From Cytophagaceae bacterium (GTDB lineage Bacteria; Bacteroidota; Bacteroidia; Cytophagales; Spirosomataceae), in the NCBI GenBank assembly GCA_027491315.1, contig JAIXWL010000006.1, forward strand, positions 1 to 64,000: DNA of 64,000 nt. Reading direction: 5' to 3'. Numbering within the stretch: position 1 is the stretch's first letter; each line of letters starts with the position of its first letter. The notes below the pieces were generated by a model. It ran no database searches, had not been told where the DNA came from, and saw only the letters and a program-made list of their open reading frames with translations. Shown in pieces: positions 1 through 64,000 of this stretch. The position numbers and the translations under genes were made by a program.

Positions 1-52
1 TACGACCTCTTGGTCCCAAACCAAGCGCGATACCGGGCTACGCTACACCCCG
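1..52 (-). tRNA. tRNA-Pro (UGG), partial
   Basis: The 5' part of a minus-strand tRNA is cut by the window start. Visible are the acceptor 5' strand beginning CGGGGTG, the D-arm, and an anticodon stem CTTGG/CCAAG enclosing the loop TTTGGGA. Positions 34-36 are therefore TGG, which reads proline codons. The T-arm and 3' end lie outside the window. It follows tRNA-Ser in the same direction after an 11-nt gap, so the two are probably co-transcribed. Confidence 0.9.
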
Positions 53-63
53 AAAAAACACTG

Positions 64-150
64 CGGAGAGAGAGGGATTCGAACCCTCGGTACCGTTACC
101 AGTACGACAGTTTAGCAAACTGTTCCTTTCGGCCTCTCAGGCATCTCTCC
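64..150 (-). tRNA. tRNA-Ser (GCU)
   Basis: A complete 87-nt class II tRNA on the minus strand. The acceptor stem GGAGAGA/TCTCTCC is perfect and the discriminator is G73, as expected for serine. The anticodon stem ACAGT/ACTGT encloses the loop TTGCTAA, giving anticodon GCT for AGC/AGU codons. It has a long variable arm and a canonical GGTTCGAATCC T-arm. CCA is not encoded. A TACATTTG -7 element lies about 18 nt upstream. Confidence 0.96.
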
Positions 151-167
151 TAGCATTTAAGAGAGCA

Positions 168-175
168 CAAATGTA
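168..175 (-). promoter_or_regulatory. -7 element for tRNA-Ser/tRNA-Pro
   Basis: On the minus strand this reads TACATTTG, a perfect match to the Bacteroidota -7 consensus TAnnTTTG. It is placed so that transcription would start about ten bases before tRNA-Ser. No good -33 TTG is seen at 17-23 bp; the nearest is 25 bp away. Confidence 0.5.
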
Positions 176-213
176 GTAATTTTTTTTGAATATCGAAATT
201 CAAAAATGAAATT

Positions 214-1716
214 TTATTTAAAAATATCGAAACTTGAAACACTTTTTCCTTCCAAGCTAGTTTGACCCATTAAAAACTGATCGATATTTCTTGCAGCTTC
301 TCTTCCTTCTGAAATAGCCCATACTACAAGTGATTGTCCACGTCTCGCATCACCTGCCACAAATATCTTTTCTTGAGCAGATTGATAGTTTCCATTGGCT
401 ACAATATTTCCTCTTTCGTCAGCCGAAATTCCAGCTTCAGTTAATTCCTGAAATAAATTACCATGGTCAGTGTGTAAAAATCCAGCTGCAATTAAAGCTA
501 AATCACATGGGATTTCACGGATATTTTCGACTTTTTGTTCCATCTTTCCCTGGGACATATCGTAGGTGATATCACCAATTTTGAGGGCAACTAATTCATT
601 TTTATCATTGGTGATAAATTCTTGTAAAGATATAGACCAAAGACGATTAGCTCCTTCTTCATGTGAAGTAGAAGTACGTAACATATTGGGCCAATTTGGC
701 CAAGGTGTATTTTCTGCTCTATCCACAGGCGGTTTTGGCATTACTTCAATTTGAGTAATAGAGGCAGCTTTATGACGATTCGATGTACCGACACAGTCAG
801 ACCCTGTATCTCCTCCCCCAATAACCACCACATGTTTGCCTGTGGCCATAATATTATGGTTGGAATAAGGTTCTCCTTTATGATTTACCTCAAGGGCAAG
901 TTGAGCATTACGCTTATTTTGTTGAGATAAAAATTCCATGGCTGGATAAATACCAGAGGCATCACTTCCTTTTGTTGAAATTAAACGTGGTGTTGTAGAC
1001 CCAGTTGCAATCAAAATGGCATCAAATTCACTGATAAGCTTGGAAACTTTATAATTTACTCCAATATGAACATTGGTCTTAAATTCTATTCCTTCCTTTT
1101 CCATAACCGCTACACGGCGGTCAACCACAGATTTATCTAATTTAAAATCAGGAATACCGTAGCGTAATAATCCTCCTATACGGTCCGCTCTTTCGAATAC
1201 CGTTACCGAGTGTCCTACTTTATTCAGTTGAGCAGCGGCTGCTAGACCAGCTGGACCAGAACCTACAATGGCAATTTTCTTTCCTGTCCTTTTTGTAGGA
1301 ACAAATGGAACTACCCAACCTTCAGAATACGCTTTTTCAATAATTGATTTTTCAATCAATTCAATTGTTACCGGAGGTTTATTGATGCCTAATACACATG
1401 CAGATTCACAAGGTGCTGGACAAATACGCCCTGTAAACTCTGGGAAATTATTGGTCGAACTCAAAATTTCGTAAGCATATTTCCAATTTTGTTCATAAAC
1501 TGCATCATTGAATTCAGGTATAATATTACCTAAAGGACACCCGCTATGACAAAAAGGCGTTCCGCAGTCCATGCAACGGCTTGCCTGCTTTTCAGTCTCT
1601 TCGGATGAATTTATTAATTCAATTTCTTTATAGTCATTGATACGCTCTGAAACATCTCTCTTCGCAGAGGTTTTTCTATCAACTTCTAAAAAACCTGTTG
1701 GCTTCCCCATTTTCAA
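214..1716 (-). CDS. gltD: glutamate synthase [NADPH] small subunit
   Basis: The 500-residue beta subunit of glutamate synthase. It oxidises NADPH and passes electrons to the large subunit for the reductive transfer of glutamine amide nitrogen to 2-oxoglutarate. The N-terminus carries the two cysteine clusters for [4Fe-4S] centres: CMDCGTPFCHSGCP at about residue 48 and CPAPCESAC at about residue 99. An FAD-binding GSGPAGLAAA follows near residue 152, and an NADPH-binding GGGDTGSDC near residue 300. Its start lies 3 bp after the gltB stop, so the two subunits are translated from one mRNA. ATG at 1716 and a second ATG at 1710 are both possible starts. Confidence 0.96.
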   Translation of the reverse strand: MKMGKPTGFLEVDRKTSAKRDVSERINDYKEIELINSSEETEKQASRCMDCGTPFCHSGCPLGNIIPEFNDAVYEQNWKYAYEILSSTNNFPEFTGRICPAPCESACVLGINKPPVTIELIEKSIIEKAYSEGWVVPFVPTKRTGKKIAIVGSGPAGLAAAAQLNKVGHSVTVFERADRIGGLLRYGIPDFKLDKSVVDRRVAVMEKEGIEFKTNVHIGVNYKVSKLISEFDAILIATGSTTPRLISTKGSDASGIYPAMEFLSQQNKRNAQLALEVNHKGEPYSNHNIMATGKHVVVIGGGDTGSDCVGTSNRHKAASITQIEVMPKPPVDRAENTPWPNWPNMLRTSTSHEEGANRLWSISLQEFITNDKNELVALKIGDITYDMSQGKMEQKVENIREIPCDLALIAAGFLHTDHGNLFQELTEAGISADERGNIVANGNYQSAQEKIFVAGDARRGQSLVVWAISEGREAARNIDQFLMGQTSLEGKSVSSFDIFK

Positions 1717-1719
1717 TAA

Positions 1720-4700
1720 TTAGTTTAATTCTACTTTAATATTTTGATATACTTTGTCTTTATCATTCAACACATCTGTGATACTTAAGTGTCTACTAGA
1801 TAAGGCATTTCGGTAATCGATTGGTAATACTTTTTTGAACAAACTGGTCACAGACTTGAAGTTGTCCATAACATATTTGCCTTTCACCGATCCCGTTAAC
1901 TCCACATGTTTTGCCAAATACATTGAAACAATTTGAACATCCTCTTGATTTAAGTCTGATATTTCAACCATTTCACGGTTTACTTTAGCTTCAAAGTCAT
2001 TCTTTTCATCTAAAATGTAGGCAACTCCTCCGGACATTCCTGCCCCAAAGTTTCTTCCAGTGGATCCTAAAATTAATACAAGTCCACCAGTCATATATTC
2101 GCATCCGTGATCACCTATTCCTTCCACCACGACTTTAGCTCCCGAATTCCTAACACAGAATCGTTCACCCGCCATACCTGCTAAATAAGCTTCTCCTGAT
2201 GTTGCACCATAAAATGAAACGTTTCCTACAATGGAATTCTCAGCTGCAATAAATTTAGCTGCCGGAGAAGGGTATGCAATTAAAGTTGCGCCGCAAAGAC
2301 CTTTTCCTATGTAATCATTGGCATCGCCTTCAATTTCAAATTTTAAACCTTTGACAGAAAATGCACCAAAAGACTGACCAGCAGTTCCTTTAAACTTAAT
2401 ATGAATTAAGCCCTCTGGCAATGCTTTATCACCATATTTTTTAGTGATTTCATTGGAAAGAATAGTTCCTACCGAACGATTGACATTAATTATGTTAAAT
2501 TCACCATTAACTTGCTTTTTCGAATCGATGGCCGCTTGAGCGATTTTTAAAATTTCCCAATCCAATTGATCCGCCAATCCATGATCTTGCTCTTCAGATT
2601 TATATACGGCTACTCCTTCGCCTGGATTGGATGGTTTTAAAATGGGTGATAAATCCACATGTTTGAATTTCCAGTGCGAGGAAACGTCTGCCATGCTTAA
2701 ATAATCTACCCGACCAATCATATCTTCAATCTTACGGAAACCTAATTCAGCCATAATTTCACGTAGTTCTTGCGCCAAGAAATGGAATAAATTAACTACG
2801 TGTTCTGGTTTTCCTGTATATAATGCCCTCAATTCTGGATTTTGCGTGGCAACTCCAACTGGGCAGGTATTCAAGTGACATTTACGCATCATAATACAAC
2901 CCGCAGTAACCAAAGCAGCTGTGGCTACTCCAAATTCTTCAGCACCTAATAAAGCCGCAATGGCTATATCACGCCCAGTTTTTATTTGACCATCGGTTTG
3001 AATAGTAACACGTCCTCTCAACTTATTTTTCACTAAAGTTTGATGTGTTTCTGCTAAACCTAATTCCCAAGGTAAACCTGCATGACGAATAGATGATAAT
3101 GGTGAAGCACCTGTTCCTCCATCGTATCCAGCAATCAAAATATGGTCAGCATGAGCTTTGGCAACACCCGCAGCAATCGTACCCACACCAGCTTCTGAAA
3201 CTAATTTAACCGAAATACGAGCAGCTCTATTGGCATTTTTTAAATCAAAGATCAGCTGAGCTAGATCCTCAATTGAATAAATATCATGGTGAGGCGGAGG
3301 TGATATTAAACCAACACCTGGCGTCGAATGACGGGTTTTACCAATCCAATCATCAACTTTATGACCTGGTAATTGTCCACCTTCTCCCGGTTTAGCTCCT
3401 TGAGCCATCTTAATCTGAAGTTCAACGGCATTGGTTAGATAATTGGCTGTAACACCAAATCGACCAGATGCGACTTGCTTAATGGCGGAATTCATAGAAT
3501 CCCCATTCTTCATTTTTTCAAAACGAATTGGATCTTCTCCTCCCTCTCCAGTATTTGATTTTCCTCCAATACGATTCATCGCTATGGCCAAGGTAGTATG
3601 GGCCTCATAAGAAATTGAACCAAATGACATAGCTCCTGTTGCAAAGCGCTTCAAGATATTTTCGATCGGTTCAACCTCATCAATTGAAATTGATTGGGCA
3701 TTTTTGAAACGTAACAAACCTCTCAAAGTAATTGACTTCTTACTTTGGTCATCGATTAACTTGGAATATTTCTTGTATGTAGCATAGTCGTTCACCTTGG
3801 TTGACTGTTGCAACAAGTGAATTGTTTGTGGATTAAATAAATGCTCTTCTCCACGTTGCTTCCATTGGTAAATACCACCCACTTCTAATTTTGGGTGATC
3901 TGATTTCAGCAAAGCAAAACCCGACTGATGCTTGATTAGGGCTTCTTTCGCAATGGTATCTAAATCTACCCCATTAATTCTGGAGATAGAACCACTGAAA
4001 TAATTATCTACAACATCTTTTCCAAGGCCCAATATTTCAAATATTTGAGCTCCTTGATACGATTGTAATGTAGAAATACCCATTTTAGAGAAAATCTTTA
4101 ATAATTCCCCATTAACGGCTTTTATGTAATTGTATTCTAGCTTTTCGTATGATAAACTTTGGTCTACCAGGCGATTATCCTTCATAGCCTTAATGGTCTC
4201 AAATGCCATGTAAGGGTTTATAGCTGAAGCGCCATATCCAATTAAAGTTGCAAAATGATGCGTTTCCCAAACATCTCCCGCTTCAATAATGATACCAACT
4301 TTAGCTCTTTTTTTAGTACGTATCAAATGGTTATGTACTGCTCCCAAGGCTAAAAGTGAAGGGATTGGCGCATGTGAAGAATCAATACCTCGGTCGGTTA
4401 ATAAAATGATGGAATAGCCATCATCCACAGCATCCTCCGCATATTGACAAATTCTATTTAACGCCTTTTTCAATACACCAGCTTCTTCCGAGGCACGGAA
4501 TGTCATGTGTATGGATTTAGTTTGAAAATTAGCGTGATCAATCCAACGAATCTTTTCAACCTCTTTGTTACGCAATACAGGTTGTTGTATTTCAATTTGT
4601 CTACAATGACTCGGAGTTTCATCCAATAGGTTTGAAAGCCCGCCAATGTCTGTCAATAAAGACATAACCATTCTTTCACGAATAGGGTCAATTGGTGGAT

Positions 4701-6288
4701 TGGTTACTTGAGCAAATAGTTGTTTGAAATAACTAGATAAATGCTGTGCCTTATCTGATAAAACAGCTAAAGGCGTATCAATACCCATGGAACCCAAGGC
4801 TTCCTTACCTGTTTCAGCCATTTGAGCTAAAACCACCCGGATATCTTCCGTAGTAAATCCAAAAATTTGTTGGCGAGAAATTAACTCTACCGGCTTAGGC
4901 TGGCGGTATTCACTTCCTGCCTCTGGTAAATCTTCTACGCGTATTTTATTTTCACGCAACCATTGACCATAAGGTTGTTGCTGACAAATCTTCTCCTTTA
5001 ATTCTTCATCCGGAATAATTCTCCCCTGCTCCATATCCACGACAAACATCTTTCCAGGTTGTAAACGACCTTTTGAAACAATGGTAGCTGGATCCAAATC
5101 CAATACACCTGCTTCAGAAGCCATTATCACATGGTCATCTTCCGTTACCCAATACCTAGATGGTCTTAATCCATTTCTATCTAAGGTTGCTCCAATCATT
5201 TTACCATCTGTAAATGAAATAGAAGCTGGACCATCCCATGGCTCCATCATGGCAGCATGATACTCATAGAAATCTTTCTTATAGCTTTCCATGGATTCAT
5301 TGCCATCCCATGCCTCAGGGATCAACATCATCATAACATGAGGCAAACTACGACCACTCAGGTATAAAATCTCAATAGCATTATCTAAAATAGCTGAATC
5401 GGACTGCCCCAAGCTACATACTGGCAAAATCATGTCTAATTCTTCTTGAGTAAAGTACTTACTCGAGAATAAAGCTGATTGTGCTTGCATCCATGAAGAG
5501 TTTCCTTTTACGGTATTAATTTCTCCATTATGAGCAATGTAACGGAATGGTTGAGCTAATCTCCATTCTGGGAATGTATTGGTAGAAAAACGAGAGTGAA
5601 CAATAGCCAAAGCTGATGTAAAATTCTCTTGGAATAAATCTTCAAAATACCCTGGAACTTGCATGGTTGTCAACATACCTTTATAAATAATGGTACGACA
5701 AGACAAGGAAGCAAAATAAAACTTGCCGTTTAATTGAACAATTGTCTCATTCAATAAACGAGTCACATATTGACGGAAAACATAAAGTTTTCTCTCAAAG
5801 TCAATTTCGCTTAAACATGATTCTGGTCTTTCTATAAATAATTGTTGAATAGAAGGCTCCTCATTTCCAGAATCAGCCCCTAATATTTCAGCATTGTTTA
5901 CAGGAACTTGTCGGTAACCAAGGATGCGTAGGCTTAATTTCTTGGCTTTTCTTTCAATAATCTCTTTACACTCTTTAATAAGCGTCTCATCCTTAGGAAA
6001 GAATACCATACCCACACCATAATGGCCTAAGGATGGTAAGGAAAAACCTAATTTGGCTGTTTCTTCAAAAAAGAATTCATGGGGTAATTGAACCAATACA
6101 CCAGCTCCATCACCCGAGTTCGGATCACAACCACAAGCACCACGGTGGTCCATGCGAATCAACATCTTGATTGAATCCTGTACAATTCGATGCGATTTAA
6201 TGCCTTTCATACTAGCTACAAAACCAATACCACAAGCATCGTGCTCAAATTCTTTCCGATACAATCCCTCTTCATTCATGACTTCCAT
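1720..6288 (-). CDS. gltB: glutamate synthase large subunit
   Basis: The 1522-residue alpha subunit of glutamate synthase, of the usual length. The class II amidotransferase domain begins at Cys19 (ACGIGF), which becomes the catalytic N-terminal cysteine after removal of an 18-residue propeptide. This domain runs to about residue 430. A central domain follows, then the FMN-binding synthase barrel (roughly 850-1200) with the [3Fe-4S] motif C-x5-C-x4-C in CIMMRKCHLNTC. A C-terminal beta-helix domain rich in glycine completes the protein. It is first in a two-gene operon with gltD and is the main ammonia-assimilation output gene here. Confidence 0.97.
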   Translation of the reverse strand: MEVMNEEGLYRKEFEHDACGIGFVASMKGIKSHRIVQDSIKMLIRMDHRGACGCDPNSGDGAGVLVQLPHEFFFEETAKLGFSLPSLGHYGVGMVFFPKDETLIKECKEIIERKAKKLSLRILGYRQVPVNNAEILGADSGNEEPSIQQLFIERPESCLSEIDFERKLYVFRQYVTRLLNETIVQLNGKFYFASLSCRTIIYKGMLTTMQVPGYFEDLFQENFTSALAIVHSRFSTNTFPEWRLAQPFRYIAHNGEINTVKGNSSWMQAQSALFSSKYFTQEELDMILPVCSLGQSDSAILDNAIEILYLSGRSLPHVMMMLIPEAWDGNESMESYKKDFYEYHAAMMEPWDGPASISFTDGKMIGATLDRNGLRPSRYWVTEDDHVIMASEAGVLDLDPATIVSKGRLQPGKMFVVDMEQGRIIPDEELKEKICQQQPYGQWLRENKIRVEDLPEAGSEYRQPKPVELISRQQIFGFTTEDIRVVLAQMAETGKEALGSMGIDTPLAVLSDKAQHLSSYFKQLFAQVTNPPIDPIRERMVMSLLTDIGGLSNLLDETPSHCRQIEIQQPVLRNKEVEKIRWIDHANFQTKSIHMTFRASEEAGVLKKALNRICQYAEDAVDDGYSIILLTDRGIDSSHAPIPSLLALGAVHNHLIRTKKRAKVGIIIEAGDVWETHHFATLIGYGASAINPYMAFETIKAMKDNRLVDQSLSYEKLEYNYIKAVNGELLKIFSKMGISTLQSYQGAQIFEILGLGKDVVDNYFSGSISRINGVDLDTIAKEALIKHQSGFALLKSDHPKLEVGGIYQWKQRGEEHLFNPQTIHLLQQSTKVNDYATYKKYSKLIDDQSKKSITLRGLLRFKNAQSISIDEVEPIENILKRFATGAMSFGSISYEAHTTLAIAMNRIGGKSNTGEGGEDPIRFEKMKNGDSMNSAIKQVASGRFGVTANYLTNAVELQIKMAQGAKPGEGGQLPGHKVDDWIGKTRHSTPGVGLISPPPHHDIYSIEDLAQLIFDLKNANRAARISVKLVSEAGVGTIAAGVAKAHADHILIAGYDGGTGASPLSSIRHAGLPWELGLAETHQTLVKNKLRGRVTIQTDGQIKTGRDIAIAALLGAEEFGVATAALVTAGCIMMRKCHLNTCPVGVATQNPELRALYTGKPEHVVNLFHFLAQELREIMAELGFRKIEDMIGRVDYLSMADVSSHWKFKHVDLSPILKPSNPGEGVAVYKSEEQDHGLADQLDWEILKIAQAAIDSKKQVNGEFNIINVNRSVGTILSNEITKKYGDKALPEGLIHIKFKGTAGQSFGAFSVKGLKFEIEGDANDYIGKGLCGATLIAYPSPAAKFIAAENSIVGNVSFYGATSGEAYLAGMAGERFCVRNSGAKVVVEGIGDHGCEYMTGGLVLILGSTGRNFGAGMSGGVAYILDEKNDFEAKVNREMVEISDLNQEDVQIVSMYLAKHVELTGSVKGKYVMDNFKSVTSLFKKVLPIDYRNALSSRHLSITDVLNDKDKVYQNIKVELN

Positions 6289-6382
6289 AAGAAACTATTA
6301 ATATTCTAATAATAAACTAAAAATTCTTAACAAAATTAAATATCAGTAATGCTTAACATTTTGATATTTATATAGGCAATAT

Positions 6383-6410
6383 CAAATTTAATCAAAAATA
6401 TATTTGGCAA
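6383..6410 (-). promoter_or_regulatory. gltBD promoter
   Basis: On the minus strand, TTG (6410-6408) is followed after 17 bp by TAAATTTG (6390-6383), a perfect TAnnTTTG -7 box. The predicted leader of gltB is about 90 nt. The rest of the 200-bp gap at 6289-6490 is very AT-rich and shows nothing else I can name. Confidence 0.55.
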
Positions 6411-6490
6411 TTCATTGAATAAACAAAATATAATATTGTTATTAAAATATCACTAAACAAGTATAAATTATCTTGTTAGAGTGCAATTAT

Positions 6491-6928
6491 TTAATAATCA
6501 TCACCGTAATCTGAGGAATCTCCACCAAATTCATTATCCTCTTCACCGTCTTCATCGCCAAAATCATTTTCCAAATCATTTAGATAAATGGCATCAACTC
6601 CTTCTCTTACTGTATTCAGAATCGTTAGATTTTCAATTTTCGCTTGATCCAAGCGATCTACAACTGATTCTTCTTTCGTCACTACCACAAATAAACCTGA
6701 TTCATTAGAACAAATTTTGGTTCCTTTTCGAATAGCCGATACGCCATATCCATCCAATTCGCTTACCTTGGAGATATTCAATATCATATTGGTGTATTCT
6801 TTCTTGAAAAGCAATCGAACGACATTTTCTAATTCTTCATAATTGCTTTGAACTAAGGTTTCTCCTTTCCAATCAATTAAAGCATAACTTTCGTTTTGAT
6901 CTAGTTGAAATAAAGCATTAGTTGACAT
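6491..6928 (-). CDS. STAS-domain protein with acidic tail
   Basis: A 145-residue protein. Residues about 10-110 look like a STAS (anti-sigma-factor-antagonist) fold: an alternating beta/alpha pattern ending in the segment [20 protein letters not shown]. That segment corresponds to the conserved D-S/G-x-G loop, here with D-G-Y-G, so the usual phosphorylatable serine is not at the expected place. The last 30 residues are almost purely acidic and glycine-rich ([15 protein letters not shown]). It overlaps the end of purC by 11 bp and is last in the operon. Function is not known; a partner-switching or scaffold role is an inference. Confidence 0.75.
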
Positions 6929-7865
6929 TTTCTAAATATTGGTTTACGTGATTAAATATACGTTCTTCTAAATTTTCTTGTGGTTCCTTTTTGAATTTTT
7001 GACCAGTTATCTCTTCAAATAGCAAGATATATCGTTGGGAAATTTCTTCAACAAAGGCATCCGTCATGGTCGGAACTTGTTGACCTTCTTTTCCTTGAAA
7101 TCCGTTAGCAATTAGCCATTCTCTGACAAATTCCTTGGAAAGTTGTTTTTGTGCCAAGCCCTTTTCTAGTAATTCTTGGTAGGTATTCGCATAAAAATAG
7201 CGGGATGAATCTGGCGTGTGGATTTCATCCATCAGCATAATTTCTCCGTTTAGCATACCAAATTCATATTTGGTATCAACCAAAATCAATCCCTTTTCCT
7301 TGGCCATTTGGGTTCCACGTTCAAATAATGCTAAGGCCTTTTGACTTAACTGATTCATGATATCAGGAGAAACTATTCCTAATTCTAATATTTTCTCAAT
7401 TGAAATATCCTCATCATGACCTTCACTGGCTTTCGTAGTAGGAGTAATAATTGGATTAGGTAAACGGTCGTTTTCTTTTAACCCTTCAGGTAGTGATACA
7501 CCGCAAACTTCTCTTTTTCCTGCTTTATATTCTCTCCATAAATGACCCGCTACATATCCACGAACTACCATTTCAATAGGAATTGGCGTGCATTTATATC
7601 CATAGGCTGCATTTGGATCTGGAGTATCAATTAACCAATTGGGAATAATATCTCTGGTTTTATTTAAAAAATAGGTTGCAATTTGATTTAAAACTTGACC
7701 CTTAAAAGGAATGGTTCTAGGTAAAATAACATCGAAGGCAGAAATACGATCCGAAGTTATCATCAATAAACGATCTTCTCCGATGCTGTATACATCCCTT
7801 ACTTTACCGCGATAAAAAGCCGTTTGGTTTTTAAAATTAAACTGACCTTGAGCCTTATTTTCCAT
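6918..7865 (-). CDS. purC: phosphoribosylaminoimidazole-succinocarboxamide synthase
   Basis: SAICAR synthetase of 315 residues. It condenses CAIR with aspartate using ATP in purine biosynthesis. Clear family segments include [20 protein letters not shown] at the N-terminus, [28 protein letters not shown] and [10 protein letters not shown]. The length fits the longer SAICAR synthetases found in Bacteroidota and yeast rather than the 240-residue E. coli form. It sits 2 bp after an unknown gene and overlaps the STAS gene downstream; no other pur gene is in this window. Confidence 0.96.
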
Positions 7866-7867
7866 GC

Positions 7868-8410
7868 TTAATATGTTAAAATTCGTTCCTTCTTTTTCAT
7901 TAAATCCAATAAACCCAAGGCTTCCTTGGTATTTACCCGATTCATCTTTTGTTGTTCTTGTAACAATTGATTTTGCTTAGCCATTTTTAAAATGGGAAGT
8001 AGCTTTCTCCATTTGTAGGCATAAATTTCAAATTGTTTAATGAGGGTATCTGAAACTGGGTTTTCTTTAATTCCATTTTCAATCAAAGTAATAGCCTGGT
8101 CAATATTCCCTTGTTTTTCTAATATAGCAGCCTGAATTAATAATTCATTTGAATCTGTACTAGAAAAACGAATCCTGTTTTCTACCGTTTGATTCAAGCG
8201 AATATTTAATAAAGCCTGCGTTTTCTCTAATTCTTTGTTGATGAAAATATCTTTACCCTTAGCTTTTTTAATCCAATACAATGCTTCTGCATTTCGTTTG
8301 TTTTTGATTAAATAATTAACCTGTTGTATATCTTTATTGTATACGCTCGCTCTATTGGAGAATAAGCCTTGATAAATCAACAAGAAAATGTACAAATAAG
8401 ATGTAAACAA
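7868..8410 (-). CDS. TPR-like secreted or anchored protein, unknown
   Basis: A 180-residue protein with a hydrophobic N-terminal segment ([16 protein letters not shown]) that can serve as signal peptide or anchor. The rest is helical; the segment [25 protein letters not shown] at about 92-116 resembles one tetratricopeptide repeat. It lies 1 bp downstream of a membrane protein gene and 2 bp upstream of purC, so it is translationally linked to both. The arrangement resembles a BatB-BatC pair (vWA membrane protein followed by a TPR protein), but similarity is too weak to name it. Confidence 0.7.
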
Positions 8411-8411
8411 A

Positions 8412-9104
8412 CTATATCTTAATTATATGCAGAATAAAGAGTAAATCCGTTGTGATTAAAATCAATAACAAAATTAATAAATATACCTTCATATCGACTA
8501 ATTCAGTCCAATTATTCGAGCTAAGAAAAGTAAAATAAGATGTTTCTTGATTACTTAGGATGAATTCTTTACTATCCTTTCCAATTTGGACCTTTTTGCT
8601 AACGGGTCTAAAAACCTGATTCCCCCTACCCTCTGTTTTGTTTCTTTTCATTTCAGCATGGTGATGAAAATTCAATACTTCAGGATTTTCTATTAAACCT
8701 AAAAAGGATTCGATGGGAGTATTGGGAATCAAAGTCTCTTTAGCGTCCAATTGAGCAGAAATTATTTCCAAGGATACAAAGGCTGCCGTGTTCCTTTTCA
8801 AATCTTCACTTATTAAATTTTGGGCTTCTTGCCAGCGGTCTTTTGATTGAGTATAATTTTCAGGTACCCAATAACTTACTTTGACCGGTTCTGATAAGGA
8901 GATTGAAGTATTGGAAGGTTCCAAAAAGTATATGAATAGCCAGAAAAAGAGCAGAAATATACTTAACCTAGCCAATAATTTAAAAATAAATATTCCCGAA
9001 ATGCGAAAAATACCTCGTGAATTACGCCAATACTTCCATAGTATTAATAGGTAAATACTTGAAAATAAACTCAATAGAATGATAAAAAGCTGGGTGAAAT
9101 TCAT
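8412..9104 (-). CDS. membrane protein, possibly degenerate BatA/BatB-like
   Basis: A 230-residue protein with two N-terminal membrane segments (about 5-22 and 41-61), a soluble region of about 140 residues and one C-terminal membrane segment (about 207-227). This is the topology of the Bat-type von Willebrand A proteins of Bacteroidota. The soluble segment SKDRWQEAQNLI looks like the helix after the metal site in such domains, but the MIDAS motif DxSxS is absent. I infer a shortened, non-metal-binding relative; it could also be an unrelated membrane protein. First gene of the operon leading to purC. Confidence 0.65.
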   Translation of the reverse strand: MNFTQLFIILLSLFSSIYLLILWKYWRNSRGIFRISGIFIFKLLARLSIFLLFFWLFIYFLEPSNTSISLSEPVKVSYWVPENYTQSKDRWQEAQNLISEDLKRNTAAFVSLEIISAQLDAKETLIPNTPIESFLGLIENPEVLNFHHHAEMKRNKTEGRGNQVFRPVSKKVQIGKDSKEFILSNQETSYFTFLSSNNWTELVDMKVYLLILLLILITTDLLFILHIIKI

Positions 9105-9166
9105 TGAGTGTGCTTAAAAACAATTCAAAAGTAAATTACTATTTTTACAATTCTTATTTTTTTTCA

Positions 9167-10378
9167 ATGGATATATTAAAAAGTAGCAGGTTAGAGCATT
9201 TGAAGTATGAAATCAGGGGGCCTGTTTATGACAAAGCTTTGGCACTTCAGAATCAGGGTTATAAAATTACTTCCCTCAATATAGGCAATCCTGCTGCATT
9301 TGGTTTTGAAACACCCGATGAAATAGTTCATGATATCATTGTTAATATCCGTAATGCACAAGGATATACTGATTCTCGAGGTTTATTTGCTGCCCGAAAG
9401 GCAGTTATGCAATATTACCAGAACAAGGGCGTCAAAAATATCCTAATTGAAGATATTTATATAGGAAATGGGGTTAGTGAATTAATTTCTTTGGTCATGA
9501 TGGCATTATTGAACCCTGATGATGAAGTTTTAATTCCATCGCCTGATTATCCATTATGGACTACCGTAGTAGGCTTAGCTGGTGGTAATTCCATACATTA
9601 TGTATGTGATGAAACTTCAGATTGGCAGCCCGATTTAGCTGACATGGAAGCTAAAATTACAGATAAGTGCAGAGCCATTGTTTTGATTAACCCTAATAAT
9701 CCTACAGGCGCTGTTTACTCTAAAGATACAGTAGATAAAATTGTTCAATTGGCGATTAAACATAAGTTAATCCTATTTTCTGATGAAATATATGATAAGA
9801 TTTTGTTTGATCAACATGAACACTATTCCGCCGCAGGATTAAGTGACGAAATCTTAATTGTTACCATGGGTGGCTTATCTAAAAACTACCGGGCTGCCGG
9901 ATTTCGTGGTGGATGGATGATATTAACAGGTGCAAAACATAAAGCCAAATCATACATTGAAGGACTTAATTTTTTGTTTAGTACTCGTTTATGCGCCAAT
10001 GTAATTACTCAATTTGGCATTCAAACTGCTTTGGGTGGTTATCAATCCATTAATGATTTAGTTGCACCGGGTGGTAGGTTGTATAAACAAATGCAATTAG
10101 CTTACGAAAAATTAAATGCCATTGATGGTGTTTCTTGTGTCAAACCTAAAGGGGCATTATACCTCTTTCCCAAAATCGATTTAGGCAAATTCACCTTTGA
10201 GGATGATGAACACTTTGTGATGTCTTTATTGGAAGAGCAAAAAATCCTTGTGGTAGCTGGCCGAGGCTTTAATTTCAAACAAAGAGATCATTTTAGGATT
10301 GTGTTTTTACCTCATGTAGAGCAGCTTTCTTTAGCATTAGATAAGATTGCCTTGCATTTTGACAATTATAGAAGATGA
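9167..10378 (+). CDS. pyridoxal-phosphate aminotransferase, alanine-aminotransferase type
   Basis: A class I/II aminotransferase of 403 residues, close in length to E. coli AlaA. Family features seen are INPNNPTGAVY (binding of the carboxylate and PLP), SDEIYDKILFD with the PLP-contacting Asp and Tyr, and SKNYRAAGFRGGW with the Schiff-base lysine. I chose ATG 9167; the frame is open upstream to a TTG at 9104, but that would add a 21-residue Tyr/Phe-rich stretch that overlaps the divergent gene start. It likely makes alanine from pyruvate and glutamate. The stop codon overlaps the next start (ATGA). Confidence 0.9.
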   Translation: MDILKSSRLEHLKYEIRGPVYDKALALQNQGYKITSLNIGNPAAFGFETPDEIVHDIIVNIRNAQGYTDSRGLFAARKAVMQYYQNKGVKNILIEDIYIGNGVSELISLVMMALLNPDDEVLIPSPDYPLWTTVVGLAGGNSIHYVCDETSDWQPDLADMEAKITDKCRAIVLINPNNPTGAVYSKDTVDKIVQLAIKHKLILFSDEIYDKILFDQHEHYSAAGLSDEILIVTMGGLSKNYRAAGFRGGWMILTGAKHKAKSYIEGLNFLFSTRLCANVITQFGIQTALGGYQSINDLVAPGGRLYKQMQLAYEKLNAIDGVSCVKPKGALYLFPKIDLGKFTFEDDEHFVMSLLEEQKILVVAGRGFNFKQRDHFRIVFLPHVEQLSLALDKIALHFDNYRR

Positions 10379-11112
10379 TTTTTAACCAATTTTCTCGAAA
10401 ACAAAAGTTATTTATTTTCCTATTCGGAATATTTTTAACCAATGCTATTATAGCCGAGATTATTGGAGTTAAAATTGTCAGCATAGAAAAATCTTTAGGT
10501 TTCTCCCCATTGGGATTATTAACTCCTTGGGGTGACAAGTGGGATTTTAATCAAACGGCTGGTGCATTAAATTGGCCAATTGTATTTATTACGTCTGATA
10601 TAATCAATGATTATTTTGGAAAAAAAGGAGTTCGTTTCATATCCTATACGACTGCCCTATTTATTGCTTATTCATTCCTAATTATCTATTGGGCCACATT
10701 ATTAGTTCCAGCCGATTTCTGGTTACAAGTAAATAATACCAATGGCTTTAATATCAATGATTCATTTGCTAGAATATTCAGGCAAGGTTTAGGCATTATA
10801 ACAGGTTCATTGACTGCCTTTTTAGTTAGTCAAATGCTAGATGCCTTAGTATTTGAAAAAATTAAATCCAGAACAGGCCAAAAACACATTTGGCTGAGAG
10901 CAACAGGATCTACCCTAATCTCTCAGTTGATTGATAGTGTATTAGTTATTGGAATCGCCTTTTATTTCTTTGGAAATTGGAGTTTTGGTCAGTGGATGAA
11001 TGTATCATTCAATAATTACCTCTACAAATTCATTATAGCCATTCTTTTTACGCCAATGCTATACTTGGCACACTACCTCATTGAGTTATATTTACGACCT
11101 GAAAAAGATTAA
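10375..11112 (+). CDS. queuosine precursor transporter (YhhQ/VUT family)
   Basis: A 245-residue inner-membrane protein with about six hydrophobic segments. The family pattern is present: N-terminal NAIIAEIIGVKI, then FITSDIINDYFGKKGVRF, and the C-terminal half with TGSTLISQLIDSVLVIGIAF. Members of the VUT/YhhQ family import queuosine precursors (preQ0/preQ1). The start overlaps the aminotransferase stop by 4 bp, and the stop overlaps that of the convergent methyltransferase gene by 4 bp. The PTPS/QueD-type gene at 61702 could belong to the same pathway, but no queA or tgt is in the window. Confidence 0.88.
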   Translation: MIFNQFSRKQKLFIFLFGIFLTNAIIAEIIGVKIVSIEKSLGFSPLGLLTPWGDKWDFNQTAGALNWPIVFITSDIINDYFGKKGVRFISYTTALFIAYSFLIIYWATLLVPADFWLQVNNTNGFNINDSFARIFRQGLGIITGSLTAFLVSQMLDALVFEKIKSRTGQKHIWLRATGSTLISQLIDSVLVIGIAFYFFGNWSFGQWMNVSFNNYLYKFIIAILFTPMLYLAHYLIELYLRPEKD

Positions 11113-11840
11113 ATTCTTCTTAGTTGGTCTAATATAATACCTGTCGAAATGGCTACATTTAAAGATTCGGCTTCTCCAAAGCGAGGTATCGTGATTCTTT
11201 GTTGAATACTTGCACTAATTTCTGGTCTAATACCATGCGATTCACTGCCCATCACAATAAAAGCTTTGTTAGGGAAATGGAAATGATGCAGATTTTCCCC
11301 AGATAAATCCGCAGCAATTACCTCATGATTAGGATGAGATCTAAAGAATTCCAGTAAATCTACATAAATGCAATCTACACGTTTAAATGAACCCATTGTA
11401 GCAGAAATAACCTTTGGATTGTAAAACTCTGTACAATCATTAGAACAAACAATTTGTTTTACACCATACCAATCACATATCCGAATGATGGTACCTAAAT
11501 TTCCTGGGTCCCTAACACCATCTAAAACCAATACAATATCATCTAATGTATTGAATTTAAGTGCTGATTTACTTTGAACTACCGCTAATCCGAATTGATT
11601 GATGGTTAAGGTACTTAACTTGGTTATATCCTCTTTAGGTACAAAATATATAGGAATCGATGTATTAGAAAATAGATGTTGATATTCGACGTTAACTACT
11701 AGAAATTCTACCTTAAAATCAGAATCCATTACTTCTTGTATACCTTTCTCTCCTTCCACCAAAAATAGTTCGTTCTCTGATCGTCCTTTTTTAGAATGTA
11801 GAGAATTAATTAACTTTATTTGTTTATTCGTTAGCATCAT
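11109..11840 (-). CDS. TrmH/SpoU-family RNA 2'-O-methyltransferase
   Basis: A 243-residue SPOUT methyltransferase. The N-terminal third is the substrate-binding domain (L30e-like, with FLVEGEKGIQEV). The catalytic domain has the three SpoU motifs: DGVRDPGNLGTIIR (motif 1), IVMGSESHGIRPEI (motif 2) and IPRFGEAESLNVAISTGI (motif 3). It uses SAM to methylate a ribose in rRNA or tRNA; the exact nucleotide cannot be read from sequence. Its ATG abuts the TTG start of the divergent tamL-like gene with no intervening base. Confidence 0.92.
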   Translation of the reverse strand: MMLTNKQIKLINSLHSKKGRSENELFLVEGEKGIQEVMDSDFKVEFLVVNVEYQHLFSNTSIPIYFVPKEDITKLSTLTINQFGLAVVQSKSALKFNTLDDIVLVLDGVRDPGNLGTIIRICDWYGVKQIVCSNDCTEFYNPKVISATMGSFKRVDCIYVDLLEFFRSHPNHEVIAADLSGENLHHFHFPNKAFIVMGSESHGIRPEISASIQQRITIPRFGEAESLNVAISTGIILDQLRRI

Positions 11841-14123
11841 TTGAAATCTAGAAATATACTTATTGGATTAATACTCACTCAGGCACTATTTTATTCCTGC
11901 ACGGGTTATCGCCAATTCAAATTTTCGGAGTACAAAGTAAACCGAATCGACATTCAAGGTAATAAGTTAATCTCGAAAGAAGATTTAAGAACAAATATAC
12001 CTGGTTTAAAGGAATCCTATGCTAGAATATTTTCACCGAAAGTATACGGATTCTTTGAATTTAAAAGAAAATTAAAGGATTCTTTAGGTAAATCTCCCGC
12101 CTTTATACAATTTTTCAATACCGCCAATCCTAGCTTAAATAAAGCTTATTTAGAAGTTACCAAAGAGGCCATATATAAATTTTATCGAAATAATGGTTTT
12201 TTAAGAAATCAAGTCTCTTTGCATATTGATACAATTAAAAAATCAGAAAAATTGGTCAACGTAACTTTTCACATTGATGAAAATACCCTCAGCACCTTTT
12301 CTAAAAAAGATTCATTTTTAGTAGACAATCCCCAATTAGGAAAAAAAATTGATGCCTATTATGCCAATGAAAGTGTTATTTCTAATAATGATCGACTAAA
12401 CCTTGATTTATTAAAAAAGGAGAAAGAAAATATTACCCATTATTTAAAGAATCAGGGTTATTTTTATTTTTCCAATGAAGCTGTAGGTTTAAAGCTCAAT
12501 GACTTACAGGATTCTAGCTTATTACGGGTGGGGATTATATATAAAATACCCGATTTTAAAGAAGTCAACACCAATCGCCAATATGATCGCTTATTTCGTT
12601 TTGGCAAGGCTAGTTTTGTCAACAATCAATATACTGATTCCAGTAATTTGGGCATTTTAAATACAACTGCACTAAGTAGACTGGTTACCTTTAAGGAGGG
12701 TGATTTATATTCCGTAGATCAATTAAATCAAAGCCTTCAAAATATCTATGCATCTGATCAATTTAAATCAGTTTCTATCAAATTTGATACCTCCTCTACC
12801 CGTGTATTTCCTAAAGTAGAATTAGTTCCCAATGAAAAGTTTAATTTCTCATCTGAATTAGGTGGAAGTGTTTTTCGAGGAATTCCAGGTCCCTTTCTAA
12901 CTAATTCATTTAAAGTTCGACGCGTCTTTTCTAGTTTGGATTATTTAGATTTTTCCGCGCGCATAGGTTTTGAAGCTCAGGCAGGATTCATCAATACTGA
13001 TCAGGCAAGAAAAAACCTAGAAGTTAATTTTAGTACCACATTGAATTTCCCTAGATTGTTTTTACCAAGCAATATAAAACAACAATTGGGACCATTGTAT
13101 GCTTCACAAACGCAAATTGGCTTTGGCTATGACTATATCAATCGACCGGAATATTTAAGAACTAATTTTAAAATATTTCAGCGATATCAATGGCGAAAAT
13201 CCCCTTTTAAAACTTTCCAATTTTCTTTGGTAGACCTCAATATATTAAACACCAATTATCCAGAAACCTCCACTGCAAGTGCCTTTAAAAGTTATTTGGA
13301 GGAATTACGCTTACAAGGAAACAATTTGTACCGAAGTTTTAATCCTAGTTTTGTCTCCAGTATACATTTTACTTATGCCTACCGCAGTTTCTTACCCAGT
13401 AATGAATTACAAACTGGAGAATCCTTTCAATTGGGGCTTGAATCTGGAGGAAGTACTTTAAACTTAATTGGATCCAAGAGGATTGCTTTTATTGAAAATA
13501 TCTTGGGTAGTAATCAAAATATTCAATTTTATCGATTTGTACGATTTAATTTCGACTACAGGAAATATAAGATGTTAGGCATGAATCGAAAATCCCAATT
13601 AGCCTTTAAATTCTTCGGTGGATTAGCGTATTCATATGGAGAAGAAAATGATTTTCAATTACCCTATGAGAAAAACTTCTTCATTGGTGGCCCTAGTAGT
13701 TTACGCGCATGGAAACCTCGTCGATTAGGTCCAGGTGCCTATAATGCCATTAGTAATTTAATTGAACAACCAGGTAGTATTTTATTGGAATCTTCAGTAG
13801 AATACCGTTTTAGGATGTTCCAGTTGTTTGGTACTATGAATGGTGCATTCTTTATTGACGCAGGAAATATCTGGACTTTTGCCAATTCTAAAGGTGAAAA
13901 AGATGGATACTTTGCCCTAGATAATTTTTACAATCAAATAGCGGTGGGTACAGGTTTTGGATTGCGATGGGATTTCTCGTATTTCCTTTTAAGATTAGAT
14001 TTAGCCACCAAAGTAATCAATCCAGCAAAACCCCTAAATGAAAAATGGGTTCTCTCCAAGACTTCGTTCAGCAGTGGAGAAAACCCAATTGAATTCAATA
14101 TAGGAATTGGTTATCCTTTTTAA
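11841..14123 (+). CDS. TamL-type outer-membrane lipoprotein (Omp85 family)
   Basis: A 760-residue BamA/TamA-family protein. The N-terminus is a lipoprotein signal ending at Cys20 (LFYSC), which is the hallmark of the Bacteroidota TamL variant. POTRA-like repeats follow from about residue 30 (VNRIDIQGNKLISKEDL) to about 330. The C-terminal 430 residues form the 16-strand barrel, with the family segment FFIGGPSSLRAWKPRRLGPG near residue 612 and a final strand ending in a bulky residue (NIGIGYPF). It is expected to help insert or export envelope components. The only possible start is TTG at 11841: a stop codon lies 9 bp upstream in frame and no ATG precedes the signal peptide. Confidence 0.9.
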   Translation: MKSRNILIGLILTQALFYSCTGYRQFKFSEYKVNRIDIQGNKLISKEDLRTNIPGLKESYARIFSPKVYGFFEFKRKLKDSLGKSPAFIQFFNTANPSLNKAYLEVTKEAIYKFYRNNGFLRNQVSLHIDTIKKSEKLVNVTFHIDENTLSTFSKKDSFLVDNPQLGKKIDAYYANESVISNNDRLNLDLLKKEKENITHYLKNQGYFYFSNEAVGLKLNDLQDSSLLRVGIIYKIPDFKEVNTNRQYDRLFRFGKASFVNNQYTDSSNLGILNTTALSRLVTFKEGDLYSVDQLNQSLQNIYASDQFKSVSIKFDTSSTRVFPKVELVPNEKFNFSSELGGSVFRGIPGPFLTNSFKVRRVFSSLDYLDFSARIGFEAQAGFINTDQARKNLEVNFSTTLNFPRLFLPSNIKQQLGPLYASQTQIGFGYDYINRPEYLRTNFKIFQRYQWRKSPFKTFQFSLVDLNILNTNYPETSTASAFKSYLEELRLQGNNLYRSFNPSFVSSIHFTYAYRSFLPSNELQTGESFQLGLESGGSTLNLIGSKRIAFIENILGSNQNIQFYRFVRFNFDYRKYKMLGMNRKSQLAFKFFGGLAYSYGEENDFQLPYEKNFFIGGPSSLRAWKPRRLGPGAYNAISNLIEQPGSILLESSVEYRFRMFQLFGTMNGAFFIDAGNIWTFANSKGEKDGYFALDNFYNQIAVGTGFGLRWDFSYFLLRLDLATKVINPAKPLNEKWVLSKTSFSSGENPIEFNIGIGYPF

Positions 14124-14124
14124 T

Positions 14125-15075
14125 TTATTTTCTTGCAATTGCTTTGATGGATTTCTCCACAATAGCCGCAGCATTTAAACCATATTTTTCCATTAGATCA
14201 GCAGGCTTACCTGATTCACCAAAAGAATCATTTACCCCTACAAATTCTTGAGGTGTAGGGTGATTTTGAGATAAAAATTGTGCAACGGAATCACCTAAAC
14301 CACCATTTATTTGATGTTCTTCAGCTGTTACCACACAACCTGTTTTACTTATAGAGGCTAAAATAGCTGCTGTATCTAAAGGCTTAATGGTATGTATGTT
14401 CAAGACATCAGCTTTTATACCTTTTTCTTCTAGAATTTCGGCTGCCTGAATAGCTTCCCAGACAAGGTGTCCAGTAGCTAGAATAGTTACATCGGTTCCT
14501 TCGATTAGATGAATGGCTTTACCAATTTCAAATTTTTGATCTTCAGGAGTAAATACTGGCACCACTGGACGGCCAAAACGTAAATACACAGGACCTTCAT
14601 ATTCTGCAATGGCGATAGTAGCTGCTTTTGTCTGATTGTAATCACAAGGATTAATAACAACCATACTTGGTAACATCTTCATTAAGCCGATATCCTCTAA
14701 TATTTGGTGAGTAGCACCATCCTCTCCTAGTGTTAGACCTGCATGTGAACAGCAAATTTTAACATTTTTACCTGAATAGGCTACCGACTGACGAATTTGA
14801 TCATATACACGACCAGTTCCGAAATTGGCAAATGTAGTAGCAAAAGGAATGTATCCACCAATAGCTAAACCAGCTGAAATACCAATCATGTTAGCTTCAG
14901 CAATTCCTGTTTGGAAAAAACGCTCTGGACTATTTTTAATAAAAGCTTCCAATTTTAAAGAGCCAATTAAATCGGCACATAAAGCCACAACCTTAGGATT
15001 GTTTTGACTTAAATATTCCATTCCAGCTCCAAAGCCTGAACGAGTATCTTTTTTTGTTTCGTAAGTAAACTTCAT
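14125..15075 (-). CDS. transketolase, C-terminal subunit
   Basis: A 316-residue protein matching the second half of transketolase: the pyrimidine-binding domain of the TPP site (GIAEANMIGISAGLAIGG with its conserved Glu) followed by the C-terminal transketolase fold (GCVVTAEEHQINGGLGDSVA). It pairs with the N-terminal subunit encoded 9 bp upstream to rebuild one enzyme that moves two-carbon units in the non-oxidative pentose phosphate pathway. The split is an established variant and both halves appear intact. Last gene of a five-gene operon. Confidence 0.94.
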   Translation of the reverse strand: MKFTYETKKDTRSGFGAGMEYLSQNNPKVVALCADLIGSLKLEAFIKNSPERFFQTGIAEANMIGISAGLAIGGYIPFATTFANFGTGRVYDQIRQSVAYSGKNVKICCSHAGLTLGEDGATHQILEDIGLMKMLPSMVVINPCDYNQTKAATIAIAEYEGPVYLRFGRPVVPVFTPEDQKFEIGKAIHLIEGTDVTILATGHLVWEAIQAAEILEEKGIKADVLNIHTIKPLDTAAILASISKTGCVVTAEEHQINGGLGDSVAQFLSQNHPTPQEFVGVNDSFGESGKPADLMEKYGLNAAAIVEKSIKAIARK

Positions 15076-15084
15076 TGTAAATTA

Positions 15085-15942
15085 TTAATAGTCGCCTAAA
15101 GTTTCATTTAATTGTGCCAATGCATCAGCTAATTGCTGATCATTTGGAGCCACTCCGTGCCATTTATGACTGCCCATCATAAAATCAACCCCTGCTCCCA
15201 TTTCAGTTTTCATCAATATCATGATTGGAGATCCTTGACCTAATAATGATTTAGCATGCGCCAAGGTATTGATAACCTCTTCCATGTCATTACCATCCAT
15301 GCGCAATACCTGCCAACCAAAAGCCTTATATTTAGCTTCTAAATCACGGTTACTCATGACTTTCTCAGTAGGTCCGTCAATCTGTTGACCATTTTCATCA
15401 ATAAAAGCGATTAGATTATCCACTTTATGATGTGGGGCATACATGGCTGCTTCCCAAACTTGACCTTCATTTTGTTCCCCATCTCCCATCAAGCAATAAA
15501 CCGTTGAAGTGTCATTGGATAATTTTTTAGCCTGAGCAGTACCTATGGCCACACTTAAACCTTGTCCTAAGGAACCTGAAGCAATTCTAATTCCTTCTAA
15601 ATGTTCATGTGGGGTTGGATGACCTTGCAATCTAGAATTTAATTGTCTGAATGTAGCCAGTTCTTTTACAGGAAAATAACCTCTTCTAGCTAAAACACTG
15701 TACATAACGGGAGAAATATGTCCATTGGAAAGGTAAAAGACATCTTCTTGATTACCTGACATATTGAAAACAACATTTCCATTGGCATCTTGAGCCAATT
15801 TCATGGTATTAAAATATAATCCTACCAATAAATCTGTACAACCTAATGACCCACCAGGGTGGCCTGACTGACAAGCATGAACCTGACGAAGAATATCTCG
15901 ACGTACTTGGCTAGCTACATTTTTTAATTCTTGTGTTTGCAT
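15085..15942 (-). CDS. transketolase, N-terminal subunit
   Basis: A 285-residue protein matching the first third of transketolase, the part that binds the diphosphate of TPP. Seen are SGHPGGSLGCTDLLVGLYF near the N-terminus and the TPP signature GDGEQNEGQVWEAA with IDENGQQIDG. It ends just after VAPNDQQLADALAQL. It is followed after 9 bp by the C-terminal subunit gene and preceded after 9 bp by bcp. The protein starts at ATG 15942. Confidence 0.94.
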   Translation of the reverse strand: MQTQELKNVASQVRRDILRQVHACQSGHPGGSLGCTDLLVGLYFNTMKLAQDANGNVVFNMSGNQEDVFYLSNGHISPVMYSVLARRGYFPVKELATFRQLNSRLQGHPTPHEHLEGIRIASGSLGQGLSVAIGTAQAKKLSNDTSTVYCLMGDGEQNEGQVWEAAMYAPHHKVDNLIAFIDENGQQIDGPTEKVMSNRDLEAKYKAFGWQVLRMDGNDMEEVINTLAHAKSLLGQGSPIMILMKTEMGAGVDFMMGSHKWHGVAPNDQQLADALAQLNETLGDY

Positions 15943-15951
15943 AAAAATATA

Positions 15952-16398
15952 TTAGTGGATCTGTGACGTATGATTTTTGGTATCCACCTTGGCTATAATA
16001 TCTGTAATAATTCCGTTTTCATCAATTAAAAAAGTAGTTCTGGCTGTTCCCATGTAAGATTTGCCATACATAGACTTTTCTACCCAAACTCCATATTTAT
16101 TGACTAATTCATGCTCAGTATCTGCCAAAAGAGAAAAATTTAACTGATACTTTTTCTTAAACTTAGTATGTGCAGCATTAGAATCAACACTAACACCAAT
16201 CACGCGGTATCCTTTAGAGGATAAATAATCTAAATTTTCATTTAAATTACATGCTTGGGCAGTACATCCTGGAGTGTCATCTTTTGGATAAAAATATAAA
16301 ACTACTTTTGTCCCTTTTAAGGCTGCTAAATCAACTAAATTACCATCAGAATCGATCATGCTGATTGCAGGAGCTGATTCACCTATTTGTAAACTCAT
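15952..16398 (-). CDS. bcp: thioredoxin-dependent peroxiredoxin, Bcp/PrxQ type
   Basis: A 148-residue peroxiredoxin. The active-site segment is DDTPGCTAQAC, with the peroxidatic Cys45 and the resolving Cys50 five residues later. That spacing defines the atypical two-cysteine PrxQ class. It reduces hydrogen peroxide and organic peroxides using thioredoxin in the cytoplasm. The gene lies 1 bp after the FAH-family gene and 9 bp before the transketolase genes. Confidence 0.94.
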   Translation of the reverse strand: MSLQIGESAPAISMIDSDGNLVDLAALKGTKVVLYFYPKDDTPGCTAQACNLNENLDYLSSKGYRVIGVSVDSNAAHTKFKKKYQLNFSLLADTEHELVNKYGVWVEKSMYGKSYMGTARTTFLIDENGIITDIIAKVDTKNHTSQIH

Positions 16399-16399
16399 A

Positions 16400-17011
16400 T
16401 TAAGAGATGTTTAAATCAAATATTTTTTCGTCATACAAGAAGCCACTCAATTTGTCTCCTATTTTCACAGGCCCTACCCCAGCAGGTGTTCCAGTAAAGA
16501 TGTAATCACCTGTTTTAAGTGTAAAATATTGAGAAATATCGGCAATTAATTCACTAATATTCCAAATCATCAGGTTGCTTTCACCTGATTGCACTGTACT
16601 ACCATTGATGTCCAATCGGAAAGGGATAGATTGCTCTAATTCTCCTTCTCTCAATGGACGAATAGCTGAAACAAAGGCAGAACCATTAAAAGCTTTGGAT
16701 TTCTCCCAAGGTAAGCCCTTTTCTTTTAATTTAGCTTGTAAATCACGTGCTGTAAAATCAATGCCTAAACCAATGCCATCAATGTACTTGTAGGCAAATT
16801 TGGATTCAATATTCTTGCCCACTTTAGAAATACGAAATACCAATTCGATTTCATGGTGGACATCTTGTGAAAAACTCGGATAATAAAAATCCGAGTTTTG
16901 ATCTAATAGCGCCGTGTCTGGCTTAAGAAATATGACAGGATCCTTCGGTTTCTCGTTAGATAATTCCTTGATATGATCTACATAATTTCTTCCTACACAG
17001 ATAATTTTCAT
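16400..17011 (-). CDS. fumarylacetoacetate hydrolase (FAH) family protein
   Basis: A 203-residue single-domain FAH-fold enzyme. It shows the family start CVGRNYVDHIKEL, then FLKPDTALL, DVHHEIELVF with the metal-binding acidic pair, GLGIDFTARDLQ, and GDYIFTGTPAGVGPVKIGD. Such short members act as acylpyruvate hydrolases or oxaloacetate decarboxylases. The position directly after sucC would suit a role at the TCA cycle (for example control of oxaloacetate), but the substrate is not shown by sequence. Confidence 0.9.
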   Translation of the reverse strand: MKIICVGRNYVDHIKELSNEKPKDPVIFLKPDTALLDQNSDFYYPSFSQDVHHEIELVFRISKVGKNIESKFAYKYIDGIGLGIDFTARDLQAKLKEKGLPWEKSKAFNGSAFVSAIRPLREGELEQSIPFRLDINGSTVQSGESNLMIWNISELIADISQYFTLKTGDYIFTGTPAGVGPVKIGDKLSGFLYDEKIFDLNIS

Positions 17012-17020
17012 GTGAAAAAA

Positions 17021-18211
17021 TTATTTCAATACTTCTGAAACCAATTTTGCTGCATCTTTTAATAATACCGCCGAAAATACTTTCAAGCCTGAATTATTGA
17101 TAATGGCAGCACCTTCTTCTGCATTAGTACCTTGTAAACGTACAATGATAGGCACATTGATTTCTCCTATATTTTTATATGCTTCAACCACACCATTGGC
17201 AACACGGTCACAACGTACTATACCACCAAAGATGTTAATCAAAATAGCTTTTACATTAGGATCTTGTAAAATGATGCGGAAACCAGCTTCTACAGTTTTG
17301 GCATTCGCTCCACCCCCTACGTCAAGGAAGTTAGCGGGCTCACCACCAGATAATTTAATAATATCCATGGTCGCCATGGCTAAACCGGCACCGTTAACCA
17401 TACAGCCAACGTTTCCGTCTAATTTAACGTAGTTTAAATCATTTTCAGACGCTTCTACTTCCAAAGGATCTTCTTCAGAAATATCGCGCAATACAGCTAA
17501 ATCCTTATGACGATACAAAGCATTATCATCTAAATTAACCTTAGCATCAACTGCTAAAATTTTATCATCAGAGGTCTTTAGCACCGGGTTAATTTCAAAC
17601 ATGGAAGAATCTGTTTCCACATACGCTTTGTAAAGCGATTGAATAAATTTAACCATTTCTTTTAATGCTTGACCACTTAAGCCTAACATAAAAGCAATTT
17701 TACGTGCTTGAAAATCTTGTAAACCTACACGTGGGTCAATCCACTCTTTAATGATTTTTTCAGGACTGTGCTCAGCAACCTCCTCTATATCCATTCCACC
17801 TTCTGTAGATGCCATGATAACATTGCATGCACGTCCACGATCTAATAAAATCGATAAATAGTATTCCTTAGGTTCTGAATCGCCAGGATAGTATACATCC
17901 TCACTAATTAAAACCTTGTTTACCTTTTTACCTTCAGGACCTGTTTGGTGTGTAATTAATTGCATTCCCAAAATTTGAGAAACGCGCTCTTTTACTTCAT
18001 CCATGTTCTTGGCAAGTTTTACTCCTCCCCCTTTTCCACGACCACCCGCATGAATCTGAGCCTTAACTACAAACCAACCTGTACCAGTTTGTGTTTTTAA
18101 AGCTTCAGCTGCTGAAGTAGCATCTTCCAACTTGTCAACAACAATACCCTCTTGAATCCTTACCCCGTAACTTTTTAAAATTTCTTTTGCTTGGTATTCG
18201 TGAATATTCAT
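17021..18211 (-). CDS. sucC: succinyl-CoA ligase [ADP-forming] subunit beta
   Basis: The 396-residue beta subunit of succinyl-CoA synthetase, which makes ATP or GTP from succinyl-CoA in the TCA cycle. It has the N-terminal ATP-grasp domain ([17 protein letters not shown], and [18 protein letters not shown]) and the C-terminal CoA-ligase domain with [16 protein letters not shown] and [17 protein letters not shown]. The alpha subunit gene sucD is not beside it. It is the first gene of the operon sucC-FAH-bcp-tktN-tktC. Confidence 0.97.
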
Positions 18212-18275
18212 TTATCAAAATTTTTATTTCGTGAAATTACTATTTATTTGCCAAACTTTTAAAATCTTATTGTAT

Positions 18276-18303
18276 CAAACGTATTTTCTAAAAAAAAGAC
18301 AAA
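18276..18303 (-). promoter_or_regulatory. sucC operon promoter
   Basis: On the minus strand TTTG (18303-18300) is followed after 16 bp by TACGTTTG (18283-18276), a perfect -7 box. The leader to the sucC start would be about 60 nt. It lies in the 95-bp divergent gap between sucC and the lolD-like gene. Confidence 0.55.
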
Positions 18304-18306
18304 AAA

Positions 18307-18960
18307 ATGTTAGAATTAAAAAATATTTCCAAATCCTATGGGACTCAATTAATTCTGGACAACATATCTTTTACCATCAACAACAATGAATTAATTTCCA
18401 TTTTAGGTCCTTCTGGCTCAGGTAAAAGTACCTTACTTCAAATCATTGGTTTACTTACAAACTACAATTCAGGTGAAATCTACTTGGATGGAATTTCATA
18501 TGCTAGTTTAAATGAACAAGAACAAAGTTTCTTCCGTAACAAAAAAATGGGATTCGTATTTCAATTTCACCATTTGTTAGGTGAATTCACCTGTGAAGAA
18601 AATATAAAATTCCCTCTTTACATTCGAGGGGGACAATTGACTGAAGAGGATGAAGAGTTCTATCAAAAGATTGTTCAAAAATTGGGGATCACTTCTATAT
18701 TAAAAAAATTTCCAGGACAAATTTCAGGTGGAGAACAGCAACGGGTAGCTGTGGCAAGAGCCTTGATCAATCGCCCGAGCCTGTTATTGGCAGATGAACC
18801 AACGGGAAATCTGGATAAAAATAATGCTGAGAATCTCTATGATTTGTTTTTAGAATTAAAGCAGGATTGGAATCAACGTATTATCATGGTTACGCACAAC
18901 GAAGCCCTTACCTATCAATCAGATCAGGTAATTATTTTAAATTCTGGCAAGATTCAATAG
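18307..18960 (+). CDS. ABC transporter ATP-binding protein, LolD-like
   Basis: A 217-residue ATPase with Walker [10 protein letters not shown] (about 34-42), the signature [15 protein letters not shown], Walker [13 protein letters not shown] and a switch histidine in VTHNEAL. The [10 protein letters not shown] segment places it in the MacB/LolD/FtsE subgroup that works with FtsX-like permeases on lipoproteins or cell-wall control. Bacteroidota genomes often carry lolD apart from its permease, as here; no permease is nearby. Confidence 0.9.
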
Positions 18961-18968
18961 GCATTGTC

Positions 18969-18981
18969 TGACAAAATGTCA
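18969..18981. promoter_or_regulatory. perfect palindrome TGACA-AAA-TGTCA in the miaB promoter
   Basis: A 13-bp perfect inverted repeat with a 3-bp centre. It ends on the base before the TAAATTTG -7 element, where a bound protein would block or modulate RNA polymerase. The half-site TGACA recurs twice upstream of groES (23114 and 23135). I infer an operator; the binding protein could be the activator encoded in the same operon. Confidence 0.5.
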
Positions 18982-18989
18982 TAAATTTG
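18982..18989 (+). promoter_or_regulatory. -7 element of the miaB operon
   Basis: TAAATTTG matches TAnnTTTG exactly and lies 23 bp before the miaB ATG. A TTG at 18964-18966 is only 15 bp upstream, so the -33 element is poor. This suggests that miaB and the genes after it have their own promoter in addition to read-through from lolD. Confidence 0.5.
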
Positions 18990-19012
18990 CAAATTAATTC
19001 AATTATTAATTC

Positions 19013-20431
19013 ATGCAAGATTTAAAAGTACTCTCACCAGAGGAGATAAAAGGATTGGATGAACCAAGAATTTCACCCAGCCAGCAGCAGACGGATTATT
19101 CGAAAAAAATCTATTTAGAAAGCTATGGCTGTCAAATGAATTTTGCTGATTCAGAAGTGGTGACATCCATTTTAATGGACCAAGGTTATTCTACAACGTC
19201 TAATATTCAAGAAGCTGATACTATTTTATTGAATACCTGCGCCATTCGTGAAAACGCAGAACAGAAAATACGTCATCGGTTACAAAGTTTTAAACCACTA
19301 AAGGCTAAGAATCCTCATCTAACAGTGGGTATTTTAGGGTGTATGGCGGAGCGTTTAAAAACAAAATTACTAGAGGAAGAAAAAATAGTTGATTTAGTGG
19401 CAGGGCCTGATGCATATCGAGATCTCCCTCGTTTATTAGAGGAAATTGAGGATGGCAATAAAGCAGTTAATGTATTTTTATCCAGAGAAGAAACCTATGG
19501 TAATATTGAACCTGTACGACTACATACCAATGGAGTAACGGCATTAGTTAGCATCATGCGTGGATGTAACAATATGTGTTCATTTTGTGTGGTTCCTTAT
19601 ACTAGAGGCCGAGAAAGATCTAGGGATTTACATTCAATTTTGAAAGAATGCTCCAATTTATTTGATTCTGGCTATCGAGAAGTAACACTTTTGGGGCAAA
19701 ATGTAGATTCCTATCACTGGCAAAATCCTGATACAAAAGAGACCATTAACTTTGCTCAACTATTAGAAAAAGTAGCTCAATTAACCCCTGAACTCCGCGT
19801 TAGGTTCTCTACCTCGCATCCCAAAGACATTACTGACGAGGTATTACATACCATGGCAGCTTATGATAATATTTGTAAAAATATTCATCTTCCGGCGCAG
19901 AGTGGAAATAATAGAATTTTAGAATTAATGAACCGTACCTATACCCGCGAGTGGTATTTGGAACGAATTAAAGCTATAAAACGAATTTTAGGTGAATCAT
20001 GTGGTATTTCACATGACTTAATTGCCGGTTTCTGTTCTGAAACCGAAGAAGAGCATCAAGATACTTTAATTTTATTAGAAGAGGTAAAATATGACTTTGG
20101 TTATATGTTTTCCTATTCAGAAAGACCAGGAACGCCGGCGGAAAAGAAATTGGCAGATGATGTTCCTGAAGAAATAAAAAAAAGAAGGTTACAAGAAATC
20201 ATTGATTTACAAAGAATCCACTCTGCTTATAGAAATCAATTGATGTTAGGGTCCATTCAACGTGTTTTGGTAGAAGGTGATTCAAAAAAATCAGCTGCTC
20301 ATCATTTTGGAAGAACTGATAATAATAAAGTGGTTGTTTTTCCAAAAAAAGAAGAAATGAAAGGGAAATTTGTGGATGTTAAAATTACTCATTGTACCTC
20401 AGGAACCCTATTAGGTGAATTAATCAATTAA
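19013..20431 (+). CDS. miaB: tRNA-2-methylthio-N6-dimethylallyladenosine synthase
   Basis: A 472-residue radical-SAM methylthiotransferase that converts i6A37 to ms2i6A37 in tRNAs reading UNN codons. The N-terminal UPF0004 domain has the three cysteines for the auxiliary cluster ([32 protein letters not shown]). The radical-SAM motif is [20 protein letters not shown] (C-x3-C-x2-C), and a C-terminal TRAM domain follows. It has about 25 extra residues before the first conserved block. Followed after 1 bp by the sigma-54 activator gene. Confidence 0.96.
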
Positions 20432-20432
20432 T

Positions 20433-21743
20433 ATGGAATCAAATCATCTGAATGCGATCAAAGCCCGTTTTGGGATAATAGGAAACTCATCTGCCCTATT
20501 AAGAGCCATTTCTGTTGCTGAGCAAGTAGCTCCAACGGATATGACGGTATTAATCACGGGTGAAAGTGGATCAGGAAAAGAATCATTTTCAAAAATTATT
20601 CATTCCTTGTCGAAAAGAAAACATGGTCAATTCATTGCTGTTAACTGTGGAGCCATCCCAGAGGGGACTATTGATTCAGAATTGTTTGGTCATGAAAAAG
20701 GTTCATTTACAGGTGCCATTGAAGCTAGAAAGGGTTATTTTGAGGTAACTGATGGAGGCACTATTTTTCTAGATGAAATAGCTGAAATGCCTTTAGGTAC
20801 ACAAGCTAGGTTGTTGCGTGTCTTAGAAAATGGTGAATTTTATCGAGTGGGTTCTTCTAAAGTACAGAGAACCAACACGCGCGTAGTAGCTGCCACCAAC
20901 GTTAACCTTCAGGATGCTATTTCCAGCGGTAAATTTAGAGAAGATTTATATTATAGACTTTGTACTGTACCTATCTACGTGCCACCTTTAAGAGAGCGTG
21001 GCGACGATATTGAATTGTTGTTTAGGAAATTCACTACAGATTTTTCTGAATTGCACCGAGTGAAACCAATTATGCTTACTCGAGAGGCAAAAGATTTACT
21101 ACAAAAGCAGCGTTTCCCAGGAAATATTAGGCAGTTGAAAAATCTAGCTGAACAAATTTCTGTATTAGAGGTCGGTGATCGGATTGTAGATGATTCCAAG
21201 CTGCAGTATTATTTGGAATTTAATGAGCCCAAAATCAATTCTTCGGTGATTAAAGGAGACTTTTTTACCAGTCCGGAAGGAATTAATGAAAGGGAAATTC
21301 TCTATAAAATTCTATTTGATTTAAAAAGAGACGTAACTGAATTAAAAAAAATATTGTTGAAAGTTATTGAATCTGGTAATGCTAATGCCTACGATATTAT
21401 TTCAAACAATATGTCGATTTTTGAAGACATCAAACCTGAATTTACTGACCTACAAAAGAATTTAGCGCTTCCTTCTACCCCAAGTGCGGTTGAAGTAAGC
21501 CCTAACCCCATTGAAATACATCCTATTAGTAATTCCACAATAGAAGAAGATGTTAATTTCGAAGATGTCAGTGCGCAAGTACAGGATGTAACTTTATCTT
21601 TGGAGAAGCAAGAAAAGGAAATTATTATTCGTGCTTTGAAGAAAAATAGAAATAAGCGTAAATATGCGGCTAAAGATTTAGGGATTTCAGAAAGAACCTT
21701 ATATCGAAAAATTAAACAATATGATTTGGAAGATATTGCCTAA
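20433..21743 (+). CDS. sigma-54-dependent transcriptional activator without sensor domain
   Basis: A 436-residue AAA+ activator. Only about 18 residues precede the AAA+ domain, so there is no receiver, GAF or PAS domain. Walker A is GESGSGKE (43-50); the sigma-54 contact loop is GSFTGA (usual form GAFTGA); Walker B is TIFLDEIAEMP; an arginine-finger region and FPGNIRQLKNL follow. A linker of about 110 residues with helical character leads to a C-terminal Fis-type helix-turn-helix (KYAAKDLGISERTLYRKIKQ). Control must come from a partner protein or from expression level, as for PspF. It may regulate groESL nearby (see findings). Confidence 0.93.
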   Translation: MESNHLNAIKARFGIIGNSSALLRAISVAEQVAPTDMTVLITGESGSGKESFSKIIHSLSKRKHGQFIAVNCGAIPEGTIDSELFGHEKGSFTGAIEARKGYFEVTDGGTIFLDEIAEMPLGTQARLLRVLENGEFYRVGSSKVQRTNTRVVAATNVNLQDAISSGKFREDLYYRLCTVPIYVPPLRERGDDIELLFRKFTTDFSELHRVKPIMLTREAKDLLQKQRFPGNIRQLKNLAEQISVLEVGDRIVDDSKLQYYLEFNEPKINSSVIKGDFFTSPEGINEREILYKILFDLKRDVTELKKILLKVIESGNANAYDIISNNMSIFEDIKPEFTDLQKNLALPSTPSAVEVSPNPIEIHPISNSTIEEDVNFEDVSAQVQDVTLSLEKQEKEIIIRALKKNRNKRKYAAKDLGISERTLYRKIKQYDLEDIA

Positions 21744-22227
21744 ATTGGCTTGGATACTATGTTGCGTGCCCTTATTGAGTGGATGTTATAGTTTCAAAGG
21801 AGCTAGTCTTTCTCCAGAACTTAAAACCATTCAAATAAGTAACATTCGCATGGAAACGGCCGGTGGTCCTGCCAATTTAAGTTTGGATGTAAATGAGCGT
21901 TTAAAGGAATATTTTCAGCGAAATACTTCATTAAAATTAACCAGTCAAGCACCCGATTTATTACTAGAAGGAACTATTGTAGGTTATGAATTAAGTCCTC
22001 AAGCACCTACTTCTGATGATAAGGCCGGATTAAACCGATTAACATTAAGAATTCAATTTAGATTGACCAATCGTTTGGATGAGAATAAAAACTTCGATCA
22101 AGAGTTTTCATTTTATCAGGACTTTCCTCAGAATCAGACTCTGAATCAAGTTGAAAAGACATTGATTCCCAAACTATTGGATCAAATAATCTTAGATTTA
22201 TTTAACAAAATAGCGGGAGATTGGTAA
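21721..22227 (+). CDS. lptE: LptE-family LPS-assembly lipoprotein
   Basis: A 168-residue lipoprotein. The signal peptide ends in the lipobox LLSGC with Cys22 as the acylated residue. After it come YSFKGASLSPELKTI and an alternating beta pattern typical of the LptE/RlpB family, which plugs the LptD barrel and helps place lipopolysaccharide in the outer membrane. The start ATG lies inside the 3' end of the activator gene (23-bp overlap), so the two are translationally coupled. Confidence 0.85.
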   Translation: MIWKILPKLAWILCCVPLLSGCYSFKGASLSPELKTIQISNIRMETAGGPANLSLDVNERLKEYFQRNTSLKLTSQAPDLLLEGTIVGYELSPQAPTSDDKAGLNRLTLRIQFRLTNRLDENKNFDQEFSFYQDFPQNQTLNQVEKTLIPKLLDQIILDLFNKIAGDW

Positions 22228-22230
22228 GCG

Positions 22231-22773
22231 ATGGAAAATAAGGCACAGGATTTATGGTTTCTCTTAAATAAAATTGATCGAAGAAATTCGAGTCTTCAGC
22301 ATTCATTTGATGGGGATAAAGAAGCATTCCCCTATTTTTATTTATTGTTTTGGAATGAAAAATTCAATCCTAATCACCAAAAGAAAATAGCCTTAATGTC
22401 TTCTTCGAGAAAGCAATATTTTGAATCCATTTTTGACATAGAGGAATTGGCTTCTCCTTATTTGGAAAAAGATAATTTTAAAACGGCCATACCAGATGTC
22501 AAGGAACAATTGCAGGTTATCGATGACTTTTTACAAAATCTACCTAGCATTGCTCGTCCTAAAAAGAATTCAAATGATACAGATACTGACATATTGGATT
22601 TAGCAGAACTAAAAAATGCCACCCCTATTTCAGAAACTTTTGCCAAAATTCTCGAAAGACAAGAGAAATACGAAAGAGCGATTGAGATGTATGAAAAATT
22701 AAGTTTGATTAAACCTGAAAAAAGCCCTTACTTTGCAGCTCGAATTTCCGAATTGAAACATAAATTAAATTAA
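22231..22773 (+). CDS. hypothetical protein with C-terminal TPR-like helix pair
   Basis: A 180-residue soluble protein of unknown role. The N-terminal half (LWFLLNKIDRRNSSLQHSF) is helical. The last 45 residues (ISETFAKILERQEKYERAIE followed by MYEKLSLIKPEKSPYF) look like one tetratricopeptide repeat. It lies 3 bp after lptE and 7 bp before secG, in the same operon. No catalytic motif is visible. A structural or adaptor role in envelope assembly is only an inference from position. Confidence 0.75.
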   Translation: MENKAQDLWFLLNKIDRRNSSLQHSFDGDKEAFPYFYLLFWNEKFNPNHQKKIALMSSSRKQYFESIFDIEELASPYLEKDNFKTAIPDVKEQLQVIDDFLQNLPSIARPKKNSNDTDTDILDLAELKNATPISETFAKILERQEKYERAIEMYEKLSLIKPEKSPYFAARISELKHKLN

Positions 22774-22780
22774 ATAAACA

Positions 22781-23107
22781 ATGTTCACCGTATTAATTTC
22801 ACTTATAGTATTATTTTCTGCACTTTTAATCATCTTGATTTTGGTTCAAAATCCAAAAGGTGGTGGTATTAGTGGGGAGTTTTCATCTGCAGGTGCCACT
22901 CAAATGTTTGGTGTTCAAAAAACAGGTGATTTAGTAGAACAATTAACTTGGGGATTTTCTATTGGTATTTTGGTATTAGTTTTATTGACCAATTTTACTC
23001 TATCCTCAAGTACTACTGATGCTACACAGTCAGTTAACGTAGAAAAAGCAGCCGGTAAAACTTTACCAGCTGCCCCTGCTCCTAGCCCTGCTGCACCAAC
23101 AAAATAA
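22781..23107 (+). CDS. secG: preprotein translocase subunit SecG
   Basis: A 108-residue inner-membrane protein with two membrane segments (about 3-22 and 54-73) and the SecG segment LVQNPKGGGISGEFSSAGAT between them. It assists SecYE in protein export. The C-terminus is an extra Ala/Pro-rich tail (APAPSPAAPTK) common in Bacteroidota SecG. Last gene before the groESL control region. Confidence 0.93.
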   Translation: MFTVLISLIVLFSALLIILILVQNPKGGGISGEFSSAGATQMFGVQKTGDLVEQLTWGFSIGILVLVLLTNFTLSSSTTDATQSVNVEKAAGKTLPAAPAPSPAAPTK

Positions 23108-23110
23108 GTA

Positions 23111-23140
23111 TACTGACAAGAATTGTCTACATACTGACAA
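23111..23140 (+). repeat. two TACTGACAA repeats upstream of groES, 21 bp apart
   Basis: The 9-mer TACTGACAA occurs at 23111-23119 and 23132-23140, a register of exactly 21 bp, or two helical turns. The first copy is also part of the perfect palindrome GACAA-GAA-TTGTC (23115-23127), and the second of the imperfect CTGACA-N3-TTACAG (23134-23148). The sites lie 20-49 bp upstream of the sigma-54 promoter, so they would be unusually close for enhancer sites. I infer activator-binding sites. Confidence 0.5.
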
Positions 23141-23159
23141 TTTTACAGCTTATATTTTT

Positions 23160-23175
23160 TGGCACACATCATGCT
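23160..23175 (+). promoter_or_regulatory. sigma-54 (-24/-12) promoter of groESL
   Basis: TGGCACACATCATGCT aligns with the sigma-54 consensus TGGCACGN4TTGCW at 14 of 16 positions; only the G after TGGCAC and the first T of TTGC differ. The invariant GG (23161-23162) and GC (23173-23174) have the required spacing. No CIRCE element is present upstream of groES. The predicted transcription start is near 23186. Confidence 0.7.
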
Positions 23176-23184
23176 GATAAATGG

Positions 23185-23211
23185 AAAGTCCTTAGATGAT
23201 AAGGACTTTTT
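23185..23211 (+). terminator. perfect 10-bp hairpin at the groESL transcript start
   Basis: AAAGTCCTTA and TAAGGACTTT form a perfect 10-bp stem around the loop GATGA, followed by two more T. It can be the terminator of the secG operon. It also begins at the predicted sigma-54 start site, so it would form the very 5' end of the groESL mRNA and could stabilise it. Confidence 0.6.
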
Positions 23212-23241
23212 ATATGTTAATAACTTAAAATCTATATTATT

Positions 23242-23520
23242 ATGTCAAAATTAAGTATCAAGCCCTTAGCAGATCGGGTTGTTGTTGAGCCTGCTCAAGC
23301 TGAAGAAAAAACTGCTTTTGGTATCATTATTCCAGATACTGCTAAAGAGAAACCACAAAAAGGAACGATTGTTGCCGTAGGAAATGGCAAAAAAGATGAG
23401 CCTATCACTGTCAATGTAGGTGATTCTGTTTTGTATGGTAAATATTCTGGAACCGAAATTACTATTGACGGTAAGGATTATTTAATCATGCGTGAATCTG
23501 ACATTTTTGCAGTTTTATAG
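23242..23520 (+). CDS. groES: co-chaperonin GroES
   Basis: A 92-residue GroES of the usual length. It has the N-terminal [18 protein letters not shown], the mobile loop [15 protein letters not shown] and the C-terminal [14 protein letters not shown]. It caps the GroEL ring during folding. It is followed by groEL after 46 bp and preceded by a sigma-54-type promoter rather than a CIRCE operator. Confidence 0.98.
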
Positions 23521-23566
23521 TTTTCATACTTTAAAATATTTCAACCAGTAAAATTTATTTAACAAA

Positions 23567-25198
23567 ATGGCAAAAGAACTATATTTTGACACCGAGGCGA
23601 GAGAAAAAATGAAAAGAGGGGTTGATACCCTTGCAAACGCCGTAAAAGTAACATTAGGACCTAAGGGACGTAATGTTATCATTGATAAAAAATTCGGATC
23701 TCCTTCTATTACGAAAGACGGTGTATCTGTAGCAAAAGAAATTGAATTAGAGGACGCAGTTGAAAACATGGGTGCTCAATTGGTGAAGGAAGTAGCATCT
23801 AAAACTGCAGATCAAGCTGGAGATGGTACTACTACGGCAACGGTATTGGCTCAATCTATTTACACGATTGGTTCTAAAAACGTAGCTGCAGGTGCTAATC
23901 CAATGGATTTGAAGCGTGGTATCGAAAAGGCGGTTGAAGCTATCGTAGGAAACTTGAGAACTCAATCTCGTCCTATCACGACTTCTACTGAGATTGCACA
24001 AGTGGCAACTATTTCAGCGAATAACGATGTTGAAATCGGTCAAATGATTTCTTCAGCCATGGAGAAAGTTGGTCGTGAAGGCGTAATTACTGTTGAAGAG
24101 GCACGTGGTACTGAAACTGAAGTAAAAACAGTAGAGGGTATGCAATTCGATCGTGGATATTTATCTGCCTACTTTGTAACTAATACAGACAAAATGGAGG
24201 TTGAATTAGAAAAACCTTTCATTTTAATTTCTGAGAAGAAAGTATCTTCTATGAAAGAATTACTTCCTGTATTGGAAGCAGTAGCTCAAACTGGTCGTCC
24301 TTTGTTAATCATTTCTGAAGATGTGGATGGTGAGGCATTGGCTACTTTGGTAGTTAATAAAATCCGCGGTGCGCTGAAAGTAGCTGCTGTAAAAGCTCCA
24401 GGTTTTGGTGATCGTAGAAAAGCTATGTTAGAAGACATTGCTATCTTAACAGGTGGTACTGTTATCGCTGAAGAAAGAGGTTTCAAATTAGAAAATGCTA
24501 CTTTGGAATACCTTGGACAAGCTGAGAAGGTAATCATTGACAAAGACAACACTACTGTTGTTAATGGAAATGGTTCTAAAGATGATATCGAAAATCGTGT
24601 TAACCAAATCAAAGCTCAAATTGAAAACACGACTTCAGATTATGATCGTGAGAAATTACAAGAGCGTTTAGCTAAGCTTTCTGGTGGTGTGGCTATCCTT
24701 TACATTGGTGCTGCTACTGAAGTGGAGATGAAAGAGAAGAAAGACCGCGTAGATGATGCTTTGCATGCTACTAGAGCTGCTGTAGAAGAAGGTATTGTAG
24801 CTGGTGGAGGTGTAGCCTTAATTCGTGCTATCAGTGCTTTAGATACGCTTACTGGTGAGAACGAAGACCAAAATACAGGTATCAATATCATTCGTCAAGC
24901 GGTAGAATCTCCATTGCGTACTATTGTTTCCAACGCAGGTGGTGAAGGTTCGGTTGTTATCAATGCTGTTAAAGCAGGTAAAGATGACTTCGGATACAAT
25001 GCACGCGAAGATAAATATGAAAATATGATTGCTGCGGGTATTATTGACCCAACTAAAGTGACTCGTTTAGCTTTAGAAAATGCTGCATCTATCGCAGGGT
25101 TATTATTAACTACAGAATGCGTTATTGCTGATAAACCAGCAGCTGAACCTGCACATGGTCACGGACCAGGTGGCGGCGGAATGGGCGGCATGATGTAA
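23567..25198 (+). CDS. groEL: chaperonin GroEL
   Basis: A 543-residue 60-kDa chaperonin. Hallmarks are the ATP site [13 protein letters not shown] with upstream [13 protein letters not shown], the central [38 protein letters not shown], and the C-terminal glycine-methionine tail GGGGMGGMM. Codon use and the early G/C-ending choices look like those of a highly expressed gene. A strong terminator follows. Confidence 0.98.
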
Positions 25199-25218
25199 TT
25201 TAATTAGATTTTTTAGTG

Positions 25219-25247
25219 AAAACTCCCCATCTTTGGGGAGTTTTTTT
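25219..25247 (+). terminator. rho-independent terminator after groEL
   Basis: AACTCCCC and GGGGAGTT form a GC-rich stem with loop ATCTTT, followed by a run of seven T in total. It ends the groESL transcript just before the nucleotidase gene. Confidence 0.9.
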
Positions 25248-25259
25248 ATTACCCAAACT

Positions 25260-25784
25260 ATGAAAAGAATTGCCATTGATATGGATGATGTGCTAGCAGA
25301 TACATCCTTAAAAATCATTGATCAAATAAATCTACGCCTCCATAAAAATTATAATCATGCTGATTTATTGGAAAGTGATGCCTTAAAATTAGCTTTTTAC
25401 CAAGATTATCAATCCAATAACCAATTTCTATGGGAACCAGGATTTTTCTTGGACATTGAGGTAAAAGAAGATGCTATCGAAGTTGTCAAACAATTGCAAA
25501 AGAAATATGAAATTTTTATCGTTTCGGCAGCTACTGAATTTCCTGAATCCATGAAGGAAAAGTTAATTTGGTTAGAGAAACATTTCCCTTTTATAGGCTG
25601 GCAACATACGGTTTTCTGTGGGCATAAGCACCTTATTCAGGCCGATTATTTAATAGATGATCATGAAAAGAATTTAGTTAGCTTCACAGGAAAACCCATA
25701 CTCTATTCAGCCTTGCATAATCTTCATATACACGAGTACGAACGTGTCAATACTTGGAAGGAAGTGGGTCAAATGTTTTTGTAG
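25260..25784 (+). CDS. 5'(3')-deoxyribonucleotidase-like HAD phosphatase
   Basis: A 174-residue HAD-family protein. The first motif is DMDDVLADT near residue 7, with the two catalytic aspartates. YEIFIVSAATEFP carries the motif II serine, and YLIDDHEKNLVSF holds the motif IV aspartates. The NT5C-type cap between motifs is short. It probably dephosphorylates dNMPs. I chose ATG 25260 because the longer frame from 25233 would begin inside the groEL terminator hairpin. Confidence 0.85.
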   Translation: MKRIAIDMDDVLADTSLKIIDQINLRLHKNYNHADLLESDALKLAFYQDYQSNNQFLWEPGFFLDIEVKEDAIEVVKQLQKKYEIFIVSAATEFPESMKEKLIWLEKHFPFIGWQHTVFCGHKHLIQADYLIDDHEKNLVSFTGKPILYSALHNLHIHEYERVNTWKEVGQMFL

Positions 25785-25787
25785 TTT

Positions 25788-26933
25788 ATGAATTCTATGC
25801 TTCAAGCTAGACTTGCCATTAGTGTTTTATTTTTACTGTGCGGATTAAATTTTGCTTCTTGGGCAATTAGAATTCCAGATTTTAAAGAATTCTTATCCAT
25901 GTCAGATGCGGAATTAGGTAGTATTCTCATGGGATTACCAATTGGTTCCATGGTTTCTCTTCCTATTGCAGGTTTGTTAATTGCGCGCTTTAATTCCAAG
26001 GTAATTTGTCTATTGGCTGTTATACTTTATGTTATCATTATACCAGCCCTAACGTTTATTTCAAGTTCTTTATTTCTGTTTATTGGATTATTCGCTTTTG
26101 GAATGGCTGGTGATATTTTAAATATTTCCATGAATACCCAAGTGGTTAGTTTAGAGAAAATTACCAATAAAAAAGTCATGTCTTCCTCTCACGCTATTTT
26201 TTCAATAGGCCTGATGTTAGGCTCGATAGTAGGAGGATATTTAATTAAATATGATATCACATTAAAGCAACACTATTTTTTAATTGCACTCTGTAATTTG
26301 TTTTCTATTTTGGCTATTTATCGATATTTATTAACTGATTCTACACGAAATGATGAAGAAAATGTAGAAGTTAAAGCCAAATTCAAATTAAACAAATACC
26401 TTATCATCCTCTCCTTTGTGGCCTTTTGTGGCATGCTATGTGAAGGAGCTATGGCTGATTGGATCAGTTTGTATTTCAAATCATTACCTGATTTATCTGG
26501 TTTCCCATTTACCATCGGTTTTTCTTCGTTCGCATTCTCCATGGTTATAGGTAGATTATTGGGCGACTGGGCTGCCAAACATTTATCAGTACGCAATATC
26601 CTACTGATTAATGGTCTGTTAATTGCTCTTGGAATGACTATAACGGTCCTATTTTCCCAAGTTTTTGTATTAATATTTGGATGTTTTCTCACAGGTCTAG
26701 GAATCTCTACCATTGTTCCCATGATATACTCTCAAGCAGGGAATACTCGTGACACCTCTCCTGCCATGGCTATTGCAGCCGTCTCCACCATAGCCTATGT
26801 AGGCTTCATGTTAGGCCCGGTTGTCATTGGTTTTTTATCTGAATATTACGGTCTCAATCGAGCATTGATCCTCTTAATTATCCTAGGAGTGTTAGCAAGC
26901 GGTATCAGTAAGTTTGCTTTAAGTAAGGAATAG
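25788..26933 (+). CDS. MFS transporter, YbjJ-like
   Basis: A 381-residue membrane protein with about twelve hydrophobic segments. The start (FLLCGLNFASWAIRIPDFKE, SMSDAELGSILMGLPIGSM) resembles the YbjJ group of major-facilitator proteins, whose substrates are poorly known. The second half contains IGRLLGDWAAKHLS, a degenerate copy of the loop motif. It lies 3 bp after the nucleotidase gene. A second ATG at 25797 is an alternative start. Confidence 0.85.
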   Translation: MNSMLQARLAISVLFLLCGLNFASWAIRIPDFKEFLSMSDAELGSILMGLPIGSMVSLPIAGLLIARFNSKVICLLAVILYVIIIPALTFISSSLFLFIGLFAFGMAGDILNISMNTQVVSLEKITNKKVMSSSHAIFSIGLMLGSIVGGYLIKYDITLKQHYFLIALCNLFSILAIYRYLLTDSTRNDEENVEVKAKFKLNKYLIILSFVAFCGMLCEGAMADWISLYFKSLPDLSGFPFTIGFSSFAFSMVIGRLLGDWAAKHLSVRNILLINGLLIALGMTITVLFSQVFVLIFGCFLTGLGISTIVPMIYSQAGNTRDTSPAMAIAAVSTIAYVGFMLGPVVIGFLSEYYGLNRALILLIILGVLASGISKFALSKE

Positions 26934-27004
26934 CTTGCCTTCTAATTGAATAATTTATATATTTAATTATCTTTAATTAATAATCAATTCATTATTTCAT
27001 TGAT

Positions 27005-28312
27005 ATGAATAAACACGTCATATTCTGGTCTATAACTGTAGGTTTGGGAGGAATGTTATTTGGTCTAGATGTAGCAGTCATTTCTGGCGCAGAATTAGCT
27101 ATTCAAAAATTGTGGCACTTAGATAGTTGGACCCACGGTTTAGCGGTGGCTACGGCTTTATACGGTACAGTAGTTGGTGCTGCTCTAGGTGGAATACCCG
27201 CTGATCGATATGGTAGAAAACAAACACTTTTATGGATAGGCATTAGTTTCTTTGTATCATCTCTTGGCGCAGCTTTAGCTACAGACGTGAATCTTTTTAT
27301 GTTATTTAGATTTTTAGGAGGCCTAGGAATAGGTGCCTCGTCGGTGGTTGCTCCTATTTATATATCCGAAATTGCTCCCCCACAGCATCGTGGTAAATTG
27401 GTTATTTCATTTCAGTTAAATGTGGTTTTGGGTATATTATTGGCCTATATTTCCAATTATTTACTTCAAGGTGGTGATGACGATTGGCGCTATATGTTAG
27501 GTATGGTGGCTATACCAAGTTTATTATTTTCATTTTTGATACTATTTACTCCAGAAACACCTCAATTTTTATTACTGAAACGAAATGATGAAGCCGGAGC
27601 ATTAAAGGTGTTGACATTGGCTGATCCAGATCCTGAGGGAACATTGAAACGCATTATGGATAATGCCAAAGCACAAATAAAAATAGAGCATTTATTCTCA
27701 AAAAAGTTTTTTACTCCTTTGCTCCTATCTTTTCTATTTGCCTTTTTTAACCAGATGTCGGGCATAAATGCCATTATCTATTATGCTCCAAGGATTTATG
27801 AATTAACAGGTTTGGGAAAAGAAAGTGCTTTGCTTTCAACCGCTGGAATCGGTGTTGCTAACCTATTATTTACGCTCATGGGATGGTATTTTATTGATAA
27901 AATCGGAAGAAGAATATTGATGTATATAGGCTCGGTTGGTTACATCATATCATTAGGCTTAATCGCCTATTCATTTTATCAAGAATCCTATGCCTTAGTT
28001 CCAATCTATATCTTTATGTTCATTGCTTCACACGCCATTGGTCAGGGATCGGTAATTTGGGTCTTTATATCTGAAATCTTCCCCAATTCGGTCCGGGCAT
28101 CAGGCATGGCATGGGGTTCTTTGACCCATTGGTTATTAGCTGCATTAGTAGCTAATTTCTTCCCCATTTTAACCGAAAATTTTGGAGGTACATTTATATT
28201 TAGTCTTTTCGGAATTATGATGGTTGGGCAATTCTTTTACGTCATGTTTATGATGCCTGAGACAAAAGGTGCATCCTTAGAAGATATCGAAAAGCAAATC
28301 ATTGTTCATTAA
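27005..28312 (+). CDS. MFS sugar transporter (sugar porter family)
   Basis: A 435-residue sugar porter of the XylE/GalP/GLUT type. It has twelve membrane segments and the family motifs GIPADRYGRKQTLLWIG (loop 2-3), FTPETPQFL after helix 6, FFNQMSGINAIIYYAPRI in helix 7, WYFIDKIGRRILMYIG (loop 8-9) and the C-terminal PETKGASLEDIE. It likely carries a hexose or pentose with protons or by diffusion. No sugar-use genes lie beside it. The 71-bp gap before it holds only AT-rich sequence. Confidence 0.92.
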   Translation: MNKHVIFWSITVGLGGMLFGLDVAVISGAELAIQKLWHLDSWTHGLAVATALYGTVVGAALGGIPADRYGRKQTLLWIGISFFVSSLGAALATDVNLFMLFRFLGGLGIGASSVVAPIYISEIAPPQHRGKLVISFQLNVVLGILLAYISNYLLQGGDDDWRYMLGMVAIPSLLFSFLILFTPETPQFLLLKRNDEAGALKVLTLADPDPEGTLKRIMDNAKAQIKIEHLFSKKFFTPLLLSFLFAFFNQMSGINAIIYYAPRIYELTGLGKESALLSTAGIGVANLLFTLMGWYFIDKIGRRILMYIGSVGYIISLGLIAYSFYQESYALVPIYIFMFIASHAIGQGSVIWVFISEIFPNSVRASGMAWGSLTHWLLAALVANFFPILTENFGGTFIFSLFGIMMVGQFFYVMFMMPETKGASLEDIEKQIIVH

Positions 28313-28315
28313 ATG

Positions 28316-28353
28316 AAATGTGCATTTAGACGGATAAGTCTAGATGCACATTT
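28316..28353. terminator. 16-bp hairpin between convergent MFS and GNAT genes
   Basis: AAATGTGCATTTAGAC (28316-28331) pairs with GTCTAGATGCACATTT (28338-28353) with one G-T wobble and a six-base loop. The right arm also encodes the last residues of the GNAT protein. No T-tract follows on either strand, so it is terminator-like but not canonical. Confidence 0.5.
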
Positions 28354-28784
28354 AACCAACCAGCATCAAATTTGACTCCATATTTGTTGTAAAATTGAAT
28401 AGCAGGTTCATTCCAATCCAAGACTTGCCACATCATACCAGTGCATTTTGTGCGTTTGGCTTCGAGAATAGCTTCATCTAATAACATTTTTCCTAAACCC
28501 AAGGAACGAAATTCTTCTTTGATGAATAAATCCTCTAGATAAAATCTCTTTCCTTTCCAGGTCGAAAAACGAAAATACCAAAGGGAAAAGCCTGCTAATT
28601 TCCCCTCGTAATAAATCAAATTTGAAGCAAAAATGGGATTTTCTTTAAATCCATTTTCCACATAATCTTGCCAAGTGGAACTTACTTCCTCCGGTGCCTT
28701 TTCAAATAAAGCTAATTCTTTAACTAAACCATAAATAGCAGGAACATCATCTATTCCAGCCTTTCTAATTTCTATTTGCGCCAT
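28326..28784 (-). CDS. GNAT-family N-acetyltransferase
   Basis: A 152-residue acetyltransferase. The fold is complete: N-terminal IRKAGIDDVPAIYGLVKEL, the acetyl-CoA loop EEFRSLGLGKMLLDEAI (Q/R-x-x-G-x-G/A form) and DWNEPAIQFYNKYGV near the end. It resembles the spermidine/diamine acetyltransferase-like group (WYFRFSTWKGKRFYLEDLF), but the substrate cannot be stated. The start overlaps the end of the RluD-like gene by 20 bp. Confidence 0.9.
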   Translation of the reverse strand: MAQIEIRKAGIDDVPAIYGLVKELALFEKAPEEVSSTWQDYVENGFKENPIFASNLIYYEGKLAGFSLWYFRFSTWKGKRFYLEDLFIKEEFRSLGLGKMLLDEAILEAKRTKCTGMMWQVLDWNEPAIQFYNKYGVKFDAGWLNVHLDLSV

Positions 28785-29808
28785 GATTGGTTACTTCTCT
28801 TAATCGATATAAAACTTCCCGCATATCTTCAGGAAAATCTTGCTCAAAATAAATTCGTTCATTCTTTTTAGGATGATCAAATCCTAATGAAAAAGCATGT
28901 AAAGCTTGACGAGAACAAAGCTTCATGATATTGGCTGCAAAGGTTTTAAAATTAGCTATAGAACTCATATAACGAATTTTATCACCACCATAGGCAGCAT
29001 CTGATAATAAAGGATGTCCAATTGACGCAGCATGAGCCCTGATTTGATGTGTTCTACCTGTTTCTAAATTAAATCTAACTAAAGAACAGAAAACATAAGA
29101 TTCCATTACCTCATAATGAGTAATGGCTAATTTACCATGCTCCGCATCTTCTGGAAACATCATCATTACCTTTCGATCTCGTGGACTACGATCTATTTTA
29201 CCCCGTAGAGTTGCTTTGCTTTCTTTGGGTACACCCCAACAAATTGCATAATAGGTTCTGTCAATGGTATGGTCAAAAAACTGCCTAGCTAAATGATTTA
29301 ACGAAAATTCAGATTTTGCTACTACCAAAATCCCTGAAGTATCCTTGTCAATTCGATGAACTAAACCTGGACGAATATCCCCTTTTCCTGGTAAATTTTG
29401 GCAATGGTACAATAAAGCATTAACCAAAGTACCTTCCCAATTGCCATGAGCGGGATGAACAACCATACCAGAAGGCTTATTGATCAATATTAGCTCTTCA
29501 TCTTCATAAATGATATCTAAGGGAATATTTTCAGCAATAATGTCTTTATCTCTTGGCGGATGAGAAAAAGACACGACAATTTCATCCAAAGGCTTGACCT
29601 TGTAATTGGATTTGATTTGCAAACCATTAACTTTTACTGAACCAGATTCAATACTGGCTTGTATTTTGGACCTGGTAGCATTCGAAATTTTTAGAAGTAG
29701 GTATTTATCTATTCTAAGTAATTGTTGACCTTTGTCCACCGTGAAATTGAAATGTTCGAACAAATCATCTTCACTCTCAATGGGATCTATTTCATTATCT
29801 ATGGACAT
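28765..29808 (-). CDS. RluA/RluD-family pseudouridine synthase
   Basis: A 347-residue synthase with an N-terminal S4 RNA-binding domain (about 28-90: LRIDKYLLLKISNATRSKIQ) and the catalytic domain. The catalytic aspartate lies in GLVHRIDKDTSGILVVAKS, and LETGRTHQIRAHAASIGHPL follows. Length and S4 domain suggest the RluD type that modifies 23S rRNA helix 69. The start codon overlaps that of the divergent gene: the 8 bp ATGGACAT serve both. Confidence 0.93.
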   Translation of the reverse strand: MSIDNEIDPIESEDDLFEHFNFTVDKGQQLLRIDKYLLLKISNATRSKIQASIESGSVKVNGLQIKSNYKVKPLDEIVVSFSHPPRDKDIIAENIPLDIIYEDEELILINKPSGMVVHPAHGNWEGTLVNALLYHCQNLPGKGDIRPGLVHRIDKDTSGILVVAKSEFSLNHLARQFFDHTIDRTYYAICWGVPKESKATLRGKIDRSPRDRKVMMMFPEDAEHGKLAITHYEVMESYVFCSLVRFNLETGRTHQIRAHAASIGHPLLSDAAYGGDKIRYMSSIANFKTFAANIMKLCSRQALHAFSLGFDHPKKNERIYFEQDFPEDMREVLYRLREVTNHGANRN

Positions 29809-30670
29809 ATCTGTTTTTGAAAATTCATATTTGCAATTACCCTCACCTATTATTGAATTATTCCATCCATTATGGACAGAACAAGAAATCAGGCTTTTTA
29901 TGAAGCGAGATGATTTGATTCACCCCACGGTTTCAGGTAATAAGTGGCGCAAATTAAAGGAATATATCCGTATCGCCCAAGATAATCCCAAAAAGGGAAT
30001 TATAAGTTTCGGAGGAGCCTATTCCAACCATTTATATGCCTTGGCCTTTGTTTGCTATAAATTAAAAATTCCATGTATAGGAATAATTAGAGGTGAGGAA
30101 TTAAATGCCTCAAGTAATGCCTATTTAACACAAATAGAAGCATGGGGGATGATTTTACACTTTGTGGATAGAAGTAATTATCGAGAAAAAATTATCCCTA
30201 ATCAAATACAAAAAGAAGACTATTGGATAATTCCTGAGGGAGGATATTCAAAAGAAGGCATCATGGGGCTTAAAGATTTGGTGAACGAAATTCATGCAAG
30301 TTTAAAACCTGATTATTTACTTAGTGCCGTTGGAACAGGAACAACTATTTTAGGCCTAGCCCAATATTCGAACCTTGATACGATTGGAATTCTTTGTTTA
30401 AACAATGAGGAAGAAATTAAAAATCATATACTTGAACAAGAACTCATACTTCCCAAGCTTCAGTTAAACAAGGAATATGTTTTTGGTAAATATGCCTCTA
30501 AGCCTCCCGAATTATTAGAATTTTGTCAGTTTTTCCAAGATCAATTTCAGATACCAATAGAACCAACATACACTGGTAAAATGATGTTTGGAATTTTTGA
30601 TATGCTCAAAAAAAAGTACTTCCCGGCAGGAAGTACTCTCGTTTGTTTACATACTGGAGGAATCAAATAA
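29801..30670 (+). CDS. PLP-dependent ACC deaminase / D-cysteine desulfhydrase family enzyme
   Basis: A 289-residue fold-type II PLP enzyme. The lysine region is RDDLIHPTVSGNKWRKLKEY, followed by ISFGGAYSNHLYALA, IIPEGGYSKEGIMGL, a glycine-rich phosphate loop SAVGTGTTILGLA and the end LHTGGIK. Such proteins in Bacteroidota act on D-cysteine or 1-aminocyclopropane-1-carboxylate; specificity is not readable here. I start at ATG 29801, not at the longer in-frame 29732, because the extra residues would be low-complexity Ser-rich antisense to rluD. Confidence 0.88.
   Translation: MDISVFENSYLQLPSPIIELFHPLWTEQEIRLFMKRDDLIHPTVSGNKWRKLKEYIRIAQDNPKKGIISFGGAYSNHLYALAFVCYKLKIPCIGIIRGEELNASSNAYLTQIEAWGMILHFVDRSNYREKIIPNQIQKEDYWIIPEGGYSKEGIMGLKDLVNEIHASLKPDYLLSAVGTGTTILGLAQYSNLDTIGILCLNNEEEIKNHILEQELILPKLQLNKEYVFGKYASKPPELLEFCQFFQDQFQIPIEPTYTGKMMFGIFDMLKKKYFPAGSTLVCLHTGGIK
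30606..30637 (-). terminator. minus-strand terminator of sufB inside the convergent gene
   Basis: AGTACTTCC (30615-30623) and GGAAGTACT (30629-30637) form a perfect 9-bp stem with loop CGGCA. On the minus strand it is followed by a run of eight or nine T (30614-30606). It therefore terminates sufB transcription, although it lies in the last codons of the plus-strand PLP-enzyme gene. Confidence 0.75.
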
Positions 30671-30671
30671 A

Positions 30672-32126
30672 TTATCCAACAGATCCTTCTAAGGAAATAG
30701 CTAATAATTTCTGAGCCTCAACAGCAAATTCCATGGGTAATTGGTTTAACACTTCTTTGGCATAACCATTTACGATTAAAGCTATGGCTGTTTCAGTAGA
30801 TAAACCTCGTTGATTACAATAGAAAATTTGGTCTTCACCAATTTTTGATGTTGTCGCCTCATGTTCTACCGAAGCCGTATTATTTTTAACTTCCAAATAA
30901 GGGAAAGTATGAGCACCACAACGATCACCTAATAATAGTGAATCACATTGTGAATAATTTTTAGCTGAATCAGCTCTTTTCGCCACTTGAACTAAACCAC
31001 GATAGGAGTTTTGAGAGACACCGGCTGAAATACCTTTAGATACGATTCGAGATTTGGTATGCTTTCCTAGGTGAATCATTTTGGTTCCTGTATCAGCTTG
31101 CTGGTGATTATTAGTCACTGCCACGGAATAAAACTCCCCAATAGAGTAATCTCCTTTAAGTATGACCGACGGATATTTCCAAGTAACGGCTGAACCAGTT
31201 TCAACCTGTGTCCAAGATAATTTAGCATGTGCACCATCACAGATGCCACGTTTAGTTACAAAATTATAAATACCACCTTTGCCCTCTTTATCTCCTGGAT
31301 ACCAGTTTTGAACGGTAGAATATTTCACTTCTGCTCCAGCATGAACAAATATTTCAACAACTGCAGCATGCAATTGATTTTCATCGCGCATAGGTGCGGT
31401 ACATCCCTCTAAATAACTAACATAAGAATCTTCATCTGCTACAATCAACGTACGCTCAAATTGACCGGTACCTGCAGCATTAATACGGAAATAGGTAGAA
31501 AGCTCCATAGGGCAACGAACACCCTTTGGTATATAACAGAAAGAGCCATCAGAAAACACAGCGGCATTAAGTGCGGCGAAGTAATTATCCTTAACCGGAA
31601 CTACACTACCTAAATATTTCTTAATTAAATCTGGATGCTCTCGTACTGCTTCTGAAATAGAGCAAAAAATAATTCCTTTTTCTGCTAATGTTTCTTTAAA
31701 GGTAGTAGCAACGGACACTGAATCAATAACTGCATCTACTGCTACATTGGATAAACGTTTTTGTTCATCCAGTGAAATCCCCAATTTTTCAAAAGTCCGT
31801 CGAAGTTCGGGATCTATTTCATCCAAGGAATTTAACTGCTTTTTTGGCTTAGGTGCCGAGTAATATTTTAAGGATTGGTAATCCGTTGGGGTATAAGTCA
31901 CATTGGCCCAAGTTGGCTCTTGTAAGGTCTTCCAATAACGAAAGGCCGCCAATCTCCATTCAAACATCCATTCAGGTTCATTCTTCTTATCAGAAATAAA
32001 TCGAATGGTGCTCTCATCTAAACCAATAGGAGCTTCATCTGTGTCAAAATGAGATTCAAATCCGTATTTGTAATCGGAACTTGTTACTTCTTGTAAAATG
32101 TCATCTACCTTTTCTGCCATAACCAT
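30672..32126 (-). CDS. sufB: Fe-S cluster assembly scaffold SufB
   Basis: A 484-residue SufB of typical length. It builds Fe-S clusters with SufC and SufD. Seen are the N-terminal helical region ([20 protein letters not shown]), then [18 protein letters not shown], the beta-helix core with [20 protein letters not shown] and [10 protein letters not shown] (conserved cysteine), and the C-terminal [16 protein letters not shown]. It stands alone: the genes on both sides are not sufC or sufD. Confidence 0.97.
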
Positions 32127-32142
32127 TGTTTCTTAAGAAGCA

Positions 32143-32150
32143 CAAAATTA
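32143..32150 (-). promoter_or_regulatory. -7 element of sufB
   Basis: On the minus strand this reads TAATTTTG, a perfect TAnnTTTG box about 17 bp upstream of the sufB ATG. No clear -33 element is found, so the promoter may need an activator. Confidence 0.45.
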
Positions 32151-32201
32151 CAAAGCAAAATTTAGTTATGTAAGCATTTGATTAGAACTATTCTAAATAA
32201 G

Positions 32202-32666
32202 TTAAAATAATGGTGTATTTCTAATCAAACTTTCTTCCAATGAAATAAAGGTTTCAGTCCGTTGAATTCCAGTTACACGCTGAATCTTATCATGTAACAC
32301 TTCCCTTAAATGCTGGGTATCTCGACAAATTATCTTAGCAAATATGGAATAAATACCTGTCGTATAGTGAATATTAACCACTTCTGGTATCTTTTCTAAT
32401 TGTTTAGCTACATCTTCATACAGGGAACTTTTATCTAAATATATACCTAAAAAGGCAGTGATGTCCCAGCCAATTTTTGAATAATCTATTAATAGTTGGG
32501 CTCCTTTTACTATACCTAAGGCCTCCATTTTTTTCATTCTGACATGTACTGTACCGCCAGAAACGTCTAAACGCTGTCCGATTTCAGTATAAGGTAGATT
32601 GGAGTCTCTCACTAAAATTTCTAAAATCTTATAATCCAAAGGATCTAAATCGAATTTCTTATCCAT
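32202..32666 (-). CDS. Lrp/AsnC-family transcriptional regulator
   Basis: A 154-residue regulator. The N-terminal winged helix is LDPLDYKILEILVRDSNLPY and YTEIGQRLDVSGGTVHVRMK; the C-terminal RAM domain (about 70-145) holds the ligand-binding and dimer interface with KIPEVVNIHYTTGIYSIFAK. Such proteins sense amino acids. Its targets are unknown. It ends upstream of sufB and starts about 130 bp from the tRNA-like gene on the other strand. Confidence 0.92.
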   Translation of the reverse strand: MDKKFDLDPLDYKILEILVRDSNLPYTEIGQRLDVSGGTVHVRMKKMEALGIVKGAQLLIDYSKIGWDITAFLGIYLDKSSLYEDVAKQLEKIPEVVNIHYTTGIYSIFAKIICRDTQHLREVLHDKIQRVTGIQRTETFISLEESLIRNTPLF

Positions 32667-32734
32667 AATATTTTCAACAAATTGATATTATTTTTAAAAA
32701 TTACTCAAAAAAATTAGAATTTCTTTAAATAATT

Positions 32735-32764
32735 TTGAAAAATTAAAAATGATTTATAATTTTG
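32735..32764 (+). promoter_or_regulatory. consensus promoter of the tRNA-like RNA gene
   Basis: TTG (32735-32737, within TTTTG) is followed after exactly 19 bp by TAATTTTG (32757-32764). This is the full Bacteroidota housekeeping consensus with optimal spacing. Transcription is predicted to start near 32770, about 30 nt before the RNA's acceptor stem. Confidence 0.75.
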
Positions 32765-32798
32765 TGGTGTAATAATTACAAAGGTAAATATTATTTCA

Positions 32799-32942
32799 CT
32801 GTAGGGTGATGAAATTGGCAGACGTGCCCTCCTGTCTCGGGGGTGGTGAGTTCGGGATAAACGTAGCGTAATGGGTTGACCACTAAATCAGTTCTGCGAT
32901 ATGGCTAACCGCACCTTGGAGGTTCGAATCCTTCTCCTACAG
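32799..32942 (+). tRNA. atypical tRNA-like RNA with Asp-type anticodon loop and giant variable arm
   Basis: A 144-nt RNA with tRNA architecture. The acceptor stem CTGTAGGG/TCCTACAG gives 7 bp with G73, or 8 bp if C-G is counted. The D-arm ATGAAATTGGCAGACGT is of the Leu/Ser (class II) type. The anticodon stem CCCTC/GGGGG holds the loop CTGTCTC, with U33 and anticodon GUC, and the T-arm is canonical (GGTTCGAATCC). The variable region is 74 nt (32844-32917), closed by GGTG/CACC with a further possible stem CGTAG/CTGCG. U37 in place of a purine is abnormal. The gene has its own promoter and terminator. It could be a specialised tRNA, a tRNA-derived regulator or a tRNA pseudogene; the intact arms argue against decay. 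Confidence 0.65.
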
Positions 32943-32987
32943 CATTTTTATTATTTGGTTTTTAGTTTGTTGATGAAGTGTAATGTT

Positions 32988-33018
32988 AAAAGCAATTCTA
33001 TTTTAGAATTGCTTTTTT
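32988..33018 (+). terminator. terminator after the tRNA-like RNA
   Basis: AAAAGCAATTCTA and TAGAATTGCTTTT form a 13-bp stem with loop TTT, followed by more T. It defines a primary transcript of about 250 nt from the promoter at 32735-32764. Confidence 0.85.
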
Positions 33019-33035
33019 ATTTGAATAATAGTCTA

Positions 33036-33043
33036 TAAATTTG
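33036..33043 (+). promoter_or_regulatory. -7 element of the peroxiredoxin gene
   Basis: TAAATTTG is a perfect TAnnTTTG match 30 bp before the ATG at 33074. The nearest TTG pairs are 12 or 24 bp upstream, outside the usual 17-23 bp spacing. Confidence 0.4.
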
Positions 33044-33073
33044 GTAGATAATTCACCTTAAACCCCTATCGCT

Positions 33074-33709
33074 ATGTCATTAAGATTAGGAGATATTGCG
33101 CCAGATTTCAGCGCTGAAACAACTCAAGGACCTATAAATTTTCACGAATGGATTGGAAATTCATGGGTATTGTTTTTTAGTCACCCAGCTGACTTCACCC
33201 CTGTTTGTACAACTGAACTAGGAAAAACAGCATTATTAAATGGAGAATTTAGTAAAAGAGGTGTTAAGGCCATTGCTATTTCGGTTGATAGTCTTGATTC
33301 TCACAACAAGTGGGTACCGGATATTGAGGAAGTAAATCATGTACAGGTTAACTTTCCGATCATTGCAGATCCAGAGAAAAAGGTAGCACTTTTATATGAC
33401 ATGATACATCCAAATGCATCTGAAAAAGCTACAGTTCGTTCGGTATTTATTATTGGGCCAGATAAAAAGATTAAATTAACTTTAACCTATCCGGCTTCTA
33501 CAGGTAGAAATTTCACTGAAATTTTGCGCGTGATAGATTCTTTACAATTAACGGCAAACTATCAAGTTGCTACACCAGCAGACTGGGTTAATGGCGAAGA
33601 TGTTATCATTACTCCTGCTGTTTCTAACGAAGAAGCGGTTAGCAAATTTCCAAAAGGATTTACGACCGTTAAACCATATTTGAGAAAAACACCACAGCCA
33701 AATCTATAA
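33074..33709 (+). CDS. 1-Cys peroxiredoxin, Prx6 type
   Basis: A 211-residue AhpC/TSA-family peroxidase. The active site is HPADFTPVCTTELG with the peroxidatic Cys45. There is no other cysteine in the protein, so it is a true one-cysteine enzyme of the Prx6 class. The C-terminal domain (YQVATPADWVNGEDVIITPA) is the Prx6 extension. It reduces peroxides in the cytoplasm with an unknown thiol partner. The next gene starts 12 bp downstream. Confidence 0.94.
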   Translation: MSLRLGDIAPDFSAETTQGPINFHEWIGNSWVLFFSHPADFTPVCTTELGKTALLNGEFSKRGVKAIAISVDSLDSHNKWVPDIEEVNHVQVNFPIIADPEKKVALLYDMIHPNASEKATVRSVFIIGPDKKIKLTLTYPASTGRNFTEILRVIDSLQLTANYQVATPADWVNGEDVIITPAVSNEEAVSKFPKGFTTVKPYLRKTPQPNL

Positions 33710-33721
33710 GATTTTGTAAAT

Positions 33722-34504
33722 TTGGTGCTCAATCCAACTACATTGAAGAAAAGAACTCAGCTTATTGTTAGTCTATTTATTGTACTAATATTTTGTTGGG
33801 TTCTTTTTTTTATTTTAAATGCTTTGACCAAAGATGAAGGGCATCAATTTTCGTACAGTGATGCCGTTCAAATAGAAGTTCCTCAAAAACACCTCATTCA
33901 TGGAATCGATGTTTCCCATCACAATGGTAATGTACCTTGGAACCATTTGAGTGAATTGGACTTATTTGACACAGTTTCCTTAAAATTTGTATTTATTAAA
34001 GCTACCGAAGGTAGAAGTTTACAGGATCCAAATTTTGAAGTAAACTGGCAAAAAGCCAAGCAAAAGGGATTAATTGCAGGAGCTTATCATTTTTATATTC
34101 CTACTCGAGATCCCATTCAGCAAGCTAAGAATTTTTGTAAAATGGTTCAATTGGAAGAAGGAGACTTACCCCCTGTTTGTGATATAGAGGTTACCAATCA
34201 GGTGAATCATCAAAAACTTAGAAAAGATATTAAAGCTTTTTTAGATTATTTGAGCGAACATTATCATACCAAACCTATATTATATACCAATGTAAGAATG
34301 TACTCCGATTTATTTAAAAATGAGGAGTTTACCGACTTCCCTTTGTGGTTAGCCAGCTATGAATCGAATACGATTGTAGAGGCAGATAATCTGCGTTTTT
34401 GGCAATATAGCAAACAAGGGAAGCTTGAAGGAAATTCCAAATCTTGGGATTATAATGTATTTTTGGGCGATCATTCAGATTTTGCTTCCATGCTAATTAA
34501 ATAA
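33722..34504 (+). CDS. glycoside hydrolase family 25 (lysozyme-type muramidase)
   Basis: A 260-residue protein with an N-terminal membrane anchor ([20 protein letters not shown]) and a GH25 domain. Domain marks are [14 protein letters not shown] at the first strand, [21 protein letters not shown] and the catalytic pair in CDIEVTNQ. It should cleave peptidoglycan in the periplasm. The start is uncertain: the frame opens with TTG 33722 and GTG 33725, with another TTG at 33743; there is no upstream ATG in frame. Confidence 0.87.
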
Positions 34505-34509
34505 ATAAT

Positions 34510-36156
34510 ATGCTTTCTACCATTAATTTCACCCAAACCACTGCCTACCAAAAGTTATTAACTGACAAAAAAAGATTAGAAACTCATTCTATTTCAAGCC
34601 TATTTAAGTCAGATAAGGAAAGACAAAAAAAGTATAGTTTATACTTTAACGATATATTCATTGACTATTCGAAAAACATCCTCGATGAGGAAACCTTTGA
34701 ACACCTAATTGAATTAGCCAAGGAATGTCAATTAGAATCTGCTATTCAAGCCCAATTAAGTGGCGATATCATCAATCAAACGGAAGGAAGAGCCGTTTTG
34801 CATACAGCACTTAGGAAACCCAAGGGGCAAGCTCAATATTTACAGGGAGTTGATATCAATGCTGATATCCATCAAGTTAGGGCTCATATGAAAAAATTTT
34901 CAGAACAAGTTATTTCGGGTTCTTGGAAAGGATTTACAAATAAAAGCATTACAGATGTCGTAAATATTGGAATTGGGGGCTCAGATCTTGGTCCAGTGAT
35001 GGTCACAGAAGCATTAAAGCCTTACAAAACGCATTTAAATGTTCATTTTGTAAGTAATGTAGATGGGACGCACATCGCTGAAACACTAAAAAAAGTAAAT
35101 CCGGAGACAACTTTATTTTTAATTGCTTCCAAAACATTTACCACACAAGAAACCATGGCTAATGCCTTTACGGCGAGAGATTGGTTTTTAAAAACAGCCC
35201 AAGATGAGCAAGCTGTATCGAAGCATTTTGTCGCTTTGTCTACCAATAAAACCCAAGTTGAAAAGTTTGGCATTGATTCTGCCAATATGTTCGCATTTTG
35301 GGATTGGGTAGGTGGTCGATATTCACTTTGGTCTGCCATTGGTTTATCCATCTGCCTTTCCATAGGTTATGATAATTTTGAAGCATTATTGGATGGAGCA
35401 TATGAAATGGATTTGCACTTAGCTAATTCCCCATTGGAATCAAATGCTGCAGTCATTTTGGCTTTATTGGGAATTTGGTATGTCAATTTTTGGAATGCCC
35501 CTACCCAGGCTATATTACCTTATGACCAATACATGCATCGATTTGCTGCCTATTTCCAGCAAGGAGATATGGAATCTAATGGAAAATCCGTAGATAGAAC
35601 AGGTAAAAGAGTTACTTATGCTACGGGGCCTGTAATTTGGGGAGAGCCTGGCACCAATGGACAACATGCTTTTTATCAATTGATTCATCAAGGAACTCAA
35701 ATGATCCCAGCAGATTTTATTGCACCGGCCAAAACGCATAATCCTATTGGCAATCACCATACCCTATTAATGTCTAATTTCTTTGCTCAAACAGAAGCTT
35801 TGATGAATGGAAAAACATTGGAAGTCGTTAAATCTGAATTAGCCCAAGCTGGATTAGACCCAGCCGCTATTGAAAAATTAGCACCATTTAAGGTTTTTGA
35901 AGGAAATAAGCCTACAAATTCGATTTTAGCTAAAGAAATCAATCCCAAAACTTTAGGTGCATTGATAGCCATGTATGAGCATAAAATATTTGTCCAGGGC
36001 GTTATTTGGAATATATTTAGTTATGATCAATGGGGTGTAGAGCTGGGAAAACAATTAGCTAATTCCATTTTACCTGAACTAGAAAATGATAGTCAGATCA
36101 TAAGCCATGATAGTTCTACCAACGGATTAATCAATCAATTTAAGGCTTGGAGGTAA
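34510..36156 (+). CDS. pgi: glucose-6-phosphate isomerase
   Basis: A 548-residue isomerase of glycolysis and gluconeogenesis, the classic long form. It has the sugar-phosphate sites [18 protein letters not shown] and [12 protein letters not shown], the signature [17 protein letters not shown], and [14 protein letters not shown] with the catalytic histidine region. It interconverts glucose-6-phosphate and fructose-6-phosphate in the cytoplasm. Confidence 0.97.
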
Positions 36157-36178
36157 GACTATTTTGAATCGTGATTTT

Positions 36179-36210
36179 AAAAAGCCAGGATTGGATTCCT
36201 GGCTTTTTTT
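36179..36210. terminator. bidirectional terminator between pgi and hisS
   Basis: AAAAAGCCAGGA and TCCTGGCTTTTTTT form a strong stem with loop TTGGAT. T-tracts are present in both reading directions, so it can end pgi (plus) and hisS (minus). Confidence 0.92.
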
Positions 36211-36217
36211 ATTGGAC

Positions 36218-37573
36218 CTAGAATTTTTGAATCAATTCCTGCAAAGAAAGCAATTCTTGTTCTCCACTTTCCATATTTTTTAGATTCAATTTATTTTGCA
36301 GTAATTCTTGTTCTCCAAGAACCGCCACGTAGGGAATCTTCTTTTTGTCAGCAAATTCAAAGGGCTTTTTAATTTTTCCCATTTCAGGATAAATTTCAGA
36401 TGGAATACCTTGCCTACGAAGTTCATTGACGTATTGAAAGGCTTGAGTTTGCCCTTCTTCATCAAAATAGGCGAATAATACCTTAGAACCACTGACGGGG
36501 ATATTGGGGAAAAGATTCAAAGCGTCCATGACATCTATCATACGCTCAATACCAAATGATAAACCTACTCCTGACATATTAGGTAAACCAAAATCAGTAG
36601 TAAGGTTGTCATATCGACCTCCACCAGCTATGGATCCAAAAGGAATATCAATAGCCTTTCCTTCAAATATTAAGCCAGTATAATAACTTAAGCCACGAGC
36701 AAGGCGATAGTCAAACACAATATTGGTATTATCAAAGCCATTCTGTTGGATAAACTTCAATACATCCTCAATTTCTTTGATACCGGCTAGACCTAAATCA
36801 TTGCCATTAAAAAATGCTCTAAGTCTATCTATTTTAGCTAAATTATTTCCTTCAAATACGATCAAATCAGCAAGAACCTGGCACTGATCTAATGAAAATC
36901 CTTTATCGGCTAATTCCTTTGATACGGCCTCCCAACCAATTTTATCTAATTTATCAATGGCCACAGCAAAATCCATAAAATGATCGGTCATGCCAATAAC
37001 GTCGACCACCCCAGCTAGCACTTTTCGTGAATTGATTACAAGATTTGCTTTCAGATGAAGAGAACTAAATATAGCTTGGAATAATGTGATTAATTCCGCT
37101 TCATTTAATAAAGAATTAGACCCAATGATATCGGCATCGCATTGGTAAAACTCCCGATAACGACCTTTTTGTGGTCTGTCTGCTCTCCACACGGGTTGGA
37201 TTTGATAGCGTCTAAAAGGAAAAGCCAAATCATTACGATTCATGGATACAAAGCGAGCAAAGGGAACGGTTAAGTCGTAACGTAAGCCTTTTTCACTGAC
37301 CTTATATGTAAACTTTTTACTTCCTTCTTGGAAATCTTGCTCACTTAATTTGGAAAGATAGTCTCCGGAATTAAGAATTTTAAATAACAATTGATCACCT
37401 TCATCACCGTATTTACCAGTCAAGGTAGACAAATTCTCTATGGCAGGTGTTTCAATGGATTGAAAACCAAATTGTTCAAAATGCTTCCTAATGATATTGA
37501 AAACATAGTTTCTCTTGGCCATTTCTTTGGGACCAAAATCTCTTGTACCTCTTGCGTTACTGGGCTTTTGCAT
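36218..37573 (-). CDS. hisS: histidine--tRNA ligase
   Basis: A 451-residue class II synthetase. Visible are the start ARGTRDFGPKEMAKRNYVF, motif 2 VWRADRPQKGRYREFYQCD, the histidine-specific block GLSYYTGLIFEG, motif 3 GGGRYDNL and GVGLSFGIERM, and a C-terminal anticodon-binding domain. I chose ATG 37573; the frame extends to a TTG at 37588, which is a poor start and adds only five residues. Confidence 0.96.
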   Translation of the reverse strand: MQKPSNARGTRDFGPKEMAKRNYVFNIIRKHFEQFGFQSIETPAIENLSTLTGKYGDEGDQLLFKILNSGDYLSKLSEQDFQEGSKKFTYKVSEKGLRYDLTVPFARFVSMNRNDLAFPFRRYQIQPVWRADRPQKGRYREFYQCDADIIGSNSLLNEAELITLFQAIFSSLHLKANLVINSRKVLAGVVDVIGMTDHFMDFAVAIDKLDKIGWEAVSKELADKGFSLDQCQVLADLIVFEGNNLAKIDRLRAFFNGNDLGLAGIKEIEDVLKFIQQNGFDNTNIVFDYRLARGLSYYTGLIFEGKAIDIPFGSIAGGGRYDNLTTDFGLPNMSGVGLSFGIERMIDVMDALNLFPNIPVSGSKVLFAYFDEEGQTQAFQYVNELRRQGIPSEIYPEMGKIKKPFEFADKKKIPYVAVLGEQELLQNKLNLKNMESGEQELLSLQELIQKF

Positions 37574-37611
37574 AATTTCAAAAAACAAATTTAATTAATC
37601 GAGCCTTATTA

Positions 37612-37642
37612 TTTGATTAATAAACGATATTTCGTATTTTTG
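37612..37642 (+). promoter_or_regulatory. consensus promoter of the 47-residue protein gene
   Basis: TTTG (37612-37615), 19 bp, TATTTTTG (37635-37642). This is the full consensus with optimal spacing. The predicted leader is only about 15 nt. Confidence 0.75.
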
Positions 37643-37662
37643 CACACCAAATTTATCAAGAC

Positions 37663-37806
37663 ATGGCCGTAACTAGACTAAAACGTAAAGACAGAAGAAA
37701 TCACGCAGTAGCGAATAATAAAGTATCTGCTATCAAAATTTTAAAGCAGAGACCGATTATCAAATTGGTAGATGTAGAAGAAATCAAAGCAAGTTTCGCT
37801 AAATAA
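37663..37806 (+). CDS. small basic protein, unknown (47 residues)
   Basis: A 47-residue protein beginning MAVTRLKRKDRRNHAVANNK and ending EEIKASFAK. Fifteen of its residues are Lys or Arg, most of them in the first 34, so it may bind RNA or DNA. It has no cysteine and no hydrophobic segment. The frame is tight between a consensus promoter and a perfect terminator, with a 15-nt leader and a 19-bp tail. This is strong evidence that it is a real, well-expressed gene. I do not recognise the family; a ribosome- or nucleoid-associated role would fit its size and charge but is inference. Confidence 0.8.
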   Translation: MAVTRLKRKDRRNHAVANNKVSAIKILKQRPIIKLVDVEEIKASFAK

Positions 37807-37825
37807 GCATTATTTCAGTAAAGAG

Positions 37826-37850
37826 AAACCGGTATATACCGGTTTTTTTT
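37826..37850 (+). terminator. terminator of the 47-residue protein gene
   Basis: AAACCGGTATATACCGGTTT is a perfect 20-bp palindrome followed by five more T, giving a stable hairpin and T-tract. Confidence 0.92.
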
Positions 37851-37893
37851 TATCCAAAAATTGCTGTAATTTGATTTTCTAAATCCATTATAC

Positions 37894-38649
37894 ATGAAAA
37901 AAATCACTCTTTTTTGCACAGCTATCTTAGCAGCAGGTGCATTTAGCTTACAAGCACAAGATCATCGTTTCATCGAAGAAAATCCAACCAAACCAGACAA
38001 AACCGAATTTTGGGATCCTGAAGTTCGTGTAGTTAATCCTGGTAAAATACCTTCAGATGCCATCTTTTTATTTGATGGTAAGAATTTAGATAATTGGGAA
38101 ACCGTTAAAGATGGCAGCCCTGCTAAATGGAAAGTTGAAGATGGTGCCATGACCGTTGTTAAAGGTGCTGGTAATATTTCAACCAAGCAAAAATTCACAA
38201 ATTATCAGTTACATATTGAATGGCGCTCCCCTATTGAACCTGAAACGTTGAAAAGTCAAGGAAAAGGAAATAGTGGTATTTTCATGCAAGGAATGTATGA
38301 GGTTCAAGTTTTGAATTCTTATCAAAATAGAAGTTACCGAAATGGGCAAGCTGGTAGTATTTATAAACAATCTGCTCCGTTGGTGAATGCGACTTCACCT
38401 ATGGGAGAATGGAACACGTACGATATCATTTATACAGCCCCAAAATTTACCATCAACGGAGGAATTGATACTCCTGCTTACGTAACTGTCATACATAATG
38501 GCATTGTAGTACAAAATCATACTAAAATTCAAGGTACAACTGAGTACATTGGACAGCCTAAAAATCCAGTGCATGGTGCAGGACCAATCAGTTTACAAGA
38601 CCATGGAAATCCAGTTAGTTTCCGCAACATTTGGATTCGTGAAATGTAA
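37894..38649 (+). CDS. secreted DUF1080 protein (3-keto-disaccharide hydrolase type)
   Basis: A 251-residue protein with a signal peptide (CTAILAAGAFSLQAQ, cleavage near residue 21) and a DUF1080 domain. The domain is a concanavalin-like beta sandwich: AIFLFDGKNLDNWETV, QLHIEWRSP, GNSGIFMQGMYEVQVLNSYQ and GPISLQDHGNPVSFRNIWIR. Members hydrolyse 3-keto-glycosides or bind glycans in the periplasm. It is alone, not beside a glucoside dehydrogenase. Confidence 0.92.
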   Translation: MKKITLFCTAILAAGAFSLQAQDHRFIEENPTKPDKTEFWDPEVRVVNPGKIPSDAIFLFDGKNLDNWETVKDGSPAKWKVEDGAMTVVKGAGNISTKQKFTNYQLHIEWRSPIEPETLKSQGKGNSGIFMQGMYEVQVLNSYQNRSYRNGQAGSIYKQSAPLVNATSPMGEWNTYDIIYTAPKFTINGGIDTPAYVTVIHNGIVVQNHTKIQGTTEYIGQPKNPVHGAGPISLQDHGNPVSFRNIWIREM

Positions 38650-38668
38650 TTTTTAATTCATTCTTTCG

Positions 38669-38705
38669 GGGAAGGTTTTTCTTAGAAAATACCTTCCCTT
38701 TTTTT
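38669..38705 (+). terminator. terminator after the DUF1080 gene
   Basis: GGGAAGG (38669-38675) pairs with CCTTCCC (38692-38698), extended inward by an A/T stem with one mismatch, and is followed by seven or more T. It ends six bases before the next start codon. Confidence 0.85.
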
Positions 38706-38710
38706 ATCCT

Positions 38711-39475
38711 ATGAAATATTTCATTAGTTGGATTTTACGTAATATTCCCAGAAAATACATTCAGTTGGTCGCTCACCAATTATTAAAAATATACAGTATT
38801 TTTCTAAAAGGAAATAAAGTCCACTGCCCAATCTGCCAAGAAAATTTCTCAAAATTCCTTCCCTATGGAAGGTTACAACCCAGGGAAAATGCACTTTGTC
38901 CGTCTTGCCTAAGTCTAGAAAGACATCGTTTGATGTATCTATTTTTACAAAAGGAAACCAGTTTTTTTCAAAGTCAACCTAAGTTATTGCACATAGCACC
39001 CGAATATTGCTTCATTGATCGTTTTGAAAAGCTTTTAGGGGATAATTACATTACAGCTGATATTGAGTCTCCCTTAGCTAAAGTTAAGATGGATTTACAT
39101 CATATACCCTTTGAGGACAACAGTTTTGATGCTGTCTTTTGTAACCACGTATTAGAACATGTTAAAGATGATGTACGTTGTATGCAAGAAATTCGTCGCG
39201 TTTTAAAACCTGATGGATTTGCCTTATGTCAAAGTCCGCAACGCTTAGATTTACCTACAACGTATGAAGATGCCAGCATTACGGATCCCAAAGAAAGAGA
39301 AATACACTTTTTGCAAGATGACCATTTACGTATTTACGGTCGGGACTACGGCACACAATTAGAAAAATCTGGATTTCAGGTAAATCCAATCAATATGATT
39401 GAAAAAATAGGTTTAGAGGAAAGTAAAAAAATGGCCTTGCCTTTAGGAGAAATCATTTATTTATGTCGTAAATAA
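38711..39475 (+). CDS. class I SAM-dependent methyltransferase with N-terminal zinc-ribbon-like cysteines
   Basis: A 254-residue protein. Two cysteine pairs, CPICQENF and CPSCLSLERHR, lie near residues 38-66 and could bind zinc. The methyltransferase domain follows: LLHIAPEYCFIDRFEKL (motif I region), then DLHHIPFEDNSFDAVFCNHV with the acidic loop and EIRRVLKPDGFALCQSP, typical of the Methyltransf_11 group. Substrate unknown. The start is 5 bp after the terminator. pepP starts 4 bp later. Confidence 0.88.
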   Translation: MKYFISWILRNIPRKYIQLVAHQLLKIYSIFLKGNKVHCPICQENFSKFLPYGRLQPRENALCPSCLSLERHRLMYLFLQKETSFFQSQPKLLHIAPEYCFIDRFEKLLGDNYITADIESPLAKVKMDLHHIPFEDNSFDAVFCNHVLEHVKDDVRCMQEIRRVLKPDGFALCQSPQRLDLPTTYEDASITDPKEREIHFLQDDHLRIYGRDYGTQLEKSGFQVNPINMIEKIGLEESKKMALPLGEIIYLCRK

Positions 39476-39479
39476 TTAT

Positions 39480-40775
39480 ATGAGATACGAAGCACTTCCA
39501 GCCCGGCTGTACATCAACAACCGTCAAAAATTAATCAAACAACTAGCACCAAAATCCATGGTGCTTATATTCTCTAACGATATCATGCCCACCAATGCGG
39601 ATGGCAGCATGGGATTTAAGCAAAACTCTGATTTACTGTATTTATCTGGATTAGATCAAGAAGAGACTATTCTATTATTATATCCAGATGCACCAGAAGA
39701 GCATTTAAAAGAAATTGCTTTTGTTAGAGAAACCTCTGAATTGATATCCATTTGGGAAGGACATAAATTCACTAAAGAAGAAGCCGCGTCGATTTCAGGA
39801 ATTAAGAATATACAATGGAATCAACAATTTGAGGCTATTTTACAAACTTTGGTATATACAGCTGAAAACATCTATTTGATTGACAATGAACACATTAGAA
39901 ATATTTCATTCGTAGAAACCCAAAATGCTCGTTATACAAAAAATCTTCAAGCAAAATATCCAACCCATAGCTTTAAGCGATTAGCTCCCATTACGAATAC
40001 CATTCGTATGAAGAAAGAGCCCGAAGAGCTACAAGCCATGCAAAAGGCCATAAACATCACGGAATCCGCTTTTAGGAGGGTATTGAATTTCACCAAACCT
40101 GGTGTTGGAGAATATGAAATTGAAGCCGAATTTATTCATGAGTTTATACGACTTAAGGGAGATGGATTTGCCTATACGCCCATTATTGCATCTGGAGCCA
40201 ATGCTTGTGTTTTACATTATATTGAAAACAAGGAGATTTGCCATGACGGAGATTTAATTCTTCTTGACGTGGGTGCTGCATACGGAAATTACAATGCCGA
40301 TATGACTAGAACAATACCTGTCAATGGTCGATTTAGTCCACGTCAAAAGGAGGTTTACTTAGCTGTTCATGATGTGTTAAATTTTGCAAGTCAACTGATG
40401 TGTCCCACTATTTATTGGGTTGATTATCAAAAAGAAGTAGAAAGGTATATGGAGGGAAAATTGATTGACTTAGGTCTATTTTCCAGAGCTGACATTGAAA
40501 AACAAGATAAAAATGCCCCATTATTCAAAAAGTATTTCATGCACGGAGTAGCCCATCATTTGGGTTTAGATGTGCATGATGTTTGGGATAAGTATAAACC
40601 TTTTGAAGCTGGCATGGTTTTAACTTGTGAGCCAGGTATATATATTCGTGAGGAGGGATTGGGAATAAGACTTGAAAACAATCTACTGATTACTGAGAAC
40701 GGGACAGACAATTTGATGAAACACATTCCGATAGAATGGGATGAAATTGAAACCATCATGCATTCAGGAAAATAA
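39480..40775 (+). CDS. pepP: Xaa-Pro aminopeptidase (M24B)
   Basis: A 431-residue metallopeptidase that removes an N-terminal residue next to proline. The N-terminal domain is of the aminopeptidase P kind (LIFSNDIMPTNADGSMGFKQ with DLLYLSGLDQEE). The pita-bread catalytic domain shows ILLDVGAAYGNYNADMTRTI with the metal aspartates, HGVAHHLGLDVHD, LTCEPGIYI and GLGIRLENN with the metal His and Glu residues. Cytoplasmic. Confidence 0.94.
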   Translation: MRYEALPARLYINNRQKLIKQLAPKSMVLIFSNDIMPTNADGSMGFKQNSDLLYLSGLDQEETILLLYPDAPEEHLKEIAFVRETSELISIWEGHKFTKEEAASISGIKNIQWNQQFEAILQTLVYTAENIYLIDNEHIRNISFVETQNARYTKNLQAKYPTHSFKRLAPITNTIRMKKEPEELQAMQKAINITESAFRRVLNFTKPGVGEYEIEAEFIHEFIRLKGDGFAYTPIIASGANACVLHYIENKEICHDGDLILLDVGAAYGNYNADMTRTIPVNGRFSPRQKEVYLAVHDVLNFASQLMCPTIYWVDYQKEVERYMEGKLIDLGLFSRADIEKQDKNAPLFKKYFMHGVAHHLGLDVHDVWDKYKPFEAGMVLTCEPGIYIREEGLGIRLENNLLITENGTDNLMKHIPIEWDEIETIMHSGK

Positions 40776-40841
40776 TCAGGCAATTTGCCATTTAATTAGC
40801 TAATAAATAGCTTTTCATGTGGATAGCCAAGTGGTCTTAGC

Positions 40842-40872
40842 TATATTTGTAAGATGGAAATATACTTTCCAT
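40842..40872 (+). promoter_or_regulatory. lepA promoter -7 box and 5' hairpin
   Basis: TATATTTG (40842-40849) matches TAnnTTTG. Five bases later ATGGAAA-TATAC-TTTCCAT (40854-40872) forms a perfect 7-bp hairpin at the likely transcript start. The leader to lepA would be about 125 nt. The remaining 204-bp gap (40776-40979) shows no gene. Confidence 0.45.
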
Positions 40873-40979
40873 TTTATTGAAATTTAAAATAATTAGTTTG
40901 TCTTCTAGACACATTGAATATACCCTTTGCTTTTGGTAGGTAATCTAACCATGACCTAGGTAAAACATAGATTAAATAA

Positions 40980-42767
40980 ATGAAAAACCTTCGTAATTTT
41001 TGCATCATCGCCCATATTGACCACGGAAAAAGCACCTTGGCAGATCGATTGATTGAATTCACGAATACAGTACAAAAGCGAGATATGATGAATCAGCTTT
41101 TGGATGATATGGATTTGGAGAGGGAACGAGGAATAACCATTAAGTCTCATGCTATTCAAATGCAATATCCCAAAGATGGCGAGGTTTATACATTTAATTT
41201 AATTGATACCCCAGGCCACGTGGACTTCTCCTATGAAGTATCTCGTTCCATTGCTGCTTGTGAAGGCGCTTTATTAATTGTTGATGCTTCGCAAGGAATT
41301 GAAGCTCAGACTATTTCTAATTTGTATTTGGCCATCAATCATGATTTAGAAATTATCCCTGTTTTAAATAAGATTGATTTACCAGGCGCCATGCCAGAGG
41401 AGGTATCAGATCAAATTATTGATTTAATTGGTTGCAAAAAAGAGGATATCATTCATGCTTCTGGTAAAGAAGGAATAGGTATACAAGACATTTTGGATGC
41501 AGTAGTAACACGCATTCCAGCACCAAAAGGAAATCCAGAAGAACCATTACAAGCTTTAATTTTTGATTCAACTTTCAATTCCTATCGTGGTATTGAAGTT
41601 ATTTTCCGTGTTTACAACGGTGAAATTCGAAAAGGAGATCGAGTTAAATTCATGAATACTGGAAAAGAGTATTATGCCGATGAAATTGGAACATTAGGTC
41701 TAGAGCAGGAACCAAAATCTATTATTAAAACAGGTGATGTAGGTTATTTAATTTCTGGTATTAAAGAAGCTAAAGAAGTCAAGGTTGGAGATACGATTAC
41801 CCACGTAGCGAATCCATGTAAATCGGCCATTCAAGGTTTTGAAGAAGTAAAACCCATGGTTTTTGCGGGTATTTATCCCGTAGAAACCTCAGAATTTGAG
41901 GATTTGCGCGATGCCATGGAGAAATTGCAATTAAATGATGCTTCATTGGTTTGGGAACCTGAAACTTCCATGGCATTAGGCTTTGGTTTTCGTTGTGGTT
42001 TCCTAGGCATGTTGCACATGGAAATTGTCCAGGAGCGCTTAGAACGTGAATTTGATATGACCGTAATAACGACGGTGCCATCTGTAAAATTCAAAGTATT
42101 AACTACCGCCAATGAAGAATTATGGGTCTCTGCTCCTAGCGATTTACCTGAACCTAATTTAATTAACATCATTGAGGAGCCTTACATTAAGGCTCAAATT
42201 ATTACCAAATCAGAATACACAGGAGTTATTATGAGCTTGTGTATGGATAAACGTGGTATTTTAATTAATCAAATATATTTAACCACGGATCGAGTAGAAT
42301 TAACTTTTGATATGCCTTTGTCAGAAGTAGTATTCGACTTCTTTGATCGTTTAAAGACTATTTCTAGAGGATATGCCTCTTTAGATTACGAATACAAAGG
42401 TTATGAACCTGGAAACATGGTTAAATTAGACATCATGTTAAATGGGGAAAAAGTAGATGCTTTATCGGCCATTGTTCATCGTGATAAGGCTTATGATTGG
42501 GGAAAAAGATTATGTGAAAAATTACGTGAATTATTACCAAGACAACAATTTGAAATAGCGATACAAGCTGCTATTGGTCAAAAGATTATAGCTCGTGAAA
42601 CAGTAAAAGCATTACGCAAAGACGTATTAGCTAAATGCTACGGAGGAGATATTTCACGTAAAAGAAAATTATTGGAAAAACAGAAAAAGGGTAAAAAGAG
42701 AATGCGTCAAGTGGGTAATGTAGAAATTCCTCAAGAGGCATTTATGGCAGTTTTAAAATTAGATTAA
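40980..42767 (+). CDS. lepA: elongation factor 4
   Basis: A 595-residue translational GTPase with full G motifs: [35 protein letters not shown] and NKIDLPGA. Domains II, III and V follow, with [17 protein letters not shown], and the LepA-specific C-terminal domain with [16 protein letters not shown] and [20 protein letters not shown]. It back-translocates or remodels stalled ribosomes. Long leader with its own promoter. Confidence 0.97.
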
Positions 42768-42812
42768 TCAAATATTTTTACATAATAGTTTTCGAAACAG
42801 GCTTGTAAAGCT

Positions 42813-42820
42813 TAATTTTG
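42813..42820 (+). promoter_or_regulatory. -7 element of the E2 gene
   Basis: TAATTTTG matches TAnnTTTG perfectly. It overlaps the region that would encode the longer N-terminus (from 42818), which supports the later start at 42839 with a leader of about 13 nt. Confidence 0.5.
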
Positions 42821-42838
42821 AATTTTAAAAATAAGATA

Positions 42839-44446
42839 ATGGCTGAAGTAATTAGAATGCCCAAGATGAGCGATACCATGATTGAAGGTGTGATCGCGAA
42901 TTGGCTAAAGAAAGAGGGTGATGTAATCAAGTCTGGTGACATTATTGCTGAGGTGGAAACCGATAAGGCAACCATGGAATTGGAAAATTATGAGGATGGA
43001 ACATTATTATATATTGGAGTCAAAGTAGGCGAAGCTGTTCCTGTAGATGGAATCATTGCTATTGTGGGTACTCCAGGAGAAGATTATTCAAGTTTATTAG
43101 CTGGCGCACCAGCTGCTCCTGTGGTTGTGGAAGCGAGTCCGGCACCCTTAGCAGAAGCAGCACCTGCTGCGCCAATCGCACCGGTAGTTGATCTTAGTGC
43201 TATCCCGGCAAAAGCTGTGAGGATGCCAAAAATGAGTGATACCATGGTGGAAGGTGTCATTGCTAAATGGTTAAAGAAAGTTGGCGATGTAGTTAAATCA
43301 GGTGATATTATTGCTGAGGTTGAAACTGACAAAGCTACCATGGAATTAGAAAACTATGAAGATGGTACTATCTTATACATTGGAGCAAAAGAAGGCGAAG
43401 GTGTTATAGTGGATGGTATCATCATGATTGTTGGTGAGCCAGGAACTGATTTCCAGCCATTATTACAACAAGCATCTGCCCCAGTAGCTTCGGCTCCAGC
43501 GCCAGTTGTAGTATCAGCTCCAGCTCCAGTAAAAGAAGCACCTAAAGCTGTAGAAACAAAAGCGACAGCATCATCTGGTATTCAAGCTGATTCAAAAGGT
43601 GGAATTATTAAAGCATCCCCCTTAGCTAAAGCCTTGGCTAAGGAAAAAAATATCAATTTAAATTGGTTGCAAGGAACAGGTGAAGGTGGAAGAATTACTA
43701 AATCGGATGTAGAAAACTACAAACCAAGTGCTGGAGGTGCCACAGGTAATTTCATCTCAGGGGAAGAAAGTTTTGAAGATATTCCAAATAGTCAAATGAG
43801 AAAGACAATCGCTCGTCGTTTGTCAGAATCTAAATTCAGTGCTCCTGAGTTTTATTTAACCATGGAAATTAACATGGATAAAGCGATGGAAGCACGTGTA
43901 AGTATGAATGAAGTTTTACCTGTTAAAATTTCATTTAACGACATGGTTATCAAAGCAGTTGCTTTATCCTTAGTAAAACATCCGAAAGTTAACTCCTATT
44001 GGATGGAAGATAGAATCCGTGTAAATAAACATGTTCACATTGGTATGGCAGTAGCAGTAGAAGATGGACTTTTAGTACCGGTTATTCGTTTTGCTAGTGA
44101 AAAATCCATTGCTCAAATCTCTGCAGAAGCTAAAGAATTAGGAGGAAAAGCAAAGAACAAACAATTACAACCTAAAGATTGGGAAGGTAATACATTTACT
44201 GTCAGCAATTTAGGCATGTTTGGTATCGATCAATTTACGTCTATTATTAACTCACCAGAATCATGTATTTTGGCTGTAGGTGGAATTAAAGAAACAGTAG
44301 GTGTAAAGAATGGACAGTTCTACGCTACCAATATTATGAAGTTAACTTTAACTTGTGATCATCGAGTGGTAGATGGTGCAACGGGTGCTGCGTTTTTATT
44401 AACTTTAAAACAGTATCTAGAGGATCCCATTAAGATGTTTATCTAA
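42839..44446 (+). CDS. pdhC: dihydrolipoamide acetyltransferase (E2) of pyruvate dehydrogenase
   Basis: A 535-residue E2 with two lipoyl domains (about 1-75 and 126-200), each with the lipoylated lysine in VETDKATME. An Ala/Pro linker, a peripheral-subunit-binding domain (SPLAKALAKEKNINLNWLQG and GRITKSDVENY) and the catalytic domain follow, ending with the active-site histidine in LTCDHRVVDGATGAAFL. It moves the acetyl group to CoA. The two lipoyl domains are nearly identical, a recent internal duplication. E1 and E3 genes are not adjacent. Confidence 0.95.
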   Translation: MAEVIRMPKMSDTMIEGVIANWLKKEGDVIKSGDIIAEVETDKATMELENYEDGTLLYIGVKVGEAVPVDGIIAIVGTPGEDYSSLLAGAPAAPVVVEASPAPLAEAAPAAPIAPVVDLSAIPAKAVRMPKMSDTMVEGVIAKWLKKVGDVVKSGDIIAEVETDKATMELENYEDGTILYIGAKEGEGVIVDGIIMIVGEPGTDFQPLLQQASAPVASAPAPVVVSAPAPVKEAPKAVETKATASSGIQADSKGGIIKASPLAKALAKEKNINLNWLQGTGEGGRITKSDVENYKPSAGGATGNFISGEESFEDIPNSQMRKTIARRLSESKFSAPEFYLTMEINMDKAMEARVSMNEVLPVKISFNDMVIKAVALSLVKHPKVNSYWMEDRIRVNKHVHIGMAVAVEDGLLVPVIRFASEKSIAQISAEAKELGGKAKNKQLQPKDWEGNTFTVSNLGMFGIDQFTSIINSPESCILAVGGIKETVGVKNGQFYATNIMKLTLTCDHRVVDGATGAAFLLTLKQYLEDPIKMFI

Positions 44447-44459
44447 ACAGAGATAATGG

Positions 44460-44492
44460 CAAGCCTCGAAAATTTCGGGGCTTGTCTATTTT
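44460..44492 (+). terminator. terminator after pdhC
   Basis: CAAGCCTCGAAA and TTTCGGGGCTTG form a 12-bp stem with one T-G wobble, followed by a TCTATTTT tail just before hisG. Confidence 0.75.
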
Positions 44493-44498
44493 AGGAAA

Positions 44499-45371
44499 AT
44501 GACAAATATGAGCAATACAAATATTAGAATCGCAGTACAGAAATCAGGTAGACTGAGTGACGATTCATTGAAGTTATTTAAAGAATGTGGAATTAAATTT
44601 GAATCTGGCGGCTCTAAGTTGCGCTCTATTTCAAGTAATTTCCCTATTGAGTTTTTGTTTTTACGCGATGACGATATCCCAGGATATGTGGAAGATGGTG
44701 TGGCAGATTTGGGCGTTATTGGCTTAAACGTTTTGGAAGAGAATCGGAAGGATGTAGAAATTGTCAAGGAATTAGGATTTTCTAAGTGTCGTTTATCATT
44801 GGCCATTCCTCGAAATGAAGTTTATACTGATTTAAGCTATTTTGAAGGTAAAAATATAGCTACCTCCTACCCAAATTTGACGAATTCATTTCTGAAATCT
44901 CAAGGGGTTTCTGCTCATACTCATGAGATTTCTGGTTCCGTAGAAATTGCGCCGAGTATTGGTTTGGCTGAAGGAATCTGTGATATTGTATCAACTGGTG
45001 GAACGTTATTAAGTAATGGTTTAAAAGAAGTAGCCGAAGTGTTTAAAAGTCAGGCGGTACTAATTGCTAATAAATCATTAACTACAGAGAAGAAAAGTAT
45101 TTTAGACAAACTTACATTTCGCATTGATTCAGTACAAAGAGGACAAAATGCCAAATATGTTGTTTTAAATGCCGAAGAAAAGAATTTAGATAAAATTATA
45201 GCTTTGTTACCTGGAATGAAATCACCTTCTCGAGTGCCATTAGCAGAAAAAGGTTGGTATTCATTACACTCGGTAATTTCTGAAAATGATTTTTGGGAAA
45301 TCATTGAGTCTCTACGAGAAGCAGGAGCACAAGGTATCTTAGTTTTACCTATTGAGAAAATGATTCTTTAG
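44499..45371 (+). CDS. hisG: ATP phosphoribosyltransferase, long form
   Basis: A 290-residue enzyme that catalyses the first step of histidine synthesis (PRPP plus ATP). It is the long, homohexameric form: residues 5-210 are the catalytic domain (IAVQKSGRLSDDSLKLFKEC, then EIAPSIGLAEGICDIVSTGG with the PRPP site). The C-terminal 75 residues (AEKGWYSLHSVISENDFWEI) are the ACT-like domain that binds histidine for feedback inhibition. ATG 44508 is an alternative start. First of hisG-hisD-hisC. Confidence 0.96.
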   Translation: MTNMSNTNIRIAVQKSGRLSDDSLKLFKECGIKFESGGSKLRSISSNFPIEFLFLRDDDIPGYVEDGVADLGVIGLNVLEENRKDVEIVKELGFSKCRLSLAIPRNEVYTDLSYFEGKNIATSYPNLTNSFLKSQGVSAHTHEISGSVEIAPSIGLAEGICDIVSTGGTLLSNGLKEVAEVFKSQAVLIANKSLTTEKKSILDKLTFRIDSVQRGQNAKYVVLNAEEKNLDKIIALLPGMKSPSRVPLAEKGWYSLHSVISENDFWEIIESLREAGAQGILVLPIEKMIL

Positions 45372-45372
45372 T

Positions 45373-46644
45373 ATGATTCCTTTCATCAAATATCCTCCAA
45401 TTGAAAACTTTGCAGAAATATGTCAAAGACCTAGCCTTGATGCTCAGTCCTTGGATCAAATTATTGCAGACATATATACTCAGGTTGGCACTTCAAGAGA
45501 TCAAGCATTAAGAGATTTAACCTTAAAGTTTGAAAAAAGAGAAATACAAGACATACTTTATAGTTCCGCTGAAATTAACGAACTAGCTAATTTGGTACCT
45601 GAATCGCTTAAAAAAGCCATTCAACAAGCTTATGCTAATATTCATGCATTTCATGAGTCACAACAGTTCGTACCACAAAAAATAGAAACTAGTCCAGGTG
45701 TTTTATGCTGGCAAAAGGCAAGTCCTATTGAAAAAGTAGGTATTTATATACCGGGAGGAACTGCTCCCCTATTTTCGACCATTTTAATGCTGGCAATACC
45801 AGCCAAAATAGCGGGTTGTAAAGAAATTGTATTATGTACACCTGCAGTACACCCAGCTATATTTTACACGGCTCAATTATGCGGTGTAACCAAAATGGCT
45901 AAAGTAGGTGGAGCTCAGGCAATTGCGGCTATGGCATTAGGAACAGAAAGTATTCCTAAAGTTTTTAAAATATTTGGGCCAGGTAATCAATATGTGACTG
46001 CAGCAAAGATGTTTGCAAATCACAAAGGAATTGCCATCGACATGCCAGCCGGTCCATCGGAAGTAGCCATCTATGCTGATTCTACTGCCAATCCAGCTTA
46101 TGTTGCGGCAGATTTATTGTCGCAAGCTGAACACGGAGTTGATTCTCAAGTATTTTTAGTTGCCTTAGAGGAATCGTTTATTGAACAAACCCAGGTTGAA
46201 CTTGAAAAACAAGTCAATGTATTAGAAAGAAGAGATTTAGCTTTAAAAGCTTTATTGAATTCAAAGGCAATTATGGTAAAAAATAGAGAAGAAGCTATAC
46301 AATTATTGAATGAATACGCGGCTGAGCATTTGATTTTAGCTTGTGATGAAGCAGAAGATTTTGCAAATCACATATTCAATGCCGGCTCCATCTTTTTAGG
46401 TAATTACACACCAGAAGCTGCGGGCGATTACGCGTCCGGGACAAACCATACATTACCAACCAATGGATTTGCGAAAGCCTATTCAGGGGTAAATTTGGAA
46501 AGTTTTCAGAAAAAAATCACACTTCAGAGTATCAGTCAAGCTGGATTAGAGGGATTAGGTCAAAGTATCATAGCAATGGCAGAAGCTGAATCTTTGAAAG
46601 CACATGCTAATGCCGTGGCAATTCGATTAAATACACGTTCATGA
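45373..46644 (+). CDS. hisD: histidinol dehydrogenase
   Basis: A 423-residue zinc enzyme that oxidises histidinol to histidine in two steps with NAD. It shows IEKVGIYIPGGTAPLFSTIL, FGPGNQYVTAAKMF, IDMPAGPSEVAIYAD, LLSQAEHGVDSQVFLV and the metal-ligand region near the end (SGTNHTLPTNGFAKAYSG). It starts 1 bp after hisG. Confidence 0.97.
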   Translation: MIPFIKYPPIENFAEICQRPSLDAQSLDQIIADIYTQVGTSRDQALRDLTLKFEKREIQDILYSSAEINELANLVPESLKKAIQQAYANIHAFHESQQFVPQKIETSPGVLCWQKASPIEKVGIYIPGGTAPLFSTILMLAIPAKIAGCKEIVLCTPAVHPAIFYTAQLCGVTKMAKVGGAQAIAAMALGTESIPKVFKIFGPGNQYVTAAKMFANHKGIAIDMPAGPSEVAIYADSTANPAYVAADLLSQAEHGVDSQVFLVALEESFIEQTQVELEKQVNVLERRDLALKALLNSKAIMVKNREEAIQLLNEYAAEHLILACDEAEDFANHIFNAGSIFLGNYTPEAAGDYASGTNHTLPTNGFAKAYSGVNLESFQKKITLQSISQAGLEGLGQSIIAMAEAESLKAHANAVAIRLNTRS

Positions 46645-47690
46645 ATTATCAGTCTATAATTTTACCACATATTTGGAATTTGAAACCTTATTCATCGGCT
46701 AGAGATGAATTTAAAGGTAAAGAAGGTATTTTTTTAGATGCCAACGAAAACCCCTTAGGATCTCCTCTTCCCGTTAATTGGAATCGATATCCTGACCCTA
46801 TGCAATGGGATATAAAGCATGAATTGGCAGACATTAAACATATTCCTGTTGAACAAATATTTATTGGTAATGGATCTGATGAAGCGATTGATTTAATCAT
46901 GCGAATGACCTGTGCAGGACAGGAAAATTCGATTATTTTATGCCCTCCAACTTACGGAATGTATGAGGTGAGTGCTTCAATCAATCATGTGAAAATTATT
47001 TCTGTTCCTTTAACAAAGGAATATCAATTAAATGTAAGTCAAATTTTATCATCTGTTCGGGCAGATACAAGAATAATCTTTATTTGTTCCCCAAATAATC
47101 CGACTGGTAATAAGATTAATCGAACTGATATTTATAAAATAATAGATAGCTTTCAACAAGGATTTGTTTTGATTGATGAGGCCTATATTGATTTTTCAGA
47201 TGAACCTAGCTTCATACATGAATTAGATAAATATCCGAATGTCATAGTGATGCAGACACTATCAAAGGCCTACGGATTGGCTTCATTGCGTTTGGGGATG
47301 GCATTTGCCAATCCACAAATTATTCAAATTTTAAACAAAATAAAGCCCCCATATAATATCAGTGGAGCAACACAAGCCCTAGTTTTAGAAGCATTAAAGA
47401 ATAGAGAATTTTTATTTAATTCCCTCCAACAAATAAATCATGCAAAAAATACGTTAATTTCAAAGTTGGAAGCTATGCCTCAGGTAGTTAAGGTTTACCC
47501 ATCTCAAGCTAATTTTATATTAGTTAAGTTGGAAAGAGCGCAGGAATTATTTAATTATTTGATTTCTCAAAAAGTTATTACAAGAAGTCGAACCAATGTC
47601 GCTTTATGTGAGGATTCCATTCGAATTACGGTTGGTTTGCCTGAAGAGAACCAAATTTTAATTCAAAAAATGCAAGAATTTTATTCTTAA
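46641..47690 (+). CDS. hisC: histidinol-phosphate aminotransferase
   Basis: A 349-residue PLP aminotransferase, class II fold. It has LDANENPLGSPLP, IFIGNGSDEAIDLIMR, ICSPNNPTGNKI, VLIDEAYIDFSDEPSF and the PLP-lysine loop QTLSKAYGLASLRLGMA. It overlaps hisD by 4 bp. The cluster stops here: hisB, hisH, hisA, hisF and hisI are not next to it. Confidence 0.96.
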   Translation: MNYQSIILPHIWNLKPYSSARDEFKGKEGIFLDANENPLGSPLPVNWNRYPDPMQWDIKHELADIKHIPVEQIFIGNGSDEAIDLIMRMTCAGQENSIILCPPTYGMYEVSASINHVKIISVPLTKEYQLNVSQILSSVRADTRIIFICSPNNPTGNKINRTDIYKIIDSFQQGFVLIDEAYIDFSDEPSFIHELDKYPNVIVMQTLSKAYGLASLRLGMAFANPQIIQILNKIKPPYNISGATQALVLEALKNREFLFNSLQQINHAKNTLISKLEAMPQVVKVYPSQANFILVKLERAQELFNYLISQKVITRSRTNVALCEDSIRITVGLPEENQILIQKMQEFYS

Positions 47691-47694
47691 CAAT

Positions 47695-48216
47695 ATGTTA
47701 AAAAAGAGCCTTTTCATCTTTTTATTTACTTGTTTATCCACGTTTGCTTTTGGTCAAATTCAAGAGTGGGCATCTGGATTCAGAATTGGAGAACCAGGAG
47801 GCTTTATGGCTCGTAGATACCTAAGTAATGGGATAAATGCTATAGAAGTCAATGTTGGTGCTTATGGTGGTTTATGGGGAACTGACCGTAATTACAAAGA
47901 TGGCACTTTTAAAAATATTGGATTTACCATGAATGCTTTGTATTTGTGGCATCATCCTACCCTAGTTAATTCAGATATACATACTTATTATGGATTTGGT
48001 CCACAATATACTTCTAGGGACTTATATGCAAAGGGAAGTACAACACCAACCAACAATGGAGGGTTTGGAGCAGCAGCCGTTGGTGGAATTGAATTTTATC
48101 CAGTAGATGCGCCAAATTTATCCTTTTTTGGAGAAGTAGGTTTTTATAATGAAATTGCTCCCAACCCGTTCTTTTTTCATCTTCAAGGGGGTATAGGTGT
48201 ACGGGTAAATTTCTAA
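47695..48216 (+). CDS. secreted protein, probable small outer-membrane or periplasmic beta protein
   Basis: A 173-residue protein with a signal peptide (SLFIFLFTCLSTFAFGQ, cleavage near residue 20). The mature part is rich in glycine and aromatic residues in alternating strands (EVNVGAYGGLW, YYGFGPQYTSR, GGIEFYPV, FEVGFYNEIAPN region, LQGGIGVRVNF). A final aromatic residue is the common end of small outer-membrane barrels. Length fits an eight-stranded barrel. Function unknown; it lies 4 bp after hisC, probably by chance. Confidence 0.72.
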   Translation: MLKKSLFIFLFTCLSTFAFGQIQEWASGFRIGEPGGFMARRYLSNGINAIEVNVGAYGGLWGTDRNYKDGTFKNIGFTMNALYLWHHPTLVNSDIHTYYGFGPQYTSRDLYAKGSTTPTNNGGFGAAAVGGIEFYPVDAPNLSFFGEVGFYNEIAPNPFFFHLQGGIGVRVNF

Positions 48217-48222
48217 GTAATA

Positions 48223-48253
48223 TTGTAAATTCCCTAAAAAATCATGACATTTG
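48223..48253 (+). promoter_or_regulatory. probable promoter of tRNA-Ala
   Basis: TTG (48223-48225), 20 bp, GACATTTG (48246-48253). The -7 box differs from TAnnTTTG only in its first base. The predicted leader is a few nt to the tRNA 5' end at 48265. Confidence 0.5.
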
Positions 48254-48264
48254 TAGTCTAGCAT

Positions 48265-48341
<77 letters not shown>

Positions 48342-48343
48342 AG

Positions 48344-48376
48344 AGATTTGTCAAATTTTGAAAATTTGACAAATCT
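48344..48376. terminator. perfect 16-bp inverted repeat after tRNA-Ala
   Basis: AGATTTGTCAAATTTT (48344-48359) and AAAATTTGACAAATCT (48361-48376) are exact reverse complements around a single G. It can fold to a long hairpin, but no T-tract follows. It lies between tRNA-Ala and the convergent nspC gene and may terminate both. The remaining 105 bp to 48481 show no gene. Confidence 0.6.
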
Positions 48377-48481
48377 TCTAATCGGGTAGTCTATTTTAAA
48401 TCACCACCTAGTACAAACGTACTCTCTATCAGTCTAATTTTTGCTAATTAAACTGATAATTAAATGAAACAATCTGATAAT

Positions 48482-49630
48482 TTATAGACGATCTTTGAAA
48501 GATTCGTAACCAAAACTTTTGTACAAGACAAAGTTTTGATTCGTATCAATTTTACCAATACTAGGTAAATTTACGCCATTGAAGGTGGTGGTTTTAACCA
48601 TGGTATAGTGAATCATATCTTCCAAAATGATTTCATCCCCTATTTTCAAGGGTTCTTCAAAAGAATAATCACCATAATAATCACCAGCTAGGCAGGTCAT
48701 TCCACCAAATCGGTAGGTAGGTTTTCCTAACTGTGGCTCAGAATTTGCAAACCGAATTCGAGGTTTATAAGGCATTTCTAAAGTATCAGGCATATGGGCG
48801 GCAAATGATACATCTATAATAGCCACATCAATACCTGCAGAATGTACAATATCTAACACGGTAGATTTCAAAAACCCTGTTTGCCAACCTACAGCAGAAC
48901 CAGGTTCTAAAATGATGGATAAATTGGGGTATTTAGCTTTAAACCTTTTTAATACTTGAATTAAGTGGTCTACTTGATAATTTGCACGGGTAATTAAATG
49001 CCCGCCCCCCAGGTTTAACCACTTGATCTTAGGCAATAAATCACCAAATTTTTCATCAATAACGGCTAATGTTCTTTCTAATACAAAAGAATCATTTTCA
49101 CATAGGGTGTGTGAATGTAAACCTTCTATTCCCTCAGGTAAAGAATCTCCTAAATCAGAACGACGAATACCTAACCTTGAACCTGGTACGCATGGATTAT
49201 ACATGTCCGTTTCAACCTCCGCATATTCAGGATTGATTCGTATACCACATGAAATACCTTTTTGGGCAGCTCTGGAATAAAACTGATGATATTGATTTAA
49301 AGAATTAAATGAAAGGTGACTCGTATAAGATGTCAATTCTTCAAATTCTTTTTCTAAGTAAGCGGGTGAATAAACATGGCACTTAACCTTCATTTCTTCA
49401 TGGGCCAACCTTGCCTCATGCAGGGAGCTTGCTGTGGCCCCTGCTAAATATTGCCTAACTAAAGGGAATTCATGATAAAAAGAAAACCCCTTTAAAGCAC
49501 AGATAATCTCAATATCAGCTTCTTTCTGCACTTTTTGTAAAAGCTTGAGATTATTCAGCAATAAATTCTCCTCCAATACAAAGCAAGGTGAAGGTATAGA
49601 AGCATAAACTTCTCTCGGTCTAGTACTCAT
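48482..49630 (-). CDS. nspC: carboxynorspermidine / carboxyspermidine decarboxylase
   Basis: A 382-residue PLP enzyme of the alanine-racemase fold, a relative of diaminopimelate decarboxylase. It has the start PSPCFVLEENLLLNNLKLL, the PLP lysine in ICALKGFSFY, then LNLGGGHLITRANY, ILEPGSAVGWQ and TCLAGDYYGDY with the catalytic cysteine. It makes spermidine or norspermidine by decarboxylation. ATG 49630 is chosen; the frame extends to 49672, but that part lies inside the preceding gene. It overlaps the dehydrogenase gene by 11 bp. Confidence 0.9.
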   Translation of the reverse strand: MSTRPREVYASIPSPCFVLEENLLLNNLKLLQKVQKEADIEIICALKGFSFYHEFPLVRQYLAGATASSLHEARLAHEEMKVKCHVYSPAYLEKEFEELTSYTSHLSFNSLNQYHQFYSRAAQKGISCGIRINPEYAEVETDMYNPCVPGSRLGIRRSDLGDSLPEGIEGLHSHTLCENDSFVLERTLAVIDEKFGDLLPKIKWLNLGGGHLITRANYQVDHLIQVLKRFKAKYPNLSIILEPGSAVGWQTGFLKSTVLDIVHSAGIDVAIIDVSFAAHMPDTLEMPYKPRIRFANSEPQLGKPTYRFGGMTCLAGDYYGDYSFEEPLKIGDEIILEDMIHYTMVKTTTFNGVNLPSIGKIDTNQNFVLYKSFGYESFKDRL

Positions 49631-50834
49631 GAGGAAGTGTGATATTATGCAACTCATGCCAAGGTAATCCATGAATTTGCAACATTTCCATAAAAGGATC
49701 TGGATTAAACTCTTCTACGTTAAATACACCTGGTTTCATCCATTCACCCTGTATCATCAGGCTTGCACCAATCATGGCTGGTACGCCAGTCGTATAACTA
49801 ACGCCTTGTGCCTGAACTTCTTTGTAACATTCTGCATGGTGACAGTTATTGTATACGTAGTATGTAGCATCTTGGCCATCTTTAACACCTTTAATTTGGC
49901 ATCCAATGGAAGTTTGACCCGAATAGTTTTCACCCAAGGTACCCGGTTCCGGAAGAACAGCTTTTAAAAATTCCAAAGGAACAATATCCATTCCATTGAA
50001 TTTAATTGGTTGTATGGAAGTCATACCTACGTTTTGCAATACCTCCAAGTGGGTTAAATAAGCCTGACCAAAAGTCATCCAAAAACGAGCACGCTTCAAA
50101 GTTGGGAAATTTTTAGTCAAAGATTCTAACTCCTCATGGTATAATAAATACGACTCCTTAGGGCCAATATTAGGATATTCAATAGGCTTATGTATGGACA
50201 TAGCATCTATTTCAACCCACTGACCATTTTCCCAATATTTCCCTTTTTGCGTGATCTCACGGATATTAATTTCAGGATTAAAATTAGTAGCAAAGGCCTT
50301 GCCATGGTCTCCAGCATTACAATCAATAATATCCAAATAGTGCATTTCATCAAAGTAATGCTTGTTGGCATAAGCGGTATAAACACCTGTTACACCAGGG
50401 TCAAAACCACAACCCAACAAAGCCATTAATCCAGCTTCCTTAAATCGCTCTTGATATGCCCATTGCCAAGAATACTCAAATTTGGCTTCATCTTTGGGTT
50501 CATAATTAGCCGTATCTAAATAATGAACACCCGTTGCTAAACAGGCATCCATGATGGTTAAATCTTGATATGGTAAAGCCACATTGATTACCATGAAAGG
50601 CTTTTCTTCAGTAAACAATTGAATAAGCTCTGGAACTGAATCTGCATCCACTTTTCGAGTTTTGATGGCAATAGGTAAACCTATCTCCTTGGCTTCTTGA
50701 GCGATAGCATCGCATTTTGATAATGTTCTAGAAGCTAAGACCACTTCAGAAAAAAACTGGGGATTCATTGCGCATTTTTTCGCTACCACGTTTCCTACTC
50801 CACCTGCACCAATTACAATTACCTTTTTCGACAT
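49620..50834 (-). CDS. carboxynorspermidine/carboxyspermidine dehydrogenase (saccharopine dehydrogenase family)
   Basis: A 404-residue oxidoreductase. The Rossmann motif is VIGAGGVGNVVAKKC and the catalytic domain has TGVHYLDTANYE, LLGCGFDPGVTGVYTAYA and SYTTGVPAMIGASLM. The family includes lysine-forming saccharopine dehydrogenase, but the overlap with nspC points to the alternative polyamine pathway, where it joins aspartate semialdehyde to a diamine. The product would be spermidine (from putrescine) or a relative. Confidence 0.9.
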   Translation of the reverse strand: MSKKVIVIGAGGVGNVVAKKCAMNPQFFSEVVLASRTLSKCDAIAQEAKEIGLPIAIKTRKVDADSVPELIQLFTEEKPFMVINVALPYQDLTIMDACLATGVHYLDTANYEPKDEAKFEYSWQWAYQERFKEAGLMALLGCGFDPGVTGVYTAYANKHYFDEMHYLDIIDCNAGDHGKAFATNFNPEINIREITQKGKYWENGQWVEIDAMSIHKPIEYPNIGPKESYLLYHEELESLTKNFPTLKRARFWMTFGQAYLTHLEVLQNVGMTSIQPIKFNGMDIVPLEFLKAVLPEPGTLGENYSGQTSIGCQIKGVKDGQDATYYVYNNCHHAECYKEVQAQGVSYTTGVPAMIGASLMIQGEWMKPGVFNVEEFNPDPFMEMLQIHGLPWHELHNITLPHEY

Positions 50835-50895
50835 AGTTTTATTTAAAAAGAATGCAAAAATACATCAAGCAAAGCTTTTATCCTTCAAGCTTGCA

Positions 50896-51411
50896 TTAAT
50901 TTTTAAATGGTCGAATAATTTTTACAAAACTTTTAAGCCAATAAGATGAATATAAATTATCTTCTCTCACTCCTTTGGAGGTACTAGCATGTAGAAAATA
51001 AACCTCATTAGCCGATTTAATTTGGGAAATAATACCAGAATGATTGATGATATTTTTTTGACTGGTGGCAAAAAATATCCAATCCCCGACTTGAGCTTGC
51101 TGAATTGAAACAGGTAAGCCAAACTGAGATTGATCTTTTGACAATCTAGGTATCTGAAAATTTTGATCTGAATACATTCGAAATAACAAACCAGAACAAT
51201 CCATACCTTTTTTATCCGTCCCTCCCGTACGATATGGAACACCTCGATAAGTTAAACCAGATTGTATGATTTGATCAATTTCTCTTAAACTAAAATTGTT
51301 TTCTATGGCTTCTTTCCTAGATATGCCTAAAAATTGAATTGTTTTTTTCCAAAGTGAGCAGGAAGATAAAATCAGGATACTACAAATTACATAAGCAAAT
51401 CTTCTATACAT
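50896..51411 (-). CDS. NlpC/P60 lipoprotein peptidase
   Basis: A 171-residue lipoprotein. The signal ends in the lipobox LSSC with Cys18 as the lipid site. The NlpC/P60 domain covers about 45-168. The catalytic cysteine is in KGMDCSGLLFRMY, the catalytic histidine in NHSGIIS, and the third polar residue in FLHAST. It should cleave peptidoglycan peptides at the outer membrane. Its start overlaps the AddA-like gene by 8 bp. Confidence 0.93.
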   Translation of the reverse strand: MYRRFAYVICSILILSSCSLWKKTIQFLGISRKEAIENNFSLREIDQIIQSGLTYRGVPYRTGGTDKKGMDCSGLLFRMYSDQNFQIPRLSKDQSQFGLPVSIQQAQVGDWIFFATSQKNIINHSGIISQIKSANEVYFLHASTSKGVREDNLYSSYWLKSFVKIIRPFKN

Positions 51412-54400
51412 AATTAACTTCTTTATCCTCCGTGTAGATAATTACTCCCTTGACATCACTATGGCCCATTTTCCTTAAAGCTTCACAATAAGTATTTACT
51501 TGTTCAATATGTTTTACATCTTTTTTACCCGTTTTATAATCTACCACCATCAAAGAACCGTTTCTTTTCACCACTCGGTCAGGACGAATAACATTTCCAT
51601 TAGGTAATAAAATATCCTCCTCAGAAAAATATAGTTCATCCGGTTTAAAAAACTGCTTTATCTCATCAATTTTAAGCAAATCAATCACTTCAGGTAAGAG
51701 AGTATTTTCATCTATTTCTTCATAAGATTTCAATTTTTCTAATTGCTCATGAATGATTTTACCTTTTTCTCTTTTTTCTTTTGCTAAGGTATATAAATCG
51801 GTTTGTGAAGATTTAACTCGCAACAATGGTTTATTAAAGGTTTGAGCTTGTAGAATTACATTCACTTGTTGGTCCTTTTCTAAACCAGAATGTTTTCTTA
51901 CAAAGGAAGCAGATTGACGAATTAAATAATAAGAACTACTTTCTTGAAAAGCAGGATCGGCATGGCTTGGATAGGTATTTGGATTAATTTGATGAGATTT
52001 TAGGTAATCTACCAAGATTTGACCTATTGATTGTTTAAAAGTAGTTTTTGTTCTTGAATGGGCTTCCGAATGAGGCTCTGATAATAAAATATGCAAATGC
52101 TGCTTGGCTCTAGTACTAGCTACATACATCATATTTAAAGAATCTAGGAAAATAGCATCTAATTCTTTCTTTTTCTGTTCGGCTAAAAAAGGAAAATGGT
52201 CTAGGTCACTGGCATTTGCCCTTGCATAAAAGTAAGGTAAATTGCCTTTCTCCTCTACATAAAATTCATCATCCGTTTCATCTAATTTTAACCATATCTT
52301 ATCTCGTTCACTGACTTGATGGGACCAAGTCGCAAAAGGAAGTATCACTACAGGATATTCAAGCCCCTTTGACTTGTGAATACTGGTAATGGTGATAGCA
52401 TCTACATTTTCTGGACAAGAAATACTGAAACTATGTTTATTTAAATCAAAATAGTTGATAAATTCTTCAATGGATGAAGTGTTTTTCAGAGAAAACTCAT
52501 GAATAATATCCAAGAATTTTAACAGGTATTCAACTCCTTCGCCTTGATTGAACAAATCAAAAATTCCGAAAATTTTATAAACAGTATCAAATAAATCATC
52601 TCCTTCCCACACCTTATCCAAAGAAATACCCCAATAATCTTGTACATACTGATGAAGATTTTTTTGGTGGTTGGCATTTTTAATATTTCGATTTTGTAGA
52701 AAATCCAAGGCTTCTAAAGATATAGGTTTACCCAAGGCATCTGCTAAGGCATAAGCAGCCTCAAAAAGTAATACTTGTTTCGATGAATCAACTTTAATTT
52801 TTAGCAAGGCCATGATAAAGGACACTTGAGAAGAATAATACACCAATAAAGAGTCTGCAGAAATTACTGGATATCCTGCCTCCTTTAGCTGAATAGCTAA
52901 AAATTGTGCTTGCTTGTTTTTACGTGCCAATATTGAAATATCGCCTAATTGAAAACCAAGAGACAAATTGTGTTCAATTAAATGAATTACTTGTTTAAAC
53001 ATCCATTCTGCTTCACAATCTTGATTTTCTTTTGAGTTCAAAGGTTTATGATACAAATACAAATCCACCAAACCTGACATTTTTTGAGAGGAAATCTTAG
53101 GTTCCTGCACCATATTTTGACCATACACAGGTTCCAGCAAAGCACTAAAATTTTGATATTCAGCTTGTTGGGATATCCACGTAAACAAGTCATTATTAAA
53201 TTCCACTATTTCGGTAGCACTACGGTAATTATTTTCTAATTGATTTAAATTGATTTGATTCATCAAATATTCAAAACGCCCCTGGTCTAATTCAGACTCA
53301 TTTATTTTATTTCCTAATAAAACAGGATTTTGAGTAGACAATGAAGCTATCAAACCAACTTCACCTCCTCTAAATTTATAAATGGATTGTTTGGCGTCTC
53401 CGACTAATAAATTTCTTTTACCCAATGAAACCGTATTTTCCAGCAAGGGCATAAAGTTTTTCCATTGTAAAATAGAGGTATCTTGAAACTCGTCTATCAA
53501 AATATGGAAATATCGATCACCTAACTTTTCATATATAAATGGCACTGGATCTTGTGAAATTATTTCGTTGATTCTACGCGCAAATTCTGAAATAGAAACA
53601 CTGGATTGTTCTTTTTGATAAACTTGATATTCTTCATTTATGGATGAAATCAAGGCTATTTTTTTTAAATCTTTGGCTACTAATTTATAAAGTAGATAGC
53701 GCCTAATCTCATCATCATATAATTGAATAAATTCCTGTGCTAAATCGGATAACCTATCTGAAATACCCTCGATTCGAATTTTATTCATTGGGGCTGCTTT
53801 AGCTGCATACCATTTGTTTTGTTCAAAAGCTTTTCTGATCGATGAATAATTTTCCATTTTAAAACCTCGGGCCAGCACAACTTTTCTAAATGAATTGATT
53901 GGTCCTTTGGTGCCAAGGGCAAATTCTGTTTCAGGAACAGCAATTGAATCAGCTAAATCAATAATTTGCTTGGCCAAAACAACTAATTGATTTTCAACTA
54001 ATTGAATTTTATTAGTTAATTGATTTTCAATAAGTAAAAAGTCGGACATAGCAAAAGCATCCATACTGGGTTTGATGGAAAAATATTGCTCATCGAAAGA
54101 TATTCGCAAAAAATCGATCAAACTTTGCCTAATCCGATTCCAATTTCTGCCATCCAATACCTCTTGACGAGCAAATGATAGCACCAAGGCCGTCAACTCA
54201 GAATCACCCGCATGATTTACCTTATCAAGTAATTGATCCATTAAATCATTCATTAATGAATTAATATCTAAAATCACTTCAAATTGACTGGGCAAGTTTA
54301 GTTCCTCAACGAAGGAACTACTGAGCCTTTGCACAAAGGCATCAATCGTCATTACAGAAAATAGCCCATAATCTTGTAATATTTGTTGTAAGGTAACCGA

Positions 54401-54730
54401 TGCCCTTATCGACAACTCTTCTAAACTCACTATGATTCCCTCATTAGCCAAATCATCTTGAATACGTTGCAATAACTGCAAAGATTCTTGCTGAGCTTTT
54501 TCAGCCATATCCAGAAAATTTGGATAGGCTGCTATTCCCGATAAGGCCTTGATTATTCTAGAACGCATTTCCTCTGCCGCCTTAATGGTAAAGGTAACAG
54601 CTAGAATTCTACGGAAATAACCACGAGATTCTACTTCGCGCAAAGATAATTTCAGGTATTCCAATGTTAGCGTATAGGTTTTACCGGACCCGGCAGAAGC
54701 AGAAAAAAGTTGTAATGGGGAGGCTAACAT
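51404..54730 (-). CDS. AddA/RecB-like UvrD helicase with C-terminal nuclease
   Basis: A 1108-residue DNA helicase-nuclease. Motif I is FSASAGSGKTYTLTLEYL at the N-terminus; motif II is HILIDEFQDTS; motif III is DAKQSIYKFRGGE; motif IV is ENNYRSATEIVEF; motif V is TSIHKSKGLEYPVVIL; motif VI is YVASTRAKQHLHILL. The end carries the PD-(D/E)XK nuclease core MVVDYKTGKK. It should process double-strand ends for recombination. The AddB partner is not next to it. Start is ATG 54730, six residues before LQLFSASAG. Confidence 0.92.
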   Translation of the reverse strand: MLASPLQLFSASAGSGKTYTLTLEYLKLSLREVESRGYFRRILAVTFTIKAAEEMRSRIIKALSGIAAYPNFLDMAEKAQQESLQLLQRIQDDLANEGIIVSLEELSIRASVTLQQILQDYGLFSVMTIDAFVQRLSSSFVEELNLPSQFEVILDINSLMNDLMDQLLDKVNHAGDSELTALVLSFARQEVLDGRNWNRIRQSLIDFLRISFDEQYFSIKPSMDAFAMSDFLLIENQLTNKIQLVENQLVVLAKQIIDLADSIAVPETEFALGTKGPINSFRKVVLARGFKMENYSSIRKAFEQNKWYAAKAAPMNKIRIEGISDRLSDLAQEFIQLYDDEIRRYLLYKLVAKDLKKIALISSINEEYQVYQKEQSSVSISEFARRINEIISQDPVPFIYEKLGDRYFHILIDEFQDTSILQWKNFMPLLENTVSLGKRNLLVGDAKQSIYKFRGGEVGLIASLSTQNPVLLGNKINESELDQGRFEYLMNQINLNQLENNYRSATEIVEFNNDLFTWISQQAEYQNFSALLEPVYGQNMVQEPKISSQKMSGLVDLYLYHKPLNSKENQDCEAEWMFKQVIHLIEHNLSLGFQLGDISILARKNKQAQFLAIQLKEAGYPVISADSLLVYYSSQVSFIMALLKIKVDSSKQVLLFEAAYALADALGKPISLEALDFLQNRNIKNANHQKNLHQYVQDYWGISLDKVWEGDDLFDTVYKIFGIFDLFNQGEGVEYLLKFLDIIHEFSLKNTSSIEEFINYFDLNKHSFSISCPENVDAITITSIHKSKGLEYPVVILPFATWSHQVSERDKIWLKLDETDDEFYVEEKGNLPYFYARANASDLDHFPFLAEQKKKELDAIFLDSLNMMYVASTRAKQHLHILLSEPHSEAHSRTKTTFKQSIGQILVDYLKSHQINPNTYPSHADPAFQESSSYYLIRQSASFVRKHSGLEKDQQVNVILQAQTFNKPLLRVKSSQTDLYTLAKEKREKGKIIHEQLEKLKSYEEIDENTLLPEVIDLLKIDEIKQFFKPDELYFSEEDILLPNGNVIRPDRVVKRNGSLMVVDYKTGKKDVKHIEQVNTYCEALRKMGHSDVKGVIIYTEDKEVNYV

Positions 54731-54774
54731 GAAAAAACTGTTTAGAATGCAAGATAAAATAAAAATAGGATTAA

Positions 54775-56481
<1,707 letters not shown>

Positions 56482-56497
56482 TAGTTAGATATATCTT

Positions 56498-58318
56498 ATG
56501 GATAGGAATTCAGTTACCGGTATTGTATTGATTTTAGCCATGCTCTTAGGCTATCAATACTTCTTTGCACCTAAAGAACCGATTAAGAGTGAAACAAGTA
56601 CCAAAACCGTAGCAAGTAACAAAAAGATCGATTCTTTAAAAGCTCCCCTTTCTCCTGCGGTAAGTCCTACATTGGATTCCTCAGCTTTGGTTGTTAAAGA
56701 GGAAATTTTTGTCCTAGAAAACAAGGATATTCAAGTTCAGCTAAGCAATTACGGAGGTAAAATAGTATCAGTTACCCTAAAGAATTATGAATCTTACAAA
56801 AACTATAATCAAGGCATTAAAGCAGGATTAAAGTTGTTTGATTCAAAAAAGGATCAATTCGATGTAGAGCTTCCAATCTCTGGCAAAAAAATAAAGTTGA
56901 ATGATCTAGCTTATCAGGCAAAATCAAGTGCACAAAGTATAGAATTTACAAGCACTTTGCCTTCTGGAAAGATCATTAAACAAACCTATAGCCTCCCTAA
57001 AGAAGGATTTGAGTTAAACTATGCCATTGATGCTAAATCTTTAGGTACCGATTTAGGAGCTGAGTACCAAATTCATTGGAAAGAGAATATTCATCAAACG
57101 GAGAAAGATATTGCCGAGGAAAGAAAAGCAACCATCAACTATCTTTTACATGAAGATGAAGAATTTGATTATTTGTCTGAGAACCCATCGGCCAATGAAG
57201 TAGAAAATATCACCGCCAAGCTGGATTGGGTTACCTTTAAAAAGAAATATTTCATAGCTGGTTTAATCCCCCAAGGTTTTCAATTTCAAAAGGCATCTTT
57301 AAGTAGTACCCCTAACTTAAATGACTCTTTGAACATAAAAACCTTAGATGCGAATATCATAGGTTCATCACAAGATTTACTCGCAGGTAAATCTAGTTTT
57401 AAATTTTACTTTGGACCAAATGATTATTCCATCATTAAACACGTAGCACCATCTTTTGGGAAAAATGTCAAATTGAGTTATGACTTTTTACTTCCGATCA
57501 CCCGCTATGTATTTGTCCCTCTATTCGACTTTTTAGAAAGCATAGTTTCTAATTATGGTTTACTAATCGTTTTATTGGTATTGATTATCAAAACTGCCTT
57601 ATTGCCCTTAACATACAAGTCTTATGTATCTATGGCCAAAACTAGAATTTTGGCACCAGAAATAGCGGCAATCAAAGAAAAAATTGGGGATGATGCCGCT
57701 AGAGTTCAGCAAGAAACCATGAAGTTATATGGTGAAGTAGGTGTGAATCCCCTAAGTGGTTGTATCCCTGTATTAGCTACCATGCCTGTTCTAATGGCCG
57801 TGTTTATGTTATTTCCGAATTTAATTAACCTAAGACAGGAATCTTTTTGGTGGGCAAATGACTTATCTACTTTTGATTCTGTATTAGACCTGCCATTTAG
57901 TATACCATTTTATGGTTCTCATGTTAGTTTGTTTTGTTTATTAATGACCTTGTCTCAATTAGCCTATGGTTATTATAACAACCAAATCACACCAGATCAA
58001 CCAGGTCAACCAATCAATATGAAAATGATGGCTTATGTTACTCCTGTCATTTTTATGTTTGTAATGAACTCATTTCCTGCAGGATTAAGTTTCTATTACT
58101 TTGTTTCCAATTTAGTAACGATTGGCCAACAATTAGCCATTCGTAAATTTGTTGATGAGGATAAAATCAAGCGTCTCTTAGATGAAAACCGTAAGAAAAT
58201 TGCTGCAGGTGGTGGTGCAAAAAAATCACGTTTTTCACAGTACCTTCAGACGCAAATGAAGGCGATTGAGGAACAACAAAAAGAACAAAAGAACACCAAT
58301 ACTAAGAAGAAGAAATAA
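56498..58318 (+). CDS. yidC: membrane protein insertase YidC
   Basis: A 606-residue insertase. It has an N-terminal membrane segment (residues 7-22), a large periplasmic domain (about 60-340) and the conserved 60K membrane domain (about 350-550) with PLTYKSYVSMAKTRILAPEI, NPLSGCIPVLATMPVLMAVF and SNLVTIGQQLAIRKF. A basic C-terminal tail (KKSRFSQYLQ, ending KNTNTKKKK) can touch the ribosome. It inserts membrane proteins with or without SecYEG. Confidence 0.96.
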   Translation: MDRNSVTGIVLILAMLLGYQYFFAPKEPIKSETSTKTVASNKKIDSLKAPLSPAVSPTLDSSALVVKEEIFVLENKDIQVQLSNYGGKIVSVTLKNYESYKNYNQGIKAGLKLFDSKKDQFDVELPISGKKIKLNDLAYQAKSSAQSIEFTSTLPSGKIIKQTYSLPKEGFELNYAIDAKSLGTDLGAEYQIHWKENIHQTEKDIAEERKATINYLLHEDEEFDYLSENPSANEVENITAKLDWVTFKKKYFIAGLIPQGFQFQKASLSSTPNLNDSLNIKTLDANIIGSSQDLLAGKSSFKFYFGPNDYSIIKHVAPSFGKNVKLSYDFLLPITRYVFVPLFDFLESIVSNYGLLIVLLVLIIKTALLPLTYKSYVSMAKTRILAPEIAAIKEKIGDDAARVQQETMKLYGEVGVNPLSGCIPVLATMPVLMAVFMLFPNLINLRQESFWWANDLSTFDSVLDLPFSIPFYGSHVSLFCLLMTLSQLAYGYYNNQITPDQPGQPINMKMMAYVTPVIFMFVMNSFPAGLSFYYFVSNLVTIGQQLAIRKFVDEDKIKRLLDENRKKIAAGGGAKKSRFSQYLQTQMKAIEEQQKEQKNTNTKKKK

Positions 58319-58319
58319 T

Positions 58320-59612
58320 ATGGAGTCATTAAGTGCTTCCTATTTTGAACGGGCACAAGCTGTAATTCCTGGTGGAGTTAACTCACCGGTAAGAGCATTT
58401 AAATCGGTGGGTGGTTCGCCCCTATTCATTCAATCAGCTAAAGGAGCTTATTTGAAAGATGTGGATGGCAAAGAATACCTAGATCTAATTGGATCATGGG
58501 GACCCATGCTTTTTGGCCAAGCTCATCCTAGCATCGAAAATGCTGTAAGAGAAGCCTTAGCCAATGGATTTTCATTTGGTGCACCTTCTTATAATGAGGT
58601 CTTAATTGCAGAAAAAATTGTTTCCATGATTCCTTCCATCGAAAAAGTTCGATTGGTAAATTCAGGAACCGAAGCCACTATGGCTGCCATTCGATTGGCA
58701 AGAGCTTACACCAAAAGAGATAAAATCATCAAATTTGAAGGTTGTTATCATGGTCATGGAGATTCATTTTTAATTGCAGCCGGTTCTGGAGTAGCTACTC
58801 TAGGTACCCCTGATAGTCCCGGTGTAACAGTATCTACTGCTAATGATACCTTGACAGCTATTTACAATGATTTAGAATCATTAAAGCACCTATTTGAAGC
58901 TAATCCAAATGCCATATCAGCTGTAATATTAGAACCAGTTGTTGGAAATATGGGACTAGTAATTCCAGAACCAGGGTTTATAGAAGGAATTAAACAACTC
59001 TGCGAGGCAAATGGTAGTCTATTAATATTTGATGAGGTTATGACGGGCTTTAGGCTGTCAGCTTCTGGATACCAAGGACTAATTGATGTTCAACCTGATT
59101 TAACCACTTTAGGTAAAATCATTGGTGGTGGCTTGCCGGTAGGTGCATATGGAGGAAAGGCTGAAATTATGAATATGATTGCTCCCGCTGGACCTGTTTA
59201 TCAAGCTGGTACTTTATCCGGAAATCCACTTGCCACGACGGCAGGATTAGCCATGTTAAATTTAATCACTGAACATCCTGAGGTTTATCAAGAGTTAGAT
59301 AAAAAAGGAAAAGCTTTGGCTGAAGGAATACGTCAACAAATAGCTGATCTTCAAATAAATGGATTTGTCAACCAAATAGGTTCTATGTTTACTTTGTTCT
59401 TTACTAAAACAGCAGTGAAGAATTTTAGCGATGCAAAGACCTCAGACACAAGCAAATTTGGTATATACTTTAGAGAAATGTTGAACCAAGGAGTTTATTT
59501 ACCTCCATCACAATTTGAGTCTTGGTTTTTATCTGCTGCTTTAGACGAATCACATATTGAGCACATACTAAAAGCTAATAAAATAGCCTTAGAGAAAACG
59601 AGGAAAGCATAA
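58320..59612 (+). CDS. hemL: glutamate-1-semialdehyde 2,1-aminomutase
   Basis: A 430-residue PLP enzyme that forms 5-aminolevulinate for haem. It has AQAVIPGGVNSPVRAFKSVG, GSWGPMLFGQAHP, NSGTEATMAAIRLAR, FDEVMTGFRLSASGYQ and LGKIIGGGLPVGAYGG with the PLP lysine. I start at ATG 58320; the longer frame from 58266 overlaps the yidC tail and encodes only basic residues. It begins 1 bp after the yidC stop. Confidence 0.96.
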   Translation: MESLSASYFERAQAVIPGGVNSPVRAFKSVGGSPLFIQSAKGAYLKDVDGKEYLDLIGSWGPMLFGQAHPSIENAVREALANGFSFGAPSYNEVLIAEKIVSMIPSIEKVRLVNSGTEATMAAIRLARAYTKRDKIIKFEGCYHGHGDSFLIAAGSGVATLGTPDSPGVTVSTANDTLTAIYNDLESLKHLFEANPNAISAVILEPVVGNMGLVIPEPGFIEGIKQLCEANGSLLIFDEVMTGFRLSASGYQGLIDVQPDLTTLGKIIGGGLPVGAYGGKAEIMNMIAPAGPVYQAGTLSGNPLATTAGLAMLNLITEHPEVYQELDKKGKALAEGIRQQIADLQINGFVNQIGSMFTLFFTKTAVKNFSDAKTSDTSKFGIYFREMLNQGVYLPPSQFESWFLSAALDESHIEHILKANKIALEKTRKA

Positions 59613-59627
59613 TTGCCCTACTCAAAA

Positions 59628-60623
59628 ATGCTTCAAATGAAGGAAATATCCACTTTCTTTAGTGTCATTATTCCTGTATACAATCGTCCACACGAGTTGG
59701 ATGAACTACTGACATGTTTGGTTCAACAAAAATACCAGCCATTCGAAGTCCTCGTAATAGAAGATGGTTCCACCATTTCATCCAATGAAATCGTAAAAAG
59801 CTACGCCTTTAAATTAGATATCCAATATTTTTATAAAGAAAATGGCGGACAAGGTTTTGCTCGAAACTATGCTTTTGAAAGGGCCAAAGGTGATTTTTTT
59901 ATCATCTTGGATTCCGATGCTTTAATTGAACCTACTTATTTAGAGGAAGTAGAAAAAGGAATTCGAGAAAAGAATCTTGATTTATTCGGTGGACCGGATA
60001 AAGATCATCCAAGCTTTACTCCTATTCAAAAAGCCATAAGTTTTAGTATGACCAGCCTATTTACCACAGGTGGAATTCGTGGGAAGGAAAAGAACGTAGG
60101 TGGAACATTTCATCCTAGAAGTTTTAATATGGGTATTTCCCGAAAAGTTTGGGAAGCTACTCAAGGATTTAAAATCACCCGGATGGGGGAAGATATAGAA
60201 TTCAGTATCCGTTGTTTATCCTTAGGTTTCAAATCGGCCATTTTACCCAAGGCTTTCATATACCATAAAAGACGCACTGATTTTGCTCAATTTTATAAGC
60301 AATTGCATTTTTTCGGTAGAGCTAGAATCAATATCTCCCGCTTCTTTCCGAATGAGTTAAAATGGGTTCATTTTTTTCCAGCTTGCTATCTGATCGGATT
60401 ACTCTTTGTAGGACTTAGCTTATTAGTATTCCCAAGTTTTGGAAAATACTTAAGTGGATTTGTCTTGTTGTATTGGTTGGGGATCTTGATAGATGCACTC
60501 GTTCAAACAAAAAGCTTTAAAATAGCAATCCTTGGCCTTATCGCAGCTAACATTCAGTTAATTGCCTATGGCCAAGGATTTCTAGAAGAGGCTTGGAAAA
60601 AAATTACCAATAAGCCTTCTTAA
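59628..60623 (+). CDS. family 2 glycosyltransferase, membrane-anchored
   Basis: A GT2 glycosyltransferase of about 331 residues. It has FFSVIIPVYNRPHELDELL at the start, VLVIEDGSTI, the DxD-type IILDSDALIEP, and MGEDIEFSIRC with the catalytic acidic residue. Two or three hydrophobic segments near the end (about 245-320) anchor it in the membrane. The sugar and acceptor are unknown. Starts are ambiguous: TTG 59613, ATG 59628 or ATG 59637. Confidence 0.85.
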   Translation: MLQMKEISTFFSVIIPVYNRPHELDELLTCLVQQKYQPFEVLVIEDGSTISSNEIVKSYAFKLDIQYFYKENGGQGFARNYAFERAKGDFFIILDSDALIEPTYLEEVEKGIREKNLDLFGGPDKDHPSFTPIQKAISFSMTSLFTTGGIRGKEKNVGGTFHPRSFNMGISRKVWEATQGFKITRMGEDIEFSIRCLSLGFKSAILPKAFIYHKRRTDFAQFYKQLHFFGRARINISRFFPNELKWVHFFPACYLIGLLFVGLSLLVFPSFGKYLSGFVLLYWLGILIDALVQTKSFKIAILGLIAANIQLIAYGQGFLEEAWKKITNKPS

Positions 60624-61569
60624 GTAAGTAATTCTGCACGTAATCTTTTACGCCCTCCTCCAATGTATGAAAAGGCTGTGTGAAACCAATTTTACTTAAT
60701 TTCGCCATATTCGCTTCAGTAAAATATTGGTATTTATCACGTATATCCAATGGAGTATCAATGTAGTTAATCACAGCTTCCTTACCCATGGCTGCAAAAG
60801 TAGCTTTCCCTAAATCATTAAATGAACGTGCAATGCCAGTACCTAAATTATAAATACCCGAATTCTTACGATGTTCCATAAAGAATATACAAACATCGAT
60901 TAAGTCTTTGACATAAATAAAATCACGCATCTGTTCTCCATCCCCATAATCAGGTCTATGCGATCTAAAAAGATTAAGGCTACCTTTTTCATTAATTTGA
61001 CGAAACGCATGCCAAATAACAGAAGCCATTCGTCCTTTATGGTATTCATTGGGTCCATACACATTGAAAAACTTCAAGCCAGCCCAAAAGAAAGGTTTCT
61101 TTTCTTGTTGTAATGCCCAAATGTCAAAATCATTTTTAGAATCTCCATACGGGTTTAAAGGCTTTAAACCTGGAATTTTACTTTCATCATCATCATATCC
61201 CAATTCCCCTAAACCATAAGTAGCAGCCGAAGAAGCATAAACTAGGGGTATTTGATATTCCACACAACGATTCCAAATTTCTTTAGAATAATTCACATTT
61301 AAATCATCAAAAATAGATTTATCAAACTCCGTGGTATCAGTACGGGCACCGATGTGAAAAATAAATTCTACTTCTCTGAAATTCGAATCTAACCATGAAA
61401 AAAATTGAGTCCTTTCAACTTTTTCTTTGATTTTTTTACCGATTAAATTTTTGTTTTTCTCTTCAAAAGAAAAATCATCCACTGCGATAATGTAGTTGAA
61501 ATTTAACTCATTCAGTTTTTGAATTAAACAACTACCAATGAATCCAGCAGCTCCTGTAACAATGATCAT
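60604..61569 (-). CDS. hldD: ADP-L-glycero-D-manno-heptose 6-epimerase
   Basis: A 321-residue short-chain epimerase. The NAD motif is TGAAGFIGSCLIQKL; the catalytic Tyr-x3-Lys is in NPYGDSKNDFD; FFNVYGPNEYHKGRMASVIW is the family block for the heptose 6-epimerase. It completes the heptose nucleotide for the lipopolysaccharide core. The 3' end overlaps the convergent glycosyltransferase gene by 20 bp; both may serve envelope glycan synthesis. Confidence 0.92.
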   Translation of the reverse strand: MIIVTGAAGFIGSCLIQKLNELNFNYIIAVDDFSFEEKNKNLIGKKIKEKVERTQFFSWLDSNFREVEFIFHIGARTDTTEFDKSIFDDLNVNYSKEIWNRCVEYQIPLVYASSAATYGLGELGYDDDESKIPGLKPLNPYGDSKNDFDIWALQQEKKPFFWAGLKFFNVYGPNEYHKGRMASVIWHAFRQINEKGSLNLFRSHRPDYGDGEQMRDFIYVKDLIDVCIFFMEHRKNSGIYNLGTGIARSFNDLGKATFAAMGKEAVINYIDTPLDIRDKYQYFTEANMAKLSKIGFTQPFHTLEEGVKDYVQNYLLKKAYW

Positions 61570-61629
61570 AATTAAATAGATTATATAGATTTAGCCTTCA
61601 AATTTACGTAGAATCCCAATAGCATTCCA

Positions 61630-61637
61630 TACCTTTG
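61630..61637 (+). promoter_or_regulatory. -7 element of the queD/PTPS gene
   Basis: TACCTTTG is a perfect TAnnTTTG box in the 132-bp gap between hldD and the PTPS-like gene. The predicted leader is about 60 nt. Confidence 0.45.
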
Positions 61638-61701
61638 TAGAATTAATGGTGATTCTGCTAATGTTTTCCCAGTTCACCTTCACTTTAAACAACTGAAAAC
61701 A

Positions 61702-62124
61702 ATGGTTTACGTCATCCGTAAGGAACATTTTAATGCCGCTCATCGGCTGTATAATCCCAACTGGTCTGAAGAAAAGAATGAGGAAATTTTTGGTCCATGT
61801 GCCAACAAAAATTGGCATGGCCATAATTTTGAATTAATCGTAACGGTGAAAGGAAATCCTGATCCTGAAACAGGATTTGTATTTGATCTAAAAGAATTGG
61901 GTAAATTGATTAAGAAGGAAATTATAGACAAAGTAGATCATAAAAACTTAAATATGGACGTAGATTTTATGACGGGTAAATTAGCCAGTTGTGAAAATCT
62001 AGTCATGGAATTTTGGAAAATTTTAGCTCCTAAAATCAAATCTGCATCTACAAGTGCTGAATTGCATAAAATCCATTTAGTGGAAACCAATAAAAACTCA
62101 GTAGAATACTACGGAGAAAATTAA
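61702..62124 (+). CDS. 6-carboxytetrahydropterin / 6-pyruvoyltetrahydropterin synthase family
   Basis: A 140-residue enzyme of the QueD/PTPS family. Zinc ligands are His14 (HFNAAHRLY), His39 and His41 (WHGHNFEL). The catalytic cysteine is Cys33 in FGPCANKNW. Five residues separate the Cys from HGH, as in eukaryotic-type PTPS, while E. coli QueD has three. The reaction on dihydroneopterin triphosphate may therefore serve queuosine or biopterin synthesis. lpxB follows with a 1-bp overlap. Confidence 0.9.
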   Translation: MVYVIRKEHFNAAHRLYNPNWSEEKNEEIFGPCANKNWHGHNFELIVTVKGNPDPETGFVFDLKELGKLIKKEIIDKVDHKNLNMDVDFMTGKLASCENLVMEFWKILAPKIKSASTSAELHKIHLVETNKNSVEYYGEN

Positions 62125-63230
62125 TGAAGTATTTCATATTAGCAGGAGAAAAATCAGGAGATTTACATGGTTCCAAATTAATCAAGGAGCTATTGACATT
62201 AGACCCAACTGCTATTATACAAGCCTGGGGCGGTGATGATATGCAAGAAGCAGGTGCCGAAGTACTTATTCACCATAAAGAATTGGCTATAATGGGCCTT
62301 TTAGGTGTTTTACAAAATATTCAACGACTAAAAGGTTTATTTCAAAAATTCAAAAGTCAGATTCAATCCTTTCAGCCGGATACAATCATCTTCATAGATT
62401 ATGGTGGATTCAATCTAAAAGCAGCCAGAATAGCTAAATTACAAGGATTTCACACCCAATTTTATATAGCACCCAAAGTCTGGGCATGGAATAAAGGCCG
62501 TGTAGACGTTATTAAAAAATGGATTGACGAATTATATGTCATTTTCCCTTTTGAGAAAAAACTATTTGAAGAACAGGGCATATCGACACATTATGTGGGA
62601 AATCCCTTAAAAGATTCGATTGACAGTTTTCATCCTAATCCCTATTTTGAAGCTCAAAATAAGATACAGCATCCTTGTGTAGCTCTATTGGCAGGGAGTA
62701 GAAAGCAAGAAATTTTAGTGGCCTTGCCCATCTTTCATGAATTAATATTGGCTTTCCCTCACGTACATTTTTATGTTGCAGGATTATCTGATTGGAAGTC
62801 CATTTATAACTTATATGATTTAGATGTCATTTATGATGACACATATAACTTACTGCAAGTTTCCAAAGCTGCAATTGTCACCTCCGGTACAGCTACTTTA
62901 GAAACAGCTTTATTGCAGGTTCCCCAAATTGTAGTTTATAAGACTGACTGGCTATTTTACTCTTTAGCCAAATTAGTGGTTAAAATAAAATTCATTTCTT
63001 TAGTAAACATTATCTTGGGCAAGGAAGCTGTGCCAGAAATGATTCAGTCAAAGTTTACGGCTTCTCATATAGCGCTAAAATTAAAGCAATTGCTTGAAAG
63101 TAGCTCAAGTACGAGAAAAAAACAATTGGAATTATATCAAGAATTGGCTCAAATCATCGGGCCATCTGGAGCTTCAAAAAAATCAGCTAAACTAATGTTT
63201 GAATCAGCATTGGCTTTTCAAGCTAAATAA
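62124..63230 (+). CDS. lpxB: lipid-A-disaccharide synthase
   Basis: A 368-residue glycosyltransferase (GT19) that joins UDP-diacylglucosamine and lipid X to form the lipid A disaccharide. It has YFILAGEKSGDLHGSKLIKE, IIFIDYGGFNLKAARIAK, APKVWAWNKGRVDVIKKW, LLAGSRKQEI and TSGTATLETALLQVP. It works at the inner face of the inner membrane. The stop overlaps the convergent acyltransferase gene by 13 bp. Confidence 0.95.
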   Translation: MKYFILAGEKSGDLHGSKLIKELLTLDPTAIIQAWGGDDMQEAGAEVLIHHKELAIMGLLGVLQNIQRLKGLFQKFKSQIQSFQPDTIIFIDYGGFNLKAARIAKLQGFHTQFYIAPKVWAWNKGRVDVIKKWIDELYVIFPFEKKLFEEQGISTHYVGNPLKDSIDSFHPNPYFEAQNKIQHPCVALLAGSRKQEILVALPIFHELILAFPHVHFYVAGLSDWKSIYNLYDLDVIYDDTYNLLQVSKAAIVTSGTATLETALLQVPQIVVYKTDWLFYSLAKLVVKIKFISLVNIILGKEAVPEMIQSKFTASHIALKLKQLLESSSSTRKKQLELYQELAQIIGPSGASKKSAKLMFESALAFQAK

Positions 63231-63778
63231 TTTTTAATCCAAGATTTTTGGGTACCAGGAATGGATTTATAATATTGAGCTATCACTTTTTTATCTACCT
63301 CAAAATCACCACTAGGGTAAAAAGGGTCATTAATTTGTACACATTTATTGACGTAATCAAAACCCACCATTATAATAGGAATATTTGCTTGAACAGCAAT
63401 ATGATAAAAGCCTGTTTTTAATTCCTGAACATCTTTTCGGGTTCCTTCAGGTGCTAATGCAGCATGGAAATATTTATTTGCTTGGTAAATATCCACTATG
63501 GCACTTACTAAATTTTGATTTTTTGACCTATCAACCGGATAGCCTCCCAACCAACGAAAAAGCCAACCAAAAGCTCCTTTAAACAATTCTTTCTTTCCCC
63601 AAAAATAGATTTTCATATCCAATAAAGACCTCACTCCCAAACCAATAGGAAAATCCACCCATGTGGCATGTGGGCATACAATAACTATACTTTTGGGAAT
63701 ATCTCTGGGTATATTTCCTTTCATCTTCCAACCCATTCCAGTAAAGAACCAATCGAACAAAGCAGATTTTATGAGCAT
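63218..63778 (-). CDS. 1-acylglycerol-3-phosphate acyltransferase family (PlsC-like)
   Basis: A 186-residue acyltransferase. The catalytic HX4D motif is in CPHATWVDFPIG (His-Ala-Thr-Trp-Val-Asp); the substrate motif is LAPEGTRKDV with Gly-Thr-Arg. It lacks obvious membrane helices at the N-terminus and is shorter than typical PlsC, like the small homologues of Bacteroidota. It may acylate lysophosphatidic acid or another lipid. It overlaps the HAD gene by 10 bp. Confidence 0.88.
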   Translation of the reverse strand: MLIKSALFDWFFTGMGWKMKGNIPRDIPKSIVIVCPHATWVDFPIGLGVRSLLDMKIYFWGKKELFKGAFGWLFRWLGGYPVDRSKNQNLVSAIVDIYQANKYFHAALAPEGTRKDVQELKTGFYHIAVQANIPIIMVGFDYVNKCVQINDPFYPSGDFEVDKKVIAQYYKSIPGTQKSWIKNYLA

Positions 63779-64000
63779 AATTGCAATAAATAGGAGTCAA
63801 TTTGTTTTAAAGAACACGAAGGATTAATGAGCACTCCATCAATGCCTACTCGTTTTGCTGATTCAATATTATGAAAATTATCATCAAAAAAAACTAGTTG
63901 ATCTGGTTTTAAGGATAATTCATTCAGAACATGGTGATAAATATTTTCATCTGGCTTAATCATTCCTAAGTCAAAGGAAAAAAAGGTTTTTCTAAATAAT
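63769..64000 (-). CDS. HAD-IA phosphatase, partial (5' end outside window)
   Basis: The C-terminal 76 residues of a HAD-family hydrolase. The open frame continues beyond position 64000, so the start is not visible. Within it, SFDLGMIKPDENIYHHVL carries the motif III lysine and VFFDDNFHNIESAKRVG the motif IV aspartates. This matches the haloacid dehalogenase/YihX-type sugar phosphatases. It is translated with the acyltransferase downstream (10-bp overlap). Confidence 0.85.
   Translation of the reverse strand, partial: LFRKTFFSFDLGMIKPDENIYHHVLNELSLKPDQLVFFDDNFHNIESAKRVGIDGVLINPSCSLKQIDSYLLQLCS

Follow-up and report, generated by a model that had tools for sequence, protein, structure and literature searches.

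We identified, in a 64,000-nucleotide stretch of Cytophagaceae bacterium DNA (i.e., the window), an oversized tRNA-like RNA that belongs to a conserved RNA family of Bacteroidota. We interpret it, with a probability of roughly 0.64, as a dedicated non-decoding tRNA: its sequence suggests that it would be charged with aspartate, that the bound aspartate would be amidated to asparagine, and that free asparagine would then be released. We also favor, slightly less firmly, a wider view in which such RNAs form a widespread class of metabolic tRNAs, i.e., RNA cofactors that would serve solely to carry aspartate through GatCAB to free asparagine, would replace asparagine synthetase in Cytophagales, Saprospiraceae, and other Bacteroidota, would be kept off the ribosome by their anticodon loop and giant variable arm, and would be run by an AsnC-type regulator.

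The mature part of the RNA (positions 32800 to 32942, plus strand; 143 nt up to G73) was delimited by direct reading, homology, and covariation. It consists of a 7-bp acceptor stem (TGTAGGG at 32800 to 32806, with the 3' strand TCCTACA at 32935 to 32941), a class II (Leu-like) D-arm with a 3-bp stem and a loop containing GG (32809 to 32825), an anticodon arm (32827 to 32843) with the loop CTGTCTC at 32832 to 32838 (i.e., G34, U35, C36, U37, and C38), a 74-nt variable region between the anticodon and T stems (32844 to 32917), and a canonical T-arm with the loop TTCGAAT (32918 to 32934), all on the plus strand. G73 is position 32942, and the next base in the window is C. All the parts named in the initial annotation (i.e., the intact 7-bp acceptor stem, the class II D-arm, the T-arm, the CTGTCTC loop, and the 74-nt variable region) were thus recovered on re-reading. 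An eighth acceptor pair (C32799-G32942), which had also been considered there, was ruled out, since the base preceding the RNA is variable (C in 110, T in 52, and A in 21 of 183 copies). A standard tRNA call, which would have removed the novelty, was returned by none of the programs: ARAGORN made no tRNA call at 32800 to 32942 and no tmRNA call in the window, the RNA had no match in Rfam at the gathering threshold, and a permissive cmscan of 32700 to 33074 gave no tRNA call. Because there was neither an ARAGORN call nor an Rfam 15 match, the RNA is probably absent from current annotation. Folding energy alone was uninformative (z = 0.00; 96 of 200 shuffled sequences fold equally well).

A 161-nt query around the RNA matched 44 of 59 genomes, its own included, and a pattern scan of named genomes yielded at least 119 matching stretches. 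Among the matches listed, most are from Cytophagales-type bacteria (Algoriphagus, Cyclobacterium, Spirosoma, and Flammeovirga) and Saprospiraceae, with a few from Chitinophagaceae and Flavobacteria MAGs. The listed pattern matches and relatives together provided 183 copies (six without a clear 3' end were left out), representing 150 distinct sequences; the RNA is identical in the Aquirufa contigs L074 and L098. In an alignment of 35 sequences, 95.4% of the cells were paired and 17 of the 31 pairs changed on both sides. The covariation score was 0.338, versus 0.164 for shuffled alignments (none of 500 reached the score) and 0.076 to 0.120 for slid registers, and covariation supports the acceptor stem, the T stem, and two new stems in the variable arm. 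The initial annotation had taken a lack of homologues or of compensatory stem changes as the mark of a decayed tRNA. With homologues in 44 of the 59 genomes and strong covariation, the RNA is a conserved family of Bacteroidota and not a decayed tRNA.

A covariance model, built on sequences with the loop CTGTCTC or, in one case, CTATCCC, was run over 392 Bacteroidota genomes and identified 42 that carry the RNA (RNA+), 39 of them in the same class and three outside it. The RNA+ matches scored at least 76 bits, compared with approximately 61 bits for ordinary tRNA-Leu. Only families f22 and f23 contain both RNA+ and RNA- genomes. An armless relative of 76 nt, with the loop CTATCTC and a score of 65.5 bits, occurs in genome G047 (L238:1339-1414, minus strand), which also has AsnA. 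In some genomes (L132, L128, L226, L227, and L044), three or four copies of the RNA are arrayed within a few hundred bases. Searches of the open-licence PMC literature brought up no earlier description of such an RNA among the titles and abstract openings listed.

The variable region, which from the RNA lengths spans approximately 38 to 126 nt across the family, has a conserved base. In the window, helix A (4 bp) joins GGTG (32845 to 32848) to CACC (32912 to 32915), and helix B (3 bp) joins CGG (32853 to 32855) to CCG (32909 to 32911); both are supported by covariation. They are followed by an internal loop with ATAAA on its 5' side (32857 to 32861; AYAAA in the family) and CTAA on its 3' side (32905 to 32908), both conserved. 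We analyzed the arm in 148 of the 150 distinct sequences, leaving out one without the loop motif and one containing an N. The third pair of helix A is A-U in 62, G-C in 54, U-A in 24, and G-U in 8 of these 148, and the three pairs of helix B are paired in 123, 136, and 148 of them, respectively. The bulge between the two helices is mostly 3 to 5 nt long, with a longer insert in 18 of the 148. The 5' side of the internal loop reads ATAAA in 112, ACAAA in 23, AAAAA in 12, and AGAAA in 1, and the 3' side reads CTAA in 146 and CCAA in 2; these counts carry the bias of a search that selected the 148 sequences for A-any-AAA and C-T/C-AA. Beyond the loop, the first pair is conserved, and the distal arm is free in length. 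The proposed GGTG/CACC closing stem is therefore strongly supported by covariation, and the inner CGTAG/CTGCG stem proposed with it is not the conserved element; the family instead keeps CGG/CCG, AYAAA/CTAA, and the first pair beyond. In the distal arm of the window (32873 to 32883) lies the sequence GGGTTGACCAC, which recurs in many, though not all, members.

At the acceptor end, U1-A72, G2-C71, U3-A70, and G73 are present in all 74 model matches with a 3' end and in 147 of the 150 pattern-found sequences (of the three exceptions, two were mis-set by the end finder and one has A3-U70), so these pairs are nearly invariant. The remaining acceptor-stem pairs, unlike these fixed ones, covary. In the same genome, the ordinary tRNA-Asp has G1-C72, G2-C71, and G73, and the tRNA-Asn has U1-A72, C2-G71, and G73; the RNA is a mix, with U1-A72, G2-C71, and G73 accompanied by an Asp-type loop. 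According to an excerpt of a review, Asp identity resides mainly in G73, G34, U35, C36, and C38, and amidation of Asp-tRNA-Asn is conferred by U1-A72, being blocked in tRNA-Asp by G1-C72 and U20a (PMC9976931). The RNA of the window has all five aspartyl-tRNA synthetase (AspRS) determinants, as do 69 of 75 model matches; the other six lack G34. The G1-C72 pair of tRNA-Asp is replaced by U1-A72 in 74 of 74 model matches, and the sequence accordingly has the form of a GatCAB substrate (i.e., U1-A72 and no G1-C72). As judged from its sequence, the RNA joins the tRNA-Asp-type determinants of AspRS to the U1-A72 pair of tRNA-Asn, by which GatCAB chooses its substrate for Asp-to-Asn amidation.

Each of 33 genomes had one AspRS match over the TIGR00459 cutoff. 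At a residue where we take H to mark a relaxed (nondiscriminating) AspRS, the enzymes of seven RNA+ genomes, compared by eye, carry L, K, or F instead. The motif is, again by eye, common to the RNA+ genomes and the RNA- genomes without GatB of family f22, and as a sign of a discriminating enzyme in RNA+ genomes it is suggestive only. AspRS is a class II enzyme and is expected to face the variable-arm side of the tRNA. Because of this orientation, the large arm may hinder AspRS, in which case the enzyme must tolerate it.

The anticodon loop keeps what AspRS would read and has relaxed what the ribosome would need. In the 75 distinct model matches, U35, C36, and C38 are each invariant, and position 34 is G in 69, A in 3, C in 2, and T in 1. 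Position 33 is T in 58, A in 7, G in 6, and C in 4, and position 37 is T in 65, C in 7, and G in 3, but never A. We based these counts on the model matches since the pattern that retrieved the other 150 sequences included the loop, and loop counts from those pattern-found sequences are therefore not independent. An ordinary decoding tRNA has U33 and a purine at position 37; here, U33 is kept in 58 of 75, and the purine at 37 is found in 3 of 75, all G. With U33 missing from 17 of 75 sequences, no A at position 37, and a G there in just three, normal decoding by the RNA appears unlikely. The genome also has an ordinary tRNA-Asp(GUC), with the loop CTGTCAC. A tRNA-Leu would have A73 and a Leu anticodon, and the RNA has G73 and GUC. 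Pairing of the anticodon arm with the anti-Shine-Dalgarno region was considered and dropped, as the stem sequence varies in distant members. Of the two alternatives offered in the initial annotation, a tRNA charged by AspRS and used outside decoding fits these observations best (U35, C36, and C38 invariant; G34 in 69 of 75; U33 in 58 of 75; no A37), and its interpretation is in part supported; what it had missed are the U1-A72 amidation signal, the GatCAB link, the missing asparagine synthetase, and the AsnC-like regulator.

The RNA co-occurs with GatCAB, which we judged by GatB (TIGR00133) alone. Among all 105 genomes of the class, with the armless G047 set apart, GatB was found in 39 of 39 RNA+ versus 4 of 65 RNA- genomes (Fisher's exact test, P = 2e-24, with relatedness ignored), as well as in the three RNA+ genomes outside the class, where GatB is also common without the RNA. 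AsnRS was present in 41 and GlnRS in 33 of the 41 genomes, out of the 392, that were searched for these enzymes. When the class genomes with both GlnRS and AsnRS are considered, GatB is present in 17 of 17 RNA+ and 0 of 16 RNA- genomes; since both synthetases are present, GatCAB lacks its usual decoding substrate there. Because GlnRS is missing in families f12 and f66, GatCAB has another job in these two. In f12, genome G222 (loop CTCTCTC) and the armless G047 also have AsnA. The RNA- genomes with GatB are G099 (without GlnRS) and G210, G258, and G437 (with GatB in ORFs of 1110-1116 aa). These ORFs, in three genomes of family f25, each come after a gatA-like gene and lie at L273:3826-7173 (plus strand), L274:3796-7128 (plus strand), and L275:939-4277 (minus strand). 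A domain scan showed that the L273 ORF, of G258, joins GatB to a complete bacterial AspRS in one fusion protein. Canonical AsnB is missing from both G210 and G258. Near the three ORFs, there was no convincing model match and no ARAGORN tRNA.

Canonical asparagine synthetase B (AsnB; NF006949) exceeded its cutoff in 0 of 42 RNA+ versus 27 of 38 RNA- genomes (80 of 108 genomes searched; the 38 include G047); G110 and G399 narrowly miss the cutoff. The three RNA- genomes of f22 that were tested all lack GatB and have AsnB. AsnA and long AsnB-like enzymes (TIGR01536) were searched for in 61 of the 392 genomes: AsnA was found in 1 of 22 RNA+ genomes, and AsnB-like enzymes over the TIGR01536 cutoff were found in 19 of 22. 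The genome of the window has three of the latter, which score 312 to 324 bits against the AsnB cutoff of 499; two of them flank a glycosyltransferase gene, and they could make asparagine. The proposed replacement of asparagine synthetase by the RNA is not tidy, because four RNA- genomes fall outside the pattern: G075 and G171 (both f23) and G103 lack GatB, AsnA, and canonical AsnB, and G254 lacks GatB and canonical AsnB. An excerpt of a published survey lists Bacteroidetes among 18 genera with AsnRS, GlnRS, and GatCAB and without asparagine synthetase and proposes that asparagine may be made on tRNA-Asn in those genera (PMC4206432).

The gene divergent from the RNA in the window (32202 to 32666, minus strand) encodes an AsnC-like regulator. 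Its best NCBIfam match is AsnC (156 bits, below the cutoff of 227), followed by LrpA (72 bits) and Lrp (48 bits). Directly behind it, in the window and in many relatives, lies a gene (30672 to 32126) that we take to be sufB-like. Of 158 distinct loci with at least 400 nt upstream (11 loci with less than 400 nt and 5 duplicates were left out), 82 have a divergent AsnC/Lrp-type gene no more than 400 nt from the RNA, at a distance of 121 to 308 nt. This layout occurs in families f1, f12, f22, and f23, in part of f19, and in f66, which is outside the class; at the Algoriphagus-type and Saprospiraceae loci, the RNA lies elsewhere, not beside the regulator. Homologues of the regulator with at least 53% identity were found in 22 of 22 RNA+ genomes and 5 of 39 others (61 of the 392 genomes searched). 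In three of those five (G060, G402, and G178), the regulator gene still has beside it, by eye, the trailer motif together with a promoter-like box and a terminator-like hairpin, and the tRNA-like part was not found at these loci.

Around the RNA of the window, we located on the plus strand a promoter-like box (TAATTTTG; 32757 to 32764) that fits TAnnTTTG, the -7 box consensus of Bacteroidota, a U-rich 3' trailer with a weakly conserved GGTTTAT..TTG-like motif (32943 to 32987; by eye), and an intrinsic-terminator-like site (32988 to 33016). Most of the loci inspected have a TAnnTTTG-like box before the RNA and a terminator-like hairpin after it. The trailer motif is also seen, by eye, at L244-L246 and L249-L250, which are AsnC loci without the tRNA-like part. 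A cis-regulatory leader was also considered and was rejected in view of differing downstream genes, terminator-like sites after the RNA, and copies elsewhere in the genome. Upstream of the box is a putative operator, TTAAATAATTTTGAA (32725 to 32739, plus strand), with one mismatch to the symmetric motif TTRAAWWWTTTKYAA. With up to two mismatches, TTRAAWWWTTTKYAA immediately precedes the box in 37 of 47 upstream regions adjacent to the regulator (2.9 expected in shuffles) and in 42 of 54 nonadjacent ones (3.2 expected), where 47 and 54 are the regions with a box out of 70 and 71, respectively; because the pattern was drawn from these same sequences, the enrichment is no independent test. The motif was forced to be symmetric at derivation, and the column counts and shuffle control were not. 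We infer that the TTRAAWWWTTTKYAA-type site is the operator of the AsnC-like regulator. No operator-like site with up to three mismatches was found in the 411 nt upstream of gatB in the same genome, and there is therefore no sign that gatB shares the regulator. According to an excerpt of a published account, E. coli AsnC activates asnA, and less so with asparagine (PMC8707732).

On the basis of these features, we propose that AspRS would load aspartate onto the RNA through its tRNA-Asp-type loop (G34, U35, C36, and C38) and G73; that GatCAB would recognize U1-A72 and amidate the bound aspartate to asparagine; and that the asparagine, once released, would be used by AsnRS for ordinary tRNA-Asn. 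A discriminating AspRS would suffice, because the proposed carrier has an Asp-type loop. An asparagine-loaded GUC tRNA on the ribosome would place asparagine at Asp codons, and three features may serve to keep it off: the relaxed U33, the large arm, and a position 37 that is a pyrimidine in almost every member. The AsnC-like regulator, acting at the putative operator over the RNA promoter, would match the RNA level to the asparagine supply. This proposal offers a single explanation for four odd facts: an Asp-type loop occurs together with U1-A72, the decoding features are weakened, GatCAB is an orphan, and the neighboring gene is AsnC-like. It is weakest with regard to family f12, the members that lack G34, the way the arm would fit AspRS, the release step, and the long AsnB-like enzymes. 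Also against it are the 3 of 75 members with G37 and a regulator that scores below the AsnC cutoff and is nonadjacent in approximately half of the loci, and genomes G075, G171, and G103 are left unexplained by it.

A rather unlikely alternative that deserves serious weight is a regulatory role: as a tRNA mimic, the RNA would bind AspRS or GatCAB, whether or not it is charged, and would report on or tune the Asp/Asn pathway, with a relaxed AspRS allowing asparagine to be made on ordinary tRNA-Asn. Regulatory systems commonly pair a transcription factor with a small RNA encoded divergently from it, and the co-occurrence with GatB and the regulator would be the same for such a mimic. Bdellovibrio, which in an excerpt of the survey has AsnRS, GlnRS, and GatCAB without asparagine synthetase, provides a precedent (PMC4206432). 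The AspRS residues seen by eye in the seven RNA+ genomes and the motif shared within f22 do not point to a relaxed enzyme, however. The acceptor end and the elbow are preserved, and C still follows G73, as in a tRNA that is charged; the presence of three or four arrayed copies suggests flux rather than signaling.

The remaining readings fare less well. It is improbable that the RNA donates asparagine (or aspartate) to another ligation, e.g., by a cell-envelope or peptide transferase, rather than supplying free asparagine: non-decoding donor tRNAs do exist for cell-wall synthesis, and charging without decoding would be accounted for, but the missing canonical AsnB and the AsnC-like regulator would be left unexplained, and no neighboring gene cluster is linked to the RNA as widely as the regulator (a comparison of gene linkage). 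Still more doubtful is a decoding tRNA (for Asp, for Asn at Asp codons, or for frameshifting); the GUC anticodon, the tRNA fold, and U33 in 58 of 75 would suit it, and the loss of U33 in the other 17, the pyrimidine at position 37 in 72 of 75, and the ordinary tRNA-Asp(GUC) argue against it. A decayed tRNA-Leu gene, which the Leu-like D-arm and the silence of tRNA finders might suggest, can practically be dismissed given the conservation over many families with covariation and the promoter-like and terminator-like sequences.

If the asparagine-synthesis proposal is true, a tRNA acts here as a biosynthetic cofactor rather than a decoder. The retention of GatCAB in many Bacteroidota that have both GlnRS and AsnRS would be explained, as would their production of asparagine in the absence of AsnA and canonical AsnB. 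It would also become clear how cells escape mistranslation when a tRNA with an Asp anticodon carries asparagine.

Specialized non-decoding tRNAs exist, such as the tRNA-Gly variants for the staphylococcal cell wall. They likewise keep the tRNA fold and have lost decoding features, whereas the present RNA is linked to amino acid synthesis via GatCAB and has a structured variable region of approximately 38 to 126 nt. In known tRNA-dependent asparagine synthesis, in which a relaxed AspRS and GatCAB act on tRNA-Asn (Bdellovibrio, Deinococcus, Thermus, and Staphylococcus), U1-A72, G73, and GatB with AsnRS and no canonical asparagine synthetase are shared features, as far as an excerpt of the survey describes them (PMC4206432). 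That route uses an ordinary decoding tRNA-Asn, whereas the carrier proposed here would be a dedicated, chimeric, non-decoding tRNA. Allo-tRNAs and selC-like tRNAs are also unusual and long-armed, and an excerpt of their description gives them 8/4 or 9/3 layouts (PMC7609411). The present RNA, in contrast, has an ordinary 7-bp acceptor stem and a 5-bp T stem. In E. coli, asnC and asnA are divergently arranged. The layout in the window is alike in that an AsnC-type regulator lies back to back with what would be an asparagine-supply gene, but the partner gene here encodes an RNA and not asparagine synthetase A.
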